Shown here: in pieces, positions 1 through 64,000 of the stretch
Position numbering within the stretch: position 1 is the first letter of the stretch
Layout: each line of letters begins with the position of its first letter
DNA from: Natrinema ejinorense
Lineage (GTDB): Archaea; Halobacteriota; Halobacteria; Halobacteriales; Natrialbaceae
DNA length: 64,000 nucleotides
Assembly (NCBI RefSeq): GCF_002494345.1
Contig: NZ_NXNI01000002.1
Location: 186,001-250,000, forward strand
Direction: 5' to 3'
Translations under genes and position numbers: made by a program
Notes under the pieces: generated by a model
What the model was told of the DNA's origin: nothing
Database searches by the model: none
Seen by the model: only the letters and a program-made list of their open reading frames with translations

Positions 1-224
1 TCGACCGTCCGCTGGACCGCCTCCTCGCTTTCGATCCACTCGCTCATCGCGAGATAGAGCTCCAGATCGTACTCCTCGAGCCACTGACCGACGGTTTCAG
101 CTCCGTTCGCGCGGATCTTGTCGATCTTGAGCTCGACGCCGTCGTACTGGCAGGCGGCGATATCGCCGAACGCTTCTTCGATCGATTCCGCACCGTACAT
201 GATCGCGACATACCCGGTACCCAT
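1..224 (-). CDS. Sugar phosphate isomerase/epimerase family protein (N-terminal part, cut by window edge)
   Basis: Reading leftward from the ATG at 224, the frame stays open to the window edge, giving about 74 residues beginning MGTGYVAIMYGAESIEEAF. The pattern beta-strand, short helix, then YDGVELKIDKI and a WLEEYDLELYLAM segment is typical of the first two strands of the xylose-isomerase-like TIM barrel (IolE/IolI/IolO class). The family isomerises or epimerises free or phosphorylated sugars and inosose-type cyclitols. A TATA-like AAACTATTT lies at 251-259, 27-35 bases upstream of the ATG, supporting this start. It is divergent from an Idh/MocA oxidoreductase, a common partner in sugar or inositol catabolism. 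The metal-binding residues are beyond the edge, so the exact reaction cannot be judged. Confidence 0.7.
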   Translation of the reverse strand, partial: MGTGYVAIMYGAESIEEAFGDIAACQYDGVELKIDKIRANGAETVGQWLEEYDLELYLAMSEWIESEEAVQRTV

Positions 225-430
225 GTTTCCCCACCTCGCACCACACTGAGAAATAGTTTTTGGGACGGCCCGGCGACCCCGGAAGACGGGGTCATCGATC
301 AGGTACCTTTTTGACGGCTCTCCAGAAATCCCTGAGCGGACATGGCAGTAGATTCGAGCCACACCGTCTCATCCCTTCACCCGCATCGATCGCGCGGCAG
401 CGAGAGCGATTCGCGAGATCCCGCCCGCCG

Positions 431-1531
431 ATGACCTACGACATCGGGTTCATTGGCTACGGCCTGATGGGAACCGCACACGCGAACGCGCTCGCGAGAC
501 TCCCGATGTTCTTTCCGGATGCGCCGGCCTCGAACAGGCACATCATCGCGGGTCGCGACGAACCGGCGCTGGAAGCCGCGGCTGATCGGTACGGGTTCGA
601 CCGAACGACGACCGACTGGCGCGAGGCGGTCGCCGACGCCGACGTGGTCTACAATCTGACGCCGAACACCCTCCACCCGGAGCCCTCGATCGAAGCACTC
701 GAGACCGATACGCACGTTCTCTGCGAGAAACCCCTCGCCGCGACGCTCGAGGGGGCCGACCGAATGGTGGCGGCCGCCGAGACGACGGACGCGGTGGCCG
801 GCTGTGCGTTCAATTATCGGTACGTTCCGGCGTTGGTGGCGATTCGCAACCTCGTGGCCGATGGCGTTATCGGCGATATCCGTCACTTCCGCGGACAGTA
901 TCTGCAAGACTTTCAGGCGGATCCCGAGGACCCGTGGATCTGGCGCAACGACGCCGACGTCGCGGGATACGGTACCGTCGGTGACGTCGGGGCACACACG
1001 CTGGACCTCGCACGGTGGCTCGTCGGCGATATCGACAGGGTCGCGGGGACGCTCACGCGGTTCGCCGACGAGCGACCGGTTCCGGAAACCGGCGATCGGT
1101 CGCCGGTTACCACCGACGACAGTTATGGCGCACTGTTGGAGTTCGCGAACGGTGCGCAGGGCGTTCTCGAGGGGTCTCGGATGGCGACGGGACACAAGAA
1201 TACGAACGCGATCGAACTCATCGGCTCGAAGGGGGCGGTCCGATACGACGTCGAACGGTTCAACGAATTCGAACTGCAACGCGAACACGACCGTGGCTTC
1301 CAGCGGATAAGCGCGACCGAGTCCAGCGATCCGTACATGGACGCGTGGTGGCCCGCGGGGCACGGTATCGGCTGGGAACACACGTTCGTCCACGAAAACT
1401 ACGAATTCCTCTCCGCGATCGACGAGGGGTCGTCCTATGCTCCCGACTTCGCCGACGCGTATGCCGTCCAGGAAGTCGTCGACGCGATCGTGGAGAGCGA
1501 CCGATCCGGAACGTGGGTAACGGTGCCATAG
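431..1531 (+). CDS. Gfo/Idh/MocA family NAD(P)-dependent oxidoreductase
   Basis: This 366-residue protein oxidises or reduces a sugar, cyclitol or related polyol with NAD(P). The N-terminal Rossmann motif GYGLMG is at residues 9-14, the family signature EKP at 99-101, and GDVGAH, containing the usual catalytic His, at 184-189. The frame is open upstream to 260, but the added residues are Arg/Ser-rich and unlike the family; the start at 431 puts the Rossmann strand at residue 5, as expected. No convincing TATA box is visible before it. Neighbours (isomerase/epimerase, hydroxyacid dehydrogenase, mmsA) suggest sugar or inositol catabolism. The substrate cannot be read from the sequence. Confidence 0.9.
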   Translation: MTYDIGFIGYGLMGTAHANALARLPMFFPDAPASNRHIIAGRDEPALEAAADRYGFDRTTTDWREAVADADVVYNLTPNTLHPEPSIEALETDTHVLCEKPLAATLEGADRMVAAAETTDAVAGCAFNYRYVPALVAIRNLVADGVIGDIRHFRGQYLQDFQADPEDPWIWRNDADVAGYGTVGDVGAHTLDLARWLVGDIDRVAGTLTRFADERPVPETGDRSPVTTDDSYGALLEFANGAQGVLEGSRMATGHKNTNAIELIGSKGAVRYDVERFNEFELQREHDRGFQRISATESSDPYMDAWWPAGHGIGWEHTFVHENYEFLSAIDEGSSYAPDFADAYAVQEVVDAIVESDRSGTWVTVP

Positions 1532-1725
1532 ACGATGGCACCACCGCGGTCGAGCCAGTCGTTCGGTACCGACGTCGCTGCCGGGCACTCCCCGCAACCA
1601 GTCCCGACCCTGGGTGACCGGCGCGGTCGCCCCTTTTCGAGCGACACGTTTTCACGGACTCCGGTGTTCGAGACGACCGACGCATCGGGCTCCGGCCCGG
1701 TCCGGGCGTCGGTCCGTTCCCGGAT

Positions 1726-2394
1726 TCACTCGAGTCGCACGCTCACCGAAATCCCCTCCCCTAGCGGGAGGACGACGGTCTCGAAGTCCGGCGCCCTCCG
1801 GACTGCGCGGAGATACTCGCCGATACCGTTGGTGTCCCGGTCGACGTCGCCGGGGTTCTCGTCGCGGACGAGCGCGAGCAACGACTCGAGATCGACCTCG
1901 TCGGCGCCGATGACGTTGTCCGCGATCAGTACGCCGCCGGGCGACAGGTCGTTCCGAACCGCCTCGAACGCCTCCAGGTACCGGTCGTTCTGGTGGTCGA
2001 GCAACACCGCGTCGAACGGTCCGTCGTAGCGATCGATCGTCTCGAGGGCATCCCCGAGTTCGTAGCGGGCCACGTCGTCGAAGCCACCGCGAGCCATGAA
2101 CGTCCGGGCGTCCTCGAGGTCGTTCTCGTTCACTTCGGTCAGCACGATCTCTCCGTCGGCGGGCAACGCGCCCGCGAACCAGTACGCCGAGTAGCCGTAT
2201 CCGGACCCGAACTCGAAGATTCGTCGCGCGTCGATCAGTCGAGCGATGAGCCGCAGCGCGCCTCCGACATCGGGTCCGACGGCGGGGAACTGTCGCCGAC
2301 GGGCGTAAGTGGCCATCTCCTCGAGTACCGCGTCTTCATCGGGTGCCGTCGTCCGGACGAATCGTTCGATCTCGGCTGCCAGAACGTGTCCCAT
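1726..2394 (-). CDS. Class I SAM-dependent O-methyltransferase (catechol-type)
   Basis: The 222-residue length and motifs match the metal-dependent, catechol/caffeoyl-CoA-type O-methyltransferases. SAM motif I FEFGSGYGYS is at about residues 60-69. The acidic residue after strand 2 falls in LTEVNE (85-90). Metal-ligand candidates are D133 in LLDHQND and the D-N pair at 159-160. Such enzymes move a methyl group from SAM to a hydroxyl on a small aromatic or similar acceptor. It is convergent with the preceding oxidoreductase and followed by another leftward gene, the hydroxyacid dehydrogenase. The acceptor is unknown; the aromatic-type enzymes elsewhere in the window make a phenolic one plausible but unproven. 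Confidence 0.85.
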   Translation of the reverse strand: MGHVLAAEIERFVRTTAPDEDAVLEEMATYARRRQFPAVGPDVGGALRLIARLIDARRIFEFGSGYGYSAYWFAGALPADGEIVLTEVNENDLEDARTFMARGGFDDVARYELGDALETIDRYDGPFDAVLLDHQNDRYLEAFEAVRNDLSPGGVLIADNVIGADEVDLESLLALVRDENPGDVDRDTNGIGEYLRAVRRAPDFETVVLPLGEGISVSVRLE

Positions 2395-2462
2395 GCTGGA
2401 TGGATGCTTCTGTTACCGCTTAATTGTATGCAAAGGGGCTATCAGCCGTCGAATACGATCGC

Positions 2463-3482
2463 TCAGTCCGTGCGTTGGTGTGGCTCGGCGACGGCACTCA
2501 GGGGCGGTTCGCCGTTCAGAACGCGGCGAACGTCGCGGGCCGCTTTTCGTCGCCGTTCGTCGTTCGCCTCCTGTGAAAACCACGCGACGTGGGGCGTGAG
2601 AACCACGTTGTCGAACTCGCGGAGCGGACTCGTAAACGGTGGGAAGTCCCCGCCCTGGCTCGACGGTTCCTCGTCGAACACGTCGAGCCCGGCACCGGCG
2701 ATCTCCCCTTCCCGAAGGGCAGTCACGAGGTCGCTCTCGACGACGAGACCGCCACGAGCGACGTTGATGAGAACCGCCGTTTCTTTCATTCGTTCGAACG
2801 CGGCGGTGTCCATCATCCCTCGCGTCTCCTCGACGAGTGGTGTGTGTAACGAGACGGCGTCCGCGACGTCCAGTACCTCCTCGAGGGCTGCTTTCTCGAC
2901 GTTCGCCTGCTCCATCCGTTCCGCATCGACGTACGGATCGGACGCGACGACGTCCATTCCGAACGCGGCGGCTTTCTCCGCCACGAGTCGTGCGATCGTT
3001 CCGAATCCGACGAGTCCCAACGTCTGTCCACGGAGTCGGTGAATCCGCGGCGTCGTAACGTCCTGCGCCCACACCCCGTCTTTCATGGCGGTATCGTACG
3101 CCGTGAGGGTCCGCTCGAGGGAGAGCAACAGCAACATCGTGTGCTCGGAGACCTCGTCCTGGCAGTATTCCGGCACGTTGACGACGTACATCCCCCGCTC
3201 GGCGGCGCGATCGGTATCGATTCCGTCGACGCCGATACCACAGCGAGCGACGACCGCACACTGCTCGAGCGCGTCGATCACGTCGGCCGTGTACGGCGCT
3301 GCGAGCAGTCTGTCGAGGACGGCGTCGACGTCGGCCAGTTCCGCGATCAGGTCCTCGGTCGTTTCGATGTCGACCGGTCGGAGGGTCACGTCGGTTCCCC
3401 TGAACACCTCTCGTTCGACGCTGAGGTCGAACGCGCTCCCTGCGGTAACGCCGACGGTCGCGTCTCCAGAGCCTCGGGTCAT
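2463..3482 (-). CDS. D-isomer-specific 2-hydroxyacid dehydrogenase
   Basis: The 339-residue protein reduces 2-oxoacids, or oxidises D-2-hydroxyacids, with NAD(H). The nucleotide-binding segment LGLVGFGTIARLVAEKAAAF spans residues 155-174. The catalytic triad is complete: Arg243 in NVARGGLV, Glu272 in DVFDEEP, and His298 in LTPHVAWF. PHVAW rather than PHxGG recalls the C-terminal-binding-protein/phosphoglycerate branch. A TATA-like stretch on the minus strand at 3511-3523, 30-40 bases before the ATG, supports the start. It may interconvert a hydroxy/oxo acid made by the nearby dehydratase; this is inference. Confidence 0.92.
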   Translation of the reverse strand: MTRGSGDATVGVTAGSAFDLSVEREVFRGTDVTLRPVDIETTEDLIAELADVDAVLDRLLAAPYTADVIDALEQCAVVARCGIGVDGIDTDRAAERGMYVVNVPEYCQDEVSEHTMLLLLSLERTLTAYDTAMKDGVWAQDVTTPRIHRLRGQTLGLVGFGTIARLVAEKAAAFGMDVVASDPYVDAERMEQANVEKAALEEVLDVADAVSLHTPLVEETRGMMDTAAFERMKETAVLINVARGGLVVESDLVTALREGEIAGAGLDVFDEEPSSQGGDFPPFTSPLREFDNVVLTPHVAWFSQEANDERRRKAARDVRRVLNGEPPLSAVAEPHQRTD

Positions 3483-3630
3483 ACTGTCCGTGCCCCTCGG
3501 TGATCCACCTCAAAATAAGTTTCTACGTCTCCCCCGTCACCGCCGGACGGGAGCGCCCCGATCGAGTACCGACTCGGCCGCTGAGACGGATTCGGTTTAC
3601 TGGCTCCTTTCGGCCGAGACCGACGAGGTG

Positions 3631-3649
3631 CGTTTGAGAGATGCAAACG
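3631..3649. promoter_or_regulatory. Palindrome copy 1, candidate operator
   Basis: CGTTTGAGAGATGCAAACG has 6-base inverted arms around a 7-base spacer. It lies 149 bases upstream of the D-2-hydroxyacid dehydrogenase ATG. Arms and spacer length match the copies at 3879 and 4514, and the AGAG core is shared with copy 2. The shape suits a dimeric regulator, which is unidentified. Confidence 0.5.
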
Positions 3650-3878
3650 GCTTCCGTCGGAAGCGAGGCGACGCGTTTCGCCGAATGCGATCCGCCGCGC
3701 GCGTTCGACGAACTAGTTACATGCATACCAATGTAAATTGATGGGTGCCAGCGGTCGCTGATACGGAGTCGATCCACGGAACCCGACGAGCTAAATGGCC
3801 CGTAAGACGCCTCTACGGTCGGAATATCCGGGAACAGCGTCGGTTCCTCACTGGGCGATTTCGAGTGCCCTACTACCC

Positions 3879-3897
3879 CGTTTGAGAGTCACAAACG
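3879..3897. promoter_or_regulatory. Palindrome copy 2, candidate operator
   Basis: CGTTTGAGAGTCACAAACG has the same arms and spacing as copy 1, with only the second half of the spacer changed. It lies mid-intergenic, far from any start codon, which would suit cooperative binding or looping between the flanking copies (inference). Confidence 0.45.
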
Positions 3898-4513
3898 AGG
3901 GTAAAACTCGGCTGACTGCACGTCGATTTGTTCCCGTAGCGCGCACGCGCGAAGAACACATGTCGATGAGAACAGTCGATGAGAAGAAGCCGGAACGCCC
4001 TTTCGCTCCCGGCCGACGCGATCCGAACTGCTCCGATGGGTAGTTCGTCGGCCACGACGGCCGTCTGGGGACGCTTCTCGGTCCGGGTTCGATCTCGTGG
4101 GGACCGAACCGGTACTCGTTCTCGACGACGCGTTCGGTCTCGAGTCGCGTCGTCGGACGGCGGCGACTCGTTTCGTCGATCGACCGACCCCGGCCGTGAT
4201 TCCTGCAATCGCGTGCTGTCGCGTTCGTGGGGGTTGTGCCGGGCCTTCGAGCGTGGTTTCTCGTCGTCACCGCATTAGTCGTCCGTTCCAACGATGCTGT
4301 TCGACTCCCATCGACGGCATGCACGGAGAACAGCGTTCGACGTGCGGGTAGGCCACCCGTCTCGAGACGTGCTCCCGGAATCGCTGCTCGGGCGCGAGTT
4401 GCGGGAGAACGACCTCGGGTATCGCTTCGTCGATCACGAACGGCCAGTCGAACCGATATACGCCGAATTGCGGGCCATGCGTTTCTCCGGTCATGACTCG
4501 CAGACGGACATTC

Positions 4514-4532
4514 GGTTTGAAACGGTCAAACG
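4514..4532. promoter_or_regulatory. Palindrome copy 3, candidate operator upstream of mmsA
   Basis: GGTTTGAAACGGTCAAACG keeps GTTTG-N7-CAAAC. It ends 144 bases before the mmsA ATG, nearly the same distance that copy 1 keeps from the gene on the other side. Confidence 0.45.
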
Positions 4533-4676
4533 GAACGGGACGCCCCTGTCGCCGGATCACACGGCCGGGCGGTGGCGTTCCGGAGCGGATCGAACACGGC
4601 GCTCGCAGCCCGATGGCGTCAGCCGCGTCGGAACGAACGTAACGTATTTGTGCGCCTGCCTCGACGAATAACTCGT

Positions 4677-6176
4677 ATGTCCGAGCAACAGGAGCACGTT
4701 GCGTCACCAGCGATCCGTGACCATGTCGACAACTACGTCGGCGGCCAGTGGACCACGCCGTCGGGCGGTGACTCTCAACCGGTCGTCGATCCCGCGACCG
4801 GGGACGAACTCGCAACGGTCGAGTTTTCGACGGCCGAGACCGTCGACGAGGCCGTTCGGACCGCCGACGAGGCGTTCGAGGACTGGCGACGGACCCCCGT
4901 CGTCGACCGCGTCCAGTACCTCTTCGAGCTGAAAACCGAACTCGAGGCGCGGGTCGACGAGATCGCGACCGCGCTCTCCCACGAACACGGGAAGACCCTC
5001 GCGGAGGCACGCGGGGAGGTCCACCGCGGCATCGAGAACGTCGACGTCGCCTGCGGGATGCCCAACATGCTGCGCGAGGGCAGCGGCAACGTCGAAGACA
5101 TCGCCTCGGGGATGGACGAGTACGCCGTCCGCCAGCCCCTGGGGGTCTTCGCGGCCATTACTCCGTTCAACTTCCCCGCGATGATCCCGCTGTGGTTCCT
5201 TCCCTACGCCGTCGCGACCGGGAACACGTTCGTTCTCAAACCCAGCGAGAAGGTTCCGCTGAGCTCGCAACTCATCTTCGAGGCGATCGACGCCGTCGAC
5301 TTCCCCGACGGCGTCGTCAACCTGGTCAACGGCGGCGTCGAGACCGTCAACACGCTGCTCGAACACGACGACGTCGCCGGCGTCTCCTTCGTCGGCAGTT
5401 CCCCCGTCGCCAAGCACGTCTACGAGACGGCCGCCCGGCACGGCAAACGCGTCCAGGCCCAGGGCGGTGCCAAGAACTACGCCGTCGTCACCGAACACGC
5501 TGCCCTCGAGGAGTCGGTGCCAAACGTCATCGACTCGGTCTACGGCAACGCCGGCCAGCGCTGTCTGGCCAACGACGTCGTCGTCGGCGTCGGCGACGTC
5601 ACCGAAGAGCTTCGCGAACGGCTGATCGACGCCGCCGAGGACCTGACCGTCGGCGCCGGGATCGACGAGGAGACCGATGTCGGCCCCCTGATTACGGCCG
5701 ACTCGCGCGAGCGCGTCCTCGAGTTGATCGACAACGCCCTCGAGGAGGGGGCCGAACTCGTGCTCGACGGCCGGGAGTTCGAACACCCCGACGAGGACCT
5801 GAACGGTCACTTCCTGGGTCCGACGATCCTCGACGGTGTGACGACCGACATGGAGATCGCCCAGGAGGAGATCTTCGGCCCGGTGTTGTGTCTCGCGTCG
5901 GCCGACGACCTCGACGAGGCGATCGAGATGGTGAACTCGACGAAGTACGGCAACGCGTCGTCGATCTACACCGAAGCCGGAGGGGAGGCCCGCCAGTACA
6001 AGTACGAAGTCGACGCGGGGAACATCGGCATCAACGTCGGCGTCTGTGCGCCGATGGGCTTTTTCCACTTCGGCGGCCGGAAGGCGTCGTTCTTCGGCGA
6101 CCTCCACGCCCAGGGCGAGGACGCGGTCGGCTTCTACACCGAGAAGACCGTCCAGATCGAACGCTGGTATAGCTAA
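4677..6176 (+). CDS. mmsA: CoA-acylating methylmalonate-semialdehyde dehydrogenase
   Basis: The 499-residue aldehyde dehydrogenase matches the MMSDH/IolA subfamily, which converts (methyl)malonate semialdehyde to propionyl- or acetyl-CoA with NAD and CO2 release. Seen: NFPAMIPLWFLPYAVATGN (165-183), FVLKPSEKVPLSSQ (185-198), the strand FVGSSPVAKHVYE (238-250), and catalytic Cys296 in NAGQRCLAND, the form characteristic of this subfamily. The start at 4677 is preferred over the upstream in-frame ATG because a TATA-like AACGTATTTG (4641-4650) precedes it and the added residues are Arg-rich. It is the end-step enzyme of valine and myo-inositol breakdown; the sugar/cyclitol-type neighbours favour the second, without proof. 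Confidence 0.93.
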   Translation: MSEQQEHVASPAIRDHVDNYVGGQWTTPSGGDSQPVVDPATGDELATVEFSTAETVDEAVRTADEAFEDWRRTPVVDRVQYLFELKTELEARVDEIATALSHEHGKTLAEARGEVHRGIENVDVACGMPNMLREGSGNVEDIASGMDEYAVRQPLGVFAAITPFNFPAMIPLWFLPYAVATGNTFVLKPSEKVPLSSQLIFEAIDAVDFPDGVVNLVNGGVETVNTLLEHDDVAGVSFVGSSPVAKHVYETAARHGKRVQAQGGAKNYAVVTEHAALEESVPNVIDSVYGNAGQRCLANDVVVGVGDVTEELRERLIDAAEDLTVGAGIDEETDVGPLITADSRERVLELIDNALEEGAELVLDGREFEHPDEDLNGHFLGPTILDGVTTDMEIAQEEIFGPVLCLASADDLDEAIEMVNSTKYGNASSIYTEAGGEARQYKYEVDAGNIGINVGVCAPMGFFHFGGRKASFFGDLHAQGEDAVGFYTEKTVQIERWYS

Positions 6177-6688
6177 CGCCTCGAGGGTCCCGACACGCAG
6201 AAACTGCCCGCGGCGGAACCCGCCCGGTTCGTCGGGACGTACCGCGCACGGACTCCCGCGTTCGGTGACCGCTCTCATCGCCGCTGCGGGAGTCATCCCC
6301 TTTCGAATACCGCGAACGGAGCCCGATGCTCGATCTATGGCCCAGTCGATCGCTCCGTCTCGGACCCGCTGGCCCGATGCGGACCGTTTCTCAGTTACCG
6401 GAAACTATAACACGCGTCTCCGCAATCCCATTGATAATGCGACTCGCACTCGGCGGCTGTGACTCGAGCGTCCCGGCACCGCGTCACAGCCCTGTAACGG
6501 TTCGGCGCGAGTTGCACTGCTCCATACCGGCCACACGGAGTGAGGCCGACACGATGCCCGTTGGCGCGTCGGTCCGGACGTACGGCCGGGGTATCGCGGC
6601 CGCGGTCCGCGATTCCAGGAATCGAACCGTTCGAACTGAGACGGACGGACGACTGCGCGATCGAACACACTGACATTTGAAACAGATC
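6177..6688. other. Intergenic region, no gene identified
   Basis: About 510 bases between mmsA and the enolase-superfamily gene. A TATA-like AAACTATAAC lies near 6401-6410, and an ATG at 6437 opens a 79-codon frame, but its product is Arg/Ser-rich and unlike any family I know. I treat the region as non-coding leader and spacer. Confidence 0.4.
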
Positions 6689-7927
6689 ATGTACGAGGAC
6701 TTCGCTTCCACGCTCGCAGCAACGATGTGGACCGACTTCGACGAGACGCCCGCACGAGACGGCCCGACGGCCGAAATAACCGACATCGATTCGTTCGTCA
6801 TCGACGGCAACTTCCCGTGGACGATCGTCACCCTCGAGACCGATCAGGGCGTGACGGGGATCGGCGAGGCCTACCCCTCACCCGGCGTCCACGAGATCGT
6901 CACGGACTACCTCCGCCCCGTGCTCGTCGGCGAGAACCCGCTCGACGTCGAACGGCTCTACAACCTCATGCGCGGGAGCCTCTCGGGCCGTGGCTCGCAG
7001 TGGGGCGTCGGGACGATCGCCATCAGCGGCGTCGAGATCGCGCTCTGGGACGCTGCCGGGAAGCTCCTCGATCAGCCGATCTACCAGCTGCTCGGTGGGA
7101 AAACCCGCGAGGAAGTCCGGGTCTACGCCGACTGTCACGCCGGGGAAGCGATGGTCTCCTCGGCCGAAGAGGGACAGGAAGAGGCGACCTACGAACCCGA
7201 GGCGTACGCACAGGCCGCGCGGTTGGCCGTCGACGACGGCTTCGACGCCGTCAAATTCGATCTCGACGTCCCCTCCGGCCGGGACATCGACACGCTCTCG
7301 AGGCACTTCGACCCGCCGGAGATCGAGCACAAGCGATCCATCGTCGAGGCCGTCACCGAGGAGGTCGGCGACGACGCCGAGGTCGCGGTCGATCTTCACT
7401 GGAACTTCAGTCCCGAAACCGCCGAGCGGCTCTGTCGTGCCATCGAGCCCTACGACCTCGCCTGGGTCGAGGATCCGCTCCCGCCCGAGAACACGGACGC
7501 GATGCGGGAACTGAAACGGTCGACGGACGTGACGCTGCTGACCGGCGAAAACCGCTACGGTCGCCACGGCTTCCGCGACCTGATCGAGGAGCAAGCGGTC
7601 GACTTCCTCGCACCCGACGTCCCGAAGACAGGCGGGATCGCCGAGACGAAGAAAATCGCGGACATGGCCGAGGCGTACTATCAGGCGCTCATTCCCCACA
7701 ACATCGGGAGCCCGGTCGCGACCGTCGCGACCGCCCACGTCGGCGCGACGGTCCCGAACTTCGTCGCCCTCGAGTACCACGCTCGCGAGGTGCCATGGTG
7801 GGAGGATCTCGTCGCGCGAGACGAGCCCCTCATCCAGAACGGCCGGCTCACGGTCCCCGACGGGCCGGGGCTGGGGATCGAACTCGACTGGGATGCCGTC
7901 GAGGAACACCGAAAGACGCGGTCCTGA
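6689..7927 (+). CDS. Mandelate racemase/muconate lactonizing enzyme family (acid-sugar dehydratase type)
   Basis: This 412-residue enolase-superfamily protein abstracts the proton alpha to a carboxylate with a Mg2+-bound enolate intermediate. Candidate catalytic Lys189 is in DAVKFDLD. Metal ligands are Asp235 in VAVDLHWNF, Glu261 in WVEDPLPP and Glu287 in LTGENRYG. His337 in LIPHNIGSP is the usual acid/base. The DLHWNF motif with His two residues after the first ligand is common in sugar-acid (gluconate, galactonate, mannonate) dehydratases, so a sugar-acid dehydratase is the best guess. An in-frame TTG at 6677 and a later ATG are alternative starts; I chose the first ATG. Confidence 0.88.
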   Translation: MYEDFASTLAATMWTDFDETPARDGPTAEITDIDSFVIDGNFPWTIVTLETDQGVTGIGEAYPSPGVHEIVTDYLRPVLVGENPLDVERLYNLMRGSLSGRGSQWGVGTIAISGVEIALWDAAGKLLDQPIYQLLGGKTREEVRVYADCHAGEAMVSSAEEGQEEATYEPEAYAQAARLAVDDGFDAVKFDLDVPSGRDIDTLSRHFDPPEIEHKRSIVEAVTEEVGDDAEVAVDLHWNFSPETAERLCRAIEPYDLAWVEDPLPPENTDAMRELKRSTDVTLLTGENRYGRHGFRDLIEEQAVDFLAPDVPKTGGIAETKKIADMAEAYYQALIPHNIGSPVATVATAHVGATVPNFVALEYHAREVPWWEDLVARDEPLIQNGRLTVPDGPGLGIELDWDAVEEHRKTRS

Positions 7928-8040
7928 CGCGATCACTGCACTCCGAGCGGCGATTCGCGGCTGCTTTTCCGGTGGCTACCTGTCCCGTCGGCGACCGAGC
8001 ACAAAACCTAATGCGCGGTCCTTCATAGCACCACTCGACG

Positions 8041-9060
8041 ATGGTAGAAATCGACTACATGGCTCACCAGGAGCAGTACGACCCGTCGACGCTGTTGGAG
8101 TACGGGGAACACGCCGCGGACGGGGGGTACGACACCGTCTGGACGTCGGATCACTTCCACCCGTGGTTCCACACGGACGCGGAATCGGCGTTCGCGTGGT
8201 CCTGGCTCGGAGCCGCGACGGAGCGAATCGACGGTCCGATCGGCACGTGCGTCACGCCCGCGACGGGACACTACCATCCCGGCATGATCGCACAGGCGTT
8301 CGCCACGCTTCAGCACCTCCACGACGACCGGGTGTTGCTCGGTCTCTCCACCGGCGAAGCGATGAACGAGACGCCACTCGGGTTCGACTGGCCCGAGTAT
8401 CCGGAGCGTCGCGATCGACTCGAGGAGGCCATCGAGATCATCCGCGCGCTCTGGGGTGACGAGGAGTGGGTCAGCGACGCCGTTCGGGAGCGGATCGACG
8501 AGGACGGGTTCGTCGACTACGACGGTGAGCGGTTCGACCTCGACGAGGCACGGTTGTACACGATGTCCGAGGAGTCCCCGGAGCTCCACATCGCGGCCAA
8601 CGGGCCGAGTACTGCTCGACTCGCGGCACGGTACGCCGACGGGTTCATCACCGTCAAGAAAGGCGAGGAGTACACCGACCGCCTCTACCCCGCGATCCGC
8701 CGGTACGCCGAGGAGGAAGGGAACGATCCGGACGCGATCGAAACGACGCTCCTCGTGACCGCGTCGTATCACCCCGACTACGAACGCGCTCTCGAGGCCA
8801 CCCGACCGTGGTGGGCGACGACCCAGAACGTCTTCGACCGGGCAATGGCAAACCCGAGGGATATCGAGGCGGAAGGGGAGAAGGCAACTCGCGAAGAGAT
8901 CGAACAGAAGTTCCTGATCGCCGACGATCCCTCGATGATCGCGGCCCAACTCGAGGAGTACGCCGAGATGGGATTCGATCGGATCGCGGTCGGCAACACC
9001 AGCCCGGAACCCGACCGCCTGTTCGAGGTGATGAACGACGAGGTCATTCCGTCGCTGTAA
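8041..9060 (+). CDS. LLM-class oxidoreductase, F420-dependent glucose-6-phosphate dehydrogenase-like
   Basis: The 339-residue TIM-barrel protein belongs to the luciferase-like family. The segment TVWTSDHFHPWFHT (residues 32-45) closely resembles the SDHF-PW signature of F420-dependent sugar-phosphate dehydrogenases. TPATGHYHPGMIAQAF, GLSTGEAMNE and IAANGPST follow in the expected order. Haloarchaea make F420, so F420 rather than FMN is likely. The substrate is unknown; position beside a dehydratase and other sugar-type enzymes suggests a sugar or hydroxy acid. It has its own start 113 bases after the preceding gene. Confidence 0.88.
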   Translation: MVEIDYMAHQEQYDPSTLLEYGEHAADGGYDTVWTSDHFHPWFHTDAESAFAWSWLGAATERIDGPIGTCVTPATGHYHPGMIAQAFATLQHLHDDRVLLGLSTGEAMNETPLGFDWPEYPERRDRLEEAIEIIRALWGDEEWVSDAVRERIDEDGFVDYDGERFDLDEARLYTMSEESPELHIAANGPSTARLAARYADGFITVKKGEEYTDRLYPAIRRYAEEEGNDPDAIETTLLVTASYHPDYERALEATRPWWATTQNVFDRAMANPRDIEAEGEKATREEIEQKFLIADDPSMIAAQLEEYAEMGFDRIAVGNTSPEPDRLFEVMNDEVIPSL

Positions 9061-9258
9061 TACGGGCTGCCGTCACTGTACCCCGGTCCAGCCCCGACCC
9101 GCGTCCGACCGGGCCGGCATTGACTGACGGGAGTCCGTCCGAGTACCGGCCAGTCTCGATCCCTGGAGTAGCCACGAGCGTCCTGCTCCACGCGAGGGAC
9201 CACGACCGCTCCGTGATGTCGGTCTGTCAGCGCCCCATCAGACCGACATGCGAGGGCG

Positions 9259-9267
9259 AATATTTAT
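9259..9267 (+). promoter_or_regulatory. TATA box of the ThDP enzyme gene
   Basis: AATATTTAT lies 26-34 bases before the ATG at 9293, the normal spacing for a haloarchaeal promoter with a very short leader. It also rules out the in-frame ATG at 9248, which is upstream of the box. Confidence 0.65.
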
Positions 9268-9292
9268 GGCACACCGTGGTAATCCATTGAGT

Positions 9293-11035
9293 ATGCCCAC
9301 GCTTACTGGTGGCGAGATCATCGCCAAGTACCTGGAAAAAGAGGGCGTAGAGTATCTGGTCGGCATTCCCGGGCACGGGAGCACGAACCTCCTCGACGCG
9401 TTCAACGACTCCGACGTCGAGGTCATTCAGCCACGACACGAACAGGGTGCGACTCACCTCGCGGACGGCTACGCCCGCGCCTCGGGCGACCCGCTCGCGG
9501 TCTTCACGTCGATCGGGCCGGGTGCGACGAACACCGTGACGGGCGCGGCGACGGCGTACGTCGACTCGATTCCGATGGTCATCTTCACCGGCGCGCCCCA
9601 GACCCACGAGTACGGAGAGGGTATCCTGCAGGAACTCGACCGGCAGAAACCGGGCGACTTCCCGAGCGTGATGGAGCCCGTGACGAAGCGCAGCTTCGTC
9701 GTTCGAGACGTCGAACGCCTCCCGCGGATCCTCCGGCGCGCGTTTCAGATCGCCGTGACGGGCCGCCCCGGTCCCGTCCACGTCGACGTTCCGATGGACG
9801 TCCAGGGGGCCGCTGCGGACGTCGAGATCCCCGACCCCGAGGAGACGCGAACGCACAGTCGACCGGGCGGCGACCCCGAATCGGTCTCCGAAGCCGCGGA
9901 CCTGCTCGCCGACGCCGATCGGCCCGTGATCGTCCCCGGCGGTGGCTGTATGCTCGGCGAGGCCTGGGACGAAGTCCAGGCGCTGGCCGAACATCTGAAG
10001 GCACCCGTCATTCCGACCTTTCAGGCCAAGGGGATCATTCCGGAGGATCACGAACTCTTCGTCGGGTACGCAGGCTGGATCGGATCGTCGGCCGGGAACG
10101 AACTCGCGAGCAACGCGGACGTCGTGCTCGCGATCGGCTGTCGGTTCTCCGACCTGCATACCTCCTCGTTCGAACAGGGCGTCAGCTTCGAGATCCCGCC
10201 GAGCAAGCTGATCCACGTCGACATCGACAACACGGAGATCGGCAAGAACTACCCCGTCGAGGTCGGCATTCTCGGGGACGCCAAGGTCGTCACCGATCAA
10301 CTCCACGACGCGGTTACCGACCGCGTCGACGAAGTACCGATCGACGGGAACGATTACTACGACGAGATCCAGCGGCTGTGGGCCGACTGGCAGGAACAGG
10401 TCGAACAGCGTCACACCGACGACGTCCCGATGAGCATTTCCCGCGCGCTCGCGAGTCTCCGCGAGGCGCTGCCCCGCGAGGGGATGATCGTCTCGAGCGC
10501 CGGGCAGCCCCAGGAGATAACGAACCCCGAGTTCCCCGTCTACGATCCGCAGACGAACATCTCCTGTGGCGGGTTCTCGACGATGGGCTTTGGCGTGTCC
10601 GCCGCGATCGGCGCGAAACTCGCCGAACCCGACCGGCCGGTCGTCGACATCGAGGGCGACGGCAGCTTCCTGATGTGCAATCAGGAGGTCGCCTGTGCGG
10701 TCGAACACGACATCGATGTCACCTGGCTCGTGGTCAACAACAACGGCTGGAAGTCGATCCGCAATTTACAGGTCGACAAGTACGGCTGGGATCGCGTCCT
10801 CGACACGGAGTTCGACAGGGAGAACGATGTCGACTTCGTGAAGATGGCCGAGGCGTTTAGCATCGGCTTTACCGACCGCGTGGTCAAACCCGAAAACCTC
10901 ACCGCGACGCTCGAGGAGGCCATCGAGTACGACGGGCCCGCGCTCGTCGAGGCGGTCGTCGAGCCGGACAACCCCGACTCCGGTGCGATCATCACCGGCG
11001 AGTGGGACCTCGCTGACCTCGAGACGGACGACTGA
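9293..11035 (+). CDS. Thiamine-diphosphate enzyme, acetolactate synthase large-subunit-like
   Basis: A 580-residue ThDP enzyme with the three usual domains. The catalytic Glu is E50 in IQPRHEQGATHLADGYAR; the central domain has PVIVPGGGCML (211-221); the ThDP/Mg motif starts at GDGSF (455-459) and ends with VNNNGW (481-486). Family members decarboxylate 2-oxoacids or perform carboligation or C-C hydrolysis (acetolactate synthase, glyoxylate carboligase, sulfoacetaldehyde acetyltransferase and relatives). No regulatory small subunit (ilvN) is adjacent, arguing against the biosynthetic acetolactate synthase. It is shorter than inositol-pathway IolD. Context suggests catabolic cleavage of an oxo-sugar or oxo-acid (inference). 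Confidence 0.88.
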   Translation: MPTLTGGEIIAKYLEKEGVEYLVGIPGHGSTNLLDAFNDSDVEVIQPRHEQGATHLADGYARASGDPLAVFTSIGPGATNTVTGAATAYVDSIPMVIFTGAPQTHEYGEGILQELDRQKPGDFPSVMEPVTKRSFVVRDVERLPRILRRAFQIAVTGRPGPVHVDVPMDVQGAAADVEIPDPEETRTHSRPGGDPESVSEAADLLADADRPVIVPGGGCMLGEAWDEVQALAEHLKAPVIPTFQAKGIIPEDHELFVGYAGWIGSSAGNELASNADVVLAIGCRFSDLHTSSFEQGVSFEIPPSKLIHVDIDNTEIGKNYPVEVGILGDAKVVTDQLHDAVTDRVDEVPIDGNDYYDEIQRLWADWQEQVEQRHTDDVPMSISRALASLREALPREGMIVSSAGQPQEITNPEFPVYDPQTNISCGGFSTMGFGVSAAIGAKLAEPDRPVVDIEGDGSFLMCNQEVACAVEHDIDVTWLVVNNNGWKSIRNLQVDKYGWDRVLDTEFDRENDVDFVKMAEAFSIGFTDRVVKPENLTATLEEAIEYDGPALVEAVVEPDNPDSGAIITGEWDLADLETDD

Positions 11036-11126
11036 CCGCGGTATCGCGTCGACGGGGGCAACGAGTCGGTCGTTCCCGCTTGCAACGCGCTTTTCGGCCG
11101 TATCCGTGTGGACGTGCTCCGATATC

Positions 11127-11134
11127 GTTATATC
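11127..11134 (+). promoter_or_regulatory. TATA box of the alcohol dehydrogenase gene
   Basis: GTTATATC is centred about 27 bases before the ATG at 11157 and supports that start over the longer upstream frame. Confidence 0.55.
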
Positions 11135-11156
11135 GGATACCAGTAAACCCCATGGT

Positions 11157-12311
11157 ATGCGATCACTCGTAGTAGACGCTGAGTGGGACCCTCGGCCGGA
11201 GTACGACGTGTCGGACGACGAACGTGAATCGAAGAAGGCGATGAACGCCTCACGAGTGTGGCGAAACCCCGAACTACGGGTCACCGAACGGGAACGGCCG
11301 ACGCCCGACGACGACGAAGTACTCGTCCGTGTGCGCTATGCGGGCGTTTGCGGGAGCGACGTTTCCATGGTCGAGACGGACGAAGACGGCTACGTGCACT
11401 ATTCGGCGTATCTCGGGCTGCCGAACGTGACGGGACACGAGTTCGTGGGTGAGGTCGTCGGAACGGGTACCGATGCCCAGCTGTTCGAGGCGGGCGATCT
11501 GGTCACTGCGGAGGTCACGGACTACTGTGGCCGCTGTCACATGTGCCGGCAGGGGTTCCAGGGTCACTGCGAGAACTTCGAACAGCTCGGTTTCACGATC
11601 CCCGGCGCGTTCGCTGAGTACGTCGCCGTTCCCGAGAAACTGTGCTGGGACGTCTCACCGCTTCGGGAGGCATACGAGACGGACGACGAGGCGCTTCGAG
11701 CCGCCGCGACGATCGAGCCAAGCACCATCACGTACCACGGCCTGTTCGTTCGCGCTGACGGAATCTTGCCCGGCGACCATCACGTGTATCACGGCGCCGG
11801 ACCGATCGGTCTGACCGGAATGAACGTCTCCCGGGCCGCCGGCGCGGGCAACGTGATCGCGTTCGAGCCGTCCGACGAGCGCCGTGCAATCGCACGCGAA
11901 CTCGGGTTCGAACACGTGTACAGTCCGATCGAGCGCGACCCGGTCGAGACGATCGACTCGATCACGGACGGGGAGGGTGCCGACGTTCACGTCGAGACCG
12001 CCGGCGCGGTCGGCCAGACGTATCCCGCAATCGAGGAGACGTTGGCGGAGGGTGCGAACGTGGTCCACATCAGCAACGCCGGTGCCGATCCCGACATCGC
12101 GCTGCGGCGGTACCAGGGCAACGGCGCGCAACTTTACGGCGCGGAGGGCCATACCGGCCAGCAGGTCTTCCCGCGAGTGATCAGGCTGATGGCTGCTGGA
12201 CGCCTCGACAACCGGTCGATGATCACGTCGACGTTCGATCTCTCGGCGGCCGACGAAGCGATCCGGCGGGCCGCGGAGCGCGTCGACGGCAAAGTGCTGA
12301 TCGAGATGTAG
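11157..12311 (+). CDS. Zinc-dependent medium-chain alcohol dehydrogenase
   Basis: The 384-residue MDR protein has the complete zinc set: catalytic Cys65 in VCGSD and His94-Glu95 in TGHEF, plus structural-zinc Cys124, 127, 130 and 138 in YCGRCHMCRQGFQGHC. The Rossmann motif is GAGPIGLTG. An N-terminal extension of about 30 residues precedes the first strand. The layout resembles threonine/sorbitol-type dehydrogenases and the bacterial scyllo-inosose 3-dehydrogenase group, which oxidise polyols or cyclitols with NAD. With the Idh/MocA protein, the TIM-barrel isomerases and mmsA it could form part of a cyclitol pathway; that assignment is inference. Confidence 0.9.
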   Translation: MRSLVVDAEWDPRPEYDVSDDERESKKAMNASRVWRNPELRVTERERPTPDDDEVLVRVRYAGVCGSDVSMVETDEDGYVHYSAYLGLPNVTGHEFVGEVVGTGTDAQLFEAGDLVTAEVTDYCGRCHMCRQGFQGHCENFEQLGFTIPGAFAEYVAVPEKLCWDVSPLREAYETDDEALRAAATIEPSTITYHGLFVRADGILPGDHHVYHGAGPIGLTGMNVSRAAGAGNVIAFEPSDERRAIARELGFEHVYSPIERDPVETIDSITDGEGADVHVETAGAVGQTYPAIEETLAEGANVVHISNAGADPDIALRRYQGNGAQLYGAEGHTGQQVFPRVIRLMAAGRLDNRSMITSTFDLSAADEAIRRAAERVDGKVLIEM

Positions 12312-12372
12312 CGACGCGGCGGCCATCGACCGACGAGCACAGTGACTGGATCGACGCACCACCCGTTGCTGA

Positions 12373-12650
12373 ATCACCGCCACGGTCGCGGACGAGATCG
12401 CGTCCGTCCACCTCGAGGACAGCGACCCGACCGTCGACTTCCAGAGGCACCTCGTATCCTTCCGCGGGGACGGTCCAGTAGGACGGCCTCTTCGTGTTCC
12501 TCGCGTCGTTCGTCGATCTCGGAAACGGAGTCATCGACTTCGGCGCCGTCGGCGAAGCGCTCGCGGAAATCGGCTCTGACGGACCGATCACGATCGAAAA
12601 CGAGCACGAGCGCGAGGACGGATCCGTTCACGCCACGCGGACCATCGACA
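12373..12650 (+). pseudogene. Remnant of a sugar phosphate isomerase/epimerase C-terminus, frameshifted
   Basis: Two segments in different frames read like the end of an IolE/IolH-type TIM barrel. One, from about 12373, gives ASVHLEDSDPTVDFQ, the usual metal-ligand strand. The other, from about 12515, gives GNGVIDFGAVGEALAEIG followed by DGPITIENEHE. No start codon or upstream domain remains, and the frames change near 12460-12515. It lies directly after the zinc alcohol dehydrogenase and presumably once belonged to the same pathway. Confidence 0.65.
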
Positions 12651-12660
12651 CGGGACCCGG

Positions 12661-13470
12661 TTATTCCCACTCCATCCAGGAGGGGTCTTCGCACCGCAGA
12701 CGACGGTCGATGCCGTCGATTCGTTCGATATCATCGTCGTCCAGTTCGACGTCGAGTGCGTCCCGATTGCTCCGGATGTGGTCCGACGTCTCCGACCGCG
12801 GGATCGGAACGACCCCGTCTTTCGACAGGAGCCAGGCCAGACTGACCACGGCCTCGTTCACGTCGTGTTTGTCAGCGACCGCCGAGATCGCGGGCGCGTC
12901 GAACACGTCCCCCTGCGCGATCGGCGAATACGCGACGAAGTACGCATCGCGATCCCGAACGGCCGCACGGAGATCGTCCTGTGGCAGGAACGGATGCATC
13001 TCGGCCTGGGCCGCGTATAGCGACGGCTCGAGGAGATCGTCGGCGAGTTCCAGATCGGACGGCGTGTAGTTGCTCACGCCGACGTGCTCGACGTGCCCCG
13101 CTTCGACGAGTTCGTTGAAGACCGGCAATACAGTCTCGATCTCGTCATCCCCGCGGGGCCAGTGGTGGTAGAGCAGGTCGATCGTATCGACTCCGAGCCG
13201 CGAGAGACTCTCCTCGACGCCGTTTCGAACGTACTCCGGCGTCTTTTCCGGTTCCTCGAAGTGGGCGATCTTCGTCGCGACGAACAGGTCGTCGCGATCG
13301 ACGGCAGCCGTCTCGATGGCGGTTCCGACCTCGGTTTCGTTCCCGTACAGGCGAGCGGTGTCGAGGTGCCGGTACCCCGAGTCGATCGCCGTAGCGAGGG
13401 CGTCGATACCGTCCTCGCCGGTGAGGCTGTACGTCCCGAATCCAAGCCTGTAGGCTTCTCGGTCGAACAT
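12661..13470 (-). CDS. Aldo/keto reductase
   Basis: A 269-residue single-domain (beta/alpha)8 NADPH-dependent carbonyl reductase. The catalytic tetrad is intact: Asp37 and Tyr42 in HLDTARLYGN, Lys67 in VATKIAHF, His102 in LLYHHWP. The NADP-binding end VPIPRSETSDHIRSN is present. The frame is open upstream to 13875, but family homology begins at the ATG at 13470. It faces the isomerase remnant tail to tail. The substrate is unknown; haloarchaeal members of this type are often called 2,5-diketo-gluconate reductase-like. Confidence 0.9.
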   Translation of the reverse strand: MFDREAYRLGFGTYSLTGEDGIDALATAIDSGYRHLDTARLYGNETEVGTAIETAAVDRDDLFVATKIAHFEEPEKTPEYVRNGVEESLSRLGVDTIDLLYHHWPRGDDEIETVLPVFNELVEAGHVEHVGVSNYTPSDLELADDLLEPSLYAAQAEMHPFLPQDDLRAAVRDRDAYFVAYSPIAQGDVFDAPAISAVADKHDVNEAVVSLAWLLSKDGVVPIPRSETSDHIRSNRDALDVELDDDDIERIDGIDRRLRCEDPSWMEWE

Positions 13471-14495
13471 AGCGGACACAACAGGCGAGTCGGCCTTATA
13501 CTTTCCCGTCTCGTGGAGCAACACCCCTGCTCTCCGAACTTGTGCGAACTGAACAACGATCGCTTGGCTCGCCGCGATATCGTTCCGCGGCCGGTCGCCG
13601 AGAACTATCGGGAGCGTCCCCACGGTCTGGGTCTCGAGCCGTCTTCCTCTCGAGGCACTTCCGAGAGGTCCGAATCGGCGGGTGACGACGGCAGCGCCGA
13701 CGGTCGGTTCTCCTACTCTGTGCGACGGAGTGGCGTTCTCGCCCACGATTACGGCTGTCCTCCGGATCGATTCTTTCGTGGTCGGGCGATCGTATCGCTG
13801 GCCGCGACGAGGTGTTTGATGCGATCGAACTGTACGGCGCAGTCGAGGCGATTCACTCGACCGGTGGGATGCCATCGGACACGGTCTCGGTGTGAAGCGA
13901 GCGGATCGAAGCGAGAAGTGCCCAGCCGACTAGTGGCTCACGCACCTCTCACGGATACTGGTCGAGTGGGATGGAAGGCGGGTGTACGGTGTGGACCGAT
14001 GCTGCGGTCACGCCCCCCGTGGCGCTCGAAACCGTTGCTTCGCGTGGGGTATGACAAACCCGAAACGGAACGAACTGGGTGGCACGTATTCCGCCATCGC
14101 TGTGGGTAACTGGACCGATCGACAGTTGCGAATCGTTCGAGCGTGGCGTCTCCCACCTCCATGTTACCATATCACGCAGGATATATAAATTTTGGTGCTG
14201 CGGAAGGCCACGAACTCGTGTCGACGAGGTTGCGACGAGCAGGGGAGGTCGGGAGATCACTGCCGCGATTCCGATCGAAATCCGTGATCGAATATTATAA
14301 CAAATAGAATGCTTTCTCGTTCCTACCGTTATACCTATGATTTCGTTCGGTTCCCTTGTCGCCGCTGACGTGATACTACCCAACCGCCTCGAGTGCACCC
14401 TCCCCATCCGACACGGATGCATCCGTGTCCTCCAAGGAGGGATGGCTCGAGCGCGATCGTCCGGGGATCCGCGTTCGGAGAGCAGTGGCGCTCGG
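13471..14495. other. Intergenic region of about 1 kb, no gene identified
   Basis: Long frames here are Arg/Ser-rich shadows. A short rightward stretch near 13770-13894 (VFDAIELYGAVEAIHSTGG in translation) looks protein-like, but I cannot assign it and it lacks a start. A good TATA-like ATATATAAATTTT lies at about 14179-14191 without a recognisable gene after it; it could drive a small RNA. AT-rich sequence near 14290-14335 lies downstream of the leftward MBL hydrolase and may hold its terminator. Confidence 0.35.
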
Positions 14496-15299
14496 TCAGG
14501 GGAGGCCGGCCCGAAGTTCCTCGATGTCGTCGGGGTCGTGCCCGCAGTAGACGTCGGCGTCGGTCCGACGCTCGAGTTCCTGGACGCGACGAAGACTCTC
14601 TTTCCAGTGGCGTTTGCTCCACAGTAGTTCGCCACCCATCGGGTGTTCGTCGAAGTAGTTCGCTCGCGTGTACGCCTGATCTCCGGTGAAAACGACCGTC
14701 CCGTAGCCGTCGAGGTCGACGCGCGTTCCCATCACGCCGGGTGTATGGCCCGGGAGGTGGAGCAACTCGACGTCTTCGAAGTGGGTTTCGGTGTCGCCGT
14801 GAACGATCTGCCAGTTCAAATCGTGATCGAAGTCGGCGGGAACGTACGCGCTCGAGCCGGCGTCGGTGTTGGCGCTGTAGTACGCGTATTTCATCTCGTC
14901 CTCGTGGACGTACACGGGGACGTCCGTCCCCGCGAACCGATGGAGGCTCCCGGCGTGATCGAGGTGAAGATGGGTTTGGACGACTGCATCGATGTCGTCG
15001 AGGCTGTAGCCGACCTCCTCGAGGGCGTCCGGTAGCGCGTGCTCGTCCGCATCGTAGTGTTCGAACGCCGCGTACAGTTCCGCGGGCCAGTAGCCGTCGC
15101 CGGCATCGGGATGTGAACCGGTATCCCAGAGGATCGTCGCCTCGGGGTGGTCGATGACGAGGTTGTAGACCGGCCCTTCGATCATCTCCGTGTCCGGGTT
15201 TCGGTCGACGGCCGACCCCATCGTGTGGTTCTCGATGAGGAAGTTCATGTCCGTCCGAATGTGGCCTCGATCGACGAGCGAAATGGTTGCATTGACCAT
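14496..15299 (-). CDS. Metallo-beta-lactamase-fold hydrolase, N-acyl homoserine lactonase-like
   Basis: The 267-residue protein has the full metal set of the MBL fold: HLHLDH at residues 110-115, the loop HLPGHTPGVMG, the bridging Asp in FTGDQAY, and a last His in YCGHD. The spacing and N-terminus match the AttM/AiiA lactonase family, which opens lactone rings, including acyl-homoserine lactones and gamma-butyrolactones. A TATA-like run at 15320-15331 is 21-32 bases upstream of the ATG at 15299, so I prefer it; an ATG at 15314 would add five residues. A lactonase for a sugar-acid or ring-cleavage lactone fits this island better than signalling (inference). Confidence 0.88.
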   Translation of the reverse strand: MVNATISLVDRGHIRTDMNFLIENHTMGSAVDRNPDTEMIEGPVYNLVIDHPEATILWDTGSHPDAGDGYWPAELYAAFEHYDADEHALPDALEEVGYSLDDIDAVVQTHLHLDHAGSLHRFAGTDVPVYVHEDEMKYAYYSANTDAGSSAYVPADFDHDLNWQIVHGDTETHFEDVELLHLPGHTPGVMGTRVDLDGYGTVVFTGDQAYTRANYFDEHPMGGELLWSKRHWKESLRRVQELERRTDADVYCGHDPDDIEELRAGLP

Positions 15300-15319
15300 G
15301 ACTTTTGTTTGCATGCATC

Positions 15320-15331
15320 ATTATTAAAATT
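15320..15331 (-). promoter_or_regulatory. TATA box of the lactonase-like gene
   Basis: On the minus strand the box reads AATTTTAATAAT, followed about 25 bases later by the ATG at 15299, giving an essentially leaderless transcript. Confidence 0.5.
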
Positions 15332-15733
15332 GTCCACTGGTTGACCCCTCTCACCGTCGCCGGCGTGCGGAAGAGTACCCCGATTTCGGCCGAGCTACTG
15401 GGACGACGATCGAACCGCTTTGGAATTGCGACGGTCGCGACTCCCCAGTGCGGTGGCACTCGCGATTCGACCCCGGAATCATCAATTTTAGATGTATGTT
15501 GGTTCTTTGATATAGTATGCAACACGAGTTGTTGATTACGCATCGAACGGCTCACCCGTCGAAATTCGGTAGTCGCGGAACGATACCACGGCACGTTTCC
15601 CGACTCTCGACACGAGGGCGGGATGGCCACTGACCCTCACCGACGTTTTTATAATCGGGACGACAACGAACTGCTGTCACTGTGTGACACGAGAACAGGG
15701 TGATTAATAACGCATGCCACGAAACATCAACCC
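15332..15733. other. Divergent promoter region between the lactonase-like and acyl-CoA ligase genes
   Basis: No gene is seen. For the rightward gene, GATTAATAAC at 15702-15711 is a TATA candidate 23-32 bases before its ATG. A second TTTTTATAATC at 15646-15656 is too far upstream for a leaderless start and may belong to a longer transcript. The middle is moderately AT-rich (about 15485-15540). Confidence 0.45.
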
Positions 15734-17416
15734 ATGACGAACGAGAACCGCCTGGATGCCTATCACTTCTACGAGGAGGAGTGGGAGAGCTACGACGCGT
15801 TGCGAGACGCCTTCGAATGGGAGGTGCCCGATCGATTCAACATGGCCACCTCCCTCTGTGACCGGTGGGCCGACGACAAGGGCCGGGTCGCCCTGTTCGC
15901 CGAGGACGAGTCGGGCAATCAGGACACCTACACGTTCTGGCAGTTGCGGAACGTGACGAATCGCCTGGCGAATTACCTCCGCGATCAGGGCGTCGAGCGA
16001 GGGGATCGCGTCGGCGTGAACGCGCCACAACGGCCGGAGACGGTGTTCGCCCACATCGCGGCCTGGAAGCTGGGTGCGATGTCGGTACCGCTGTCGACGC
16101 TGTTCGGGCCCGATGCGCTCCAGTATCGACTCGACGACTGTGATGCCGTCGCAGCGGTCGTCGACGAGTCGAACGTCGACGCGTTCCGTGAGGCCCGCGA
16201 GTCGGTGCCCTCCCTCGAGACGACGCTGACGGTCGGCGACGTCGATCCGCGGCCCGACGAGGGCGAAGCGGATTGCTGGGACGCGATCGAGGACTACGAC
16301 CGGGAGTTCGACGTCGTCGACACCCACCGCGAGGACGATGCCGTCCTCATCTACACGTCGGGAACGACGGGCGATCCCAAAGGCGTCCGACACGCACAGC
16401 GGCTGCTCCTCGGGCACTTGCCGCTTTTCATCACCACGTTCGGAAACATGCGTCTCGAGGAGGGCGACGTCTTCTGGACGCCGGCGGAGTGGGCCTGGAT
16501 CGCGTCGACGTTCGACGTCGTCTTCCCGGCGCTGTACTACGGCAAACCGGTCGTCGCGTACAATGGGGGCCAGTTCGACCCCGCGGACGCGTTCCGGATC
16601 ATCGAGCGCTACGGCGTGTCGAACTTCTTCGCACCGCCGACGGCGCTTCGGATGATGATGCAGGTCGAGGACACCGACCGCTACGACGTGGGGACGTTGC
16701 GAACGATCGCCAGCGGCGGCGAAGCGCTCGGCCAGTCGATCGTCGAGTGGGCCGACGACACGTTCGGCGGAACGACCGTCCACGAGGGATACGGCCAGAC
16801 CGAGGCGAACCTGCTCGTCGGCGGCTGTACGGCACTGACCGAGTTCCGCGAAGGGTACATGGGTCGGCCGGGCCCAGGCCACGAGATCGAGATCGTCGAT
16901 CCCGACACGGCGGAACCGACCGTCGACCGGGGTTCGGTTGGCGAAATCGCCGTCCGTTACGACGATAACCCGGTCTGTTTCAAGGAATACTGGAACAAAC
17001 CCGACAAGACCGATGCGAAGGTCAGGAACGGCTGGTTGCTCACCGAGGACCTCGGTCGGATGGACGACGACGGCTACGTCGCGTTCGTCAGTCGCAAAGA
17101 CGACGTCATCATTTCGGCGGGCTATCGGATCGGTCCCGAGGAGGTCGAAGACAGCATCGCCGGTCACGAAGCGGCGGCCGACGCCGCCGTTATCGGCGTT
17201 CCCGACGACGAACGCGGCGAGGTCCCGAAGGCGTTCGTCGTCCTCGCCGACGGCTACGAACCCACCGACGACACCAGGGAGACGCTCCGCCAACACGTCC
17301 GCAACCGATTGGCGAAATACGAGTACCCTCGAGACATCGAGTTCGTCGAGGAGATGCCCACGACCGCCACGGGGAAGGTTCGGCGTGCGTCGCTTCGTGA
17401 ACGCGAAGGGCTGTAG
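15734..17416 (+). CDS. Acyl-CoA synthetase (AMP-forming acid:CoA ligase)
   Basis: The 560-residue ANL-superfamily enzyme activates a carboxylic acid to acyl-AMP and then acyl-CoA. P-loop-like motif A5-type YTSGTTGDPKG is at residues 207-217; GYGQTEANLL near 356 is the adenylate-binding motif; LTEDLGRMDDDGYVAFVSRK (ribose-binding Asp and hinge) follows; ATGKVRRASLR at the C-terminus carries the catalytic Lys. Overall it resembles haloarchaeal medium-chain acyl-CoA or acetyl/propionyl-CoA ligases. It stands alone with its own promoter. The exact acid cannot be read from sequence. Confidence 0.93.
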   Translation: MTNENRLDAYHFYEEEWESYDALRDAFEWEVPDRFNMATSLCDRWADDKGRVALFAEDESGNQDTYTFWQLRNVTNRLANYLRDQGVERGDRVGVNAPQRPETVFAHIAAWKLGAMSVPLSTLFGPDALQYRLDDCDAVAAVVDESNVDAFREARESVPSLETTLTVGDVDPRPDEGEADCWDAIEDYDREFDVVDTHREDDAVLIYTSGTTGDPKGVRHAQRLLLGHLPLFITTFGNMRLEEGDVFWTPAEWAWIASTFDVVFPALYYGKPVVAYNGGQFDPADAFRIIERYGVSNFFAPPTALRMMMQVEDTDRYDVGTLRTIASGGEALGQSIVEWADDTFGGTTVHEGYGQTEANLLVGGCTALTEFREGYMGRPGPGHEIEIVDPDTAEPTVDRGSVGEIAVRYDDNPVCFKEYWNKPDKTDAKVRNGWLLTEDLGRMDDDGYVAFVSRKDDVIISAGYRIGPEEVEDSIAGHEAAADAAVIGVPDDERGEVPKAFVVLADGYEPTDDTRETLRQHVRNRLAKYEYPRDIEFVEEMPTTATGKVRRASLREREGL

Positions 17417-18389
17417 CAAGGTGCGATTGCGGGTGCGTATGAGTCCCATACGCGTCGATACAGAGTTTTCGTTCGGAGACTCGAGCACCAGGCGAGACGG
17501 ACGAAATAGAGCGATCGGTATCGGTTCCCGAGTCCGCCAACCGGCCGTCGTTGCGCAAGGAGGAATCTAGTCACTGTTTATAGTGATATGATGAACCACG
17601 AACGGGCTATATACTACGATTTTGAATATTGATCTTTCTTTATATGTTTGCTCGAGCGGGTTCGCCCTCGCTCCACAATCCGGCGTCCAGGACGGGTCGA
17701 CAGCAAGCCGTAGTAGACGGCCATCGACGGGCGATAGCAGATCGTCGTACGGTCGGTACGGTGTGACCCCGTCCGGACAGTGCTGCTGCCTTTAGGTTCG
17801 GATCCGATCTGCTACATGTGTCCGGATACTGCCACCAGTCCGATTTTGTGTTTGTCGCTCGAAAACGGTCTCATGGGCTGTCGTCGCGGTCGCTCGTCGA
17901 AGGACACCGACGACAGTCGTCACCTCGAATTGCGTTGTGCTCGATGTGGATCGGGGACCGAAACGACCGGAAACATCTAAAAAACGATATGTGGCTATAT
18001 ACTAAACTCTTTACAATCTCTCGAGTAACAACTGTGTCGTAGTTGGTACAACGATCGTACTCTGTTGTCGCTCCGCTCGATCGTTCCGGTCGAGACCCGA
18101 AGTTGCGCGACGCTCCCGTGCGAAGCTCCGACAAGAGCTTCACGATGGGCGTTCACATCGATATCGGTGTCTCTCTGACCGACTCGGGTCATATTGGCGG
18201 GGTGACGGAGTGACATCGACGGGACGTCGATCGAACCGTTCGATGGCCCGCTGTAAGGTGGCTTCCGACGGACTGAGTCGGGTCGCGCCTACGATGGGCT
18301 GTACTCACGGCCGCCGCAGTAGTCGCGTCCATCTCCGTCGCCTTCCGCGCCGCTCGCGTCGCCGACATGTGCCGCCGGTTCGACACGGT
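17417..18389. other. Intergenic region of about 1 kb, AT-rich patches but no gene identified
   Basis: AT-rich segments at about 17565-17650 and 17975-18030 contain TATA-like sequences and an inverted repeat TCACT-GTTTAT-AGTGA near 17571-17586. Short frames near 17780 and 18146 do not resemble known proteins. Small RNAs or decayed genes are possible, but nothing is supportable. Confidence 0.35.
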
Positions 18390-18403
18390 AAACTATTTGA
18401 TAG
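18390..18403 (+). promoter_or_regulatory. TATA element of amidohydrolase 1, shared motif
   Basis: AAACTATTTGATAG begins 35 bases before the ATG at 18425. The first 12 bases are identical to those at 25084, which begin 36 bases before an SDR start, and AAACTATTT recurs on the minus strand at 251-259. Confidence 0.6.
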
Positions 18404-18424
18404 TCGGCTGCGTCGCCTGTTACT

Positions 18425-19429
18425 ATGTCTCGAGGAGTACATACGACCGACGCAACGATCATCGACTTCTGTGCGCACATCCACCCGGACGACCCGCCGG
18501 AGACCGAATTCTTCAACCAGTTCATGGACGACGACATCGGCGAACCGGTCTATCGCGACCTCGATACGTACGTTCGCCACTACGAGGAGGCCGGACTCGA
18601 CGGTGCCGTTCTCTCCCAACCGTACTACATGGGTCACGAGGATGTCGACCGAACGCGGCACGCGAACGACGTCCTCCTCGAGGGGATCGACGGGCGCGAG
18701 AACTACTACGGACTGGCTTCGATTCCGACGGCTGCGGGCGGCGAGGCCGCCGCCGCGGAGTTCGAACGCTGCCTCGAGGCGGGCTACCACGGCGGTGCAC
18801 TCGAGACGCGCTCGGATGGGATCGAACCACACCACGAGGCGGTCGAGCCCATCTTCGAGGTCGCCGAGGAATACGACGCACCGATTCTCGTCCATCCGAA
18901 ACTCAACGACTCGCTCTCTCCCGATGCGCTCGACGATACGTGGCTGTTGAACGCGACGTTCGGTCGCGAAGTCGCACTCGCCGCGAGTATCGCGAAAGTG
19001 GTCCACACGGGCGTCCTCGACCGCCATCCGGATCTGAACCTGGTCTACCACCACAACGGCGGCAACATCGCAGGGATGCTCGGTCGCGCTCAGCTCATGC
19101 TCGAGAAGTTTCCGCCACAGAAGTGGGCAGACCGGAAAGGCGAGCCCCTCGGCGGCCAGGTCAAGGACTTCGATTCCTTCCAGGCCCAACTCGAGGACCG
19201 GATCTACATCGACACGGCGGGGTTCTACGCCTATCACAACGTTCTCAGGAGCGCACTCATGCAGTTCCCCACGTCGCAACTGCTCTTCGGGACCGACTTC
19301 CCCTTCGAGGCGCGAACGCCGAAGGACTTCGAGGACTACGTCACGCTGATCGAACGGGAAACGGGAACGCCGGATTCCGAACGGATCCTCGGCGGCAACG
19401 CGCTCGATCTGCTGGCCAACGTCGACTGA
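18425..19429 (+). CDS. Amidohydrolase-2 (ACMSD-type) metal-dependent hydrolase/decarboxylase, paralogue 1
   Basis: The 334-residue TIM barrel belongs to the ACMSD/gamma-resorcylate decarboxylase branch, which decarboxylates or hydrolyses aromatic or ring-fission acids. It keeps the classical strand-1 metal pair His18-x-His20 (FCAHIHP), a strand-5 His in ILVHPK, the catalytic His region YHHNGGN, and the metal-ligand Asp in FGTDFPF. LSQPYYMGHED is a further conserved segment. It shares long blocks and the C-terminal DLLANVD with the genes at 23973 and 60986. It is a single-gene unit, convergent with an MFS carrier. The substrate is unknown. Confidence 0.88.
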   Translation: MSRGVHTTDATIIDFCAHIHPDDPPETEFFNQFMDDDIGEPVYRDLDTYVRHYEEAGLDGAVLSQPYYMGHEDVDRTRHANDVLLEGIDGRENYYGLASIPTAAGGEAAAAEFERCLEAGYHGGALETRSDGIEPHHEAVEPIFEVAEEYDAPILVHPKLNDSLSPDALDDTWLLNATFGREVALAASIAKVVHTGVLDRHPDLNLVYHHNGGNIAGMLGRAQLMLEKFPPQKWADRKGEPLGGQVKDFDSFQAQLEDRIYIDTAGFYAYHNVLRSALMQFPTSQLLFGTDFPFEARTPKDFEDYVTLIERETGTPDSERILGGNALDLLANVD

Positions 19430-19484
19430 AACCGGTTCGGTAGGCGGAGACGCGCTCGAGTTCTCCCCGATCTGGGGGTCACGC

Positions 19485-20690
19485 TCACCGTTTCGGAAGG
19501 AGCGCGAAGATGGCCGTGGCGACGGCAGTCAGGCCCGCCAGCAGGTAGAACGCTTCGTCGAAGCGGCCGAGATCCGACAGCCAGCCGACGACCGTCGAGC
19601 CGGTGGCCCCGACGACGAAAAACACGGTTCGAAGCAGCCCCCAGGTGGTTCCCATCGCTTCGTCGGGGAGGTTGTCGATGATATACGGGTTCATCACCGA
19701 CGGGCCCGCGACTTGGGTGGACGTCACGACGATCAATAGTGTCAGTGGGAGCAATCCCCCGAACGACGGAAGCAGACCGATGGTGAGCGCTGCGGCGGCA
19801 GCGACGAGGAGCACGACCGGCCGGGTTCCGTACCGGTCCGTTGCGCTACCGCCGAGCAACTGGAATCCTGCACCGACGAGAAAGAACAGTGCGAACAGTC
19901 CGTTGGCCGTCCCCTGGTCCAGTGTCTTTTGCTCGATGAGATACGTCGGCAGGAACGACGTCAATGCCTGAAACGTAAACAGCAGCACGACCATGCCGAG
20001 AAACCCCGCGACGACCGCTCGATCGGTGAACGTCCGTCGGAGCGATTCGGACAGTTCCCCACGCGAAAACTCGCCGTCCTCGGTTTCCTGCGGGGAGCGT
20101 GGCGTAATCGTCACCCACGTCCCCACTGCAGTCCCGACGAACAGCGGAACCGAGAGCCCGACCACGAACCGCCAGCCGGCGATATCGGTGAGCGCACTCC
20201 CGACGAACGGCAGCGCAGCCGATCCGACGCTCCCCGCAGCGAGAGCGATGCCGAACGCCCGACCGGGATTGGGCTCGAAGAACCGCGAGAGGGCGATGCC
20301 ACGCGATGTGCCAAAGAGGCCGGTTGCGAGTCCGAACGACCCACACGCCACGAGGAAGATGCCGAAAACCGGCGCAACGCCGATGAGACCGAGGCTGACC
20401 CCGGCCAGGGCGAGACTCAGGCTCAGGAGGAGGCGCTCGCCGAGCCGATCGACGAGCACTCCGGCCGGAAGTTGCATGATCCCGTACCCGACCCAAACGA
20501 CGGTGATCGCGAACCCGGCGGTCGTGTTGCTGATCTCGAAGGTTCCCCTGATCTGGGGCAGAATCGCGGGTAACAGAAATCGGGTTCCCAGCGTGAGAAA
20601 CCAGCCGAACGCGATCAACCCCAAGATCCCGTTTTGCGTGCCCCCGTACGGTCGGCCGACTATCCTCTTCAAATAGCTCACTGCGCTCAC
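19485..20690 (-). CDS. MFS transporter
   Basis: About 401 residues with twelve predicted hydrophobic segments and the MFS loop motif GVLVDRLGERLLL after helix 2; the equivalent in the second half is GSATDRYGTRPVVLL. It probably exchanges a small organic anion or nutrient across the cell membrane by ion coupling. The frame continues to an ATG at 20756, but that lies upstream of the TATA box (minus strand of 20724-20734), so a GTG at 20690, or the next at 20681, is the likely start. Convergent with amidohydrolase 1, whose substrate it may carry (inference). Confidence 0.88.
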   Translation of the reverse strand: MSAVSYLKRIVGRPYGGTQNGILGLIAFGWFLTLGTRFLLPAILPQIRGTFEISNTTAGFAITVVWVGYGIMQLPAGVLVDRLGERLLLSLSLALAGVSLGLIGVAPVFGIFLVACGSFGLATGLFGTSRGIALSRFFEPNPGRAFGIALAAGSVGSAALPFVGSALTDIAGWRFVVGLSVPLFVGTAVGTWVTITPRSPQETEDGEFSRGELSESLRRTFTDRAVVAGFLGMVVLLFTFQALTSFLPTYLIEQKTLDQGTANGLFALFFLVGAGFQLLGGSATDRYGTRPVVLLVAAAAALTIGLLPSFGGLLPLTLLIVVTSTQVAGPSVMNPYIIDNLPDEAMGTTWGLLRTVFFVVGATGSTVVGWLSDLGRFDEAFYLLAGLTAVATAIFALLPKR

Positions 20691-20723
20691 CTTATCAGCC
20701 GATGGCAAGAAGCAACGCAATCC

Positions 20724-20734
20724 GGTATAAATTG
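20724..20734 (-). promoter_or_regulatory. TATA box deciding the start of the MFS gene
   Basis: The minus strand reads CAATTTATACC. A transcript would begin near 20702, downstream of the in-frame ATG at 20756, so translation must start at a GTG (20690 or 20681). Confidence 0.6.
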
Positions 20735-20880
20735 CTGTGACTCTCGGGGAAGCCATCGTTCGAGAGTCGTCCGGGTCGAGCGACCCGCTCGAAAACCGGC
20801 GCTCCAGCCGTCATTTCGCTCGATTCTACCCGAGGCTCGACGAGCCCGGGGCCCTCCTCCTCGGCGTCGGCTCGAGTGAC

Positions 20881-21213
20881 TCACGCGAACCCGCGGGCGA
20901 TCCAGAAGACGACCATTCCACCCGCGACGGTCGCTGCGAGGTTCTCGGTCCGCCACGCGACGAAGCCGGCGACGATTCCGGCGATCAAACGTGGATTCAC
21001 GACGGAGACGCCGCCGTCGATAGACACGAGATCCGGCACCACGAGCGCCGCGAGTACCGCTGGTGCAACGTAGCTGAGCACGCGCTCGGCCCACGGCGGC
21101 ACCTCGTCGATCCGTTTGAAGAGGAGGAAAAAGGAGAGTCGAAACCCGAACGTGACGACCGCAACGGTCACGATGATCGCCCATACCGTTCCCGCAGAGA
21201 TCGGCGTGCTCAC
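20881..21213 (-). CDS. azlD: AzlD family branched-chain amino acid exporter subunit
   Basis: About 110 residues with four hydrophobic helices and the conserved end of AzlD (VLSYVAPAVLAALVVPDLV, then RTENLAATVAGGMVVFW). With AzlC it forms the two-component exporter of branched-chain and related amino acids. The GTG start at 21213 overlaps the azlC stop codon as GTGA, a typical translational coupling. The longer upstream frame only shadows azlC. Confidence 0.85.
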   Translation of the reverse strand: MSTPISAGTVWAIIVTVAVVTFGFRLSFFLLFKRIDEVPPWAERVLSYVAPAVLAALVVPDLVSIDGGVSVVNPRLIAGIVAGFVAWRTENLAATVAGGMVVFWIARGFA

Positions 21214-21911
21214 GTCGACCACCGTCGCTCCCCGAAGACGCCGACCAGTATCCCGGCGAGGGTCCCGACGATCAGGCCGAGATTGAACGGAAGGCCGGCT
21301 GCGAACACCGCCACACTGCCGCCGGCTACGCCCGCGCCGATCGCGGGTCGGTCGTTGAGAACTGGGACGAGCAAGGCGATGAACAGCAGCGGAATCGCGA
21401 ACTCGAGGTTCAGGCCGTCCGGAACGATGCCCCCGAAGAAAAGCCCTACGAGCGTGCCAGACTGCCAGACGACCCACGAGGCGACGCCGGCACCGACGTA
21501 GTAGGCCGCCTTTTCGTCGGTGCCGCCGTTTTCGAACGTCGCAATGGAGAGCGCATACACCGTATCGATGTTGAGGTATGCAAGCGAGATACGCTCGTTC
21601 AACGATTGACTGTCGAAATACGGGGCGAGCGACGCACTGTACAACAACAGCCGCAGATTGATGATCACTCCGGCAGCGACGATCACCACCATGGAAGCAC
21701 TGGCATTCATCAACTCGAGCATCGCCGCCTGTGCGAGGCCGGTGTAGATCCCGACGGACATCCAGATCGCCTGTGGGGTCGTCAAACCGGTTTCGACGGC
21801 GGTAATCCCGATAATCACGGCGATCGGAAAGAGACTCACGAGTGCCGGGAGCAGATCCCGTGCACCAGCCGCGAATTCGTGGCGGGCGGACACGGCTCTC
21901 GAGACGCCCAC
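21210..21911 (-). CDS. azlC: AzlC family amino acid exporter subunit
   Basis: A 233-residue membrane protein with about six to seven hydrophobic segments. Family features include the N-terminal region FAAGARDLLPALVSLFPIAV, the segment GLAQAAMLELMNASASMVVI, and INLRLLLYSASLAPYF. It exports branched-chain amino acids or analogues together with AzlD, encoded immediately downstream with a 4-base overlap. Its link to the catabolic enzymes is not evident. Confidence 0.9.
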   Translation of the reverse strand: MGVSRAVSARHEFAAGARDLLPALVSLFPIAVIIGITAVETGLTTPQAIWMSVGIYTGLAQAAMLELMNASASMVVIVAAGVIINLRLLLYSASLAPYFDSQSLNERISLAYLNIDTVYALSIATFENGGTDEKAAYYVGAGVASWVVWQSGTLVGLFFGGIVPDGLNLEFAIPLLFIALLVPVLNDRPAIGAGVAGGSVAVFAAGLPFNLGLIVGTLAGILVGVFGERRWST

Positions 21912-21980
21912 CCGGTGGAAATAACTTCCGTTCTGAAATCGCTACACCGTCGGACGACCGTCGAGCCGATGACTGCAGTC

Positions 21981-22050
21981 GCCACTGAAACGATTGAGAC
22001 ACTGATCGCGACGCCATCATGCGATCAGGTGTGCATCGACTTTCAGTGGC
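21981..22050. repeat. 70-base palindromic repeat element, copy A
   Basis: The ends are a perfect 10-base inverted repeat, GCCACTGAAA and TTTCAGTGGC. A second internal pair, CTGATCGC and GCGATCAG, is separated by 11 bases, so nearly the whole element can fold into one long imperfect hairpin. A diverged copy in the opposite orientation occurs at about 52908-52975. It encodes no plausible protein and may be a miniature mobile element or a structured RNA. Confidence 0.7.
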
Positions 22051-22237
22051 TACCCCACCAGCGTACTGACGATGTGGACAGGGACGGACCTGTTGTCCCG
22101 AAATGTGCAACACCTCTGTGAGGTGCGACCGTCGCTACGAGCGCTCGGAACCGGCGGTGGTCCGCTGGTTTACAATGGTATGGTCGTAATCCAATCGGTT
22201 CACCGACGATGGCTTTCCTCGTAGGCCCCGGTCTCTA

Positions 22238-22267
22238 TTCTGTGTGGTGGTGGCATGGAACACAGAA
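22238..22267. repeat. Hairpin downstream of the cupin gene
   Basis: TTCTGTGT and ACACAGAA form a perfect 8-base stem around a 14-base loop. It lies some 220 bases past the cupin stop codon; a role as terminator or protein site is uncertain. Confidence 0.4.
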
Positions 22268-22488
22268 AATTCCGTATGCTGGGACACCTCTCGAGACGGT
22301 CGGTCCACTGTTGTGATGTTTGACACGCTATCGTATCGGTCGTAGTGACGGTAATAACACTCCGTGATGAGGGAGTCGTGACTCCCGCTGCGCGTTCACG
22401 ATGGCGCGAGCAGAAAACGGAGCCGCTGCCGTTACTCAGCGCGAAGGTGCCGCCAGCGTCGCGGCCAGTTCCGGAATCGGGGACGACC

Positions 22489-22917
22489 TCACTCGTTCGG
22501 ATCTTCGTCCCACTCGTGGGCGGGAGAGCCGCCGACGAACGATGCGAACACCAGACAGCCATAATCGGCGTCTTCCGAGTGATATTCCATCGGACCATGT
22601 GGCAGTTTCTGTCCGTAAATGTAGTCCCCCGACGTGAGCGTGTGGCCGTGGACGGTCATCGTTCCGTCGATGATCATGACCGCGTGGGCCGACGGATGGG
22701 TGTGTTCGGGTTCGATGTACCCCTCCGGAAAGCGGATGAAGAAGTCCGCGCGCCCTTCCGCTTCGTTCGAATTCACCGTATACGTTTTAACACCCTCCGG
22801 CAGCTCCATGTGGGGATCGTCCTCCCAGGGGATGTTCTCGACGTCGATGCTCCATTGGATCTCCGTTTCGGTGATCACCCAGTCCTGCGGTTCGACGTCC
22901 GGAAAGTCCTGTGCCAT
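22489..22917 (-). CDS. Cupin-domain protein
   Basis: About 142 residues with a single cupin barrel: motif 1 resembles EPEHTHPSAHAVMIIDGTM, with His residues for metal binding, followed by a second-motif region containing KLPHGPMEYHSEDADYG. Small cupins of this type are dioxygenases, isomerases or simple sugar/acid-binding proteins. A TATA-like run at 22944-22957 supports the ATG at 22917 over the longer frame. It is divergent from the 3-hydroxyisobutyrate-dehydrogenase-like gene, so the two may be co-regulated. Confidence 0.85.
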   Translation of the reverse strand: MAQDFPDVEPQDWVITETEIQWSIDVENIPWEDDPHMELPEGVKTYTVNSNEAEGRADFFIRFPEGYIEPEHTHPSAHAVMIIDGTMTVHGHTLTSGDYIYGQKLPHGPMEYHSEDADYGCLVFASFVGGSPAHEWDEDPNE

Positions 22918-23064
22918 TGCGTGTGGTGTTTGACAGCACACGTGCATATACTTAATCGAAAAGAATGTTACATGTTCTCGTGACTCACTGTTACACCCAG
23001 CCGAGAGCGGCCATCCGACCCACTCTCCGCCGCCGGAGACCGTGTGTGGGAAGCTCACTCACAA

Positions 23065-23075
23065 CTACTATATAC
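23065..23075 (+). promoter_or_regulatory. TATA box of the 3-hydroxyisobutyrate dehydrogenase-like gene
   Basis: CTACTATATAC lies 21-31 bases before the ATG at 23096 and excludes the upstream in-frame ATG at 23042. Confidence 0.6.
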
Positions 23076-23095
23076 GTCCAGAGAGGTGTTCACGT

Positions 23096-23971
23096 ATGGC
23101 CGAACGACTGGGTTTTGTCGGTATCGGACGAATGGGTTCGGAAATGGCGAAGAACATGATGGCCGGTGGTGAAGACGTCATCGTCTTCGACATCGACGAG
23201 GATCGTGTCGCGGAACTGGTCGACGCCGGGGCGGACAGCGCCGAGTCGGTCACGGAACTCGTCGACGCAGCCGACATCGTGTTCACGTCCCTCCCGAAGA
23301 ACGAAACCGTCGAAGCGGTGTATTTCGGCGACGACGGTATCCTCGAGTCGCTGACCGACGGGATGGCGGTCGTCGAGATGAGCACGGTCAAACCCGAGAC
23401 GGTTCGACGGATTCAGACGGACCTCGAGGATCGCGGTCTGGACGTCGAGGTCGTCGACTGTCCGGTCATCGGGATTCCGTCGACCGCACGCGATGCGGAG
23501 CTGACGGTCCTCGTCGGTGCCACCGAGGACGGATTCGAGCGGTTGCGACCGTCCCTCGACCATATCGGGACCTCGATCGAACACGTCGGCGAGCCCGGCC
23601 GGGCGAAGGCGATCAAACTCGTCAACAACGTCGTCACGTACGGCAACTACGCGCTCGCCGCCGAGGTGTTCGCGCTGGCCGAGCAACTCGAGATCGGCCG
23701 CGAGGAACTCTTCGAGATCATCGACAGCGGTGCCGCACAGTCGTCGATCCTCGCTTCGAAGCTCCCGAACGTTCTCGAGGGGTCGTTCGAACCGGGGTTT
23801 ACCGTCGAGGGTGCGCTGAAAGACCTCGAGTACGCACTCGAACTCGGCCACGAAGAACGGTTCGAACTCCCGGTCTCGGAGATGGTCGCCGGGCGATATC
23901 GGTACGCCATCGATCGGGGACACAGCGAGGACGATTACTCGATACTCATGGAGGCGCTTTCCGAGGAGTAG
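23096..23971 (+). CDS. NAD(P)-dependent beta-hydroxyacid dehydrogenase (3-hydroxyisobutyrate dehydrogenase family)
   Basis: The 291-residue protein has the N-terminal dinucleotide fold GIGRMG at residues 9-14 and the all-helical second domain. The family catalytic Lys lies in AKAIKLVNN, and CPVIGIPSTARDAELTVLVG is the substrate-binding segment (usually VSGG; here IGIPST). Members oxidise 3-hydroxyisobutyrate, 2-(hydroxymethyl)glutarate or tartronate semialdehyde equivalents. The altered IGIPST segment suggests a different substrate from classical MmsB. It is followed convergently, two bases from its stop, by amidohydrolase 2. Confidence 0.9.
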   Translation: MAERLGFVGIGRMGSEMAKNMMAGGEDVIVFDIDEDRVAELVDAGADSAESVTELVDAADIVFTSLPKNETVEAVYFGDDGILESLTDGMAVVEMSTVKPETVRRIQTDLEDRGLDVEVVDCPVIGIPSTARDAELTVLVGATEDGFERLRPSLDHIGTSIEHVGEPGRAKAIKLVNNVVTYGNYALAAEVFALAEQLEIGREELFEIIDSGAAQSSILASKLPNVLEGSFEPGFTVEGALKDLEYALELGHEERFELPVSEMVAGRYRYAIDRGHSEDDYSILMEALSEE

Positions 23972-23972
23972 C

Positions 23973-24950
23973 TCAGTCGACGTTCGCCAACAGGTCCAGC
24001 GTGTTTTGCCCGAGAACTCGCGTTGCGTCCGTCGACGACGTGACGTCTTCGACGGTCGCGACGAACGCTTCGAGTTCGTCGTCCGTCCGCGGCTCGTAGG
24101 GAATATCCGTCCCGAACAGCAGCTGCGTGCTCGGGAACTCCTCGAGGGCCGTTCGGACCGGGGCGTGATAGCCGAAGAAGCCCGAGGTATCGACGTAGAC
24201 GCGCTCTTCGAGTTGCCGTTTGAACGCCGCGGAGGATTTGATCGACTCCTGGCCCGGCCAGCGGCCGATGTCGTGGTGGAGGTGGACGCGACCGAGCATC
24301 GCTGCGATGTTCCCGCCGAGGTGGTGAAAGACCAGGTCGAGGTTTTCGTACCGATCGAGCAGCCCGGTGTGAATCGCCTTACAGATCCCTCGAGAGAGCG
24401 CCACTTCGCGCCCGAAGACCGCGTTCAGTCGATACGTATCGTCGAGGGTATCGGGGTGGATCGAGTCGTCGATTTTCGGGTGAACCAACAGCGGTGCGTC
24501 GTACGCGTCGGCCACCTCGAGGACGGGCTCGACTTCCTCGTCGGTCAGTTCGATCCCTTGCGTACTCGTCTCGAGCGCGCCGCCGTGGTAGCCCGCCTCG
24601 AGACAGCGTTCGAGTTCGGCGGCGGCCGTCTCACCGCCGGCCGCGACGGGGAGTGCGGCCAGCCCGTAGAATCGATCTTCGGCGTCGATCATCGACAGCA
24701 GTGCGTCGTTCGTTTCGGCGACCAGTTCGGCGTCGCCGTCGCCCATGTAGTAGGGTTGTGAGAGGACGGCCTCGTCGACCCCGGCGGCGTCCATCCGCTC
24801 GAGCAAGACGGCGGGATCGTGATGGATCGGGCCGAGCAACTCGTTGAGATCCGCGTCCGGGTTGTCATCCGATCCGGGAAGGTACTCCTCCGGATAGATG
24901 TGGGCGCCGAAATCGATCACGTGGTGGTCGGGTGTGTTCGGTGGTATCAT
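23973..24950 (-). CDS. Amidohydrolase-2 (ACMSD-type) protein, paralogue 2
   Basis: The 325-residue TIM barrel is closely similar to the proteins at 18425 and 60986: LSQPYYMGDGD, LLVHPKIDDS, FHHLGGNIAAMLGR, LLFGTDIPY and the same DLLANVD end. The strand-1 motif is His17-x-Tyr19 (GAHIYP) instead of His-x-His, so one classical metal ligand is replaced. Decarboxylase or hydrolase activity on a ring-derived acid is expected from the family, but metal binding may differ. Its stop nearly abuts that of the hydroxyacid dehydrogenase. Confidence 0.87.
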   Translation of the reverse strand: MIPPNTPDHHVIDFGAHIYPEEYLPGSDDNPDADLNELLGPIHHDPAVLLERMDAAGVDEAVLSQPYYMGDGDAELVAETNDALLSMIDAEDRFYGLAALPVAAGGETAAAELERCLEAGYHGGALETSTQGIELTDEEVEPVLEVADAYDAPLLVHPKIDDSIHPDTLDDTYRLNAVFGREVALSRGICKAIHTGLLDRYENLDLVFHHLGGNIAAMLGRVHLHHDIGRWPGQESIKSSAAFKRQLEERVYVDTSGFFGYHAPVRTALEEFPSTQLLFGTDIPYEPRTDDELEAFVATVEDVTSSTDATRVLGQNTLDLLANVD

Positions 24951-25083
24951 AACGCGGTTTCAGATACCGAATGTCGTCGTATAACCGTTGTGTTCCCCGT
25001 TCGGTCCCGGGCTGAGTGAGTCTCCGTCACTGGTTTCCGGCCGTGACTCTCGGTCGAAAGCGTGTGACGGGATACCGAAAGGC

Positions 25084-25097
25084 AAACTATTTGATGG
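25084..25097 (+). promoter_or_regulatory. TATA element of SDR 1, shared motif
   Basis: AAACTATTTGATGG begins 36 bases before the ATG at 25120. Its first 12 bases equal those at 18390, suggesting shared promoter strength or a shared regulator. Confidence 0.55.
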
Positions 25098-25119
25098 CCC
25101 CCTAAGTACGTGTTGTCGT

Positions 25120-25902
25120 ATGACAGTCGAGATAGACCTCTCGGGACAGACAGCGATAGTGACCGGAGCCGGCCGCGGCATCGGTGAAACGATCGCGACG
25201 ACGTTCGCACGAGCAGGCGCGGACGTCGTCGCAGTAGCGAGAACGCAGTCGGAAATCGAAGAGACGGTCGAACGAGTCGAGGAGTACGGCGTCGACGGGA
25301 TGGCCGTCCAGACCGACCTCCGGAACGTCGACGAGATCGATTCGCTGATGGATACGGTACTCGAGGAGTGGGGAACGCCGGAGATCCTCATCAACAACGC
25401 CGCGTTGAACCTCACCAGTCCGCCCCTCGACCAGTCGCTCGAGGAAGTCGACGCGATGCTCGACGTGAACGTTCGCGGCCTGTTCTTGCTCTCCCAGCGC
25501 TTCGGCCAGGCGTTCCGGGAGAGCGATCGCGAACAGGGGCGCATCATCAACATCTCGAGTCTGACGTCGAAACTCGGCGTCTCACAGATGACGCTCTACT
25601 CCGGGACGAACGGCGGCGTGAACAGTATCACCCGGGGGTTGGCAGCCGAACTCGCCGACGACGGCGTTACCGTGAACGCGGTGATCCCCGGGCTGATCGA
25701 AATCGACAGGATCGCCGATCTCATCGAGCGGAAGGGAGACGAGATTTACGCGCTCGATCGCGTTCCACTCGGGAAGCTCGGAGAGGCACGTCACATCGCC
25801 GATGCTTGCCTCTTTTTCGCCTCCGACCTCTCCGAGTACATCACCGGCGAACAGCTGAAAGTCGACGGCGGCGTCGGCTTCACTGCGGGCCTCTACAAGT
25901 AA
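25120..25902 (+). CDS. SDR-family oxidoreductase with Asn in place of the catalytic Lys (SDR 1)
   Basis: A 260-residue classical short-chain dehydrogenase: TGAGRGIG nucleotide motif near residues 16-23, NNAA motif, catalytic Ser in NISS and Tyr 13 residues later. The residue four after Tyr is Asn (YSGTN) where the family has Lys (YxxxK). C-terminal GEQLKVDGG and GFTAGLYK are as in the other SDRs here. It is very similar to the neighbour at 26074, which has the same substitution, and to the gene at 43885, which keeps Lys. Either chemistry is altered or activity is lost. The substrate is unknown. Confidence 0.9.
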   Translation: MTVEIDLSGQTAIVTGAGRGIGETIATTFARAGADVVAVARTQSEIEETVERVEEYGVDGMAVQTDLRNVDEIDSLMDTVLEEWGTPEILINNAALNLTSPPLDQSLEEVDAMLDVNVRGLFLLSQRFGQAFRESDREQGRIINISSLTSKLGVSQMTLYSGTNGGVNSITRGLAAELADDGVTVNAVIPGLIEIDRIADLIERKGDEIYALDRVPLGKLGEARHIADACLFFASDLSEYITGEQLKVDGGVGFTAGLYK

Positions 25903-26073
25903 GGGTCGCCACCCGTTCGATTCGACGACAACCGCGACTCCCGTCGTTTACCGGTTCGTGCTCGAGGGTCGATTCCGTCCGTGCCGGCCGTCGAACGTCA
26001 TTTCGGTTCCGCCTTCGGAAAACTCACTATCGTGACAGTAACCTCTATACGACAGTGTCGGAAACGGTGTCCT

Positions 26074-26865
26074 ATGGAGTTAGACCTTTCCGGCCAGACG
26101 GCACTCATCACGGGTGCCGGCCGCGGCATCGGCGAAGAGATCGCGCTGACGTTCGCGGAGGCAGGTGCGAACGTCGTCGCGGCGGCTCGCACGGAGTCGG
26201 AGATCGAGGAGACGGTAGCCGACGTGGAAGCCCACGGCGTCGAGGGACTCGCCGTTCCGACGGATCTCAGATCGGTCGAGGCGATCGAAACCCTCGTCGA
26301 GACGACGGTCCGCGAGTTCGGTGGCTCCGAGATCCTGGTCAACAACGCGGCGTTGAACCTCACGAACCCGCCCGAAGCGCAGTCCCTCGAGGAGGTCGAC
26401 GCGATGATGGACGTCAACCTCCGAGCCGTCTTTCTGCTCACCCAGCGATGGCGGGAGCAGTTCGTCGCGTCGAGCGCCGATCGGGGGCGGGTGATCAACG
26501 TCTCGAGCAACTCGGCGTATTTCGGCATCCCTGCGATGACGTTCTACGGCGGCACGAACGCCGGCGTCCTCGCGCTGACCCGCGGCTTCGCCGCGACCAT
26601 GGCCGAGGAGGGGGTCACGGTCAACTCGATCGTTCCGGGACTGACCCGCGTCGACCGCATCGAGGAGCTGTTGGAGAAACAGGAACGCGGCGAAATCGAT
26701 CGGATCCACCAGCTGGAGAACCATCCGTTGAATCGCCCGGCCGAGCCCGAGGAGATCGCGTACGCGTGTCTCTTCCTCGCGTACGATCTAGCGGATTACA
26801 TCACCGGCACCAGTATCCTCGTCGACGGCGGGTTGGAACTCACGCGATCTCCCTATACGATGTGA
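26074..26865 (+). CDS. SDR-family oxidoreductase with Asn in place of the catalytic Lys (SDR 2)
   Basis: The 263-residue protein is a close homologue of the preceding gene, probably a tandem duplicate. TGAGRGIG is near the N-terminus, NNAALNL follows, then Ser in NVSS and Tyr in FYGGTN, again with Asn at the usual Lys position. The C-terminus differs (SPYTM). It has its own TATA-like CCTCTATACG at 26042-26051, and a perfect palindrome CGACA-G-TGTCG (26050-26060) between that and the ATG. The shared substitution in two expressed-looking copies argues for function. Confidence 0.9.
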   Translation: MELDLSGQTALITGAGRGIGEEIALTFAEAGANVVAAARTESEIEETVADVEAHGVEGLAVPTDLRSVEAIETLVETTVREFGGSEILVNNAALNLTNPPEAQSLEEVDAMMDVNLRAVFLLTQRWREQFVASSADRGRVINVSSNSAYFGIPAMTFYGGTNAGVLALTRGFAATMAEEGVTVNSIVPGLTRVDRIEELLEKQERGEIDRIHQLENHPLNRPAEPEEIAYACLFLAYDLADYITGTSILVDGGLELTRSPYTM

Positions 26866-26922
26866 GCGCGGTCACCCGCTCGACTCGCCATCGGCCGTTC
26901 CGAGACCTCTCGGCTCGAGGGT

Positions 26923-26958
26923 TCAACGGACGACGTGTTGTCAACGGACGGAGTGTTG
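26923..26958. repeat. Tandem repeat of an 18-base unit, two copies
   Basis: TCAACGGACGACGTGTTG is followed immediately by TCAACGGACGGAGTGTTG (16 of 18 identical). It lies between the convergent ends of SDR 2 and the carboxymuconolactone-decarboxylase-family gene; no function is apparent. Confidence 0.7.
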
Positions 26959-27061
26959 TGCGAGTCCGCTCGACGACGGTTCGAATCCAGGGCCGAATCG
27001 ATCGAGCCACAGGCGACGCGATGGACTACTGCTCCGGGTCGGCGAGCCGAGCGCCCGCCAG

Positions 27062-27610
27062 TCAGTCGTCGACTTCCCAGCCGACGAACTCGTCGTCGGC
27101 CTCGATTTCGATCTCGAACGCGTCTATGACACGGCCGAGCGCGAGGTATCCCGCTGCGGTGGCTGCGATCCCGACCATCGCGTTCTCGTCGAACCGCTCG
27201 GCGACTGCCTCGTGGAGCGACTCCGTGACGCGTCCCCGAACGACGGCCCGCGTGTACGCGATCAGTGCTTGCTCCGTCGTCGGGAAGACTGCGCGATCGT
27301 CGCGAGCGATAGCGTCGATCTCTTCGGCCACGAGACCCGCGTTCGTCGCGATAGCGACGTGCTGGTGCCACTCGTAGGGCTCCGCTATTTCCGAGGCAGT
27401 CGTCAGGATGACGATCTCTCGCTGCCGGTCGCTGAGCCCGGAGTGATTCCACAGTGCGCCGAGGAACCCTCGGAGTCCTTCCAGGACCCGTTCGTTGTTG
27501 CCGACCGCGCTGTAGACGTTCAACGTCTTTCCGGGTTGGAGCGACGAGACGATGAGTTCGCGATACTCGGGATCGATGTCCGTTGCCGTCACGTACGGAA
27601 CTCGAGACAT
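27062..27610 (-). CDS. Carboxymuconolactone decarboxylase family protein (AhpD-like fold)
   Basis: The 182-residue all-helical protein has the family core: LSDRQREIVILTTASEIAEP followed by YEWHQHVAIATNAGL. The usual AhpD redox motif CxxC is absent; the position reads EIAEPYEWHQH, retaining the His and acidic residues of the decarboxylase-like branch. Related proteins act on ring-cleavage lactones or as peroxidase partners. It is convergent with SDR 2. The specific reaction is unknown. Confidence 0.85.
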   Translation of the reverse strand: MSRVPYVTATDIDPEYRELIVSSLQPGKTLNVYSAVGNNERVLEGLRGFLGALWNHSGLSDRQREIVILTTASEIAEPYEWHQHVAIATNAGLVAEEIDAIARDDRAVFPTTEQALIAYTRAVVRGRVTESLHEAVAERFDENAMVGIAATAAGYLALGRVIDAFEIEIEADDEFVGWEVDD

Positions 27611-27754
27611 ACTCCTCTCATCCGCATCCGAACCAATAGTCCTTCCCGTTCCCGCGGAGGTGCGGGTTCCGGTTACGACACGGTCTCGGTCAGTTTCCGA
27701 TCGATCGAAACAGGTCGTTTCGTGGGTCCGTCTTCGGAACGGCGGCGAGCGAGA

Positions 27755-27870
27755 TCAGATGGACAGGTCCAGTTGCTCTCGCTCGCCCACATCGTAGAGC
27801 CCGTGGTCGCTGATGCGGATTCCCGGCGTTTCGGGATAGGGACACAGCAGGAACTCGAGGCCGAACAGCG
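27755..27870 (-). pseudogene. C-terminal fragment of an amidohydrolase, possibly adenine-deaminase-like
   Basis: Only the tail of a protein is readable: LFGLEFLLCPYPETPGIRI, then SDHGLYDVGEREQLDLSI and a TGA at 27755-27757. The pattern resembles the last residues of adenine-deaminase-type amidohydrolases (…PvIPelriTDhGLyDV…). Upstream, the frame degenerates into Arg/Ser-rich sequence with no start. The identification rests on about 35 residues and is tentative. Confidence 0.35.
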
Positions 27871-28026
27871 GCGTCGCTCGTCGGGATCGGTCCGGAGCGG
27901 ATGGCGGTTTCGGGACACTCCCCGAACGATCGCTGACCCACCGGCGCGACCGACGCGACTACTGCTGGCTCGGGGACGACGCGCCCCTCCGACCGGAGGG
28001 TGACGAGTCGTCTACACCGGAGCGGA

Positions 28027-28084
28027 GATGCAAGTCTTCGAGACGCCGGAGGAGGGATGCAAGTCTTCAAGACGCCGGAGGTAC
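28027..28084. repeat. Tandem repeat of a 29-base unit, two copies, in front of a small membrane gene
   Basis: Two adjacent copies starting GATGCAAGTCTTC (28027 and 28056) differ at a few positions. Each contains GACGCCGGAGG, a Shine-Dalgarno-like run. The array ends 15 bases before the ATG at 28099 and so sits in the promoter or leader of that gene. Confidence 0.7.
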
Positions 28085-28098
28085 AAGTATCGAGCGTA

Positions 28099-28317
28099 AT
28101 GGTTTCACCGCTATGGAACACCGTTTTCTGGATCCTCGTCGGACTGTTCGGATTGAGCAATCTCGTTACTGCTATCCTGGGAACCGGTTCGGGGACGATT
28201 TTCGGGATGGCGGCATCGCCGACGACTGTGATCCTCTGGAACGCGTTCCTCGCCCTCTCCTGTTTTTACTTCGCCTACCGGAGCCTTCCGGACCGCGGCG
28301 AACGTTCGACGGAGTAA
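28099..28317 (+). CDS. Small two-helix membrane protein, unknown function
   Basis: The 72-residue product has two hydrophobic segments, about residues 6-23 (VFWILVGLFGLSNLVTAI) and 38-55 (TVILWNAFLALSCFYFAY), separated by a Gly/Ser-rich loop and followed by a charged tail ending GERSTE. I recognise no family. The start at 28099 leaves out a non-membrane in-frame extension reaching 28000. The 29-base tandem repeat lies immediately upstream and may affect its expression. Confidence 0.6.
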   Translation: MVSPLWNTVFWILVGLFGLSNLVTAILGTGSGTIFGMAASPTTVILWNAFLALSCFYFAYRSLPDRGERSTE

Positions 28318-28411
28318 CACGACGGTTGTCGCCGCTCGAGTGATTCTCGAAGCCCGCCTTCCACCCGTTGCCCCCGTGGCGTCCCCTGCTGGCCTCCGTC
28401 GACTCGAGGGA

Positions 28412-29368
28412 CTAGGGGACGACGACGGCCTTCCCGAGGAAACTCGTCTCGGCGACGTCGCGGTGGGCCTGGCCAGTGTCGGCGAGGTCGTAGGTCCGTG
28501 CCACCTCGGCGGTGACGTTCCCCGACTCCAGGAGGCGTGCGATCAGTTTCAGCGCCGACGAGTAGTCCGACAGCGAGATCATCGCGAAGTGATGTAACGT
28601 GTGCATCTTCGCTCGAGCCAGGCCGCTATCCGGATACCGCAGTTCCGGTGCCGTACTGTCGATCGCGACGATCCGCGCTCCCTGCGAGGCGATCTCGGTG
28701 TTCAACTCGATGTGTTGATCGATTCGATGATCGAGAACGACGTCTGGGGCACCCGCATCGCCGATTGCACTCGCGAGGTCCGGTCGATCGTACGACAGAA
28801 CGGTGTCAGCGCCGAGCGTTCGAACGCGATCGTGGTACTGCTCGGCGGCAGTCGCGACGACGGAGGCACCGGCTGCGGACGCGAGTTGCACGGCGACGTG
28901 TCCGACGCCGCCGCTCCCGCCGTGGACGAGACAGCGATCCCCCACGGCGAGCCCGGCGGTTTCGATCAGTCCCTCCCAGGCAGTCACGCCGACCAAGCCG
29001 ATTCCGGCACCGACGGTAAACGCGATCCCGTCGGGGAGCTTTGCGAGGTGGGTCGTCGTCGCGACCGCGTACTCCGCACACGTTCCCTGCCGGTCGATAC
29101 CCAGTCCCGTCCCGAAGACGCGATCGCCGACCGCGAACTCGTCGATGTCGTCGCCGACGGCTTCGACGACGCCGGCAAAGTCGGAGCCGGGAATCTTCGG
29201 ATGCGGTCCCTGCGGATACGTTCCGTCCCGAAATTTGGCGTCGACGGGGTTTATGCCTGCTGCGCGGACAGCGACGAGCACCTCGCCTCGTTTCGGGCTC
29301 GGTCGTTCGATCTCCTCGCTCCGTAGCACGTCCGGTGAGCCGTGTTCGTGGTATCGAATAGCACGCAT
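28412..29368 (-). CDS. Quinone oxidoreductase-type medium-chain dehydrogenase (zinc-free)
   Basis: The 318-residue protein has the MDR layout without zinc ligands: AGINPVDAKFRDG, GSDFAGVVEAVGDD, and the NADPH motif VHGGSGGVGHVAVQLA. This is the zeta-crystallin/NADPH:quinone reductase or enoyl-reductase branch, reducing quinones or activated double bonds. A minus-strand TATA (TTTTATAGTTTG, about 29384-29395) gives a leaderless start at 29368. Stand-alone; the substrate is unknown. Confidence 0.9.
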   Translation of the reverse strand: MRAIRYHEHGSPDVLRSEEIERPSPKRGEVLVAVRAAGINPVDAKFRDGTYPQGPHPKIPGSDFAGVVEAVGDDIDEFAVGDRVFGTGLGIDRQGTCAEYAVATTTHLAKLPDGIAFTVGAGIGLVGVTAWEGLIETAGLAVGDRCLVHGGSGGVGHVAVQLASAAGASVVATAAEQYHDRVRTLGADTVLSYDRPDLASAIGDAGAPDVVLDHRIDQHIELNTEIASQGARIVAIDSTAPELRYPDSGLARAKMHTLHHFAMISLSDYSSALKLIARLLESGNVTAEVARTYDLADTGQAHRDVAETSFLGKAVVVP

Positions 29369-29592
29369 ACGGTATCCTCTGTCGGCAAACTATAAAATCC
29401 TACAGATATCGTTGCGACGGACCGTCTCTCCGCCCGATGTCCCAGCCCATTCGGTTGTCGATTCGAACAGTCCGTACCGACCATCGAGCCGTCACACCCT
29501 CGGATCGGATACGAAACGGGTCCCGTCGCGACGTTCCGCCGTGAATTCGCGAGGAGGGGTCAGGAACACGGCGACTCGTGGGAACGCTGGTG

Positions 29593-30381
29593 TTACAGGT
29601 CGATCGTCGTCCCGACGCCGATGGAGCGAAACCGATCGTTCAGTTTCGATCGCAGGATCGACTCCGCCTCGAAGCCGGTACAGTGACCCGGAGCCACGAG
29701 GTCCACCGACTGTTTCTCGACGAGCCAGTCCGTGGTCTCGACGACGTCTGCTCGATCCATTCCGGAGAGATGCGTTCCGCCGATGATCGCTCGAACGTCG
29801 TCCTCGAGCACTGCTTCTGCGTATTCGACGGTATTGCGGAGTCCGGCGTGACAGCAGCCGAGGACGAGTCCCACTCCGTCGTCGGTTTCGATCGCGAGTG
29901 ACTGGTCGTCGACGACGTGATCTCCGACCCGTGTGCCGTCGACGGGTTTCTCTCCCGCTGGATTGTCGGGGTACTCGCGTGGAATCTCCCCGAGCGCCCA
30001 GATTCCCGACGACACCTCTCGGGGGTCTCGGTGTTCGACGACGTCGGCCTCGTGCTCGATCTTCGTTCGAGCGTACGGAAGGCCGATGTGGTCGCCGTGA
30101 TTGTATCGGGGCGTCCAGGCCTCTGGATGGAGGACGACCGTGGGCTCGTCAACGAGGAACTCGGGCAGGCCGCCGGTGTGGTCCTGGTGTCCGTGACTCA
30201 GTACGATCGTGTCGAATCGGGTTTCGCAGTCGAGCAGTCCGGCGTTGTGGTACGCCGCGTCCGACTGTCCAGTGTCGAACAGTACGTCGCCGACAGCCGC
30301 CGCGAATCCCCACTCGCCGACCAATCCCACCGGCCGGGATTCGGCGACGGTGTTGTCCGAGAGAACGGTTACCTCTACCAT
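29593..30381 (-). CDS. Metallo-beta-lactamase-fold hydrolase, dihydropteridine/RFAP-synthase-related type
   Basis: About 262 residues. Motifs: LSHGHQDHTGGLPEFL for the metal centre, LGCCHAGLRNTVEYA, GGTHLSGMD and APGHCTGFEAE. This arrangement, with a Cys-Cys-His segment in place of the usual GDT, is the MBL subfamily often annotated as related to beta-RFAP or dihydropterin-phosphate synthases; true substrates are mostly unknown. The frame is open far upstream (to 30822), but the fold begins at MVEVTVLSDNT, giving the start at 30381. A perfect palindrome lies 29-40 bases upstream of the ATG. Confidence 0.85.
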   Translation of the reverse strand: MVEVTVLSDNTVAESRPVGLVGEWGFAAAVGDVLFDTGQSDAAYHNAGLLDCETRFDTIVLSHGHQDHTGGLPEFLVDEPTVVLHPEAWTPRYNHGDHIGLPYARTKIEHEADVVEHRDPREVSSGIWALGEIPREYPDNPAGEKPVDGTRVGDHVVDDQSLAIETDDGVGLVLGCCHAGLRNTVEYAEAVLEDDVRAIIGGTHLSGMDRADVVETTDWLVEKQSVDLVAPGHCTGFEAESILRSKLNDRFRSIGVGTTIDL

Positions 30382-30409
30382 ACCCCGTCGTTCGTCCGGC
30401 CGCCCCTTC

Positions 30410-30421
30410 AAACGATCGTTT
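30410..30421. promoter_or_regulatory. Perfect 12-base palindrome over the promoter of the MBL gene
   Basis: AAACGATCGTTT is its own reverse complement. It lies exactly where the TATA/BRE region of the leftward MBL gene (start 30381) should be, so a bound dimer would block transcription initiation. The regulator is unknown. Confidence 0.45.
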
Positions 30422-30449
30422 TTCCCAGTTCGGAACGACGAAGCGGGCG

Positions 30450-31076
30450 CTATTTTCCGGGGAAGTTGACGTACCGATCGAGTTTTTCTCGAGCGTTCTC
30501 GGTGACCGACGAGCCGTGGAACACGAGCCCGACATCGAACTCGTACTCGAGCAATCGCTCGAGGCTCTCCTCGGCGCGATTGAGGTCCTTCGAGTAGTAG
30601 GCGGGCGGTAGGTGGAAGTAGCCCGCTGGAAGCCCCCGCTGGTCCGCGCCGGAGGCCGCATCGCCCATTACCGCGATGCCGGCGTCTTCGTCGATGAGGG
30701 CGTGATTGTCCGGTTCGTGTCCGGGCGCGTGAACCGCGGTGAAGCGGCCGATGGTGTCGCCGTCGCCGTACCTGTGCGTCGGCTCGGTCTCGGTCGCGGC
30801 CGTCGTCCGTTCGGGCACCCACGTCTCGAGGTCGTATTCGTCGACGAGTGCGTCGAAGCCGCCGATGTGGTCCCCGTCTCCGTGCGTGATGATGAGTCGC
30901 TCGGGGACGACGCCGAGGTCGTCGATGGCGTCGATCACGGTCTCCGCCGATTGGGCTAATCCGGCATCGAGTATCGTCGGCGTCCCTTCGGCGAACAGGA
31001 ACACGCGATATCGCTTGCCGCTCTCTTCTACCAGGCTCGTGATGTCGAACACACCGTCGACTACTTCTGTTGGCAC
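30450..31076 (-). CDS. Metallo-beta-lactamase-fold hydrolase (short glyoxalase II-like type)
   Basis: The 208-residue protein has THGDGDHIGGFDAL (HxxxDH variant of the HxHxDH metal motif, with Gly-Asp between), VHAPGHEPDN, the bridging Asp in VMGDAAS and a final FHGSS. The first motif, HGDGDH, shows Asp at the second His position, seen in several MBL subfamilies. It likely hydrolyses a small ester, thioester or lactone. A TATA-like run (minus strand of 31096-31106) supports the start at 31076. It is divergent from an MFS gene. Confidence 0.85.
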   Translation of the reverse strand: MPTEVVDGVFDITSLVEESGKRYRVFLFAEGTPTILDAGLAQSAETVIDAIDDLGVVPERLIITHGDGDHIGGFDALVDEYDLETWVPERTTAATETEPTHRYGDGDTIGRFTAVHAPGHEPDNHALIDEDAGIAVMGDAASGADQRGLPAGYFHLPPAYYSKDLNRAEESLERLLEYEFDVGLVFHGSSVTENAREKLDRYVNFPGK

Positions 31077-31095
31077 ACTCCGCTATTTCGCCCGC

Positions 31096-31106
31096 AAATA
31101 TAAAAC
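31096..31106 (-). promoter_or_regulatory. TATA box of the short MBL gene
   Basis: GTTTTATATTT on the minus strand is 20-30 bases before the ATG at 31076, predicting a leaderless mRNA. Confidence 0.6.
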
Positions 31107-31276
31107 AATTGTTTATGTATGATGGGGGACACTACGAGCGCAACGCCGGATGTCGCGGCGGCCATACCGCGTTCGTATCACGGACGAGAGGGGCAAACGA
31201 GCCCTTTTCGACGACCCTTTCGTATGGTTTTAAGCCGGGGGAGGAGAGACTGCCTCCAACACATGGAGGCCCCAGT

Positions 31277-32452
31277 ATGAAGAGGACGGCCGTCCTCTCC
31301 GTCCTCGCGTGTTCGCTCATCTCCGCCGGGTTCTTTTCGTATCTCATTTCGCCGGCGAGCGTTTTGCCCCTCCTGTTGTCCGAGTTCGATATCAGTAGAA
31401 CCGACGCCGGACTCTCGATTAGCGTTGTCTACCTGGGCTGGCTGGTCTTTCAGCTTCCGACCGGATACCTCATCGATCGGGTCGACGTTCGGTCCCTGAT
31501 GTTCGCGAGCGTTGCGGTGTTCGTCGCCGCCGTTTTCGTCGGGACGGCTCTCACCGGCTATCAGTCCTTTCTCGCCGTCAGATTCGTCGCGGGAATAACT
31601 GGTGGTGTTCTCTTTACCGCCAGTGCCCGGATCGTCGGACAGGTCGTCCAGCCACGATATCAAGGGACGGCAGTAACGGCGTTTACCGCGAGCGGTCCGG
31701 TTGGGTTCGTACTGGGTCAACTCGGGTCGCCGCTCATCGCAGAACGGGTCGGATGGCAAGCCGTCTTTCCGGTCTACGCGACGATTACGCTCCTGGGTTA
31801 TCTGCTCTTCCGACGAATCCAACAGGACCAGTCATACGATGCGGAGAGCATCTCCCTCCGTGGATTCGCGGAGACCCTTTCCAACCCGGCCGTGCTCCTG
31901 ATTTCCCTAGCCGCATTGTGCACTAATTCGATGTATCTCTTTCTCAACACCTGGATTCCGACGTTCGCAGCCGAGGTCCATGCACTGTCGCTGGCGGGAG
32001 CAGGGGGAATTGCGGCCCTGATCCCGTTCATGGGTATCGTTGCGCGTCCGGGCGGTGGCTGGCTCTCGGACCGTCTCGGAACCCGTCGACGGCCGGTGAT
32101 CATCGCGTCGTTTCTCCTCTCGGTCCCGGTCATTGCGGTGCTGACCCAAACGGTCACTCAGTCCGTGTTCGCGCTCTTCCTGCTGTCAGTCGGGTTCAGT
32201 CTGCAGTTGGCCGGGGGACTGTACTTCATCTACATCCAGGAAATCGTCCCGCCGAACGTCACCGGGACGAGTCTCGCGGTCGCCACGAGTTTCGCGATCG
32301 GCGGAGCGCTGGTCGCACCGATCGTCGGCGGCTGGCTCATCAACGCCATCTCGTGGTCCGCCGCGTTCGCGTTCAATATCCTGCTTGGCCTTGTGGGTAT
32401 CGTGGCGATACTTCTGAGCCCGGAATCGGTCGACTCGAGCACCCTCGGCTAA
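31277..32452 (+). CDS. MFS transporter
   Basis: A 391-residue carrier with twelve hydrophobic helices; loop motif GYLIDRVDVRSLMF after helix 2 and GGWLSDRLGTRRRPV in the second half. Probably a secondary carrier for an organic acid or nitrate-like solute, as for many NarK/OFA-type relatives. The ATG at 31277 has a Shine-Dalgarno-like GGAGG eight bases upstream, less usual here and consistent with a transcript having a real leader. A longer in-frame extension to 31070 is not membrane-like. It faces a DMT transporter tail to tail. Confidence 0.9.
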   Translation: MKRTAVLSVLACSLISAGFFSYLISPASVLPLLLSEFDISRTDAGLSISVVYLGWLVFQLPTGYLIDRVDVRSLMFASVAVFVAAVFVGTALTGYQSFLAVRFVAGITGGVLFTASARIVGQVVQPRYQGTAVTAFTASGPVGFVLGQLGSPLIAERVGWQAVFPVYATITLLGYLLFRRIQQDQSYDAESISLRGFAETLSNPAVLLISLAALCTNSMYLFLNTWIPTFAAEVHALSLAGAGGIAALIPFMGIVARPGGGWLSDRLGTRRRPVIIASFLLSVPVIAVLTQTVTQSVFALFLLSVGFSLQLAGGLYFIYIQEIVPPNVTGTSLAVATSFAIGGALVAPIVGGWLINAISWSAAFAFNILLGLVGIVAILLSPESVDSSTLG

Positions 32453-32527
32453 CGCCGGCGTTTCGCCGAGCTGTGAATCCTTCTCGTGGGTAAATTGCCG
32501 CGTGAAGCGTCCGACGCACTCCCTCGC

Positions 32528-33418
32528 TCAGCCGGCGAGTGCGACCAGCACGCCACCGGTGACGATGATTCCGGCGGCAGCGATGACCGTCGGCGTGACG
32601 CGCTCGAGTTTTCGCAGGAAGATCACCGAGAGCAAAACGACGACGAGTGGACTCGTCTGCATAATCGGCACGACGACGCCGACGGTAGAGACACTGAGAC
32701 CGACGTAATAGGCGAAGATGAACGTCGTACTCGAGAGGCCCGCAAACACGTACCACCGCAGATCGGCAGCTCGAAGCCGTCCAACCGTCGGCAGCGACCC
32801 GATCCACGTCAGATAAACGGCGTACGCCAGGAGTCCCGCGATAGCCTGAACCGCGAGGCCGACGAACAGGGGCACCCCTTCCCTGAACCCGATCGATGCG
32901 AAGATCGGCTCCAGACCGAAACAAAACGCGGCCGCAAACGGCAGCGCGAGTCCGGTCCAGGGAACGCCCTCAGGAGTCGCTCTCGACGCTGCCGACCCGT
33001 CCCACGTGATGACGGCGATTCCGCCGATGATGGTGAGAACGCCGACGAACTGTAGACCGGTGACCGATTCACCGAGGACGAGTACCGACAGCACGGTCGC
33101 GTGCAGCGGGGTAGATGCCTTTATCGGTTCGGCACGACTGGCCCCCACCGTTTTGATGCCCTCGAAGAGGAAGGCCCGGCCGACCGCCGTCCCGAGTATG
33201 CCGGCAACGGCGAACGCCGCCATACCGGAAACTGGCAGTTGCGAATCGAGCGACGAGAAGGCGGCTATCGGGGCGAGGAGAACGGTGTTTACGACCAAGA
33301 CGACGAACAGGACATCGGACGATCGTCCCTGGAGAGTCGCAACCCGCACGGTGAGTGCCTGAACGGCGAGCCCGAGTGCAGCAACGATCGCGAACGCGAT
33401 ACCGATATCCATTGTCAT
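32528..33418 (-). CDS. DMT-superfamily (EamA) transporter
   Basis: About 296 residues with ten hydrophobic segments as two repeated five-helix EamA halves. Typical signatures are GTAVGRAFLFEGIKTVGASRA in the first half and PIMQTSPLVVVLLSVIFLRK in the second. Such proteins export metabolites or amino acids. The start may be 33418 (MTMDIGIAF), the internal ATG at 33412, or an upstream ATG at 33472 that adds a polar tail; I prefer 33418. Confidence 0.88.
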   Translation of the reverse strand: MTMDIGIAFAIVAALGLAVQALTVRVATLQGRSSDVLFVVLVVNTVLLAPIAAFSSLDSQLPVSGMAAFAVAGILGTAVGRAFLFEGIKTVGASRAEPIKASTPLHATVLSVLVLGESVTGLQFVGVLTIIGGIAVITWDGSAASRATPEGVPWTGLALPFAAAFCFGLEPIFASIGFREGVPLFVGLAVQAIAGLLAYAVYLTWIGSLPTVGRLRAADLRWYVFAGLSSTTFIFAYYVGLSVSTVGVVVPIMQTSPLVVVLLSVIFLRKLERVTPTVIAAAGIIVTGGVLVALAG

Positions 33419-33610
33419 TTCGCTTTCGACACTCGATCTATACATGATTTTCGAGATAGATGAGGCGGGCACTCGAGAGCCACGTGCTCAGCGCTCACGG
33501 TCGCTGTCCGACGCTCGAATCGATGAACCGTGAGAACGGATCGGTGGTCGTGGAACGCCGCCACGGTCGAACCGAATCGATTCCCTGCCGGGGACCGACC
33601 GGGAAGCCGA

Positions 33611-34950
33611 TTATGCGGGGCCGTGTCCGGGCTGGCGCTGCAGGAAGTCGTAGTCGCGGTGGTCGAAGTGGTCGGTGAAGTAGTCGGGGTGTTCACACAG
33701 CGTCGTGATGACCGGCCCTTCGTCCGTGATCATGACGTTCTCCTCGAGGCGGACGGTCTGGTCGAGATCCTCGTGACCGGCGAAGGTCTCGATCGCGAAG
33801 TACATTCCCTCCTCGAGTTCGGCGGGGTAGTCGAGCGAGTAGGCACGGGAAACCCACATCCCTTCGTACAGCGAGATCCCGATGGAGTGGGCCGCCTGCT
33901 GAATGCTCACGCTGCCGTACTCGTCGTCGTCGTATTCCCGGAACTGTTCGGCGACGTCTTTCGTCGTGTTGCCGGGCTGGAGTTGCTCGATCGCGCTGTA
34001 GAGTTGATCGTAACACTGCTCGTAGAGGGCGATCTCCTCCTCGGTCGGGTCCGCATCGACCTTCCACGTTCGCACGTAGTCGATGAAGTAGCCGCCGGGG
34101 CCGACCGCGTTGATGTCGGCGATGACGAGGTCGCCCTGTCGGAGGATCTTGTCAGTTGCCCACCGACCGTAGGGGTTCGTCCGGCCACCGCTGGCGACGA
34201 TGATGTCGTAGACGTGGTCGAAGCCGTTCCGGTAGAGATACTCGTTTACCTTCGCGGTGATCTCCTTTTCGGGATCCCCGGCTTCGTCCACTCGTTCATC
34301 GCCCGCCACATTGCACCGTCGCCGTAGGCGGCCGACATCTTCAACAGCTCGAGTTCGTCGGGCGTTTTGCGGACGCGAGCCTTGCTGATCGCCGACCACG
34401 CGTTCTCGAGTTCGAGTCCGGCATCCTGCAGCGCGTGGTATGCGGTCTGGTCGTAGGCGTCTACACCGACGGGTTCGTCCTCGACGCCGTTTTCCTCGAG
34501 CACTTCGCGAACGCCCTCGGCCATCTTCTCGGCCATCATTCCTTCTGCGCCTTCCGCCCACCGCCAGGTCATCGCGGGACGGACGTCGTCGAGCCACGGC
34601 ATGTCCATCTCCGAACGGATCAGGTCGCTGCCGACGGTTTCGAACAGGACGGGGTCGCCGCCTTTCGGCAGGACCGCGTACCGAATGAAGATGTTGTACT
34701 TCCAGTTGCCCTGGTAGGACCCGGTGACGTACCGGATGTTCTCGCCGGCAAACAGCAGCAGCGAACCGAGTCCCTCCTCGTCCATTCGCTTGCGTGCCTT
34801 GGCGAGTCGGTCCTCTCGGAGCTGATCGAAATCGACCTGGCCCCAGTAGTCCGTCCCCGTCTTGCTGAACAGCCGTCGCGGGTTGTATTCGTGCGGTTCT
34901 CCGATGAAGTCGTGTGTACGAAGGTCACTACCCTCTCCGTTGCTACCCAT
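33611..34950 (-). pseudogene. M24 family metallopeptidase (creatinase/DddP-like), single-base frameshift
   Basis: The protein would be about 446 residues but is split into two frames joining near 34277. The first frame ends correctly at MNEWTKPGIP, then turns into Arg/Ser sequence; the second resumes with EKEITAKVNEYLYRNG. One missing base in the run GATCCCGAAAAG explains it. The C-terminal half keeps plausible M24 metal ligands: Asp residues in VIADINAVG and YFIDYVRTW, His in AAHSIGISLYEG, Glu in AIETFAG and VRLEENV. ASGGRTNPYGRW recalls the DMSP lyase DddP/creatinase branch. TATA on the minus strand at about 34978-34990. It may be a true inactivation or a sequencing error. Confidence 0.85.
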
Positions 34951-35194
34951 GGTAACCACTCGGTGGTTTCGGCTAAGCACATAAAAGCTTTGCTCTTGTC
35001 AGTACCTCGACCCTCCTGTCGGGGTGTTCATCGGGCGGAGACGGTCCTCGACGGTGGCGAACGCACGCCCCCAGCCGGGTGGTGATCCCTCCGTGATATC
35101 CGTGCCCTCGGTCGGCGGTGATGCCGGACGGACGGACACTCTCGGCCGGGGTTCCGACGTACGGTTCGTGGCGTCCCTTATCGCCGCGCATGTC

Positions 35195-35206
35195 TCATAA
35201 TTATGA
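35195..35206. promoter_or_regulatory. Perfect palindrome just upstream of a TATA box
   Basis: TCATAATTATGA is its own reverse complement and ends one base before the TATA run of the following gene (about 35208-35220). This is a classic position for a regulator that contacts TBP/TFB or blocks it. Confidence 0.5.
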
Positions 35207-35207
35207 C

Positions 35208-35220
35208 ATAATATTTATAC
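35208..35220 (+). promoter_or_regulatory. TATA box of the LeuA-like gene
   Basis: ATAATATTTATAC lies 26-38 bases before the ATG at 35246, predicting a leaderless or near-leaderless mRNA. Confidence 0.65.
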
Positions 35221-35245
35221 ACCTCCTTCGCCACGGGTCGGATGT

Positions 35246-36475
35246 ATGCCAGACGCCAGCGAACCGTATAAGTCGAGCCAGTACTGGACGAGTCATCATA
35301 ACTGGAACGAGGACGTGGAGCTGCCGGACGAGATCAAGTTCCACGACACGACCTTTCGAGACGGCGAGCAACAGCCGGGCGTGGTTTTCTCGGAGGACGA
35401 GAAAGTCGAACTCGGGAAGCTCTACAGCGAGATGGGGATCGATCGCTTGGAGCCCGGCCTCCCCCTCGTCAGCGACGACGACAAGCGTGCGATCGAACGA
35501 CTCGCCAACGAGGGACTCGACGCCGACGTCTACGCGTTCACTCGGTGCGTGAAAGAGGACGTCGAAGTGGCCGTCGACTGCGACGTCGACGGCGTCGTCA
35601 TGGAGGTTCCCTCGTCGCGCCACCTGATCGAACACGCTTACGACTGGAGCTACGAGCAGGCTCTGGAGTACGCGATCGAAGCGACGGAGTACGCTCACGA
35701 ACAGGGAATCGACGTCTCGTTCTTCTGTATCGACTCCTCGCGTGCCGACCCCGACGACCTCATTACGATCCTCAGCCGGGTCAAGGAGGAAGGGCACGCG
35801 GACTCGCTCAACGTCGTCGACACGTTCGGGGCGCTGTCGCCCGCGGGCACCCGGTCGCTGGTGAACCTCGTCTCCGGCGAGTTCGACATCCCGATCGAAA
35901 TCCACGTTCACAACGACTTCGGACTCGGCGTGGCCAACACCCTGGCGGGAATCCAGGCAGGCGCGGAAATCGCACACACGACCGTCACTGGCCTCGGTGA
36001 GCGCTCGGGCAACGCGAACTTCGAGGAGGTGGCAACCGCGCTGACGGCGCTGTACGACTACGACCTGAACCTCGACCTGAGCCAGGTCAAAGAGATCGCC
36101 GAGGTGACGTCCGATGCGAGCGGCGTCGATATCCACGAGAGCAAACCCGTCGTCGGCCAGAACCAGTTCGGCATCGAGGCGGGTATCATCGCCGCCTGGT
36201 GGAACCGCCTTCGAGAACAGGAGATGCCCCTGGCGATGTACCCCTATCACTGGGACCTCGTCGGACAGAACGCACCCCGGATCGCCATCGGCAAGATGAG
36301 CGGCCTGGCGACGATCGAATACTGGTGTGACCGACTCGGCCTGCAGGCCCCGCCCGAAGACGTACAGGAGGACATCCTCCAGTCGATCAAGGGGACGTCC
36401 ATCGGCGAGAAACGGGAACTCTCCCCCGAGGAATTCGTCGATATCTACCGCGACACGTACAACCCGGAGAACTAG
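35246..36475 (+). CDS. DRE-TIM metallolyase family enzyme (isopropylmalate/homocitrate synthase-like)
   Basis: The 409-residue protein has the family signature FHDTTFRDGEQQPG at about residues 31-44, the strand VVDTFGALSPAG, the metal-binding HVHNDFGLGVANT and GLGERSGNANFEE. Family members condense acyl-CoA with a 2-oxoacid (LeuA, homocitrate, citramalate synthases) or cleave (HMG-CoA lyase, 4-hydroxy-2-oxovalerate aldolase). The C-terminal LeuA regulatory domain is missing, so this is not feedback-regulated LeuA. It may be a catabolic aldolase or Claisen enzyme. It follows a promoter with a perfect palindrome, and the cyclase-family gene comes next on the same strand. Confidence 0.85.
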   Translation: MPDASEPYKSSQYWTSHHNWNEDVELPDEIKFHDTTFRDGEQQPGVVFSEDEKVELGKLYSEMGIDRLEPGLPLVSDDDKRAIERLANEGLDADVYAFTRCVKEDVEVAVDCDVDGVVMEVPSSRHLIEHAYDWSYEQALEYAIEATEYAHEQGIDVSFFCIDSSRADPDDLITILSRVKEEGHADSLNVVDTFGALSPAGTRSLVNLVSGEFDIPIEIHVHNDFGLGVANTLAGIQAGAEIAHTTVTGLGERSGNANFEEVATALTALYDYDLNLDLSQVKEIAEVTSDASGVDIHESKPVVGQNQFGIEAGIIAAWWNRLREQEMPLAMYPYHWDLVGQNAPRIAIGKMSGLATIEYWCDRLGLQAPPEDVQEDILQSIKGTSIGEKRELSPEEFVDIYRDTYNPEN

Positions 36476-36634
36476 GGTCGACAGTGGGTCCCGTTCTCTC
36501 GAGCGTCGTCCCCGCGGATTCGTCCTGACGACACCAGTACCGGTTTCGATTCGAACCCGTTTCGGTCCACGACCTCCTTCGGGACCGGTGTGACTGACAA
36601 CAACACTAATAATGGATCGGAAACATTCACCTGT

Positions 36635-37339
36635 ATGGCATCGTACATCGACCTCGGACAGGAGATTTACCAGGACCAGCCAGTGTATCATACGCACCAG
36701 AAGACCGCCATGTGGACGGATACCTCCCACGAGGATGCCCGACACGCCCTGGAGAAGCAGGTCGGCGGAGAGCCGCCGTTTACCTTCGAGACCAAGGCGC
36801 TCCTGTTGTGTGACCACGGACCGACCCACGTCGACGCTCCTCGACACTTCAGCCCCGAGGGGGACCCGATCAACGAGATGCCCCTCGAGCAGTTTCACAC
36901 GCCGGGGACCGCCATCGAAGTCACCCACCGTGATCCGGGCGAGTACATCACCGTCGAGGACCTCGAGTCGGCGTGTGACGACGCGGGCGTGACCGTCGAC
37001 GAGGGAGACACGCTGTTGATTCGGACGGGCCACTACGATCGGACGCATCCGTCACGGGAGTACGCGGAGAACTATCCGGGACTCAGCGAAGACGCGACCC
37101 AGTGGATCATCGACCAGGGGGTCGTCAATTTCGGCGTCGACCAGCCAAGTCCCGACACGCCTGACGATCCAACGTATCCGTGTCACACCTTGTGTCGCGA
37201 AAACGACGTCCCGCACATGGAGAACTTGCGGAATATCGATCGCGTGATCGGCGAGGAGTTCACCTTCATCGGATTCCCGCTCGCGATCCGCGAGGGAACC
37301 GGCTCGCCGATCCGACCAGTCGCCGTCCTCGAGGACTGA
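36635..37339 (+). CDS. Cyclase family protein (kynurenine formamidase/isatin hydrolase-like)
   Basis: The 234-residue metal-dependent hydrolase shows the family motif CDHGPTHVDAPRHF (variant of HxGTHxDxPxH) binding Mn/Zn, followed by DTLLIRTGHYDR and FGVDQPSPD. It hydrolyses N-formyl or cyclic amide bonds such as N-formylkynurenine or isatin. An in-frame ATG at 36590 adds 15 polar residues, but ACTAATAATGG at 36604-36614 looks like the TATA box, favouring 36635. Ring-amide opening would fit the dihydropyrimidinase and monooxygenase genes that follow (inference). Confidence 0.88.
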   Translation: MASYIDLGQEIYQDQPVYHTHQKTAMWTDTSHEDARHALEKQVGGEPPFTFETKALLLCDHGPTHVDAPRHFSPEGDPINEMPLEQFHTPGTAIEVTHRDPGEYITVEDLESACDDAGVTVDEGDTLLIRTGHYDRTHPSREYAENYPGLSEDATQWIIDQGVVNFGVDQPSPDTPDDPTYPCHTLCRENDVPHMENLRNIDRVIGEEFTFIGFPLAIREGTGSPIRPVAVLED

Positions 37340-38057
37340 GCGACGGCCCCTCGGTCGCTCGAACTGTCGGCCACCGTTTTTCGCCGCCCGTATCCCGTTC
37401 GGCGGACGGTTTCCACGGCGCTCGGAAACTTCTCGCGGGCACAGAAATGCTTCGCCGTCGCCGGATGTGACGTTCGTCGAGACCGATCGAGTGGATCCTG
37501 GTACTGCCGGGGACCGCCGACTGCGGGGTACTGCCGGAGAGCGACCGCGGTGTCGATACGCCCCAACCGGCGATCCCTCGAGTGCAGTCTCTTTCCCCAA
37601 CCACTGGATACCACCCCCACGGCCCGAACCTGTTGGAATTATGTCGTCCCGCGATATGGTATTTGTTGGACTAGTGCACGCAGTGGTTTTACGAGCGTAC
37701 TGATGTAAATGCATGGTTGGCTGCTGACTCCCGGACCGACGGAATCGGTAAGACCTGTGTAACCCACGGCTCAGTCGGCCATAGCGCCCGTTTCCGTGGC
37801 ATTCTCGGATGACTTCCCACAAAGCTATCACCGGTCCGAAACGATCGGCACAACGGTATCGAGACGGTCGATTACATTTCTGTCCCGCATTTCGGGACTC
37901 GTCCGACCACGGGCTCGTCACTCGGTCGGATCGTATCGATACGTGATGATCGAATACGAGTCACTCACCGCTGACTCGCGATCGACCAGCGTGGGCCAGC
38001 GAGTGAGGGATCGCCGTCGATGACGGCCGAATCGGTACGTTTGCTAGTAATCCACAC
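37340..38057. other. Intergenic region of about 700 bases, no gene identified
   Basis: Only Arg/Ser-rich shadow frames occur. A direct repeat GGTACTGCCGG appears twice near 37498-37540, and an AT-rich stretch lies at about 37640-37715. No promoter can be linked to a gene here except that of the following monooxygenase. Confidence 0.4.
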
Positions 38058-38067
38058 CTTTAATACC
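38058..38067 (+). promoter_or_regulatory. TATA box of the flavin monooxygenase gene
   Basis: CTTTAATACC lies 23-32 bases before the ATG at 38090. Confidence 0.55.
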
Positions 38068-38089
38068 AGCGAGAAGTTGTGTATCGGCA

Positions 38090-39358
38090 ATGGCTGATCA
38101 AATCTACGACTACACTGGCCCGGCGCGAGTCTGCCACGACGGGCACGTTTATTATAACGAACACGTCATGCGGGAAGCCTACGAGCTGCCTCCCCTCGAG
38201 GACCGCGACCGAACCAAAGCGTCGATCGACGAGCCCCTCGACGTGATCATCTCCGGCGGGTCGATGGGCGGACTGTTCGCCGCCACGGCCATGCGCCAGG
38301 CCGGTCACGACGCCACCGTTTACGAACGGACGGAAGCGGGGAAGATGAAAGATCGGGGTGCCGGAATCATCGCCCACCCGGAAATGCTCGCCTACCTCGA
38401 AAGTCAAAACATCGCGGACTGGGACGAGTTGGCGACGGTAACCAACCGTACACAGCACCTGAATCGAGAGGGGGAGCCGATCGATACTGAAGGACGTGCG
38501 ACCTATACCACGTCGTGGGATACCGTCTACCGAAATCTGCGTGCCGAGGTGCCCGACGATCGGTATCGGATGGGCAAACAGATCGTCGACGTCGACCAGG
38601 ACGACGACGGCGTTACGGTGACGTTCCAGGACGGCACCACCGAAACGGGCGATCTGCTGATCGTCGCGGAGGGGTATCGGTCCCACACTCGCGAGCAATT
38701 CCTGCCCGATCGCAGCCCCGAATACGCCGGCTACGTCGCCTATCGGGGCGTCGTCCCCGAAGACGAGGTGCCAGCGGAGTACGAGACGCGATTCGGCGAC
38801 ATCTACAACCTTTACCACGCACCGCAGTCGCAGTTCCTCACGTACCCGGTTCCCGGTCCGAACGGGGAGATGGAACGGGGAGAGCGCCGCATCAACTGGG
38901 TCTGGTACTATCCGTTCGAGGAAGGTGAGGCCCTCGATAACCTGTTGCTCGACGATCAGGGCCGACAGCGGTCCCATTCGTTGCCGCCAGGACTGATGCG
39001 CGAGGAAGTCCACGACGAACAGATCGAAATCGCGAGCGACGTCCTCCCCGAACAGCTGCAGTGGCTCGTCTCGGCGACGACGGAACCGTTCGTGCAGTGT
39101 ATCTACGACCTCGCGATTCCCGAACTCGTCTTCGACAACGTGTGCGTTATCGGGGACGCCGCGTTCTTCATCCGACCACACATGGCGGCGGGGACGGCAC
39201 ACGCCGCCGCTGACGCCCTGGAACTGGCCGAATCGATCTCCAACACGGACGACCTGGAGACTGCCCTCGCCGAGTGGGAGACCGACCAGGTAGAGATGGG
39301 GTACCGCCTCGTCGAGGAGGCGAGCCGGCGCGGGGACCGCTACACCGGACAGTTCTAA
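38090..39358 (+). CDS. FAD-dependent monooxygenase, 2,6-dihydroxypyridine 3-monooxygenase-like
   Basis: The 422-residue group A flavoprotein hydroxylates an aromatic or N-heteroaromatic ring with NAD(P)H and O2. The FAD motif is GGSMGGLFAATAMRQAGHD (56-74), the GSxGG form typical of dihydroxypyridine hydroxylases; RGAGIIAHPEMLAYL follows, and IGDAAFFIRPHMAAGTAHAA is the FAD-ribityl GD motif with the same subfamily flavour. The N-terminal 50 residues are an extra segment. Possible substrates are pyridine, pyrimidine or phenolic intermediates. The nearby hydropyrimidinase, asparaginase and molybdenum hydroxylase support N-heterocycle breakdown (inference). Confidence 0.85.
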   Translation: MADQIYDYTGPARVCHDGHVYYNEHVMREAYELPPLEDRDRTKASIDEPLDVIISGGSMGGLFAATAMRQAGHDATVYERTEAGKMKDRGAGIIAHPEMLAYLESQNIADWDELATVTNRTQHLNREGEPIDTEGRATYTTSWDTVYRNLRAEVPDDRYRMGKQIVDVDQDDDGVTVTFQDGTTETGDLLIVAEGYRSHTREQFLPDRSPEYAGYVAYRGVVPEDEVPAEYETRFGDIYNLYHAPQSQFLTYPVPGPNGEMERGERRINWVWYYPFEEGEALDNLLLDDQGRQRSHSLPPGLMREEVHDEQIEIASDVLPEQLQWLVSATTEPFVQCIYDLAIPELVFDNVCVIGDAAFFIRPHMAAGTAHAAADALELAESISNTDDLETALAEWETDQVEMGYRLVEEASRRGDRYTGQF

Positions 39359-39464
39359 CCGGCGCTCCCGGACCCGTCCTCGGCCGTCTCCGGTTCCGTT
39401 CGGTGCGCTGTTGCCACGTTCCTAGCGTCGTAAGATTTGTATAGATCTCAGTACAGGTGCCACT

Positions 39465-39881
39465 ATGCGCTATCTCGTCTGGACGCTGATCGCACTCGTG
39501 GGCTATACGTTCGTCCCGCCGCTGATGAACCTCGCCACGCGGGAAATCCCGAGCACCGTCGCGACGTTCGCTGCCGCGAGCATGCTCGCGGGGACTGCAC
39601 TCGCCCTCTCCCTGTGGGGTCGGGAACCGATCGTCGGATCCCTCGCGGGCGCACACGGCTGGTACGTCCTCGCCGCCGGTGGCTTTCTCACCGTCAGTAT
39701 CCTCTCGTTCTTTCGGGCACTCTCGCTTGGCCCCGTGAGCATCGTTGCCCCTATCTTCGGCCTCTTTCTCGTCACGAGTTCGGTCATCGGCGTCATCGTT
39801 CTCGGCGAGCCGATGACGATCCAACGTGCCATGGGCGTGCTGCTGGCGATGCTCGCCATCGTGCTCCTCTCCCTCGAGTAG
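39465..39881 (+). CDS. Half-length EamA/DMT membrane protein
   Basis: The 138-residue protein has four to five hydrophobic helices, about half a normal EamA transporter, with the signature LSLGPVSIVAPIFGLFLVTS and LGEPMTIQRAMGVLLAM. Single-repeat DMT proteins work as dimers, like small multidrug resistance proteins. TATA candidate GATTTGTATAG (39434-39444) supports the ATG at 39465. It lies directly after the monooxygenase on the same strand and could move its substrate or product (inference). Confidence 0.85.
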   Translation: MRYLVWTLIALVGYTFVPPLMNLATREIPSTVATFAAASMLAGTALALSLWGREPIVGSLAGAHGWYVLAAGGFLTVSILSFFRALSLGPVSIVAPIFGLFLVTSSVIGVIVLGEPMTIQRAMGVLLAMLAIVLLSLE

Positions 39882-39972
39882 AATCCGTTCTCGCTTCCGA
39901 GTCGACCGCATCCGGTTTCTTCGCCTCCTCGACCCGAGCCGAACGCCGTGTTTCCGACCCGGTATCGACCGC

Positions 39973-40464
39973 TCACTCCGCCGTGTCTTCGGCCATCGGG
40001 GCGAGATCGAGCGCCGCGTTCTTCGCCTCGCCGGTCTGGGGCTGGACCTCCTCTCGGTCGAGGACGTCCTCGACGATATCGTCCGCGAGGTCGTCGACGT
40101 TCGGATAGTCCACTTCCACGAGGTTCCCCGTCGGATCGGTGAGGTACAGCTGGACGGCTCCGTCCGGGAGGCCGTACAGGCTGGCGTCCGTTCCGTCGTC
40201 CCAGTTGGCGAGGAACCCTTCCGCCTTCGCTCGGCGGTAAACCTCCTCGAAATCGTCGACGGTGACGCCGAAGTGGTAGGATCCGACGGGCTCCATATCG
40301 CGTTCGAACAGGTGGAGTTGCCCGGATTCGGTCTGTAACCACTGGACGGGGACTTCGAAGTTCGGCGTCGGCACGCGTTCCATCCCGAGGACGTCGGTGT
40401 AGAACGCGGCCGATTCGTCGATGTCGAGTGCGAGGACGCTCACGTGGTTGAGTGCAGCGTTCAT
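39973..40464 (-). CDS. VOC (glyoxalase/extradiol dioxygenase fold) protein
   Basis: The 163-residue single VOC module begins LNHVSVLALDIDESAAFYTD, with metal-ligand candidates His7 and, in the second half, SYHFGVTVDD, QLYLTDPTGNLVEVDYPN (Glu near the end). A C-terminal tail of about 45 acidic residues follows. VOC proteins include glyoxalases, ring-cleavage dioxygenases and resistance proteins; which applies cannot be told. TATA TTATATTTCTCC on the minus strand (about 40489-40500). Confidence 0.87.
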   Translation of the reverse strand: MNAALNHVSVLALDIDESAAFYTDVLGMERVPTPNFEVPVQWLQTESGQLHLFERDMEPVGSYHFGVTVDDFEEVYRRAKAEGFLANWDDGTDASLYGLPDGAVQLYLTDPTGNLVEVDYPNVDDLADDIVEDVLDREEVQPQTGEAKNAALDLAPMAEDTAE

Positions 40465-40640
40465 TGGACGTGGGACTACCCACGACTAGGAGAAATATAA
40501 GTGTTGACGTTTTCCGGCAATCGACGCTCGTCGCCACGAATCGGGCTCGAGAACGGGAGCCGGCCGGGACGGGGTCGCTGGGATCGTCCGCCGGTCGCAG
40601 CGACGGGGTGGGTCGTGGTCGTTGTAAACCGACTGCCCGC

Positions 40641-41990
40641 CTATGGGCGTGCGACGAAGCTGCCGTATCCCGGTTCGCCGACGATCTCGCCGTTCTCGAC
40701 GACCGGCTCGCCTCTGACGTAGGTCGTCTCCGGTACGCCCGTGACGGTGAGTCCGTCGTAGGGCGTCCAGCCACACTTGGCAACCACGTCCTCGTCTCGG
40801 AGCGTCTGCTCGCGGTCCATGTCGACGACGACGAAGTCGGCGTCGCTCCCGACGCGGAGGGTCCCCTTCCGCGGGTAGATGTCGGTGATCTTCGCGGGAT
40901 TGGTCGCGAACACTTCCGCTACGCGGTTGAGCGTCACCTTGCCGTCGCTGGCGCCGTTGAGCAACAGCGGGAGGACGGTCTCGACCCCCGGAATGCCGAA
41001 GGGGGCGTCGAAGACGTTGTCCTCTCCCTGGGCTTTCTGGGCTTTCGTACTCGGGGCGTGATCCGCGTTGACCATGTCGATCTCGCCGTTCGCGAGTCGG
41101 TTCCACATCTCCTCCCGATCGCTCTCCTCGCGTGCGGGCGGCGTGAACATGGTGTAGGGAGCGTCGCGCTCGACGTCCTCCCGGGTGAGATAGAAGTACT
41201 GCGGACAGGTCTCCGCGTAGACGTCGACGCCCTGGGCCTTGGCGTGGTTGACCTGATCGACGAGCTCGGGATGAGTGAGGTGGGCGAACCACAGCGATAC
41301 CCCGGTCTGTTTCGCGATCTGTAGGGTCGTCGAGACGGCGAGCTGTTCCGCTTCCTTCGAGCGCCACTCCGGCACGATGCTCCCGTCGGCGCGGCCACTC
41401 TCACGGATTCGCTCCTCGTTTGCGTTGAGCAGTCGTTCGTCCTCGGGGTGGATCATGCTGATCCCGCCGACGCGCTCGACCTCGGTGAACACCTCGGCCA
41501 TGTAATCGCTCAACAGCGCGGGGACGCCGTGGACTTCACAGGTAAAACTCTTGTAGGCCATCGTCCCGGCGGCTTCGAGACCCTCGATCTCGTCGACGTT
41601 GTCGGGATGGCCGCCGGCCAGCAACCCGAAATCGACGCGGGCGCGGTCGCTGAGGTACTCGCGTTTGTCGGTGAGTATCTCGGCCGTCAACACCGTGGGA
41701 TCGGTTCGGTGGTGCTCGCCGACGGTCGTGATACCGCCCGCCGCCGCTGCGGCGGTTCCCGTCGGGAAATCCTCCCGCTCGGTGTCGCCCGGATCCATCA
41801 TGTGGACGTGCGGGTCCACCCCGCCGGGCAACACGTGTTTGCCGGCCGCGTCGACGACCCGTTCGGCCTCGACGGCGGTGTCCGGATCGACGAATCCCGT
41901 GATCGTCCCGTCGTCGACGAGGAGCGTCGCCTCGAGCGAGTCGTCGGCGGTTACGATGGTTCCACCCGTCACTGTGACATCGTGTGTCAT
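40641..41990 (-). CDS. Dihydropyrimidinase/allantoinase-type cyclic amidohydrolase
   Basis: The 449-residue amidohydrolase has the full binuclear metal site: His61-x-His63 (DPHVHMMDPG), carboxylated Lys147 (MAYKSFTC), His181 (IHPED), a further His in WFAHLTHPE (about 237-240) and Asp310 (NADHAPS). It hydrolyses cyclic amides: dihydropyrimidines, hydantoins, allantoin or dihydroorotate. The frame extends to 42032, but MTHDVTVTGG at 41990 is the family start. It is divergent from the asparaginase gene with 207 bases between; ring opening followed by deamidation would make biochemical sense. Confidence 0.92.
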   Translation of the reverse strand: MTHDVTVTGGTIVTADDSLEATLLVDDGTITGFVDPDTAVEAERVVDAAGKHVLPGGVDPHVHMMDPGDTEREDFPTGTAAAAAGGITTVGEHHRTDPTVLTAEILTDKREYLSDRARVDFGLLAGGHPDNVDEIEGLEAAGTMAYKSFTCEVHGVPALLSDYMAEVFTEVERVGGISMIHPEDERLLNANEERIRESGRADGSIVPEWRSKEAEQLAVSTTLQIAKQTGVSLWFAHLTHPELVDQVNHAKAQGVDVYAETCPQYFYLTREDVERDAPYTMFTPPAREESDREEMWNRLANGEIDMVNADHAPSTKAQKAQGEDNVFDAPFGIPGVETVLPLLLNGASDGKVTLNRVAEVFATNPAKITDIYPRKGTLRVGSDADFVVVDMDREQTLRDEDVVAKCGWTPYDGLTVTGVPETTYVRGEPVVENGEIVGEPGYGSFVARP

Positions 41991-42197
41991 ATACGAACCA
42001 CCAACACGCTCGAGGTAATTGAGTGTTTTCACCTGTGGGTGTTTTCGCTGTGGGGTGTACTGTTGTCGCTACTGCGTCTCCATCGTACAGGCACGCTCGC
42101 AGTCGCCAGTTCGGGCCGACCGTTCGTTGCCGGCTCGGGACGGCCGGAGTCGGGGTTCGGTGACAAAACTTAAGCGAATGCCACAAAAAGCCGGGGC

Positions 42198-43163
42198 ATG
42201 GCCGTCACAGTAATTTCGACCGGCGGAACGATCGCGTCGACCGACAGCTCGGACGGTGGCGGTGCCGCTCCCGAGCTCACGGCAGCGACCCTCGTCGGGG
42301 CCGTCCCCGGCCTCGAGGAGACCGTCGACATCGAGACGCACGATTTCTCGAACGTGCCGAGCCCGCACTTTACGATCGAGCAGATGTACGAGCTCGTCGA
42401 GTTGATTCGCGAACTCGACGACGACCCCGACGTGGATGGACTGGTCGTCACCCAGGGGACCGACATCCTTGAGGAGTCGGCGTATTTCGTTGACCTCTGT
42501 TACGATGGGACGACGCCGGTCGCGTTCACCGGCGCGATGCGCAACCCGTCCCTGGCCAGCCCCGACGGCCCCGCAAACCTCCTGGCGAGCGTTCAGACCG
42601 TCCGGAGCGAGGCGGCCGCGGACGCGGGCGTGGTCGTCGTGTTCAATGACCGCGTCCACGCCGCCAGGGACGTGACGAAGACGAACTCGATGAACGTCGA
42701 TACCTTCCGCTCGCCGGAGTTCGGCCCCCTCGCGGTCCGCGACGAGGACCGAGTGACCTGGCGGCGGTCGACCGAGGGCGAGGAACCGACGTTCGATCCC
42801 GATCCCGATCGGCTCACGAACGACGTCTTCGCCGTCACGGCCACGGCCGATATGCCCGAGGCAGCCGTCAGTTCGGCGGCCGACAGCGCGGCGCTCTGTC
42901 TCGCTGCGACGGGTGCCGGTCACATCCCGCCGACGATCATCCCGGCACTCGAGTCGCTTCGCGATCGAGCCGTCCCGATCGTCGCGACGACCCGGTGTCC
43001 GGAGGGCCGACTCGCCCGCGACACCTACGGCTTCCGGGGGAGCGAGGCGACGCTTCGGGAACTCGATTGCTACTACAGCGAGCGCAACCTCCAGAAGACG
43101 CGGATCAAGACCATCGTCGCGCTGGCGGCCGATCGGTTGCCCGACGCGTTCGACAGCCCCTGA
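42198..43163 (+). CDS. Asparaginase-family amidohydrolase
   Basis: The 321-residue protein has both asparaginase signatures: VISTGGTIASTDSS, with the nucleophilic Thr11, and VTQGTDILEESAYFVDL, with the second Thr-Asp pair. TTPVAFTGAMRNPSLASPDG follows. It hydrolyses L-asparagine or a similar terminal amide. It is divergent from the cyclic amidohydrolase, and AAAACTTAAGCG at about 42164-42175 is a candidate TATA box. In this context a non-asparagine amide from ring degradation is possible, but the sequence alone fits ordinary asparaginase. Confidence 0.92.
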   Translation: MAVTVISTGGTIASTDSSDGGGAAPELTAATLVGAVPGLEETVDIETHDFSNVPSPHFTIEQMYELVELIRELDDDPDVDGLVVTQGTDILEESAYFVDLCYDGTTPVAFTGAMRNPSLASPDGPANLLASVQTVRSEAAADAGVVVVFNDRVHAARDVTKTNSMNVDTFRSPEFGPLAVRDEDRVTWRRSTEGEEPTFDPDPDRLTNDVFAVTATADMPEAAVSSAADSAALCLAATGAGHIPPTIIPALESLRDRAVPIVATTRCPEGRLARDTYGFRGSEATLRELDCYYSERNLQKTRIKTIVALAADRLPDAFDSP

Positions 43164-43376
43164 GACGGTCCGCTGTCCGTCAGTGACGGCGTGCCCGCGA
43201 GACGGTTCGCGGGCACTCCAGGACATCGGTACGGCAGACCGGATGACGCGAAGCGGACCCGCTACCGACGGCCTCCGGTGGATTCCGTCCTCGGTACCCT
43301 TCGGAGCGTGCCTGACGCAGCGGGACAAAATAGCGGTTCGGCTGTCAGTCGACGATGCGAGACCCGAGAGGGGGTC

Positions 43377-43760
43377 CTATTCGAGCGTCTGCTCGAGTTC
43401 GAAGACGTAGCCGTCGGGGCCTTCCACGAACGCGATTCGCTTTTCGCTGACCCCGTCGTCGAAGGTTTTCGGCCCGTCGACGATCCGACAATCGTCTCGC
43501 TCGGTGAGCCGATCGGCGAGCCCCTCGCTGTCGTCGACGGAGATCGCGATGTGTGCGACCCCGCTCGGGTCGACGGTCGTGTCCTCGTCGGGATCGTGCT
43601 TGAGCTGGATCGTCGCGCCGTCCTCGCCGCCGACGTAGTAGTTGGTCACGCCGTCGTCGCCGACGAAGTCTTTCGTATGCTCGAGGCCGATCTCGTCGAT
43701 GAAAAACTCCTTCATTCGCTCGAGATCGGTCGTCCAGATGGCTGTGTGGATAACCTGCAT
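43377..43760 (-). CDS. VOC (glyoxalase/extradiol dioxygenase fold) protein
   Basis: The 127-residue single VOC module reads MQVIHTAIWTTDLERMKEFF with metal candidate His5, GVTNYYVGGEDGATIQLKHD (Gln/His region), VAHIAISVDD (His) and AFVEGPDGYVFELEQ (Glu). The four ligand positions of lactoylglutathione-lyase-like proteins look present. The start at 43760 is supported by a TATA run ACTTATACC (43784-43792, minus strand GGTATAAGT). Substrate unknown. Confidence 0.87.
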   Translation of the reverse strand: MQVIHTAIWTTDLERMKEFFIDEIGLEHTKDFVGDDGVTNYYVGGEDGATIQLKHDPDEDTTVDPSGVAHIAISVDDSEGLADRLTERDDCRIVDGPKTFDDGVSEKRIAFVEGPDGYVFELEQTLE

Positions 43761-43884
43761 ACCGGGAACGTGTCCGCACATCCACTTATACCATTCGTTA
43801 CCACTCCGCATTGGAGAGCAGGCAATCCGTCGTGGGAACCGTTACTTATAGACACACGTGAACGCTAGGAGCAGGTAGGTCGAA

Positions 43885-44670
43885 ATGACTATCCAACTGG
43901 ACTTATCCGACGACACCGTGATCGTGACCGGCGGCGGCCGTGGTATCGGGGAAGAAATCGTGTACGCGTTCGCGGAGGCGGGCGCTGATGTCGTCGTCGC
44001 GGCACGGAGTGAGGACGAGATTTCGCGGGTAGCCGAGCGAGCGAGGACCGAGTTCGACGTCGGTGCCGCCGCAGTCCCGACGAATCTCGTGGATCGAGAC
44101 GAGATCGCGGCCCTCGTCGACGCGACGGTCGACGAGTTCGGGACGCCGTCCGTGCTCGTGAACAACGCGGGCGCGAACATCGCGGGGCCCCCGCTCGACA
44201 TGACCGCGGACGAAGTCGACACGATGTTCGACGTCAACGTTCGCGGGCTCTTCCTCCTCTCGCAGGAGTTCGGACGAGCCGTCAGGGAGTCCTCGCTCGA
44301 ATCCGGTCGAATACTCAATATCTCGAGCGTCGTCGCGGATCTCGGCGTGCCGGCGATGACCGTCTATGCGGGGACGAAATCCGCGGTGCGGGGACTAACC
44401 AAAGGGATGGCGGCGGAGCTCGCTCCCGATGGCGTCACGGTCAACTCGATCTCGCCGGGACTCGTCCGAATCGAACGGACGGAACAGGTCATGGAGGAAC
44501 ACGGCGACGAACTGTTCGACTTCGATCGGATCCCGCTTGGCCGCGTCGGAAAGCCTCGAGACGTCGCAAACGCGTGTCTCTTCTTCGCATCGGATCTCGC
44601 GGACTACGTCACCGGCGAGGACCTCCTCGTCGACGGCGGCGTCGAGTTTACCGCAGGCCTCTACAAGTAA
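43885..44670 (+). CDS. SDR-family oxidoreductase with complete catalytic set (SDR 3)
   Basis: The 261-residue classical SDR has TGGGRGIG near residues 14-21, NNAGANI, Ser in NISS and the normal YAGTK Tyr-Lys pair. It is clearly related to SDR 1 and SDR 2 over its whole length, including the EFTAGLYK end shared with SDR 1 (GFTAGLYK), so it looks like the version before the Lys-to-Asn change. NAD(P)-linked oxidation of a hydroxy acid or cyclic alcohol is likely. TATA candidate ACTTATAG at 43844-43851. Confidence 0.92.
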   Translation: MTIQLDLSDDTVIVTGGGRGIGEEIVYAFAEAGADVVVAARSEDEISRVAERARTEFDVGAAAVPTNLVDRDEIAALVDATVDEFGTPSVLVNNAGANIAGPPLDMTADEVDTMFDVNVRGLFLLSQEFGRAVRESSLESGRILNISSVVADLGVPAMTVYAGTKSAVRGLTKGMAAELAPDGVTVNSISPGLVRIERTEQVMEEHGDELFDFDRIPLGRVGKPRDVANACLFFASDLADYVTGEDLLVDGGVEFTAGLYK

Positions 44671-44875
44671 CTCGGATTTCCGGTAGTGACGTTTCATCCG
44701 TCTGCCCCTACCGCCGTTTCGGACGTGCGACGGGTGTGGCGTCCGATTTCTGCCGGCGGTATTCGAGAGAGCGCCAGGACGGCTGTCGAGGAGTCGGTAT
44801 TCGGCCGCCCAGAGCGGCCGCGTGAACGACTCTCCGCTTCACTGGCAGCGTTCGCGGGGGGAGCGCTTTAACAAC

Positions 44876-44886
44876 GCTTTTATACG
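44876..44886 (+). promoter_or_regulatory. TATA box of the HalOD1-type gene
   Basis: GCTTTTATACG lies 21-31 bases before the ATG at 44907 and rejects the in-frame TTG at 44901 as the main start only weakly. Confidence 0.5.
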
Positions 44887-44906
44887 AGGCCATTGCACGG
44901 TTGGTC

Positions 44907-45221
44907 ATGCCAGAGGATAGCAGATGGTGTCGCCCAACCGACGGATCGACCGATTCGGTAGTGGTCAGTAAAACGACGTGGGATCGCGAATCCGGGAAGA
45001 CGCCAGTTCGTGCGGTTATTTCTGCGGTCGCAACAGCGACGGGCATCGATTCCTTCGAGTTGCCGCCGCTCTACGAGACGATCGACCCCGACGCACTGAA
45101 TACGCTGTTCCTCTCGGGATCGGGTGATCCCGGAACGCGGATTCGGTTTCGATACGCCGGATACAGAGTCACAGTACAGAGGGATGGAACGGTTCGCGTT
45201 CAACCTGGTCCCGACGTCTGA
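44907..45221 (+). CDS. HalOD1 output-domain protein
   Basis: The 104-residue protein has the haloarchaeal HalOD1 pattern: PVRAVISAVATATGIDSFEL followed by PPLYETIDPDALNTLF and a C-terminal beta region IRFRYAGYRVTVQRDGTV. HalOD1 domains occur alone or at the ends of bacterio-opsin-activator-type regulators and are thought to act in signal output; the mechanism is unknown. It stands alone between two SDR genes, and its target is not evident. Confidence 0.8.
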   Translation: MPEDSRWCRPTDGSTDSVVVSKTTWDRESGKTPVRAVISAVATATGIDSFELPPLYETIDPDALNTLFLSGSGDPGTRIRFRYAGYRVTVQRDGTVRVQPGPDV

Positions 45222-45403
45222 GAGCGATCACGAAGACGTCGCTATCCTTGCGGGAGTACCCGGCCCCGACCGAGTGCGTACTGATTCTCACGGACGGTAT
45301 ACGTGAACAGCTTCCGTGGTGCTCCCCGTCCGCCGCCCAGAACCGAATCCCCCTCCTCCCTTTGATTCCGTCCCGGGCGCGGACTGATTCGTCGCGCCGT
45401 CAC

Positions 45404-46174
45404 TCAGTACCAGACCGTTCCGCCATCGACGTTGAGGTCCTGTGCCGTTATCGAGCGCGCGTTCTCGCTGGCGAGAAACGAGGCTGCGTCGGCGATATCG
45501 CTCGCATCGACGAGTTTCCCGAGCGCGGCCTCGTCGGTGAACAACTGTGCTTTCGCTTCCTCGAAGCTGACGTCGAGGGAGTCGGCTTGTTCCTCGATCA
45601 CCGAGTCGATCCGTGGCCCCTTGGTTGCTCCCGGACAGATCGCGTTGACGGTGACGTCGTCGTCACCGAACTCGACGGCCAGCGTTCGGGTCAACCCGAT
45701 CACGGCCATCTTCGATGCGGTGTACGGCGTCCGATTTCGGAGCGGCCGCTTGCCGCTGATCGAGGAGAGGTTGATCACGCTCCCCCTGTCGCTCTCTCGC
45801 AGGTGAGGGGCCGCGTACTTCGTCATCAGAAACATCCCGTCGACGTTGACGCTCATCGTCTCCCGCCACTCCTCGAGCGTGACCTCCTCGATCGGCGCCG
45901 TCGGTCCGGCGATGCCGGCGTTGTTGACCAGGCAGTCGATCCCGCCGAACTCGTCGACGGCCGCCTCGATGCCGTCGACGACCGAGTCCTCGTCGGTGAC
46001 GTCGACTTCCACCGCGAGCGTCGCACGCGATTCGATCTCGTCTTCCGTCTCGTAGATTCCGTCGCTTCGGGCAGCGAGAACGACGTTTGCGCCGTGGTCC
46101 GCCATCGTAATCGCGATCTCTCGACCGATTCCCTGACTCGCACCGGTTACGACCGCCGTTACGTCCTCGAGCAT
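45404..46174 (-). CDS. SDR-family oxidoreductase (FabG/glucose dehydrogenase type, SDR 4)
   Basis: The 256-residue classical SDR has TGASQGIG near residues 10-17, NNAGIAG, Ser in NLSS, and YTASK with intact Tyr and Lys. The C-terminal QDLNVDGGTVWY is common in haloarchaeal polyol or 3-oxoacyl reductases. It is less similar to SDR 1-3 and has a different substrate region (SFEEAKAQLFTDEAALGKL). TATA on the minus strand at about 46198-46210 (ATACTATTTTACT). Confidence 0.92.
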   Translation of the reverse strand: MLEDVTAVVTGASQGIGREIAITMADHGANVVLAARSDGIYETEDEIESRATLAVEVDVTDEDSVVDGIEAAVDEFGGIDCLVNNAGIAGPTAPIEEVTLEEWRETMSVNVDGMFLMTKYAAPHLRESDRGSVINLSSISGKRPLRNRTPYTASKMAVIGLTRTLAVEFGDDDVTVNAICPGATKGPRIDSVIEEQADSLDVSFEEAKAQLFTDEAALGKLVDASDIADAASFLASENARSITAQDLNVDGGTVWY

Positions 46175-46365
46175 TGCGCGGATAGTTGATCGCACTGAGT
46201 AAAATAGTATTGGTGTTCCCCGCCCTCGAGGGACTCCCCGTCGGACCTGTATTACTGTCTCGCACACGCCGTGGAGTTGACCCGCTGTCAACTCGGCCGG
46301 CGACGGCCCGTTCCCTGTCGATCAGCCGTGGTCCCCGATAGGGAGTGGTGGACGTGGCCCGCCGT

Positions 46366-46941
46366 TTACTCGAGGAGATCCTCGAATTCGTCGATCGCCG
46401 TTTCGCCCGCCTCGTTTGGCCTGATCCTGAACCGGAACAGCCCCTTGTCGTCGGCCAAGCCGGCGCTCAACAGCTGTGAGTAGAGCGGTTGAATCTGGTA
46501 CGTGACGAGGTCCAGATGGGAGTCGTCCCTGAGCTGGGTGATCGTCGGCAGCTTCCCGTTTCGGCTCTCGTAGGTCCTGATGTTCGCGAGCAGTTGCAAC
46601 GCGGTCGGACTCACACCGTAGCTCGACATGAGCGCCGCTTCGCGTTCCGTTACCGGCGGTGCGGTCGCCCTCCCTTCTTCCGTGAGCCGGACCTGGAGTT
46701 GGTCGAGACCGCGTTTCCCCTGGCGTTCCAAGAGCCCCCGTTGGACCATGTTCTCTATCGCTCTGCTCACCTGTGGAACGTCCAGCTCCCGGTTGTTCGC
46801 GCCGATGTTGACGTCGACCAGTTCTGGCCCGCAGTAGCTGACCAGGTCGCTGACTCGCGTGAGCCCCTTCTGGACGGCGTCAAGCACCGTGTTCTCTATT
46901 TCTTCCTGTGCTGCCAGACTCGAGGAGTTTCCGTGTGCCAT
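46366..46941 (-). CDS. Tandem winged-helix-like protein coupled to the symporter gene
   Basis: The 191-residue soluble protein appears to hold two winged-helix units. The first (about 10-95) has PQVSRAIENMVQRGLLERQG and a beta-wing QLQVRLTEEGRA. The second (about 110-180) has TALQLLANIRTYESRNGKLP and VTYQIQPLYSQLLSAGLADD, ending in a wing LFRFRIRPNEAG. I do not recognise a named family. Its ATG is two bases after the stop of the sodium:solute symporter gene, so the two are co-transcribed; it may be a regulator of, or sensor for, the transported solute (inference). Confidence 0.75.
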   Translation of the reverse strand: MAHGNSSSLAAQEEIENTVLDAVQKGLTRVSDLVSYCGPELVDVNIGANNRELDVPQVSRAIENMVQRGLLERQGKRGLDQLQVRLTEEGRATAPPVTEREAALMSSYGVSPTALQLLANIRTYESRNGKLPTITQLRDDSHLDLVTYQIQPLYSQLLSAGLADDKGLFRFRIRPNEAGETAIDEFEDLLE

Positions 46942-46943
46942 CG

Positions 46944-48416
46944 TTAGTCACCTCCCTGTCTCCAGATATCGGCACTGAGTTGATCGCCGAGGTTGTCGAC
47001 GGAATCGGACCACCACGGTCCGGTTACTCGGACGAGCGTGCTGATGCCATAAAACATCACGAACGAGACGGCGCCGGCGACCCAGAGGGTGTTGACGGCT
47101 TCGATGTAGGGGCTGTAGAACTCCCAGTACGTGACAAGCGGAATGATCACGAGAACCGTGATCACGGCGGCTTCCTTCGTCCCGTACCGGATGAGCCACG
47201 CGTCGAAGTTCAGGACGAAGATCGGTGCCACGAACGCGAACGCGAACGCGATCATCGCACCGAGCTGTCCGGGATAGGCCAGTGCGATGACGACGGTCAG
47301 GAACCCGGCCACGACGACGACCAATCGCCCGACCAGTAGCAACCGCTCACGGTCGTTGATGGACGTGAACCGCTGGACGTAGTCGCGGACGACCGTGTTG
47401 ACGATTCCCTGATAGACCGCGTCCGCCGTACTCATCGTTGCCGCGATGACGCCGCTCGCAGCGAGCCCGCCGAGCCAGACCGGAACCTCGTCGGCCAACA
47501 ACGTCCCGAACGCCTGATCGGCCGCGTCGGGGTTCGTGAGCATCTGCGCCCACAGTCCGATGAACGCGCCCGAGACCGCGATGAACGCGGAGAAGACGAT
47601 GGCGATCATGTACCCCCGTCTGAGCGCTTTCTCGCTCCGCGTCGCGCTCGCACGGACCCAGTAGTACGGCGAATTCGCCAGGAGCCAGTTCTGCCAGACG
47701 ATGCTGATCACCGTCCCACCGGCGAAGCTGGCGACCGCCATCGATCCGAACGGCCACTGCATCATCTGGGCGCTGATATCGGGTGCCGCCGCGCTCGGCA
47801 TCCCGTGGTTCATGAACAGGTACACCGGGATCAGGATGAAGACCGAAACCATCACCCAGATCGCCTGAATGAAGTCCGATATCGTGATCCCCCACATGCC
47901 CGACAGCAGCGTGTAGCCGATCGTAATCCCGCCCACGCCGACGACGGCGGTAAAGAGGTCGACTCCCATCAAACCGGCGACGAGCGCCCCTGCCCCGACG
48001 AACTGGAACGCCGCGATCATGAGCATCGCGACGATCGACGCCAATAGGACGGCCAGTCGGCCCGACACGCCGTAGCCGAATTCGAAGTACTCAGCCGGCG
48101 TGTACGCACCCGAGCGACGCCAGAACGTCGCGTAGGTGAGGAACACCAGTGCCTGACCGATCGTCCATCCCCAGAAGAACCACGCGCCACCGACACCGTA
48201 CAGGTACCCATGCAGGACGATAGCCGGGACGAAGCCACCTGACATCAGGATCGCCAACAAGGCGAACCCCGACGCCCACGAGCCGATTTCGCGACCGGCG
48301 AGCATGAAATCGCCGGGGTCGTCTATCCACCTCGTGGCGATATAGACGGCTAACCCCATGATGATTATTAGGTACGCACCGACCATACTGGCGTATACTA
48401 ACCCTTGTGCTACCAT
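46944..48416 (-). CDS. Sodium:solute symporter family transporter
   Basis: The 490-residue protein with about thirteen hydrophobic helices belongs to the SSS family (proline/pantothenate/urea/sugar symporters). Seen: ATFWRRSGAYTPAEYFEFGY (classical region after helix 2), FQFVGAGALVAG, and AASGVIAATMSTADAVYQGI, the Na+-site signature of the family. The start at 48416 rather than the GTG at 48425 is supported by TATA AAATTTTATAACT on the minus strand (48440-48452). It leads a two-gene operon with the winged-helix protein. Confidence 0.92.
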   Translation of the reverse strand: MVAQGLVYASMVGAYLIIIMGLAVYIATRWIDDPGDFMLAGREIGSWASGFALLAILMSGGFVPAIVLHGYLYGVGGAWFFWGWTIGQALVFLTYATFWRRSGAYTPAEYFEFGYGVSGRLAVLLASIVAMLMIAAFQFVGAGALVAGLMGVDLFTAVVGVGGITIGYTLLSGMWGITISDFIQAIWVMVSVFILIPVYLFMNHGMPSAAAPDISAQMMQWPFGSMAVASFAGGTVISIVWQNWLLANSPYYWVRASATRSEKALRRGYMIAIVFSAFIAVSGAFIGLWAQMLTNPDAADQAFGTLLADEVPVWLGGLAASGVIAATMSTADAVYQGIVNTVVRDYVQRFTSINDRERLLLVGRLVVVVAGFLTVVIALAYPGQLGAMIAFAFAFVAPIFVLNFDAWLIRYGTKEAAVITVLVIIPLVTYWEFYSPYIEAVNTLWVAGAVSFVMFYGISTLVRVTGPWWSDSVDNLGDQLSADIWRQGGD

Positions 48417-48867
48417 ACACCACACCCACTAACATATTCAGTTATAAAATTTGTGTAACTGTATAGTACATTCTTTTCTGAAATAAATAGGATCGGCTTA
48501 TCGTTACGCGTCCCGAATCCGTACTTTAGCGGCTCGCTACTGTTCGTGGGAGGCATCCGTCTTCGACAAGCGCGTCAGGGAAGTACCTAATACCTAGCTC
48601 GTCCCTAGAATCACCCGGATGCACGACGACTGGCAACAGTACATCGGCGGGATCCCGATCGATGCGCGTTTCGAAAGCGCGGCTTCGAGGAGACGACGGG
48701 GGAGTTCACACGGGTAAAGAGCATCAGGTTCGGGATGGATGCAGATGTCGGACTCTGAACGGAACCGAACCGGTCTCTAGTGGCGGTCCACGCCCGTACT
48801 GCAGGGTCGAATCCGGCGATCTGATCCCCGCCGACCCTGTAGTCGACGGGTGGACCGGTACTATCGC
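48417..48867. other. Intergenic region of about 450 bases, possible remnant
   Basis: A short rightward frame at 48619 begins MHDDWQQYIGGIPID and then degenerates; a neighbouring frame continues RGFEETTGEFTRVKSI. This may be the start of a decayed gene, but I cannot identify it. The right end carries the promoter of the acyl-CoA dehydrogenase gene. Confidence 0.35.
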
Positions 48868-48882
48868 AAAAATATTTAATAG
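48868..48882 (+). promoter_or_regulatory. TATA box of the acyl-CoA dehydrogenase-like gene
   Basis: AAAATATTTAATAGT lies 20-34 bases before the ATG at 48902. Confidence 0.6.
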
Positions 48883-48901
48883 TTGATTCGGAACCACCGT
48901 T

Positions 48902-50095
48902 ATGGACCTAGTTCCATCCTTCGAGCTGACTGAGACCCAGCAGCAGCTCCGTAGCGAGATCCGACGATTCGTCGACAACGAAATAAAGCCACTCGACCTC
49001 AACGAGTACGAGTGGCGGGACGATCCACACGAACGGACGCCGTGGGATGTCGTCGATGCGGCCGGCGAGATGGGGTTGAAGAACCTCGCCGCCCCGGTGG
49101 AGTACGGGGGTATGGGCGCCTCGGCATTGACGCTCACGATGGCCGTCGAGGAAATCGCCGTCGGCGACCTGGGACTTGCGGTGCTGTTCGACCAGACGTG
49201 GAAGATCTCGCGCATCATCGCGGAGATGGCGGACGACGACCTCCGGGAGCGGTTTTTCGAGGACTTCATCGACGATCCCCGTCATATACTTGCAGTTACC
49301 TTCACCGAACCAGCGAACGGAACCAATTACATCGTCGATTACGAGGGGATGCAATTCGATACCACGGCCGAAACGGACGGCGACGAGTGGGTCATCAACG
49401 GCCACAAACACTACATCTCGAACGGTGCAGACGCCAAGACCTACGTCGTGTTCGCCCAGACCGACCCGAACGCGCCGGCCAAGGACGGGACGACCGCGTT
49501 CCTGGTCCCCCACGACACCGAGGGCTTCGAGGTGACCCACATCCACGAGAAGATTTCCCAACGGATCGTCAACAATGCGACCCTCGAGTTCAACGACGTA
49601 CGCGTTCCCGAGGAACACGTCCTCGGCGAGGTCGACCGTGGGAAGACACGCACCGGCGAAGTCCTGAAGGAGAGCCACATCGAGGCGGGTGCGTCCGTTC
49701 TCGGCGTCGCTCGGAGAGCGTTCGAGGACGCCTGGGAGTACGCCAACCAGCGAACCCAGGGTGGCAAACCGATCGTCGAACACCAGGTGATCGGCCACGA
49801 CTTCGCACAGATGGCGACCGAGATTCAGGCGGCCCGATCCCTGCTGTGGACCGCCGCTCGTGCCGTCGACGAACAGGGGGAGAGCTACGATCACGAGCAC
49901 GGCCACATGGCGAAGGTCTTCGCAGCCGACACCGCCGTCGACGTCACGGAACGCGCGCTGACGAAGTTCGGCGGCAGCGGCATCATGCTCGAGACGCCGA
50001 TCCAGAAGTACCACCGCGATGCACTCTCTTTCCAGCACTCCGACGGCACACAGGAGGGCCACCGCGAGAACATCCTCGACCACATGTCGACGTAG
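48902..50095 (+). CDS. Acyl-CoA dehydrogenase family protein with altered catalytic segment
   Basis: The 397-residue flavoprotein has the usual regions: GGMGASALTLTMAVEEI (helical N-domain), AVTFTEPANGTN (variant of the FAD segment xFALTEPxAGSD), GHKHYISNGADAKTYVVFA, and the C-domain end KFGGSGIMLETPIQKYHRDA. At the position of the catalytic Glu of classical enzymes (YEGT) it reads HSDGT, so Glu appears replaced by Asp. Oxidation of an unusual acyl-CoA, or another family reaction such as hydroxylation or nitroalkane oxidation, is therefore possible. Single-gene unit. Confidence 0.9.
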   Translation: MDLVPSFELTETQQQLRSEIRRFVDNEIKPLDLNEYEWRDDPHERTPWDVVDAAGEMGLKNLAAPVEYGGMGASALTLTMAVEEIAVGDLGLAVLFDQTWKISRIIAEMADDDLRERFFEDFIDDPRHILAVTFTEPANGTNYIVDYEGMQFDTTAETDGDEWVINGHKHYISNGADAKTYVVFAQTDPNAPAKDGTTAFLVPHDTEGFEVTHIHEKISQRIVNNATLEFNDVRVPEEHVLGEVDRGKTRTGEVLKESHIEAGASVLGVARRAFEDAWEYANQRTQGGKPIVEHQVIGHDFAQMATEIQAARSLLWTAARAVDEQGESYDHEHGHMAKVFAADTAVDVTERALTKFGGSGIMLETPIQKYHRDALSFQHSDGTQEGHRENILDHMST

Positions 50096-50179
50096 TCTTC
50101 GCCCTGATCCGTTGGCGCTCACTCCCGATGAGCCGGCGGCGACGATACTATTATGTTCGCTGAACGTCCGGTTGATCGT

Positions 50180-51214
50180 ATGTCGGCGATGGACTGCTTA
50201 CAGATCTCGGAATGGGGCGGCGATCTCGAGCGGGCCGAGCGAGCACGGCCCGACCCCGGCGAGGGCGAGGTACTGATCGACGTCGACGCGACCAGCGTCG
50301 GACTGACGGTCGCGAACGTGATCGAGGGCGACCTCGGGGACGATCCGGCGGATCTCCCCCGGATTCCGGGTCACGAGATCGTCGGTCGGGTGGCCGACGC
50401 CGGGAGCGGTGTGACCGGACTCGAGGAGGGCGACCTGGTCGCGGCGTACTTCTACCTGAGCTGTGGCCGCTGCGACGCCTGTCTCCGCGGGGCCGACTCG
50501 TTGTGTGCGAATCTCGATGGCTTCGTCAGCGTCGATGTCGACGGCGGGTTCGCCGAATACGCGGCTTTGCCGGCGAGGAACGCGATCGAAATCCCGGACA
50601 CGCTGAATCCGGTCGGGGCGACCGTGATTCCGGATGCGATCGCGACCTCCTATCACGTCATGAACCAGCGAGCCGACGTCGATCCGGGCGGTGAGGTCCT
50701 GATACTGGGTGCGGGCGGCGGCGTCGGAATCCACCTCGTCCAGATGGCACAACTGTTCGGCGCGTCAGTGACGGCGGTCGACCGGACCCGGTCGAAACTC
50801 GAGTGCTGTCGCGAGCTCGGTGCGGAACGCGTCGTCAACACTGCCACGGACTCACTCGAGGATGCACTCGAGACGATCGGAACGACGTACGACGCAGTCG
50901 TCGATTTCACCGGCGCAACCGATCTGCTCGAGGTCGCCCACTCGTCTCTCGCGGCCCGTGGCCGCCTCGTCAATCTCACGACGTTTCCCGGCCGGTCGAT
51001 CGACCTCTCGCCCCGAGAGCAGGTGTTCGGCGAGACGGCGGTCGTCGGCAGCCGATACTGTTCGAAGTACGAACTCCGTCGTTCAGCGACACTCGTCGCC
51101 AACGGCGATATCGAACCGATCGTGACGGAGACCGCCTCGCTCTCGGAGGTCCCGCAGTTGCTCGATCGGATTCGGGCTGGAGACGTGATCGGTCGCGGTG
51201 CAGTCGTTCTCTGA
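50180..51214 (+). CDS. Zinc-containing medium-chain dehydrogenase without the catalytic Cys
   Basis: The 344-residue MDR protein keeps the four structural-zinc Cys residues (SCGRCDACLRGADSLC) and the His-Glu of the catalytic site (IPGHEIVG), but the position usually occupied by catalytic Cys (xxCGTD) reads ATSVGLTVAN. NADP motif LGAGGGVGIHLVQMA. It may oxidise a hydroxyacyl-CoA or cyclic alcohol by a non-classical site, or act as a reductase. The start at 50180 follows a TATA-like TACTATTATG (about 50147-50156); the frame also opens at 50153. Confidence 0.88.
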   Translation: MSAMDCLQISEWGGDLERAERARPDPGEGEVLIDVDATSVGLTVANVIEGDLGDDPADLPRIPGHEIVGRVADAGSGVTGLEEGDLVAAYFYLSCGRCDACLRGADSLCANLDGFVSVDVDGGFAEYAALPARNAIEIPDTLNPVGATVIPDAIATSYHVMNQRADVDPGGEVLILGAGGGVGIHLVQMAQLFGASVTAVDRTRSKLECCRELGAERVVNTATDSLEDALETIGTTYDAVVDFTGATDLLEVAHSSLAARGRLVNLTTFPGRSIDLSPREQVFGETAVVGSRYCSKYELRRSATLVANGDIEPIVTETASLSEVPQLLDRIRAGDVIGRGAVVL

Positions 51215-51244
51215 CAGTAGTCGAGTCTCGTCCGGCAATCGGCC

Positions 51245-52489
51245 CTACGACTGGACGAATTCGACCGGATACTCCTGGAGGACCTCGGCCCCGTCCTCCC
51301 GGATGACGACGGCCGTCCCGAGCTGGAAACACTTCGTCTCGTCCTCGGTGGTGAGATTCGGCTGGATGACGACGGTCATGTTCTCTTTGAACTCCCACGC
51401 TTCGGTCAGCGGATCGTCGCCTCCCGGCCAGTAGTTCGAGGACGGTGTCCCGATGAACGGATGGATGTAGGCGTTACCGAATCCGTGAAGCATTACGTCG
51501 TAGGTCTTGTACGCCGAGTTCTCGATCGGCGCGGTTGCGTCGGCGACGTCCCGAGCGGTGTTCCCCGGTTTCAGCGCGTCGAGCATGTTTTCGTACGTCT
51601 CGAGGGCGAGCTCCCACATCTCCTGGTACTCGTCGGTCGGCGGTTGTCCAACGGCGATCGGCCGGTGAATCTGGCTCGAGTAGCCGTGGTGGGACGCGCT
51701 AAATTCCGTGGAGATGATATCGCCGCGTTCGACCGTTCGGGAGGACGGTTCCTTCCACGTGATCGCCGCACCGGGCTCGGCTCCCGCCATCGGTGCGGAG
51801 TTGATAAACGTAAAACTCGCTTCGCCTCCCTCTTTGAGGTACGCGTTTTTCAGTGCCGCTTCGAGTTCGTATTCCGTGACGCCCGGTTCTGCGGCCTCGG
51901 CGAGTGCTTCCATCCCGAGATCACAGTAGCGCGCTGCGTCTTCGATCCACTCGATCTCCTCGTCGGACTTGACCGAGTGGACCTCGTTGACGAAGCTGCC
52001 AGTGACGTCTCTGAGTTCCCCCTCGAGACGCGATTGGAGTTCCACGTGATGGTCGTGGGGAACCGAGTACTCGTACCGGGGATCGAGTGAGACGATACCG
52101 GTGTTCCCCTGTGAGAGACCGGCTTCGTCCACTCGGTCGGCGAGTTGTTTCGGTGGATCCGGTATCAGCAGGCGGATGTCGTTGACGACCGAAATCTCTG
52201 CGAGGAACTGGAGGTGGTTACTCAGCCCACAGTAGAGCGTCGGCGATTTGTCGGGATCGGCAAAGAACACCAGGTACGTCATGAACATCCCCGAGTAGTT
52301 GGAGAGGTAATGGATATTGGTGCTGTTTCCGCCGAGCAACCCGCCGTTCCCGTAGATCAACAGGACGTCGAGATCCTGGGAATCCATCCACGCTCGGACG
52401 TTGTCGTAGCGACGTTCGTACTCCTCCTCGGAGAACCGGGGATACTGTTCAGTACGGCTGTTCGGCGTAACCAGTCGGTTTTCGATCAT
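51245..52489 (-). CDS. M24 family protein lacking the metal ligands (creatinase-like)
   Basis: The 414-residue two-domain pita-bread protein resembles creatinases. At the five M24 metal positions it reads Glu in STEFSAS (Asp expected), Gln in SSQIHRPI (Asp expected), Asn in HGFGNAYIHP (His expected), Gln in VVIQPNLT (Glu expected), and Leu or Gln in CFQLGTAVVI (Glu expected). Thus it cannot be an ordinary metallopeptidase; a metal-free creatinase-like C-N hydrolase is the best guess. TATA on the minus strand at 52513-52530 supports the ATG at 52489. Confidence 0.87.
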   Translation of the reverse strand: MIENRLVTPNSRTEQYPRFSEEEYERRYDNVRAWMDSQDLDVLLIYGNGGLLGGNSTNIHYLSNYSGMFMTYLVFFADPDKSPTLYCGLSNHLQFLAEISVVNDIRLLIPDPPKQLADRVDEAGLSQGNTGIVSLDPRYEYSVPHDHHVELQSRLEGELRDVTGSFVNEVHSVKSDEEIEWIEDAARYCDLGMEALAEAAEPGVTEYELEAALKNAYLKEGGEASFTFINSAPMAGAEPGAAITWKEPSSRTVERGDIISTEFSASHHGYSSQIHRPIAVGQPPTDEYQEMWELALETYENMLDALKPGNTARDVADATAPIENSAYKTYDVMLHGFGNAYIHPFIGTPSSNYWPGGDDPLTEAWEFKENMTVVIQPNLTTEDETKCFQLGTAVVIREDGAEVLQEYPVEFVQS

Positions 52490-52620
52490 CGGTCGATCTC
52501 GGATCTCTCGAGGAAATTTAAATAATTATGGGTCAATTGAAGGAGGTACACTACTAGATACGAACACTTTCGCCGAAACGATTGCATTCACATTTATTGG
52601 AGAAATTGCTCTACCGATAG

Positions 52621-52815
52621 TAGTGACTCAATCGCGGCCATCGCGACGACGGACTCCATCGAAACCGCGGAAGTGCGGCGCGCTCGCAGGCTGTACTGGG
52701 CAAGGGAGTTCGCTCAGTGAGACACGCACGATTACGGTTGTGGCCTCCGGGTTCTTGGTGATACTGTAGAAACTTCGGTGTCCGATAACGACCTCAGCGA
52801 TGCGGTCGACTCTTC
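52621..52815 (+). pseudogene. Decayed N-terminus of a second solute-binding lipoprotein gene
   Basis: Rightward translation in one frame gives SRPSRRRTPSKPRKCGALAG followed by CTG, then TRTITVVASGFLVIL and a stop; a second frame resumes ETSVSDNDLSDAV. This parallels the intact protein at 53161: SRLSRRRVLKASS, ALAGCTGGG, LTITVPASGYWVVMM and ESENVLSNNLEEA. It therefore is a Tat signal, lipobox and first strand of a paralogous binding protein, broken by stops and shifts. Nothing of the rest remains before the repeat at about 52908. Confidence 0.75.
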
Positions 52816-52907
52816 TTGTCATCTCTGTCTGTATCTTCAGTCCCTATCGGGCGGTCGGAGCCGAATCGTCGTCCACTGGTTCGCGAGGCGTATCGTGACC
52901 CCTGCAC

Positions 52908-52975
52908 ATCATCGCACATCTGATCGCACGATAGCGTTGCGATCGGTGTACAAATGGTTGCAGTGGCTACTAGAC
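52908..52975. repeat. Palindromic repeat element, copy B (opposite orientation)
   Basis: On the minus strand it reads GCCACTGCAACCATTTGTAC, then ACCGATCGC, a short loop, and GCGATCAGATGTGC. It matches the hairpin of copy A at 21981-22050, including the internal CGATCGC/GCGATCAG pair. Its far end has diverged. It sits between the decayed and the intact solute-binding protein genes. Confidence 0.6.
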
Positions 52976-53127
52976 CAACTCTCTTCCACGCCGGTTGAAC
53001 CCGTCTCACCAGCTCATTGAAACAGTTATTACGCCCCCCGATATGGTTCCGTTTTATCACGGGGTCCTTGTTGAATATTATTGTGTATTATTATATCCTA
53101 CAATCCTATTTGCCTATTATACACCAA

Positions 53128-53139
53128 ATTTTATATATC
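53128..53139 (+). promoter_or_regulatory. TATA region of the solute-binding protein gene
   Basis: ATTTTATATATC lies 22-33 bases before the ATG at 53161. The preceding 90 bases are unusually AT-rich for this window. An in-frame ATG at 53017 would add a hydrophobic extension upstream of the TATA box and is rejected. Confidence 0.6.
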
Positions 53140-53160
53140 CTCGGCAAAGCTATCGTAGCG

Positions 53161-54264
53161 ATGGCACAACGCCACTCACGCCTGTCGCGGCGACGGGTCC
53201 TCAAAGCATCGAGTATCGGAGTCGCGAGCGCGCTCGCCGGCTGTACCGGTGGCGGAAACGGAACCAGCAACGGTAACACCGGCCTCACTATCACCGTCCC
53301 CGCCTCCGGGTACTGGGTCGTGATGATGAAACATCTGGAGTCGGAAAACGTTCTGAGTAACAATCTCGAGGAAGCCGGCTACGAGATCGAGGATCTTCAG
53401 TACACGTGGGACGGCGCACCCTTGTTCGCGGCGGGGCAAGCTGACATCAGCCACCTCGCCGGCCTCGAGATGGCTCGACTCGGATCGCAACAGGAGATGG
53501 AAACGGTCGTTTCGGGGCAACTGACGACGAACTTCCTCGGTATTTGGACCCGTCCCGGAACCCCGTACGATCCTGACGAAGCCGGCAGCAAACAGGCGGC
53601 TGTTGACAAGATCATCAGCGATAACACGGAGTTCCTCATCGATGGCTGGGGGAGTGGGACGATTCCACCGGCACGAATCGCGATGGACGAATACGGGTAT
53701 GCGTTCGAAGAGAACGGCGACTTCAACGTCGTCACCGCAGAGCTCACTGCGATTCCGACGTTGATCGCCGACGGAACGGCGGATGTCGGTCTCTTGAGCC
53801 CGATGCACGGCGCTGGCCAACTGGTGTTAGACGAGGATATCAAACCGATTCTGCAGTATCCGTCGTGGTCGAACGAACAGATCGGCTACGTCCCATCGCT
53901 CACCAACGTAACGGTCAGTCAATCGTTCTTCGACGAGAACGCCGAGGCGGTACAGGCCATGGTCGACACGTGGGACGAAGGATTGCGGTGGTTGCACGAA
54001 ACCGGTAGCGACGCGCTCGAAACCGAGGACGATCTCACCGACCTCGGCTGTCGAACGATGGAGGGGGGTGAATACGCCATGGAATGGGGGCTCGGTAATC
54101 AGGACGTCCCATACGCCCTCTCGACGTCTGCTGTCCACGAAAGCGGCTACATGACCGACGAGTACGTTGCTGGTCAGATAAGTTTCCTCGAATCGGTTGC
54201 GGAGCGCGGCATGGTCCCATCCGATTGGAAGGAGTACGTCTCCTTTGAGAAAGTAGAGCAGTGA
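53161..54264 (+). CDS. ABC transporter solute-binding lipoprotein (NMT1/TauA-like), Tat-exported
   Basis: The 367-residue protein starts with a twin-Arg signal (SRRRVLKASS, residues 9-18) and lipobox ALAGC with Cys28, then a Gly/Asn/Ser linker, so it is a membrane-anchored extracellular lipoprotein. The mature part has the type-2 binding-protein fold (ITVPASGYWVVMMKHLES; GTADVGLLSPMHGAG) found in NMT1/thiamine-precursor, taurine and nitrate/sulfonate systems. A partner permease of the SsuC/TauC type is encoded at the right edge, 9 kb away; no ATPase is in the window. The ligand is unknown. Confidence 0.88.
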   Translation: MAQRHSRLSRRRVLKASSIGVASALAGCTGGGNGTSNGNTGLTITVPASGYWVVMMKHLESENVLSNNLEEAGYEIEDLQYTWDGAPLFAAGQADISHLAGLEMARLGSQQEMETVVSGQLTTNFLGIWTRPGTPYDPDEAGSKQAAVDKIISDNTEFLIDGWGSGTIPPARIAMDEYGYAFEENGDFNVVTAELTAIPTLIADGTADVGLLSPMHGAGQLVLDEDIKPILQYPSWSNEQIGYVPSLTNVTVSQSFFDENAEAVQAMVDTWDEGLRWLHETGSDALETEDDLTDLGCRTMEGGEYAMEWGLGNQDVPYALSTSAVHESGYMTDEYVAGQISFLESVAERGMVPSDWKEYVSFEKVEQ

Positions 54265-54876
54265 CCGGGTGGTACCGTCCGATGTCACCCCCCGTCGTCG
54301 AATGAGATTCGTCACGGATTCCACGGGGGAGTTCCCGGTGAACGAGCTCCCGTTGATTTCCAGTAGCGCCGCCATGTCGATGGGTCGCTGGCAGACGAGC
54401 CTGTCCGTCTCGGTGGAGGGATACCCGTTGGTCGGGTTTCGCTCGAAGATGGCTTGAACACGCTAACGGGGCGTTCGGTTCACACTCGGCCACCCATCTC
54501 AACCGTGAGTGTTTTTCGTATCGGCTAGTATACTGGACCGATCGTGGCTTCCTGACGACCACTGTGCTAGTTCGAGCTGCGAAGGACTGTCCATCTGTAT
54601 CCGACTCCGGAGGGGGGTTCGATACTCCAAATGGGTCGATCTGCGCGATTGCTATCGACTTCGTACAGTTGACTCCCGTATTTCGGGACCGTGTGCTCTG
54701 GCTGAGCCACGAAGCGCGTGTCGCGGGATCCTTGTACCGCCGTCGGGACTGCTTGACACTCTTCCGTCGATCCCCGCCACTCGTGCACGATCCAGTCAGG
54801 CAGCTTTCTTATTTACATCCATAAGTGTGTAAATGGCTATTGTTAACAAGATTTTATACGTTCCGCCGACCGCGTC
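54265..54876. other. Intergenic region with a possible gene remnant
   Basis: A leftward frame over about 54290-54455 reads protein-like (IFERNPTNGYPSTETDRLV, then CQRPIDMAALLEING), but I cannot identify it and it may be an antisense shadow. An inverted repeat ATTTACA-N10-TGTAAAT lies near 54812-54835, before TATA-like TTTTATACG at about 54852-54860, which is followed by the IclR gene end rather than a start. Confidence 0.35.
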
Positions 54877-55650
54877 TTACTCGTCACGAAACGCGATATT
54901 CAACTCGAGTTCGTTCGCGACGCCGAGCAGGAGGTCGGGGTACTCGTTCTTCAGTTTCTCGCCCTGGAAACGGCTCGTCGGCCCGGTGATGCTTATGCCA
55001 CCGATAACGTCGTCGCCGTCGAGTATGGGGACGCCGACTGCACGAAGACCTTCGATGAGTTCCTGGTCGTTGTACGCGATCGATGTCTCCCGGATTTCGG
55101 TTAATTCGTCCAGTAGCTCGTCGGCATCGGTAATCGTGTGCTGCGTCAACTCCTCGAGACCCTGTGATTCGACGATTTCTTCGACTCGCTGTGTTGGATA
55201 GTGTGCCAGGATCGCTTTTCCGGCTGCGGAGGCGTGCAGCGGTATCGAACGGCCGATCCGCGTATTCGTGTGGACGGCGTTTTCTCCCACCTCTCGGTGC
55301 ACGAAGATGCCGGTTCCGTGTTCTTCGACGATGAATTCGGCACGCTCGTCGGTCCTCTCTGCGAGTTTTTCTATTTTCGGCTCTATCATCTCGTATACCG
55401 ATTTGCGAGTTCTGACGTACTCTCCGACATCGAGGAACTGCATGCCGGGATAATATTTCTCTGATTCTTTTATTACGTATCCCTGTCGTTCTAACGACGT
55501 GAGGTGGCGATACGCGGAACTTCTGGAGAGATCGAGATGGTTGGCGACTTCGGTAAACGAAAGTCCATCTTCCCGCATCAGTAATTCGACGATTTGGAAA
55601 ATTCGCTCCGTCGTTTTGATCCGATCTTGGCTCTCGGTATCGCTTTCCAT
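54877..55650 (-). CDS. IclR family transcriptional regulator
   Basis: The 257-residue regulator has an N-terminal winged helix (IFQIVELLMREDGLSFTEVA, then DLSRSSAYRHLTSLERQGYV) and a C-terminal effector domain with SIPLHASAAGKAILAH and the end region DDVIGGISITGPTSRF. IclR proteins bind palindromes and control catabolic genes in response to organic acids, sugar acids or aromatics. It is the only classical catabolic regulator in the window, so it may control neighbouring genes or sites such as the palindromes noted elsewhere; no direct evidence. It is transcribed toward the solute-binding protein gene. Confidence 0.93.
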   Translation of the reverse strand: MESDTESQDRIKTTERIFQIVELLMREDGLSFTEVANHLDLSRSSAYRHLTSLERQGYVIKESEKYYPGMQFLDVGEYVRTRKSVYEMIEPKIEKLAERTDERAEFIVEEHGTGIFVHREVGENAVHTNTRIGRSIPLHASAAGKAILAHYPTQRVEEIVESQGLEELTQHTITDADELLDELTEIRETSIAYNDQELIEGLRAVGVPILDGDDVIGGISITGPTSRFQGEKLKNEYPDLLLGVANELELNIAFRDE

Positions 55651-55856
55651 CGTACCCTTTCCTGGTATGGCATTTCACATCAATGTTTCGGATAGCGGGA
55701 CTCCGACCGATGGGATACCATTTCGAAATGATGGGTAACGAGATATTACTGTCGGACGAAGCGATAAAACCGCGCTTGGACCCGCAAATCAGATGAGTAC
55801 GCGGAATCAGTGACTTATCCGACCAATCGGTGTCCGGATAATCGAACGCGTCCTAT

Positions 55857-56861
55857 TTACTGGTCGTTCCAGTCGTACAGGCCCCGGAGATCCTCGCCGA
55901 CGGACTCGATCTGATGCTCGGAGTCAGCACGGCGAAGCTGGTGATACGACGGCCGTCCACACTGGTTCTCCGAAATCCACTTTCGGGCGAACTCGCCGGT
56001 TTGTACCCGTTCGAGCGCCTCTTGCATGTTCTCCCGGACCTGATCGTCGACGATATGTCGTCCCTCTTCCAATCCGCCGAATTCCGCGGTATCCGAGACG
56101 GAATGCCACATGTTCTCCAGTCCGCCTTCGTAAATGAGATCGACGATGAGTTTGAGTTCGTTCAGACACTCGAAGTACGCGATTTCGGGACTGTACCCGT
56201 TCTCGACGAGGGTTTCGAATCCGAGCTTGATGAGTTCGGTAACGCCCCCACAGAGGACGGCCTGTTCGCCGAAGAGATCTGATTCGACTTCTTCTTGGAA
56301 CGTCGTTTTGATGACTCCGGCACGAGCACAGCCGATCTTCTGGGCGTAGGTCAGCGCTTTCGTTTCAGCGTCACCGGTCACGTTCTGATACACGGCGAGG
56401 AGTCCCGGTGTTCCCTGATCACGGTTGTAGTTCCGCCGTACCAGGTGCCCCGGACTCTTCGGCGCGACCATCGTCACGTTGACGTCCGCTGGCGGCTCGA
56501 TCTGGGAGTAATGGATACTGAAGCCGTGTGCGAACTGGAGCGTATCTCCCGCCTCGAGGTGGTCTTCGACCTGGTTGTAAACCGGGATATGCGCGCGGTC
56601 GGGAACGAGAATCGAAACGATGTCTCCGGCTTTTGCCGCTTCGGGGACCGTTCGAACGTCGAGCCCCTCGTCTTCCGCTGCCTCCCAGGAGGCGGAGCCT
56701 TCCCGCAGTCCGACGACGACGTCGACGCCGCTGTCGTAGAGGTTCAACGCGTGTGCGTGGCCCTGGCTACCGTATCCGAGAACGGCAACCGTCTCGTCGT
56801 CGAGCGCCGCCGCGTCGGCGTCCTGTTCATGGTACACTGTAGAGCTGAAGTTATCGGCCAT
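55857..56861 (-). CDS. ilvC: Ketol-acid reductoisomerase (stand-alone, diverged)
   Basis: The 334-residue class I KARI converts 2-acetolactate to 2,3-dihydroxyisovalerate with NADPH. Seen: GYGSQGHAHALNL (30-42), VVVGLREGSASWE, AHGFSIHY, Lys in VAPKSPGHLVRR, Mg ligands in EVESDLFGEQAVL and ECLNELKLIVDLIYEGG, and Ser in HSVSDTAE. Two usually conserved stretches differ: AHGFSIHYSQI rather than NIHYGQI, and RRNYNRDQGTPGLLAVYQNV rather than the REYxxGxGVP...QD form. There are no ilvB, ilvN, leu or ilvD neighbours. It may be a second copy recruited to another branched hydroxyketo acid. TATA on the minus strand at 56887-56900. Confidence 0.88.
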   Translation of the reverse strand: MADNFSSTVYHEQDADAAALDDETVAVLGYGSQGHAHALNLYDSGVDVVVGLREGSASWEAAEDEGLDVRTVPEAAKAGDIVSILVPDRAHIPVYNQVEDHLEAGDTLQFAHGFSIHYSQIEPPADVNVTMVAPKSPGHLVRRNYNRDQGTPGLLAVYQNVTGDAETKALTYAQKIGCARAGVIKTTFQEEVESDLFGEQAVLCGGVTELIKLGFETLVENGYSPEIAYFECLNELKLIVDLIYEGGLENMWHSVSDTAEFGGLEEGRHIVDDQVRENMQEALERVQTGEFARKWISENQCGRPSYHQLRRADSEHQIESVGEDLRGLYDWNDQ

Positions 56862-56886
56862 GTTCGTGAGTCACTCTCTAACCCGC

Positions 56887-56900
56887 TTGTAAATAAGTTT
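56887..56900 (-). promoter_or_regulatory. TATA box of the ketol-acid reductoisomerase gene
   Basis: AAACTTATTTACAA on the minus strand is 26-39 bases before the ATG at 56861. Confidence 0.55.
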
Positions 56901-57047
56901 CGCTCCCGCATTACGGTACTGACACTTGGCAAAGGGAAGCGGAGAGACATATATCTCTAACCCGCCACCGGCACACCGGTAGCTCGGTCGAATGCTCCCC
57001 ACGCAATCTTCGCGGTTGTCGTCACCAGTCGGCAGGAGTGGTAGGTG

Positions 57048-57058
57048 GATTTAAGTGA
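57048..57058 (+). promoter_or_regulatory. TATA-like element of the UspA gene
   Basis: GATTTAAGTGA lies 22-32 bases before the ATG at 57080. Confidence 0.5.
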
Positions 57059-57079
57059 CCATACGCCCTTCCCATCGAT

Positions 57080-57526
57080 ATGACGATACTGGCAGCTACT
57101 GACGCTAAGAACGCTCCCGATCGAGTCGTCGAAGTCGCCGCTGATCTCGCGGACGCATACGACGACGAGCTCATCGTGTTACACGTCCTCGAGGAGGGTG
57201 AAAGCGAAGAACTCCCCCTGGATTCGGGCGCGTATACGTACAGCGGCGACACGCAGGGCGAGGAGTACAACCGAGCCGACCACGCCATGGAAATCGCGAC
57301 CAAAGTCCGCAACCGGACGCTCGGAAACGGCTCTTCTGCAGTGCCGCGTGGCCGATCCGGCGAACCCGAAGAACAAATCGTCAACGAGGCGAACGCGGAG
57401 GACGCTCGATACCTGGTCGTCGGTGGCCGTCAGCGCACGCCCGTTGGAAAGGTTATCTTCGGTAGTACGACGCAGTCAGTACTGCTCGATGCGGATCAGC
57501 CCGTCGTAACTGTCAGGCAAGAATAA
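57080..57526 (+). CDS. Universal stress protein, UspA family
   Basis: The 148-residue single-domain protein starts MTILAATDAKNAPDRVVEVA and ends with the nucleotide-binding loop VVGGRQRTPVGKVIFGST (Gly-x2-Gly-x9-Gly-Ser/Thr type), so it probably binds ATP. Such proteins modulate stress physiology or transporter activity. It stands between the reductoisomerase and the molybdenum hydroxylase genes; in haloarchaea single UspA genes commonly sit next to transporters or enzymes without a known partner. Confidence 0.9.
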   Translation: MTILAATDAKNAPDRVVEVAADLADAYDDELIVLHVLEEGESEELPLDSGAYTYSGDTQGEEYNRADHAMEIATKVRNRTLGNGSSAVPRGRSGEPEEQIVNEANAEDARYLVVGGRQRTPVGKVIFGSTTQSVLLDADQPVVTVRQE

Positions 57527-57649
57527 TAAGATCCCACCCGCAAGATCCCGTTCCTGTCTCGGACCGATTTTTCGCCGACCCGTCTCATTGCGTTCGACGA
57601 GCGGGTACGCCGAAGGCCCGAACCGGCAACCGCTGAGACTGAGCTTCGC

Positions 57650-60088
57650 TTACTCCTCGTCGCGGAGCTTCGACCGCAACGTATCGGGCGTGACGGGAAC
57701 CGAATCGACGGTCACGCCGAGGGGTTCGAGCGCCGCATTGACCGACGTCGGGATCACGGCCGACGCCGAGATGACGCCGCCTTCCCCCGCGCCCTTTGCC
57801 CCGCTGGCTGTAAACGGGGATGGCGTCTCACGGTGTTCGAGTTCGATCTCCGGGATGTTCTCGATCGAGGGGAGCAGATAGTCGAACATGCTCACTGCCA
57901 GTGGCTGGCCGGACTCGTCGTATGCGAACTCCTCGAGGAGCGCACCACCGATCCCGTGGGCGATCGCCCCTTCGACCTGTCCTTCGACGATCTCGGGGTT
58001 CAACACCGTCCCGCAGTCGTGCAGGGAGTAGTACTTGAGGATGTCGACCGTTCCGTCCTCGATGTCGACCTCGACGATGGGGGCGTCGGCACAGTAGGCC
58101 GTCGCCGGATACGACGGCAACTGCTCGATCAGCGCCTCGTCGTACTCCTCGAGTTGGAGCGCGGGGTTCGTGTAATCGTACGTCGCGAGATGGTCGTCGT
58201 TGTCGGTCGTCGCCGGCAGATCGGATAGGGAGAGCTGGTCGTCCCCGTCGATGCGTTCGACGCGTCCCGACTCGTAGCGCACGTCCTCGGGCTCACAGCC
58301 CCACTGCTCGGCGGCGGCCTGTTTGAGGGTATCGATGACCGCATCGCCGAGGCCGATCGCCGCACCCGAGAGCATCACCCCCATCCGGGAGGCCGCCGCG
58401 CCGAAGTCCTTCGGTGCCTCGGCACTGTTGAGGAAATTCACGTCGATATCGAACGGCGAAATATCGAGTTCGTCGGCCATCAGTTGCGTGAGGACCGTCT
58501 GGTGGCCCTGCCCGGCGGAGCTCGTCGCCAGCGAGACGACCAACGAGCCGTCCTCGTCGATGTTCGCGGCGAGGTGCTCGGGGAACTCCGCGACGTCGTC
58601 TCGCGTGCGATTCGCGATCTCTTCGTCGCTCGCTTCGAACCGCGTCGCGTAGTCGATGACGCCGGCGGAGGGTTCCAGGGTGACGGCCGGCTGGGTCCCC
58701 CGGTACTTGCCCTCTTCCCGTTTTTGTTCGACGATCTCCGGGTCCAGGAGGCCGCCCTCGCAGCGCTCGTTTTCGTCGACGATCTCCTCGATCCGCCTGA
58801 GGGCAGCGGGATAGTCTCCTGAGTCGTAGATGTTCTTCGAGGGCAGTTTGTACGGCATCTCCTCGGGCGGGATGAGGTTCTGCATCCGGAACGCCGTGGG
58901 ATCCATCCCGACCGTCCGCGCCGCTTCGTCGATAGCCATCTCGAGGGCGAACGTGTGCTGTTGGACGCCGAACCCGCGGTAGGCGGTCTGTGGGACTTTG
59001 TTCGTCAACAGGAGTTCGTACGCGTATCGGACGGTATCGATCTCGTAGGAGGTGGTGAGCACGGACTGGGGCTTCATCGCCTGTGGCAGCGGGTAGCGGG
59101 GGAACGCGCCGAGGTCGTCCTGGAACGAGATGTCCAATCCCTCGATGCTGCCGTCGTCGTCGACCGCCAGCCGGACCTGATAGTCGCGCTCACAGGAGTG
59201 TGCGTCGCCGCCCTGCAGGTACTCGATGCGATCCTCGACGAACTTCACCGGTCGATCGAGTTGGTGGCTGGCCATCCCCGCGAGGGCACAGTAGCGTGCG
59301 CCCGCGGAAATCTTCGTGCCGTAGCTGCCGCCGATGTTCTCGGGGACGTGGAGCCGAACCTTCTCCTCGGGGTAGCCCAGCGAATCGTAGACGAGATCGC
59401 CGTTGAAGGTGTACAATTGGAGGTTGCAGTGGATGTCGAAGGAGTCGGTCTCCGAATCGTACTCAGCGACGGTTCCGGCCGTCTCGAGGGGCACGCCCGA
59501 AATCCGACCCCACGAGTAGTCGCTCTCGATGACGTGATCCGCCTGTGCGAAGGTTTCTTCCACGTCGCCGAACAGGAACTCGTCGTCGTCGGCGAGATTC
59601 GTCCCGCGGTCCTCGTGGAGGAGCACCTCGTCGGTCGACGCCGAGTCGACGTCGGTGACCGGATCGAGTTGGGTGTAGTCGGCTCTGATGAGATCCACGG
59701 CGTCCTCGGCGGCGTAGCGGTCGCTCGCGACGACGAGCGCGATCGGCTCGCCGGCGAAGCGAACGCGGTCGTTCGCCAGCGCCCACTCGGAGAAGCCGAG
59801 CCGACCTGGCATCGGTTCGTAGTGTTCTTCGATATCGGTGGCCGTCAAGACGAGTTCGCAGTTGGGGTGTGCCTCGGCGGCGGCCGTGTCGATCGACTCG
59901 ATCTCAGCGTGGGCGTGTGGGGCCCGGGCGAGTGCCATATGCAGGCAGTCGGGGGGCTCGATATCGTGAACGTAGTCCACTCTGCCGGTCAAGATATCGT
60001 AGTCCTCGACGCGCCGCATCGATTGGCCCGTGTACTTCGATTCTTCCTGTTCGGTGACGGGTTGGCCGTCGACTGCGCTTTCGGACAT
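57650..60088 (-). CDS. Xanthine dehydrogenase family molybdopterin-binding (large) subunit
   Basis: The 812-residue subunit binds the Mo cofactor and hydroxylates a carbon next to N or an aldehyde. The active-site loop is QTAYRGFGVQQ (367-377), the xanthine-dehydrogenase/nicotinate-hydroxylase form, not the AYxCSFR loop of CO dehydrogenase. The catalytic Glu769 is in KGAGEGGVIS. Thus the Cox-like name usually given would be misleading: an N-heterocycle or aldehyde is the likely substrate. Its ATG overlaps the small-subunit stop by one base (TAATG), showing an operon with the 2Fe-2S subunit. The FAD subunit is encoded 2.6 kb away. Confidence 0.92.
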   Translation of the reverse strand: MSESAVDGQPVTEQEESKYTGQSMRRVEDYDILTGRVDYVHDIEPPDCLHMALARAPHAHAEIESIDTAAAEAHPNCELVLTATDIEEHYEPMPGRLGFSEWALANDRVRFAGEPIALVVASDRYAAEDAVDLIRADYTQLDPVTDVDSASTDEVLLHEDRGTNLADDDEFLFGDVEETFAQADHVIESDYSWGRISGVPLETAGTVAEYDSETDSFDIHCNLQLYTFNGDLVYDSLGYPEEKVRLHVPENIGGSYGTKISAGARYCALAGMASHQLDRPVKFVEDRIEYLQGGDAHSCERDYQVRLAVDDDGSIEGLDISFQDDLGAFPRYPLPQAMKPQSVLTTSYEIDTVRYAYELLLTNKVPQTAYRGFGVQQHTFALEMAIDEAARTVGMDPTAFRMQNLIPPEEMPYKLPSKNIYDSGDYPAALRRIEEIVDENERCEGGLLDPEIVEQKREEGKYRGTQPAVTLEPSAGVIDYATRFEASDEEIANRTRDDVAEFPEHLAANIDEDGSLVVSLATSSAGQGHQTVLTQLMADELDISPFDIDVNFLNSAEAPKDFGAAASRMGVMLSGAAIGLGDAVIDTLKQAAAEQWGCEPEDVRYESGRVERIDGDDQLSLSDLPATTDNDDHLATYDYTNPALQLEEYDEALIEQLPSYPATAYCADAPIVEVDIEDGTVDILKYYSLHDCGTVLNPEIVEGQVEGAIAHGIGGALLEEFAYDESGQPLAVSMFDYLLPSIENIPEIELEHRETPSPFTASGAKGAGEGGVISASAVIPTSVNAALEPLGVTVDSVPVTPDTLRSKLRDEE

Positions 60089-60603
60089 TACTCGTCACCC
60101 TCGATCGTTTCGGCCGCCCGGTGGACCGCGTCGTAGATCGGCTGGTAGCCGGTACAGCGACAGAGGTTTCCGCTCAGCTCCGATTCGATGGTCTCGTCGT
60201 CGGGATCGGGGTTCTCCTCGAGGAGGGCTTTCGTCGCCATGACGAAGCCGCTGGTACAGAACCCACACTGAAGCGCGTACTCCTCGTGAAACGCTTCCTG
60301 GATCGGGTGGAGTTTACCGTCTTCGGCGAGCCCTTCGACGGTTTCGACCGTTTTCCCGTCGGCTTGCACGCCGTACATGAGACAGGATTTGACCGGTTCG
60401 CCGTCGACGAGTACCGTACACGCGCCGCAGACGCCGTGTTCACAGCCGACTCGGACGCCGCTGAGTCCACACGCGTTCCGCAGGTAATCCGAGAGTTTCA
60501 GTCTGGGTTCGACCGTGTCGCTTCGTTCTTCACCGTTGATCGTTACTGCGATGTCGGAAAGTGGCTGTTCCACAGCTGTTTCTGGCTCGTTGTCCGTGGT
60601 CAT
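60088..60603 (-). CDS. Xanthine dehydrogenase family 2Fe-2S (small) subunit
   Basis: The 171-residue subunit has both [2Fe-2S] motifs: plant-ferredoxin-type Cys54, 59, 62 and 74 (CEHGVCGACTVLVDGEPVKSC) is slightly over the 20-residue limit in full, so the key run is GCEHGVCGACTVLVDGEPV; then Cys113 and 116 (QCGFCTSGF), Cys148 and 150 (NLCRCTGY). It passes electrons from the Mo site to FAD. It precedes the large subunit with a one-base overlap. The start at 60603 is supported by a TATA-like run (minus strand of 60616-60629); longer upstream frame rejected. Confidence 0.93.
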   Translation of the reverse strand: MTTDNEPETAVEQPLSDIAVTINGEERSDTVEPRLKLSDYLRNACGLSGVRVGCEHGVCGACTVLVDGEPVKSCLMYGVQADGKTVETVEGLAEDGKLHPIQEAFHEEYALQCGFCTSGFVMATKALLEENPDPDDETIESELSGNLCRCTGYQPIYDAVHRAAETIEGDE

Positions 60604-60948
60604 TGTTTGGTAGGTGTATCGTTTATTGGCGAACGAACGTGGTCGGTCTCGATAGCACGCTCGTGGGAATAGGTGGCCGACGATGTCCGCCCTCCGCCGA
60701 GGGTGTGGAACCGCGAGTCGGTCGAGGGGAACCATCGTCTTTGTGTGTTACTCTCATTCCCGGTGTACCCTATGTCGCTCCTCATCACAAATAAGCGTAT
60801 CGCACGCGGCTTCATAAGACCGCGTGCTCCTCGCTGGAACTGCCCCGGGAGGATCACGACACGAGCGCAACCGTCCTTCCGTCCGGTCGGAATTGCGTTC
60901 GGAACCGTACAGTTCGCCGTTCCAGCCGACCCATCGAGTCCGCCGATC

Positions 60949-60960
60949 AAAACATCTAAG
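60949..60960 (+). promoter_or_regulatory. TATA-like element of amidohydrolase 3
   Basis: AAAACATCTAAG lies 26-37 bases before the ATG at 60986. It is a weaker match than the AAACTATTT motif of paralogue 1. Confidence 0.4.
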
Positions 60961-60985
60961 CGCTGACCGCTCGATTACGTATTCG

Positions 60986-61954
60986 ATGCCACAGAATACT
61001 GTTGCAGACCGCGATTTCCCAATCGTCGACTTCGGTGCGCACCTGGTAACGTCCGTGCCGGACTCGATGAAAGCACTCGACGACATCATCGGCCCGATTC
61101 ACCGCGATCCCGTGCAGACGATCGAGCGATACGAGGCGGCGGGCATCGATCGCCTGGTCCTCTCTCAGCCGCCGTTCATGGGTCACGACGACGTCGAGGA
61201 AACGGCCGCGGCGAACGACGAACTGCTGGAGATCATCGAGGAACACGAACAGCTCTACGGCCTCGCTGCGCTCCCCGTCGGTGCAGGCGGCGACGCCGCT
61301 GCCGAGGAACTCGAGCGCTGTCTGGACGCGGGATACCACGGCGGCGCACTCGAGACGACGTCCCACGGTATCAAACTCTCCGACGAGGAGGTCCGGTCCG
61401 TCTTCGACGTCGCCTCGCGTGAGGGCGCACCCCTGCTCGTCCACCCGAAGATCGACGATTCGCTCCACCCTGACGTCCTCGACGACAAGTACCGGCTGAA
61501 CGCGATTTTCGGGCGCGAAGCCGCCCTCTCCGAAAGCATCTTCGAGATGATTCACATGGGCATCCTCGACGACTACCCCGACCTCGATCTGGTCTTCCAC
61601 CACCTCGGTGGCAACATCGCGAGCATGCTCGGTCGCGTTCACCTTCACCACGATATCGGCCGGTGGCCGGGACAGGAGCACATCAAGCCCTACAACGAGT
61701 TCAAACAGCAACTCGAGGAACGCATCTATATCGACTCCTCCGGGTTCTTCGGCTACCACGCCCCGGTCCGGACGGCCCTCGAGGAGCTGCCGTCCTCGCA
61801 GGTAGTGTTCGGTACCGACGCTCCCTACGAGGGGCGCTCCTCGGACGAACTGAACCGGTTTGCGACCGTCGTGACGGACGTCGCCTCCCAGACCGACGCA
61901 GCGGCGGTCCTCGGTGGAAACACGCTGGATCTCCTCGCCAACGTCGACGAGTAA
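60986..61954 (+). CDS. Amidohydrolase-2 (ACMSD-type) protein, paralogue 3
   Basis: The 322-residue TIM barrel shares long blocks with the paralogues at 18425 and 23973: LSQPPFMGHDD, LLVHPKIDDS, FHHLGGNIASMLGR, VVFGTDAPYEG and DLLANVDE. The strand-1 motif is His19-x-Val21 (GAHLVTS), so the second classical metal-binding His is lost. It lies, in the opposite orientation, between the two blocks of molybdenum hydroxylase genes and may act on the hydroxylated product (inference). Activity should be tested rather than assumed. Confidence 0.87.
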   Translation: MPQNTVADRDFPIVDFGAHLVTSVPDSMKALDDIIGPIHRDPVQTIERYEAAGIDRLVLSQPPFMGHDDVEETAAANDELLEIIEEHEQLYGLAALPVGAGGDAAAEELERCLDAGYHGGALETTSHGIKLSDEEVRSVFDVASREGAPLLVHPKIDDSLHPDVLDDKYRLNAIFGREAALSESIFEMIHMGILDDYPDLDLVFHHLGGNIASMLGRVHLHHDIGRWPGQEHIKPYNEFKQQLEERIYIDSSGFFGYHAPVRTALEELPSSQVVFGTDAPYEGRSSDELNRFATVVTDVASQTDAAAVLGGNTLDLLANVDE

Positions 61955-62170
61955 CCACCTCCGACCGGTTCGACGACTCCGCTTTTTTGGATATTGGTTC
62001 CTCCGATCGACGCTTCCCTTGGGTGTCGATTCCTCGGATGCTCGTCCCGCGTCTCCACTGATCGTCGTTCCGGCGTGTCGGTGACGGCTACTCGCGTTCG
62101 AAAAGACGAATCGGCTGCTCACTGACTGATGTCCGACGGGAGAGTCGAACGACCGCTCGTCGAAATTCGA

Positions 62171-62683
62171 TTACAGTTCGACGTCGATATCTTTCGCCTT
62201 CTCTTCCGGTGCCGCCTCGAGTTTCGATTCGGCTCCCTCGTCTGCTTCGACGATGGCTTGCATGTCGGAGAAGTACTTCTTGACCAGGCGGTTCGTGACG
62301 CTCTTGAGCGCTCGCCCGCCGAGACTAACGATCGTTCCGGAGACGTCGGCGTTCGCCTCCCACGCGACGGTCGTCCCGCCGCCCTCGCGTTCGAGCAACT
62401 CCATCGACGCGGTCATCTCGAACTCGTTTCGCGGTGCCTGGCCGGTGGCCTTCAGTTCGAGCGATTCCGGATACTCGATGTGCGTGACGACGGCGTCGAC
62501 GTCGAACTCGGGTTTGACGCTCCCGACGCCGACCGCCAACACTGCCGTGATCTCGTGTGGGGATTCGAGGATCATCTCCTTGCATCCCGGCGCACACTGT
62601 GCCAGTACGTCCGGATCCGTGAAGTACGGCCAGAGTTCCTCTCGCGACTGTTCCATCTCGTATTCGCCACTGAATTCTAACAT
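62171..62683 (-). CDS. CoxG-like SRPBCC protein
   Basis: The 170-residue protein starts MLEFSGEYEMEQSREELWPY, with the CoxG pattern FTDPDVLAQCAPGCKEMI, and ends in a charged tail (EKAKDIDVEL). CoxG proteins carry an SRPBCC lipid-binding domain and are thought to anchor or assist assembly of molybdenum hydroxylases; their task is not settled. Its ATG overlaps the stop of the FAD-subunit gene by one base (TAATG), so the two are translationally coupled. Confidence 0.88.
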   Translation of the reverse strand: MLEFSGEYEMEQSREELWPYFTDPDVLAQCAPGCKEMILESPHEITAVLAVGVGSVKPEFDVDAVVTHIEYPESLELKATGQAPRNEFEMTASMELLEREGGGTTVAWEANADVSGTIVSLGGRALKSVTNRLVKKYFSDMQAIVEADEGAESKLEAAPEEKAKDIDVEL

Positions 62684-63570
62684 TATTCTACTGCGTTTCC
62701 GTATGCTATCTCGAGAGAGCGCTTCGCGTACTCCCCGGCCGTTTCTACTTTGTAGTCACGATCCGCGTGCATCTCTCCTGTTGGGTCGACCGCCTCCACG
62801 ACGATGTCGGCGGCCGCGTCGAGCCCTGCCTCTGAGAGGGGCTCTCCTTCGAGTTCGGCCTCTGCGTCCTCGACCCGCAACGGCACGTCGGCCGCGTTCG
62901 CGAGGACGAGTCGAACCGCTTCGATGATCGGCTCCTCGGCCTCCGGGTCGTCGACCCGAACCGCGGCTGCGGCGCTGATGGTCGGCCAGGTCTGTGCAGC
63001 GGGCTTGAGCTCTTCGAAGGCCATTCCCGAAACGTCGGGCGGAAAGAGATCGAGGGGTACCGTAACCGACTCGATGACTTCCTCCTCCCGGAGTTCCGTG
63101 AACATGTACGCGATGTAGAACTCCTCGGCGGAGACGCTCCGGTCCTCCGCAGCCGAGCGGAGGTGTATCGTCGCGTCCAGTGCTAGGAGAGCCGTCGGGT
63201 AGTTCCCCGCTGGATCCGCCTCGGCGAGGCTCCCGCCGAGCGTACCGCGACTGCGGACGCTCGGACCGGCGATCTGCTCGGCGGACCGTGGAAGCATCGG
63301 AACCGTTTCCGCCAACAGTTCCGATCGCTCGATCGCTCGGTGGGTAACCATCGACCCGATCCGGACCGCGTCGTCCTCCTGTCGGACGTACTCGAGTTCG
63401 TCGACATCGCCGAGATCGATCAGGTGCTCCGGCGTCGCGAGCCGGTTTGCCATCACGATTCCGAGCGACTGATTCCCTGCCATCAGCTCCGCGTCCGGAT
63501 GGTTCTCCAGCAGGTCGAAGACCTCCTCGAGGGTCGACGGTCGATGGTAGTCGAATTGTGTCGGTTTCAT
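62683..63570 (-). CDS. Xanthine dehydrogenase family FAD-binding (medium) subunit
   Basis: The 295-residue subunit has both FAD-binding stretches: AGNQSLGIVMANRLATPEHL (31-50) and RGTLGGSLAEADPAGNYPTA (108-127). It takes electrons from the 2Fe-2S subunit and passes them on. It follows an ABC permease gene by 18 bases and leads into the CoxG-like gene, so permease, FAD subunit and CoxG form one leftward unit. The large and small subunits are in a separate leftward unit beyond amidohydrolase 3. Confidence 0.92.
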   Translation of the reverse strand: MKPTQFDYHRPSTLEEVFDLLENHPDAELMAGNQSLGIVMANRLATPEHLIDLGDVDELEYVRQEDDAVRIGSMVTHRAIERSELLAETVPMLPRSAEQIAGPSVRSRGTLGGSLAEADPAGNYPTALLALDATIHLRSAAEDRSVSAEEFYIAYMFTELREEEVIESVTVPLDLFPPDVSGMAFEELKPAAQTWPTISAAAAVRVDDPEAEEPIIEAVRLVLANAADVPLRVEDAEAELEGEPLSEAGLDAAADIVVEAVDPTGEMHADRDYKVETAGEYAKRSLEIAYGNAVE

Positions 63571-63588
63571 TGATAGTGGTGAGGTGGT

Positions 63589-64000
63589 TCAGCCGATGAG
63601 GTCGAAGTCGGCGTCGTGGCGGTACTCGAACACGCGCTTTTCGAGCGGTTTGACGACGACGTATTCGATGATGAGGATCACGACCATGAACAGGGCTGCC
63701 CACGCCCACGCTTGTTCGAACTGGTAGAGCTGGTAGGTCTGCATCAGCTTGTAGCCGACGCCGGAGTTACCGACGAAGATCTCCGCGATGGTGACGATCT
63801 TCCACGAGATGGCGAGGCCGAACCGGAATCCCGAAAACAGGAACGGTGCTGCACTCGGGAGGATCAGCCGCTTGAGCATCCGCTTTCGAGAGATGTTGAA
63901 CGACTTGGACATCGCCACGAGGTCCGCCTCGATGCTCTCGACGCCCTTCCAGACGTTGATCGCGATGTAGGGGAACGTCGTCAGCACCGTCGCCGAGACG
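63589..64000 (-). CDS. ABC transporter permease, SsuC/TauC type (C-terminal part, cut by window edge)
   Basis: About 137 residues remain, open to the right edge. The EAA loop characteristic of BPD permeases is visible as KSFNISRKRMLKRLILPSAA, followed by FLFSGFRFGLAISWKIVTIA and a last membrane helix WAALFMVVILIIEYVVV. It is the membrane channel of an importer for sulfonate, nitrate, pyrimidine-precursor or similar solutes. Co-transcribed with the FAD subunit, it likely imports the hydroxylase substrate (inference), possibly with the lipoprotein at 53161. Confidence 0.9.
   Translation of the reverse strand, partial: VSATVLTTFPYIAINVWKGVESIEADLVAMSKSFNISRKRMLKRLILPSAAPFLFSGFRFGLAISWKIVTIAEIFVGNSGVGYKLMQTYQLYQFEQAWAWAALFMVVILIIEYVVVKPLEKRVFEYRHDADFDLIG

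Follow-up and report, generated by a model that had tools for sequence, protein, structure and literature searches.

SDRs are among the largest enzyme superfamilies, and the lysine of their YxxxK motif is held to be necessary for lowering the pKa of the catalytic tyrosine and for holding the ribose. Classical SDRs are recognized by a Rossmann fold of ~250 residues with a TGxxxGxG cofactor motif and an NNAG-type motif. Complex SDRs have a glycine motif of the GGxGxxG type and a multidomain setting, and polyketide ketoreductases carry a lysine at the helix-4 position where classical SDRs carry asparagine. Halohydrin dehalogenase, an SDR-derived and cofactor-free enzyme, has lost the Gly-rich cofactor motif and has arginine for the lysine. 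SimC7, an atypical SDR with a substrate-assisted mechanism, is active without the Ser-Tyr-Lys triad (PMC5039031). The motif YxxxN has been listed for complex SDRs (PMC3144213), and this complex-type mention was all that our literature search gave for a natural YxxxN in a classical SDR. Here we describe two adjacent SDR genes of Natrinema ejinorense whose products are a variant of the classical SDRs by descent, without the catalytic lysine, and not canonical members of that group.

Two adjacent classical SDRs with asparagine in place of the catalytic lysine

The window, i.e., the whole stretch of 64,000 nucleotides that was analyzed, is located on a 416-kb replicon, and its relevant features are collected in Table 1. 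The initial annotation had pointed to a YxxxN motif, with AAC codons, in the two adjacent SDRs, with the catalytic serine 13 residues before the tyrosine, and to the retention of lysine in a close relative (gene 43885) and in a more distant SDR (gene 45404). Translation and alignment bore out each of these observations, the lysine codon of the close relative being AAA.

Table 1. Coordinates of the YxxxN SDR genes, their relatives, and neighboring genes in the window
Feature	Position	Strand	Identity to Haloarcula/G267	Remarks
3-Hydroxyisobutyrate dehydrogenase/tartronate semialdehyde reductase-like	23042..23971	+		Counterparts in the two other clusters (48% and 44%)
Amidohydro_2 (decarboxylase-type)	23973..24950	-		Divergent neighbor of the SDR pair
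SDR gene 1, classical, YSGTN	25120..25902	+		260 aa; Ser147, Tyr160 (at 25597), Asn164, Asn117; translation and alignment
Asn164 codon AAC, gene 1	25609..25611	+		In place of the catalytic Lys codon
SDR gene 2, classical, YGGTN	26074..26865	+		263 aa from conserved ATG; Ser145, Tyr158 (at 26545), Asn162, Asn115; translation and alignment
Asn162 codon AAC, gene 2	26557..26559	+		In place of the catalytic Lys codon
Kynurenine formamidase/isatin hydrolase-like cyclase	36590..37339	+	73/68%	Closest solved relatives, kynurenine formamidase/isatin hydrolase
2,6-Dihydroxypyridine hydroxylase-like FAD monooxygenase	38090..39358	+		Closest solved relative, 2,6-dihydroxypyridine hydroxylase
Hydantoinase/allantoinase-like cyclic amidohydrolase	40641..42032	-	78/73%	Closest solved relative, L-hydantoinase
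Asparaginase-like protein	42198..43163	+	69/70%
Sister SDR, YAGTK	43885..44670	+		Occurs in 3/3 genomes found with the YxxxN form
More distant SDR, YTASK	45404..46177	-	~70%	Kept in the same cluster
Molybdenum hydroxylase large subunit, quinoline 2-oxidoreductase-like	57650..60088	-	65/76%	Closest solved relative, quinoline 2-oxidoreductase

Both proteins matched PF13561 (185 bits for the product of gene 25120) and PF00106 strongly, with the KR profile far below adh_short_C2 as a match. Their AlphaFold2 models (mean pLDDT of 94.5 for 25120 and 94.1 for 26074, the more diverged copy of the pair) have the classical SDR fold, and the first of them superimposes on FabG (PDB 4jro) with a Z score of 38 and an rmsd of 1.2 Å. 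In the alignment, the Gly motif is of the classical TGxxxGxG type (TGAGRGIG) and is accompanied by NNAA, and all four YxxxN proteins, i.e., the pair and two orthologues described below, retain the catalytic serine, the tyrosine and the helix asparagine.

The four proteins have no lysine column in common, and 26074 (residue 202) and the G267 protein contain just one lysine each, which rules out a migration of the lysine to another place; the absence of a substitute thus stands at the sequence level, none being conserved in the clade. These observations also bear on catalysis of the complex type, as in polyketide ketoreductases, with lysine and asparagine exchanged. YxxxN is a recognized active-site motif of complex SDRs (PMC3144213), but the helix-4 position is asparagine and not lysine in all four proteins, there is no shared lysine column, and the Gly motif is of the classical type. 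The exchange is refuted by the helix position without lysine, and we consider catalysis of this kind hardly credible.

As to the proposal that each copy has its own promoter, TATA-like stretches are found ~26 to 32 bases upstream of the ATG of both genes, making it plausible at most, whereas the orthologue in genome G267 is coupled to the upstream molybdenum hydroxylase gene, its start codon overlapping the stop codon of the large subunit (ATGA).

Rarity, single origin and selection

To evaluate how common the substitution is, we used an alignment of 174 SDRs comprising haloarchaeal and bacterial relatives and 24 other SDRs from the same genome. The residue four positions after the tyrosine was lysine in 165 of them, asparagine in 5, arginine in 3 and alanine in 1. 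Tyrosine and asparagine occurred together only in four of the 174, the two window proteins and their two orthologues, and the fifth asparagine carrier (L062) has also lost its tyrosine. Another atypical active site, with Tyr replaced by Ser and Lys by Arg, was found in three SDR relatives of the same genome (L038, L086 and L147).

The close family was searched for in the entire home family (125 genomes), in the family of G267 (170) and in genomes drawn from the class and the order (391 and 392). Only four of the genomes searched contained it, to which a search of plasmids added Haloarcula sp. JP-L23. It was absent from G165, a genome of the same species, a megablast of the region against plasmids gave no match, and a contig scan recovered only generic SDRs with at most ~40% identity. 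The YxxxN pair is a rare, conserved and real active-site variant of classical SDRs.

The two orthologues, both YSGTN forms of 25120, were found on plasmid CP050017 of Haloarcula sp. JP-L23 (66% identical) and in G267 (60%), and identities among the four proteins range from 52 to 66%. In the maximum-likelihood tree they form one clade, sister to the 43885-type YxxxK clade, with a support of 96/93 (82/88 without the trait column) that concerns only four proteins from three genomes. Therefore, the lysine was most likely lost once, after which the asparagine persisted across one or more duplications and came to be present in three lineages; two independent losses are not favored given this support. 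Within the clade, third codon positions are the most variable and pairwise dN (0.27 to 0.46) is lower than dS (~1.0 to 1.15, near saturation and to be taken as a rough guide), so the YxxxN genes are under purifying selection.

The initial annotation had interpreted the substitution as selected rather than as decay, and the intact orthologues in three lineages, the single origin, the purifying selection and the fixed gene neighbors all agree with that interpretation. The search that it had proposed for YxxxN forms among haloarchaeal SDRs returned one clade with fixed gene neighbors, and homologues showed no random loss at this position. Decay into pseudogenes is ruled out by the conserved orthologues and the purifying selection, and a sequencing error by the presence of the same residue in four genes from three genomes.

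Changes around the missing lysine

Nine alignment columns fully separate the YxxxN from the YxxxK proteins, versus a mean of 2.4 and a maximum of 7 when the proteins are split 4/5 in other ways. The active-site shell accounts for four of these columns, at positions 148 (Ser+1), 149 (Ser+2), 164 (Tyr+4) and 189 (before the PG motif). Residue 149 is V, I or A in the YxxxK proteins and T or S in the YxxxN proteins, while residue 189 is S in the former and I, T or V in the latter. The enrichment of separating columns in the active site is modest (P = 0.04, or 0.11 without position 164). As far as the alignment shows, neighboring active-site positions have been altered along with the loss of the lysine.

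The fold and the other catalytic residues all match those of FabG and gluconate dehydrogenase-like SDRs, which would suit an ordinary alcohol dehydrogenase or ketoreductase, slow but able to do without the lysine, with no special chemistry. However, the asparagine has been kept in all four proteins despite their divergence, together with covarying active-site columns, although a single base change would restore the lysine, and we regard this explanation as unlikely. The initial suggestion of a nonredox activity (dehydratase, isomerase or epimerase), which would rely on the tyrosine and the serine whether or not NAD(P) is bound, is consistent with the altered active-site shell and with the retention of the tyrosine where the lysine is gone, a combination suited to acid catalysis and not to a hydride-coupled base. 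Yet the cofactor-binding residues are invariant between the YxxxN and YxxxK clades in the alignment, Arg41 and TGxxxGxG being unaltered, and no feature indicates any particular nonredox reaction, so that we find this option distinctly unlikely. Because the cofactor site, the serine and the tyrosine have all been kept, the observations fit a redox enzyme of altered chemistry, or a subunit that pairs with the YxxxK paralogue (see below), at least as well as a nonredox or ligand-binding function.

A putative N-heteroaromatic catabolic cluster

Positions 18425 to 63570 of the window, together with flanking sequences (L159 and L160), contain a putative haloarchaeal N-heterocycle catabolic gene set with 55 to 78% identity to that of plasmid CP050017 of Haloarcula JP-L23 and of G267. 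A description of this gene set was not found in the literature searched. By homology to the closest solved relatives of the neighboring gene products (Table 1), the cluster points to N-heteroaromatic catabolism; among the routes for nicotinate, pyrimidine, hydantoin and purine, none accounts for more than part of the gene set. Further members in common with Haloarcula and G267 are the CoxG and medium subunits of the molybdenum hydroxylase, Amidohydro_2 proteins, a HisD-like dehydrogenase, a 2-hydroxyacid dehydrogenase and a CoA-acylating aldehyde dehydrogenase. In both of these genomes, the orthologue of the 57650 gene is located directly upstream of the YxxxN gene, and the 2-hydroxyacid dehydrogenase gene comes next after it.

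The window has three decarboxylase-type Amidohydro_2 paralogues (18425-19429, 23973-24950 and 60824-61954), with one in the stretches examined from Haloarcula and G267. The catabolic region also contains, beside an IclR-like regulator, a gene (55857-56861) for ketol-acid reductoisomerase, an enzyme of branched-chain amino acid synthesis. In G297, a gene of the RidA type (imine/enamine deaminase family; L124:7864-8256) precedes the YxxxK relative, with a nitrilase-type gene further up, which hints at imine chemistry in the vicinity of this SDR family.

In Haloarcula JP-L23 and in G267, as in the window, the catabolic cluster also includes a single YAGTK/YGGTK sister and a single SDR of the 45404 type, while G297 and G078 have YxxxK forms only. 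This constant company is what would be expected if the YxxxN protein were a catalytically weak or silent subunit of a hetero-oligomer whose chemistry is carried out by the 43885-type paralogue, and it fits that role as well as it fits the explanation that we prefer. The C-terminal tail FTAGLYK/R is common to both clades in these genomes, except in 26074, and heterotetrameric SDRs (human ketoacyl reductase, 4cqm, and BbsCD, 7pcs) are among the closest folds. On the other hand, a silent protein need not retain the serine, the tyrosine, Asn117, TGxxxGxG and Arg41, and the YxxxN and YxxxK genes are not adjacent, the YxxxN gene following that of the molybdenum hydroxylase (XDH) large subunit in G267 and Haloarcula. 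We consider such a partner subunit the main rival explanation, possible but rather doubtful.

A possible role for a lysine-free active site

The pair belongs to a FabG-like SDR subclade of single origin in which the change from lysine to asparagine has been kept. The explanation that we tentatively prefer, although it falls somewhat short of being probable, is that these are neofunctionalized SDRs whose NADP(H)-binding, lysine-free Ser-Tyr-Asn site would act in haloarchaeal N-heteroaromatic degradation, perhaps on a C=N bond or another ring-derived intermediate. The YxxxN proteins would still bind NADP(H). With no ammonium group nearby, the tyrosine would stay protonated and would serve as a proton donor or hydrogen bond partner and not as a base, which would favor the reduction of a polarized or already cationic group, such as the C=N or iminium of an intermediate derived from the ring, rather than the usual oxidation of an alcohol.

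In imine-reducing SDRs, the charge of the lysine has been reported to be unfavorable for the iminium transition state, and the residue two positions after the catalytic serine to mediate protons (PMC7540600). At these positions, the YxxxN clade has lost the lysine charge and carries Thr or Ser. Counting against the preferred explanation, replacement of this lysine by alanine in the imine-reducing SDR-Zt nearly abolished specific activity, with 17% conversion left (PMC7540600). In a bolder version, which we hold to be rather unlikely, a dedicated lysine-free subfamily of classical SDRs, with Ser-Tyr-Asn and a hydroxyl residue at Ser+2, would have arisen in haloarchaea for the reduction of a cationic C=N (or similar) intermediate in the breakdown of N-heteroaromatics. 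Losing the lysine charge would then itself have been the adaptation.

Because a natural, selected subclade has dropped just the lysine and a YxxxK sister encoded in the same cluster can serve as an internal control, the role of this residue is open to direct testing. The subclade could also provide a natural template for imine-reducing SDRs, and the cluster looks like an undescribed haloarchaeal N-heterocycle pathway.

Comparison with known SDR systems

FabG-like classical SDRs (PF13561/PF00106; PDB 2uvd and 4jro) share with the YxxxN proteins the fold (Z scores of 37 to 38) and the TGxxxGxG, Ser, Tyr, helix Asn, NNA and PG motifs, but the lysine is replaced by asparagine throughout the YxxxN subclade, and the residues after the catalytic serine and before PG have changed. 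Complex SDRs (ketoreductase domains of PKS/FAS) have the YxxxN motif in common with the window type, which is, in contrast, a stand-alone protein of 259 to 263 aa with TGxGRGIG and with asparagine instead of lysine at the helix position. The SDR imine reductases (SDR-Zt and noroxomaritidine reductase) have the same classical fold, 6y4d and 5ff9 being among the fold matches, and likewise a polar residue at Ser+2. They have kept the catalytic lysine where the window proteins have asparagine, and imine reduction by the latter is a proposal by analogy. As in the heterotetrameric SDRs (human HSD17B8/CBR4 and BbsCD), there are paired paralogous SDRs of closely similar fold; here the paralogues co-occur in the genomes, and both adjacent copies carry the change from lysine to asparagine. 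SimC7 has lost both the tyrosine and the lysine (replaced by Ile and His), whereas the tyrosine is kept in the YxxxN proteins. Finally, in comparison with halohydrin dehalogenase, the YxxxN proteins have an intact Gly motif, and the residue in place of the lysine is asparagine.
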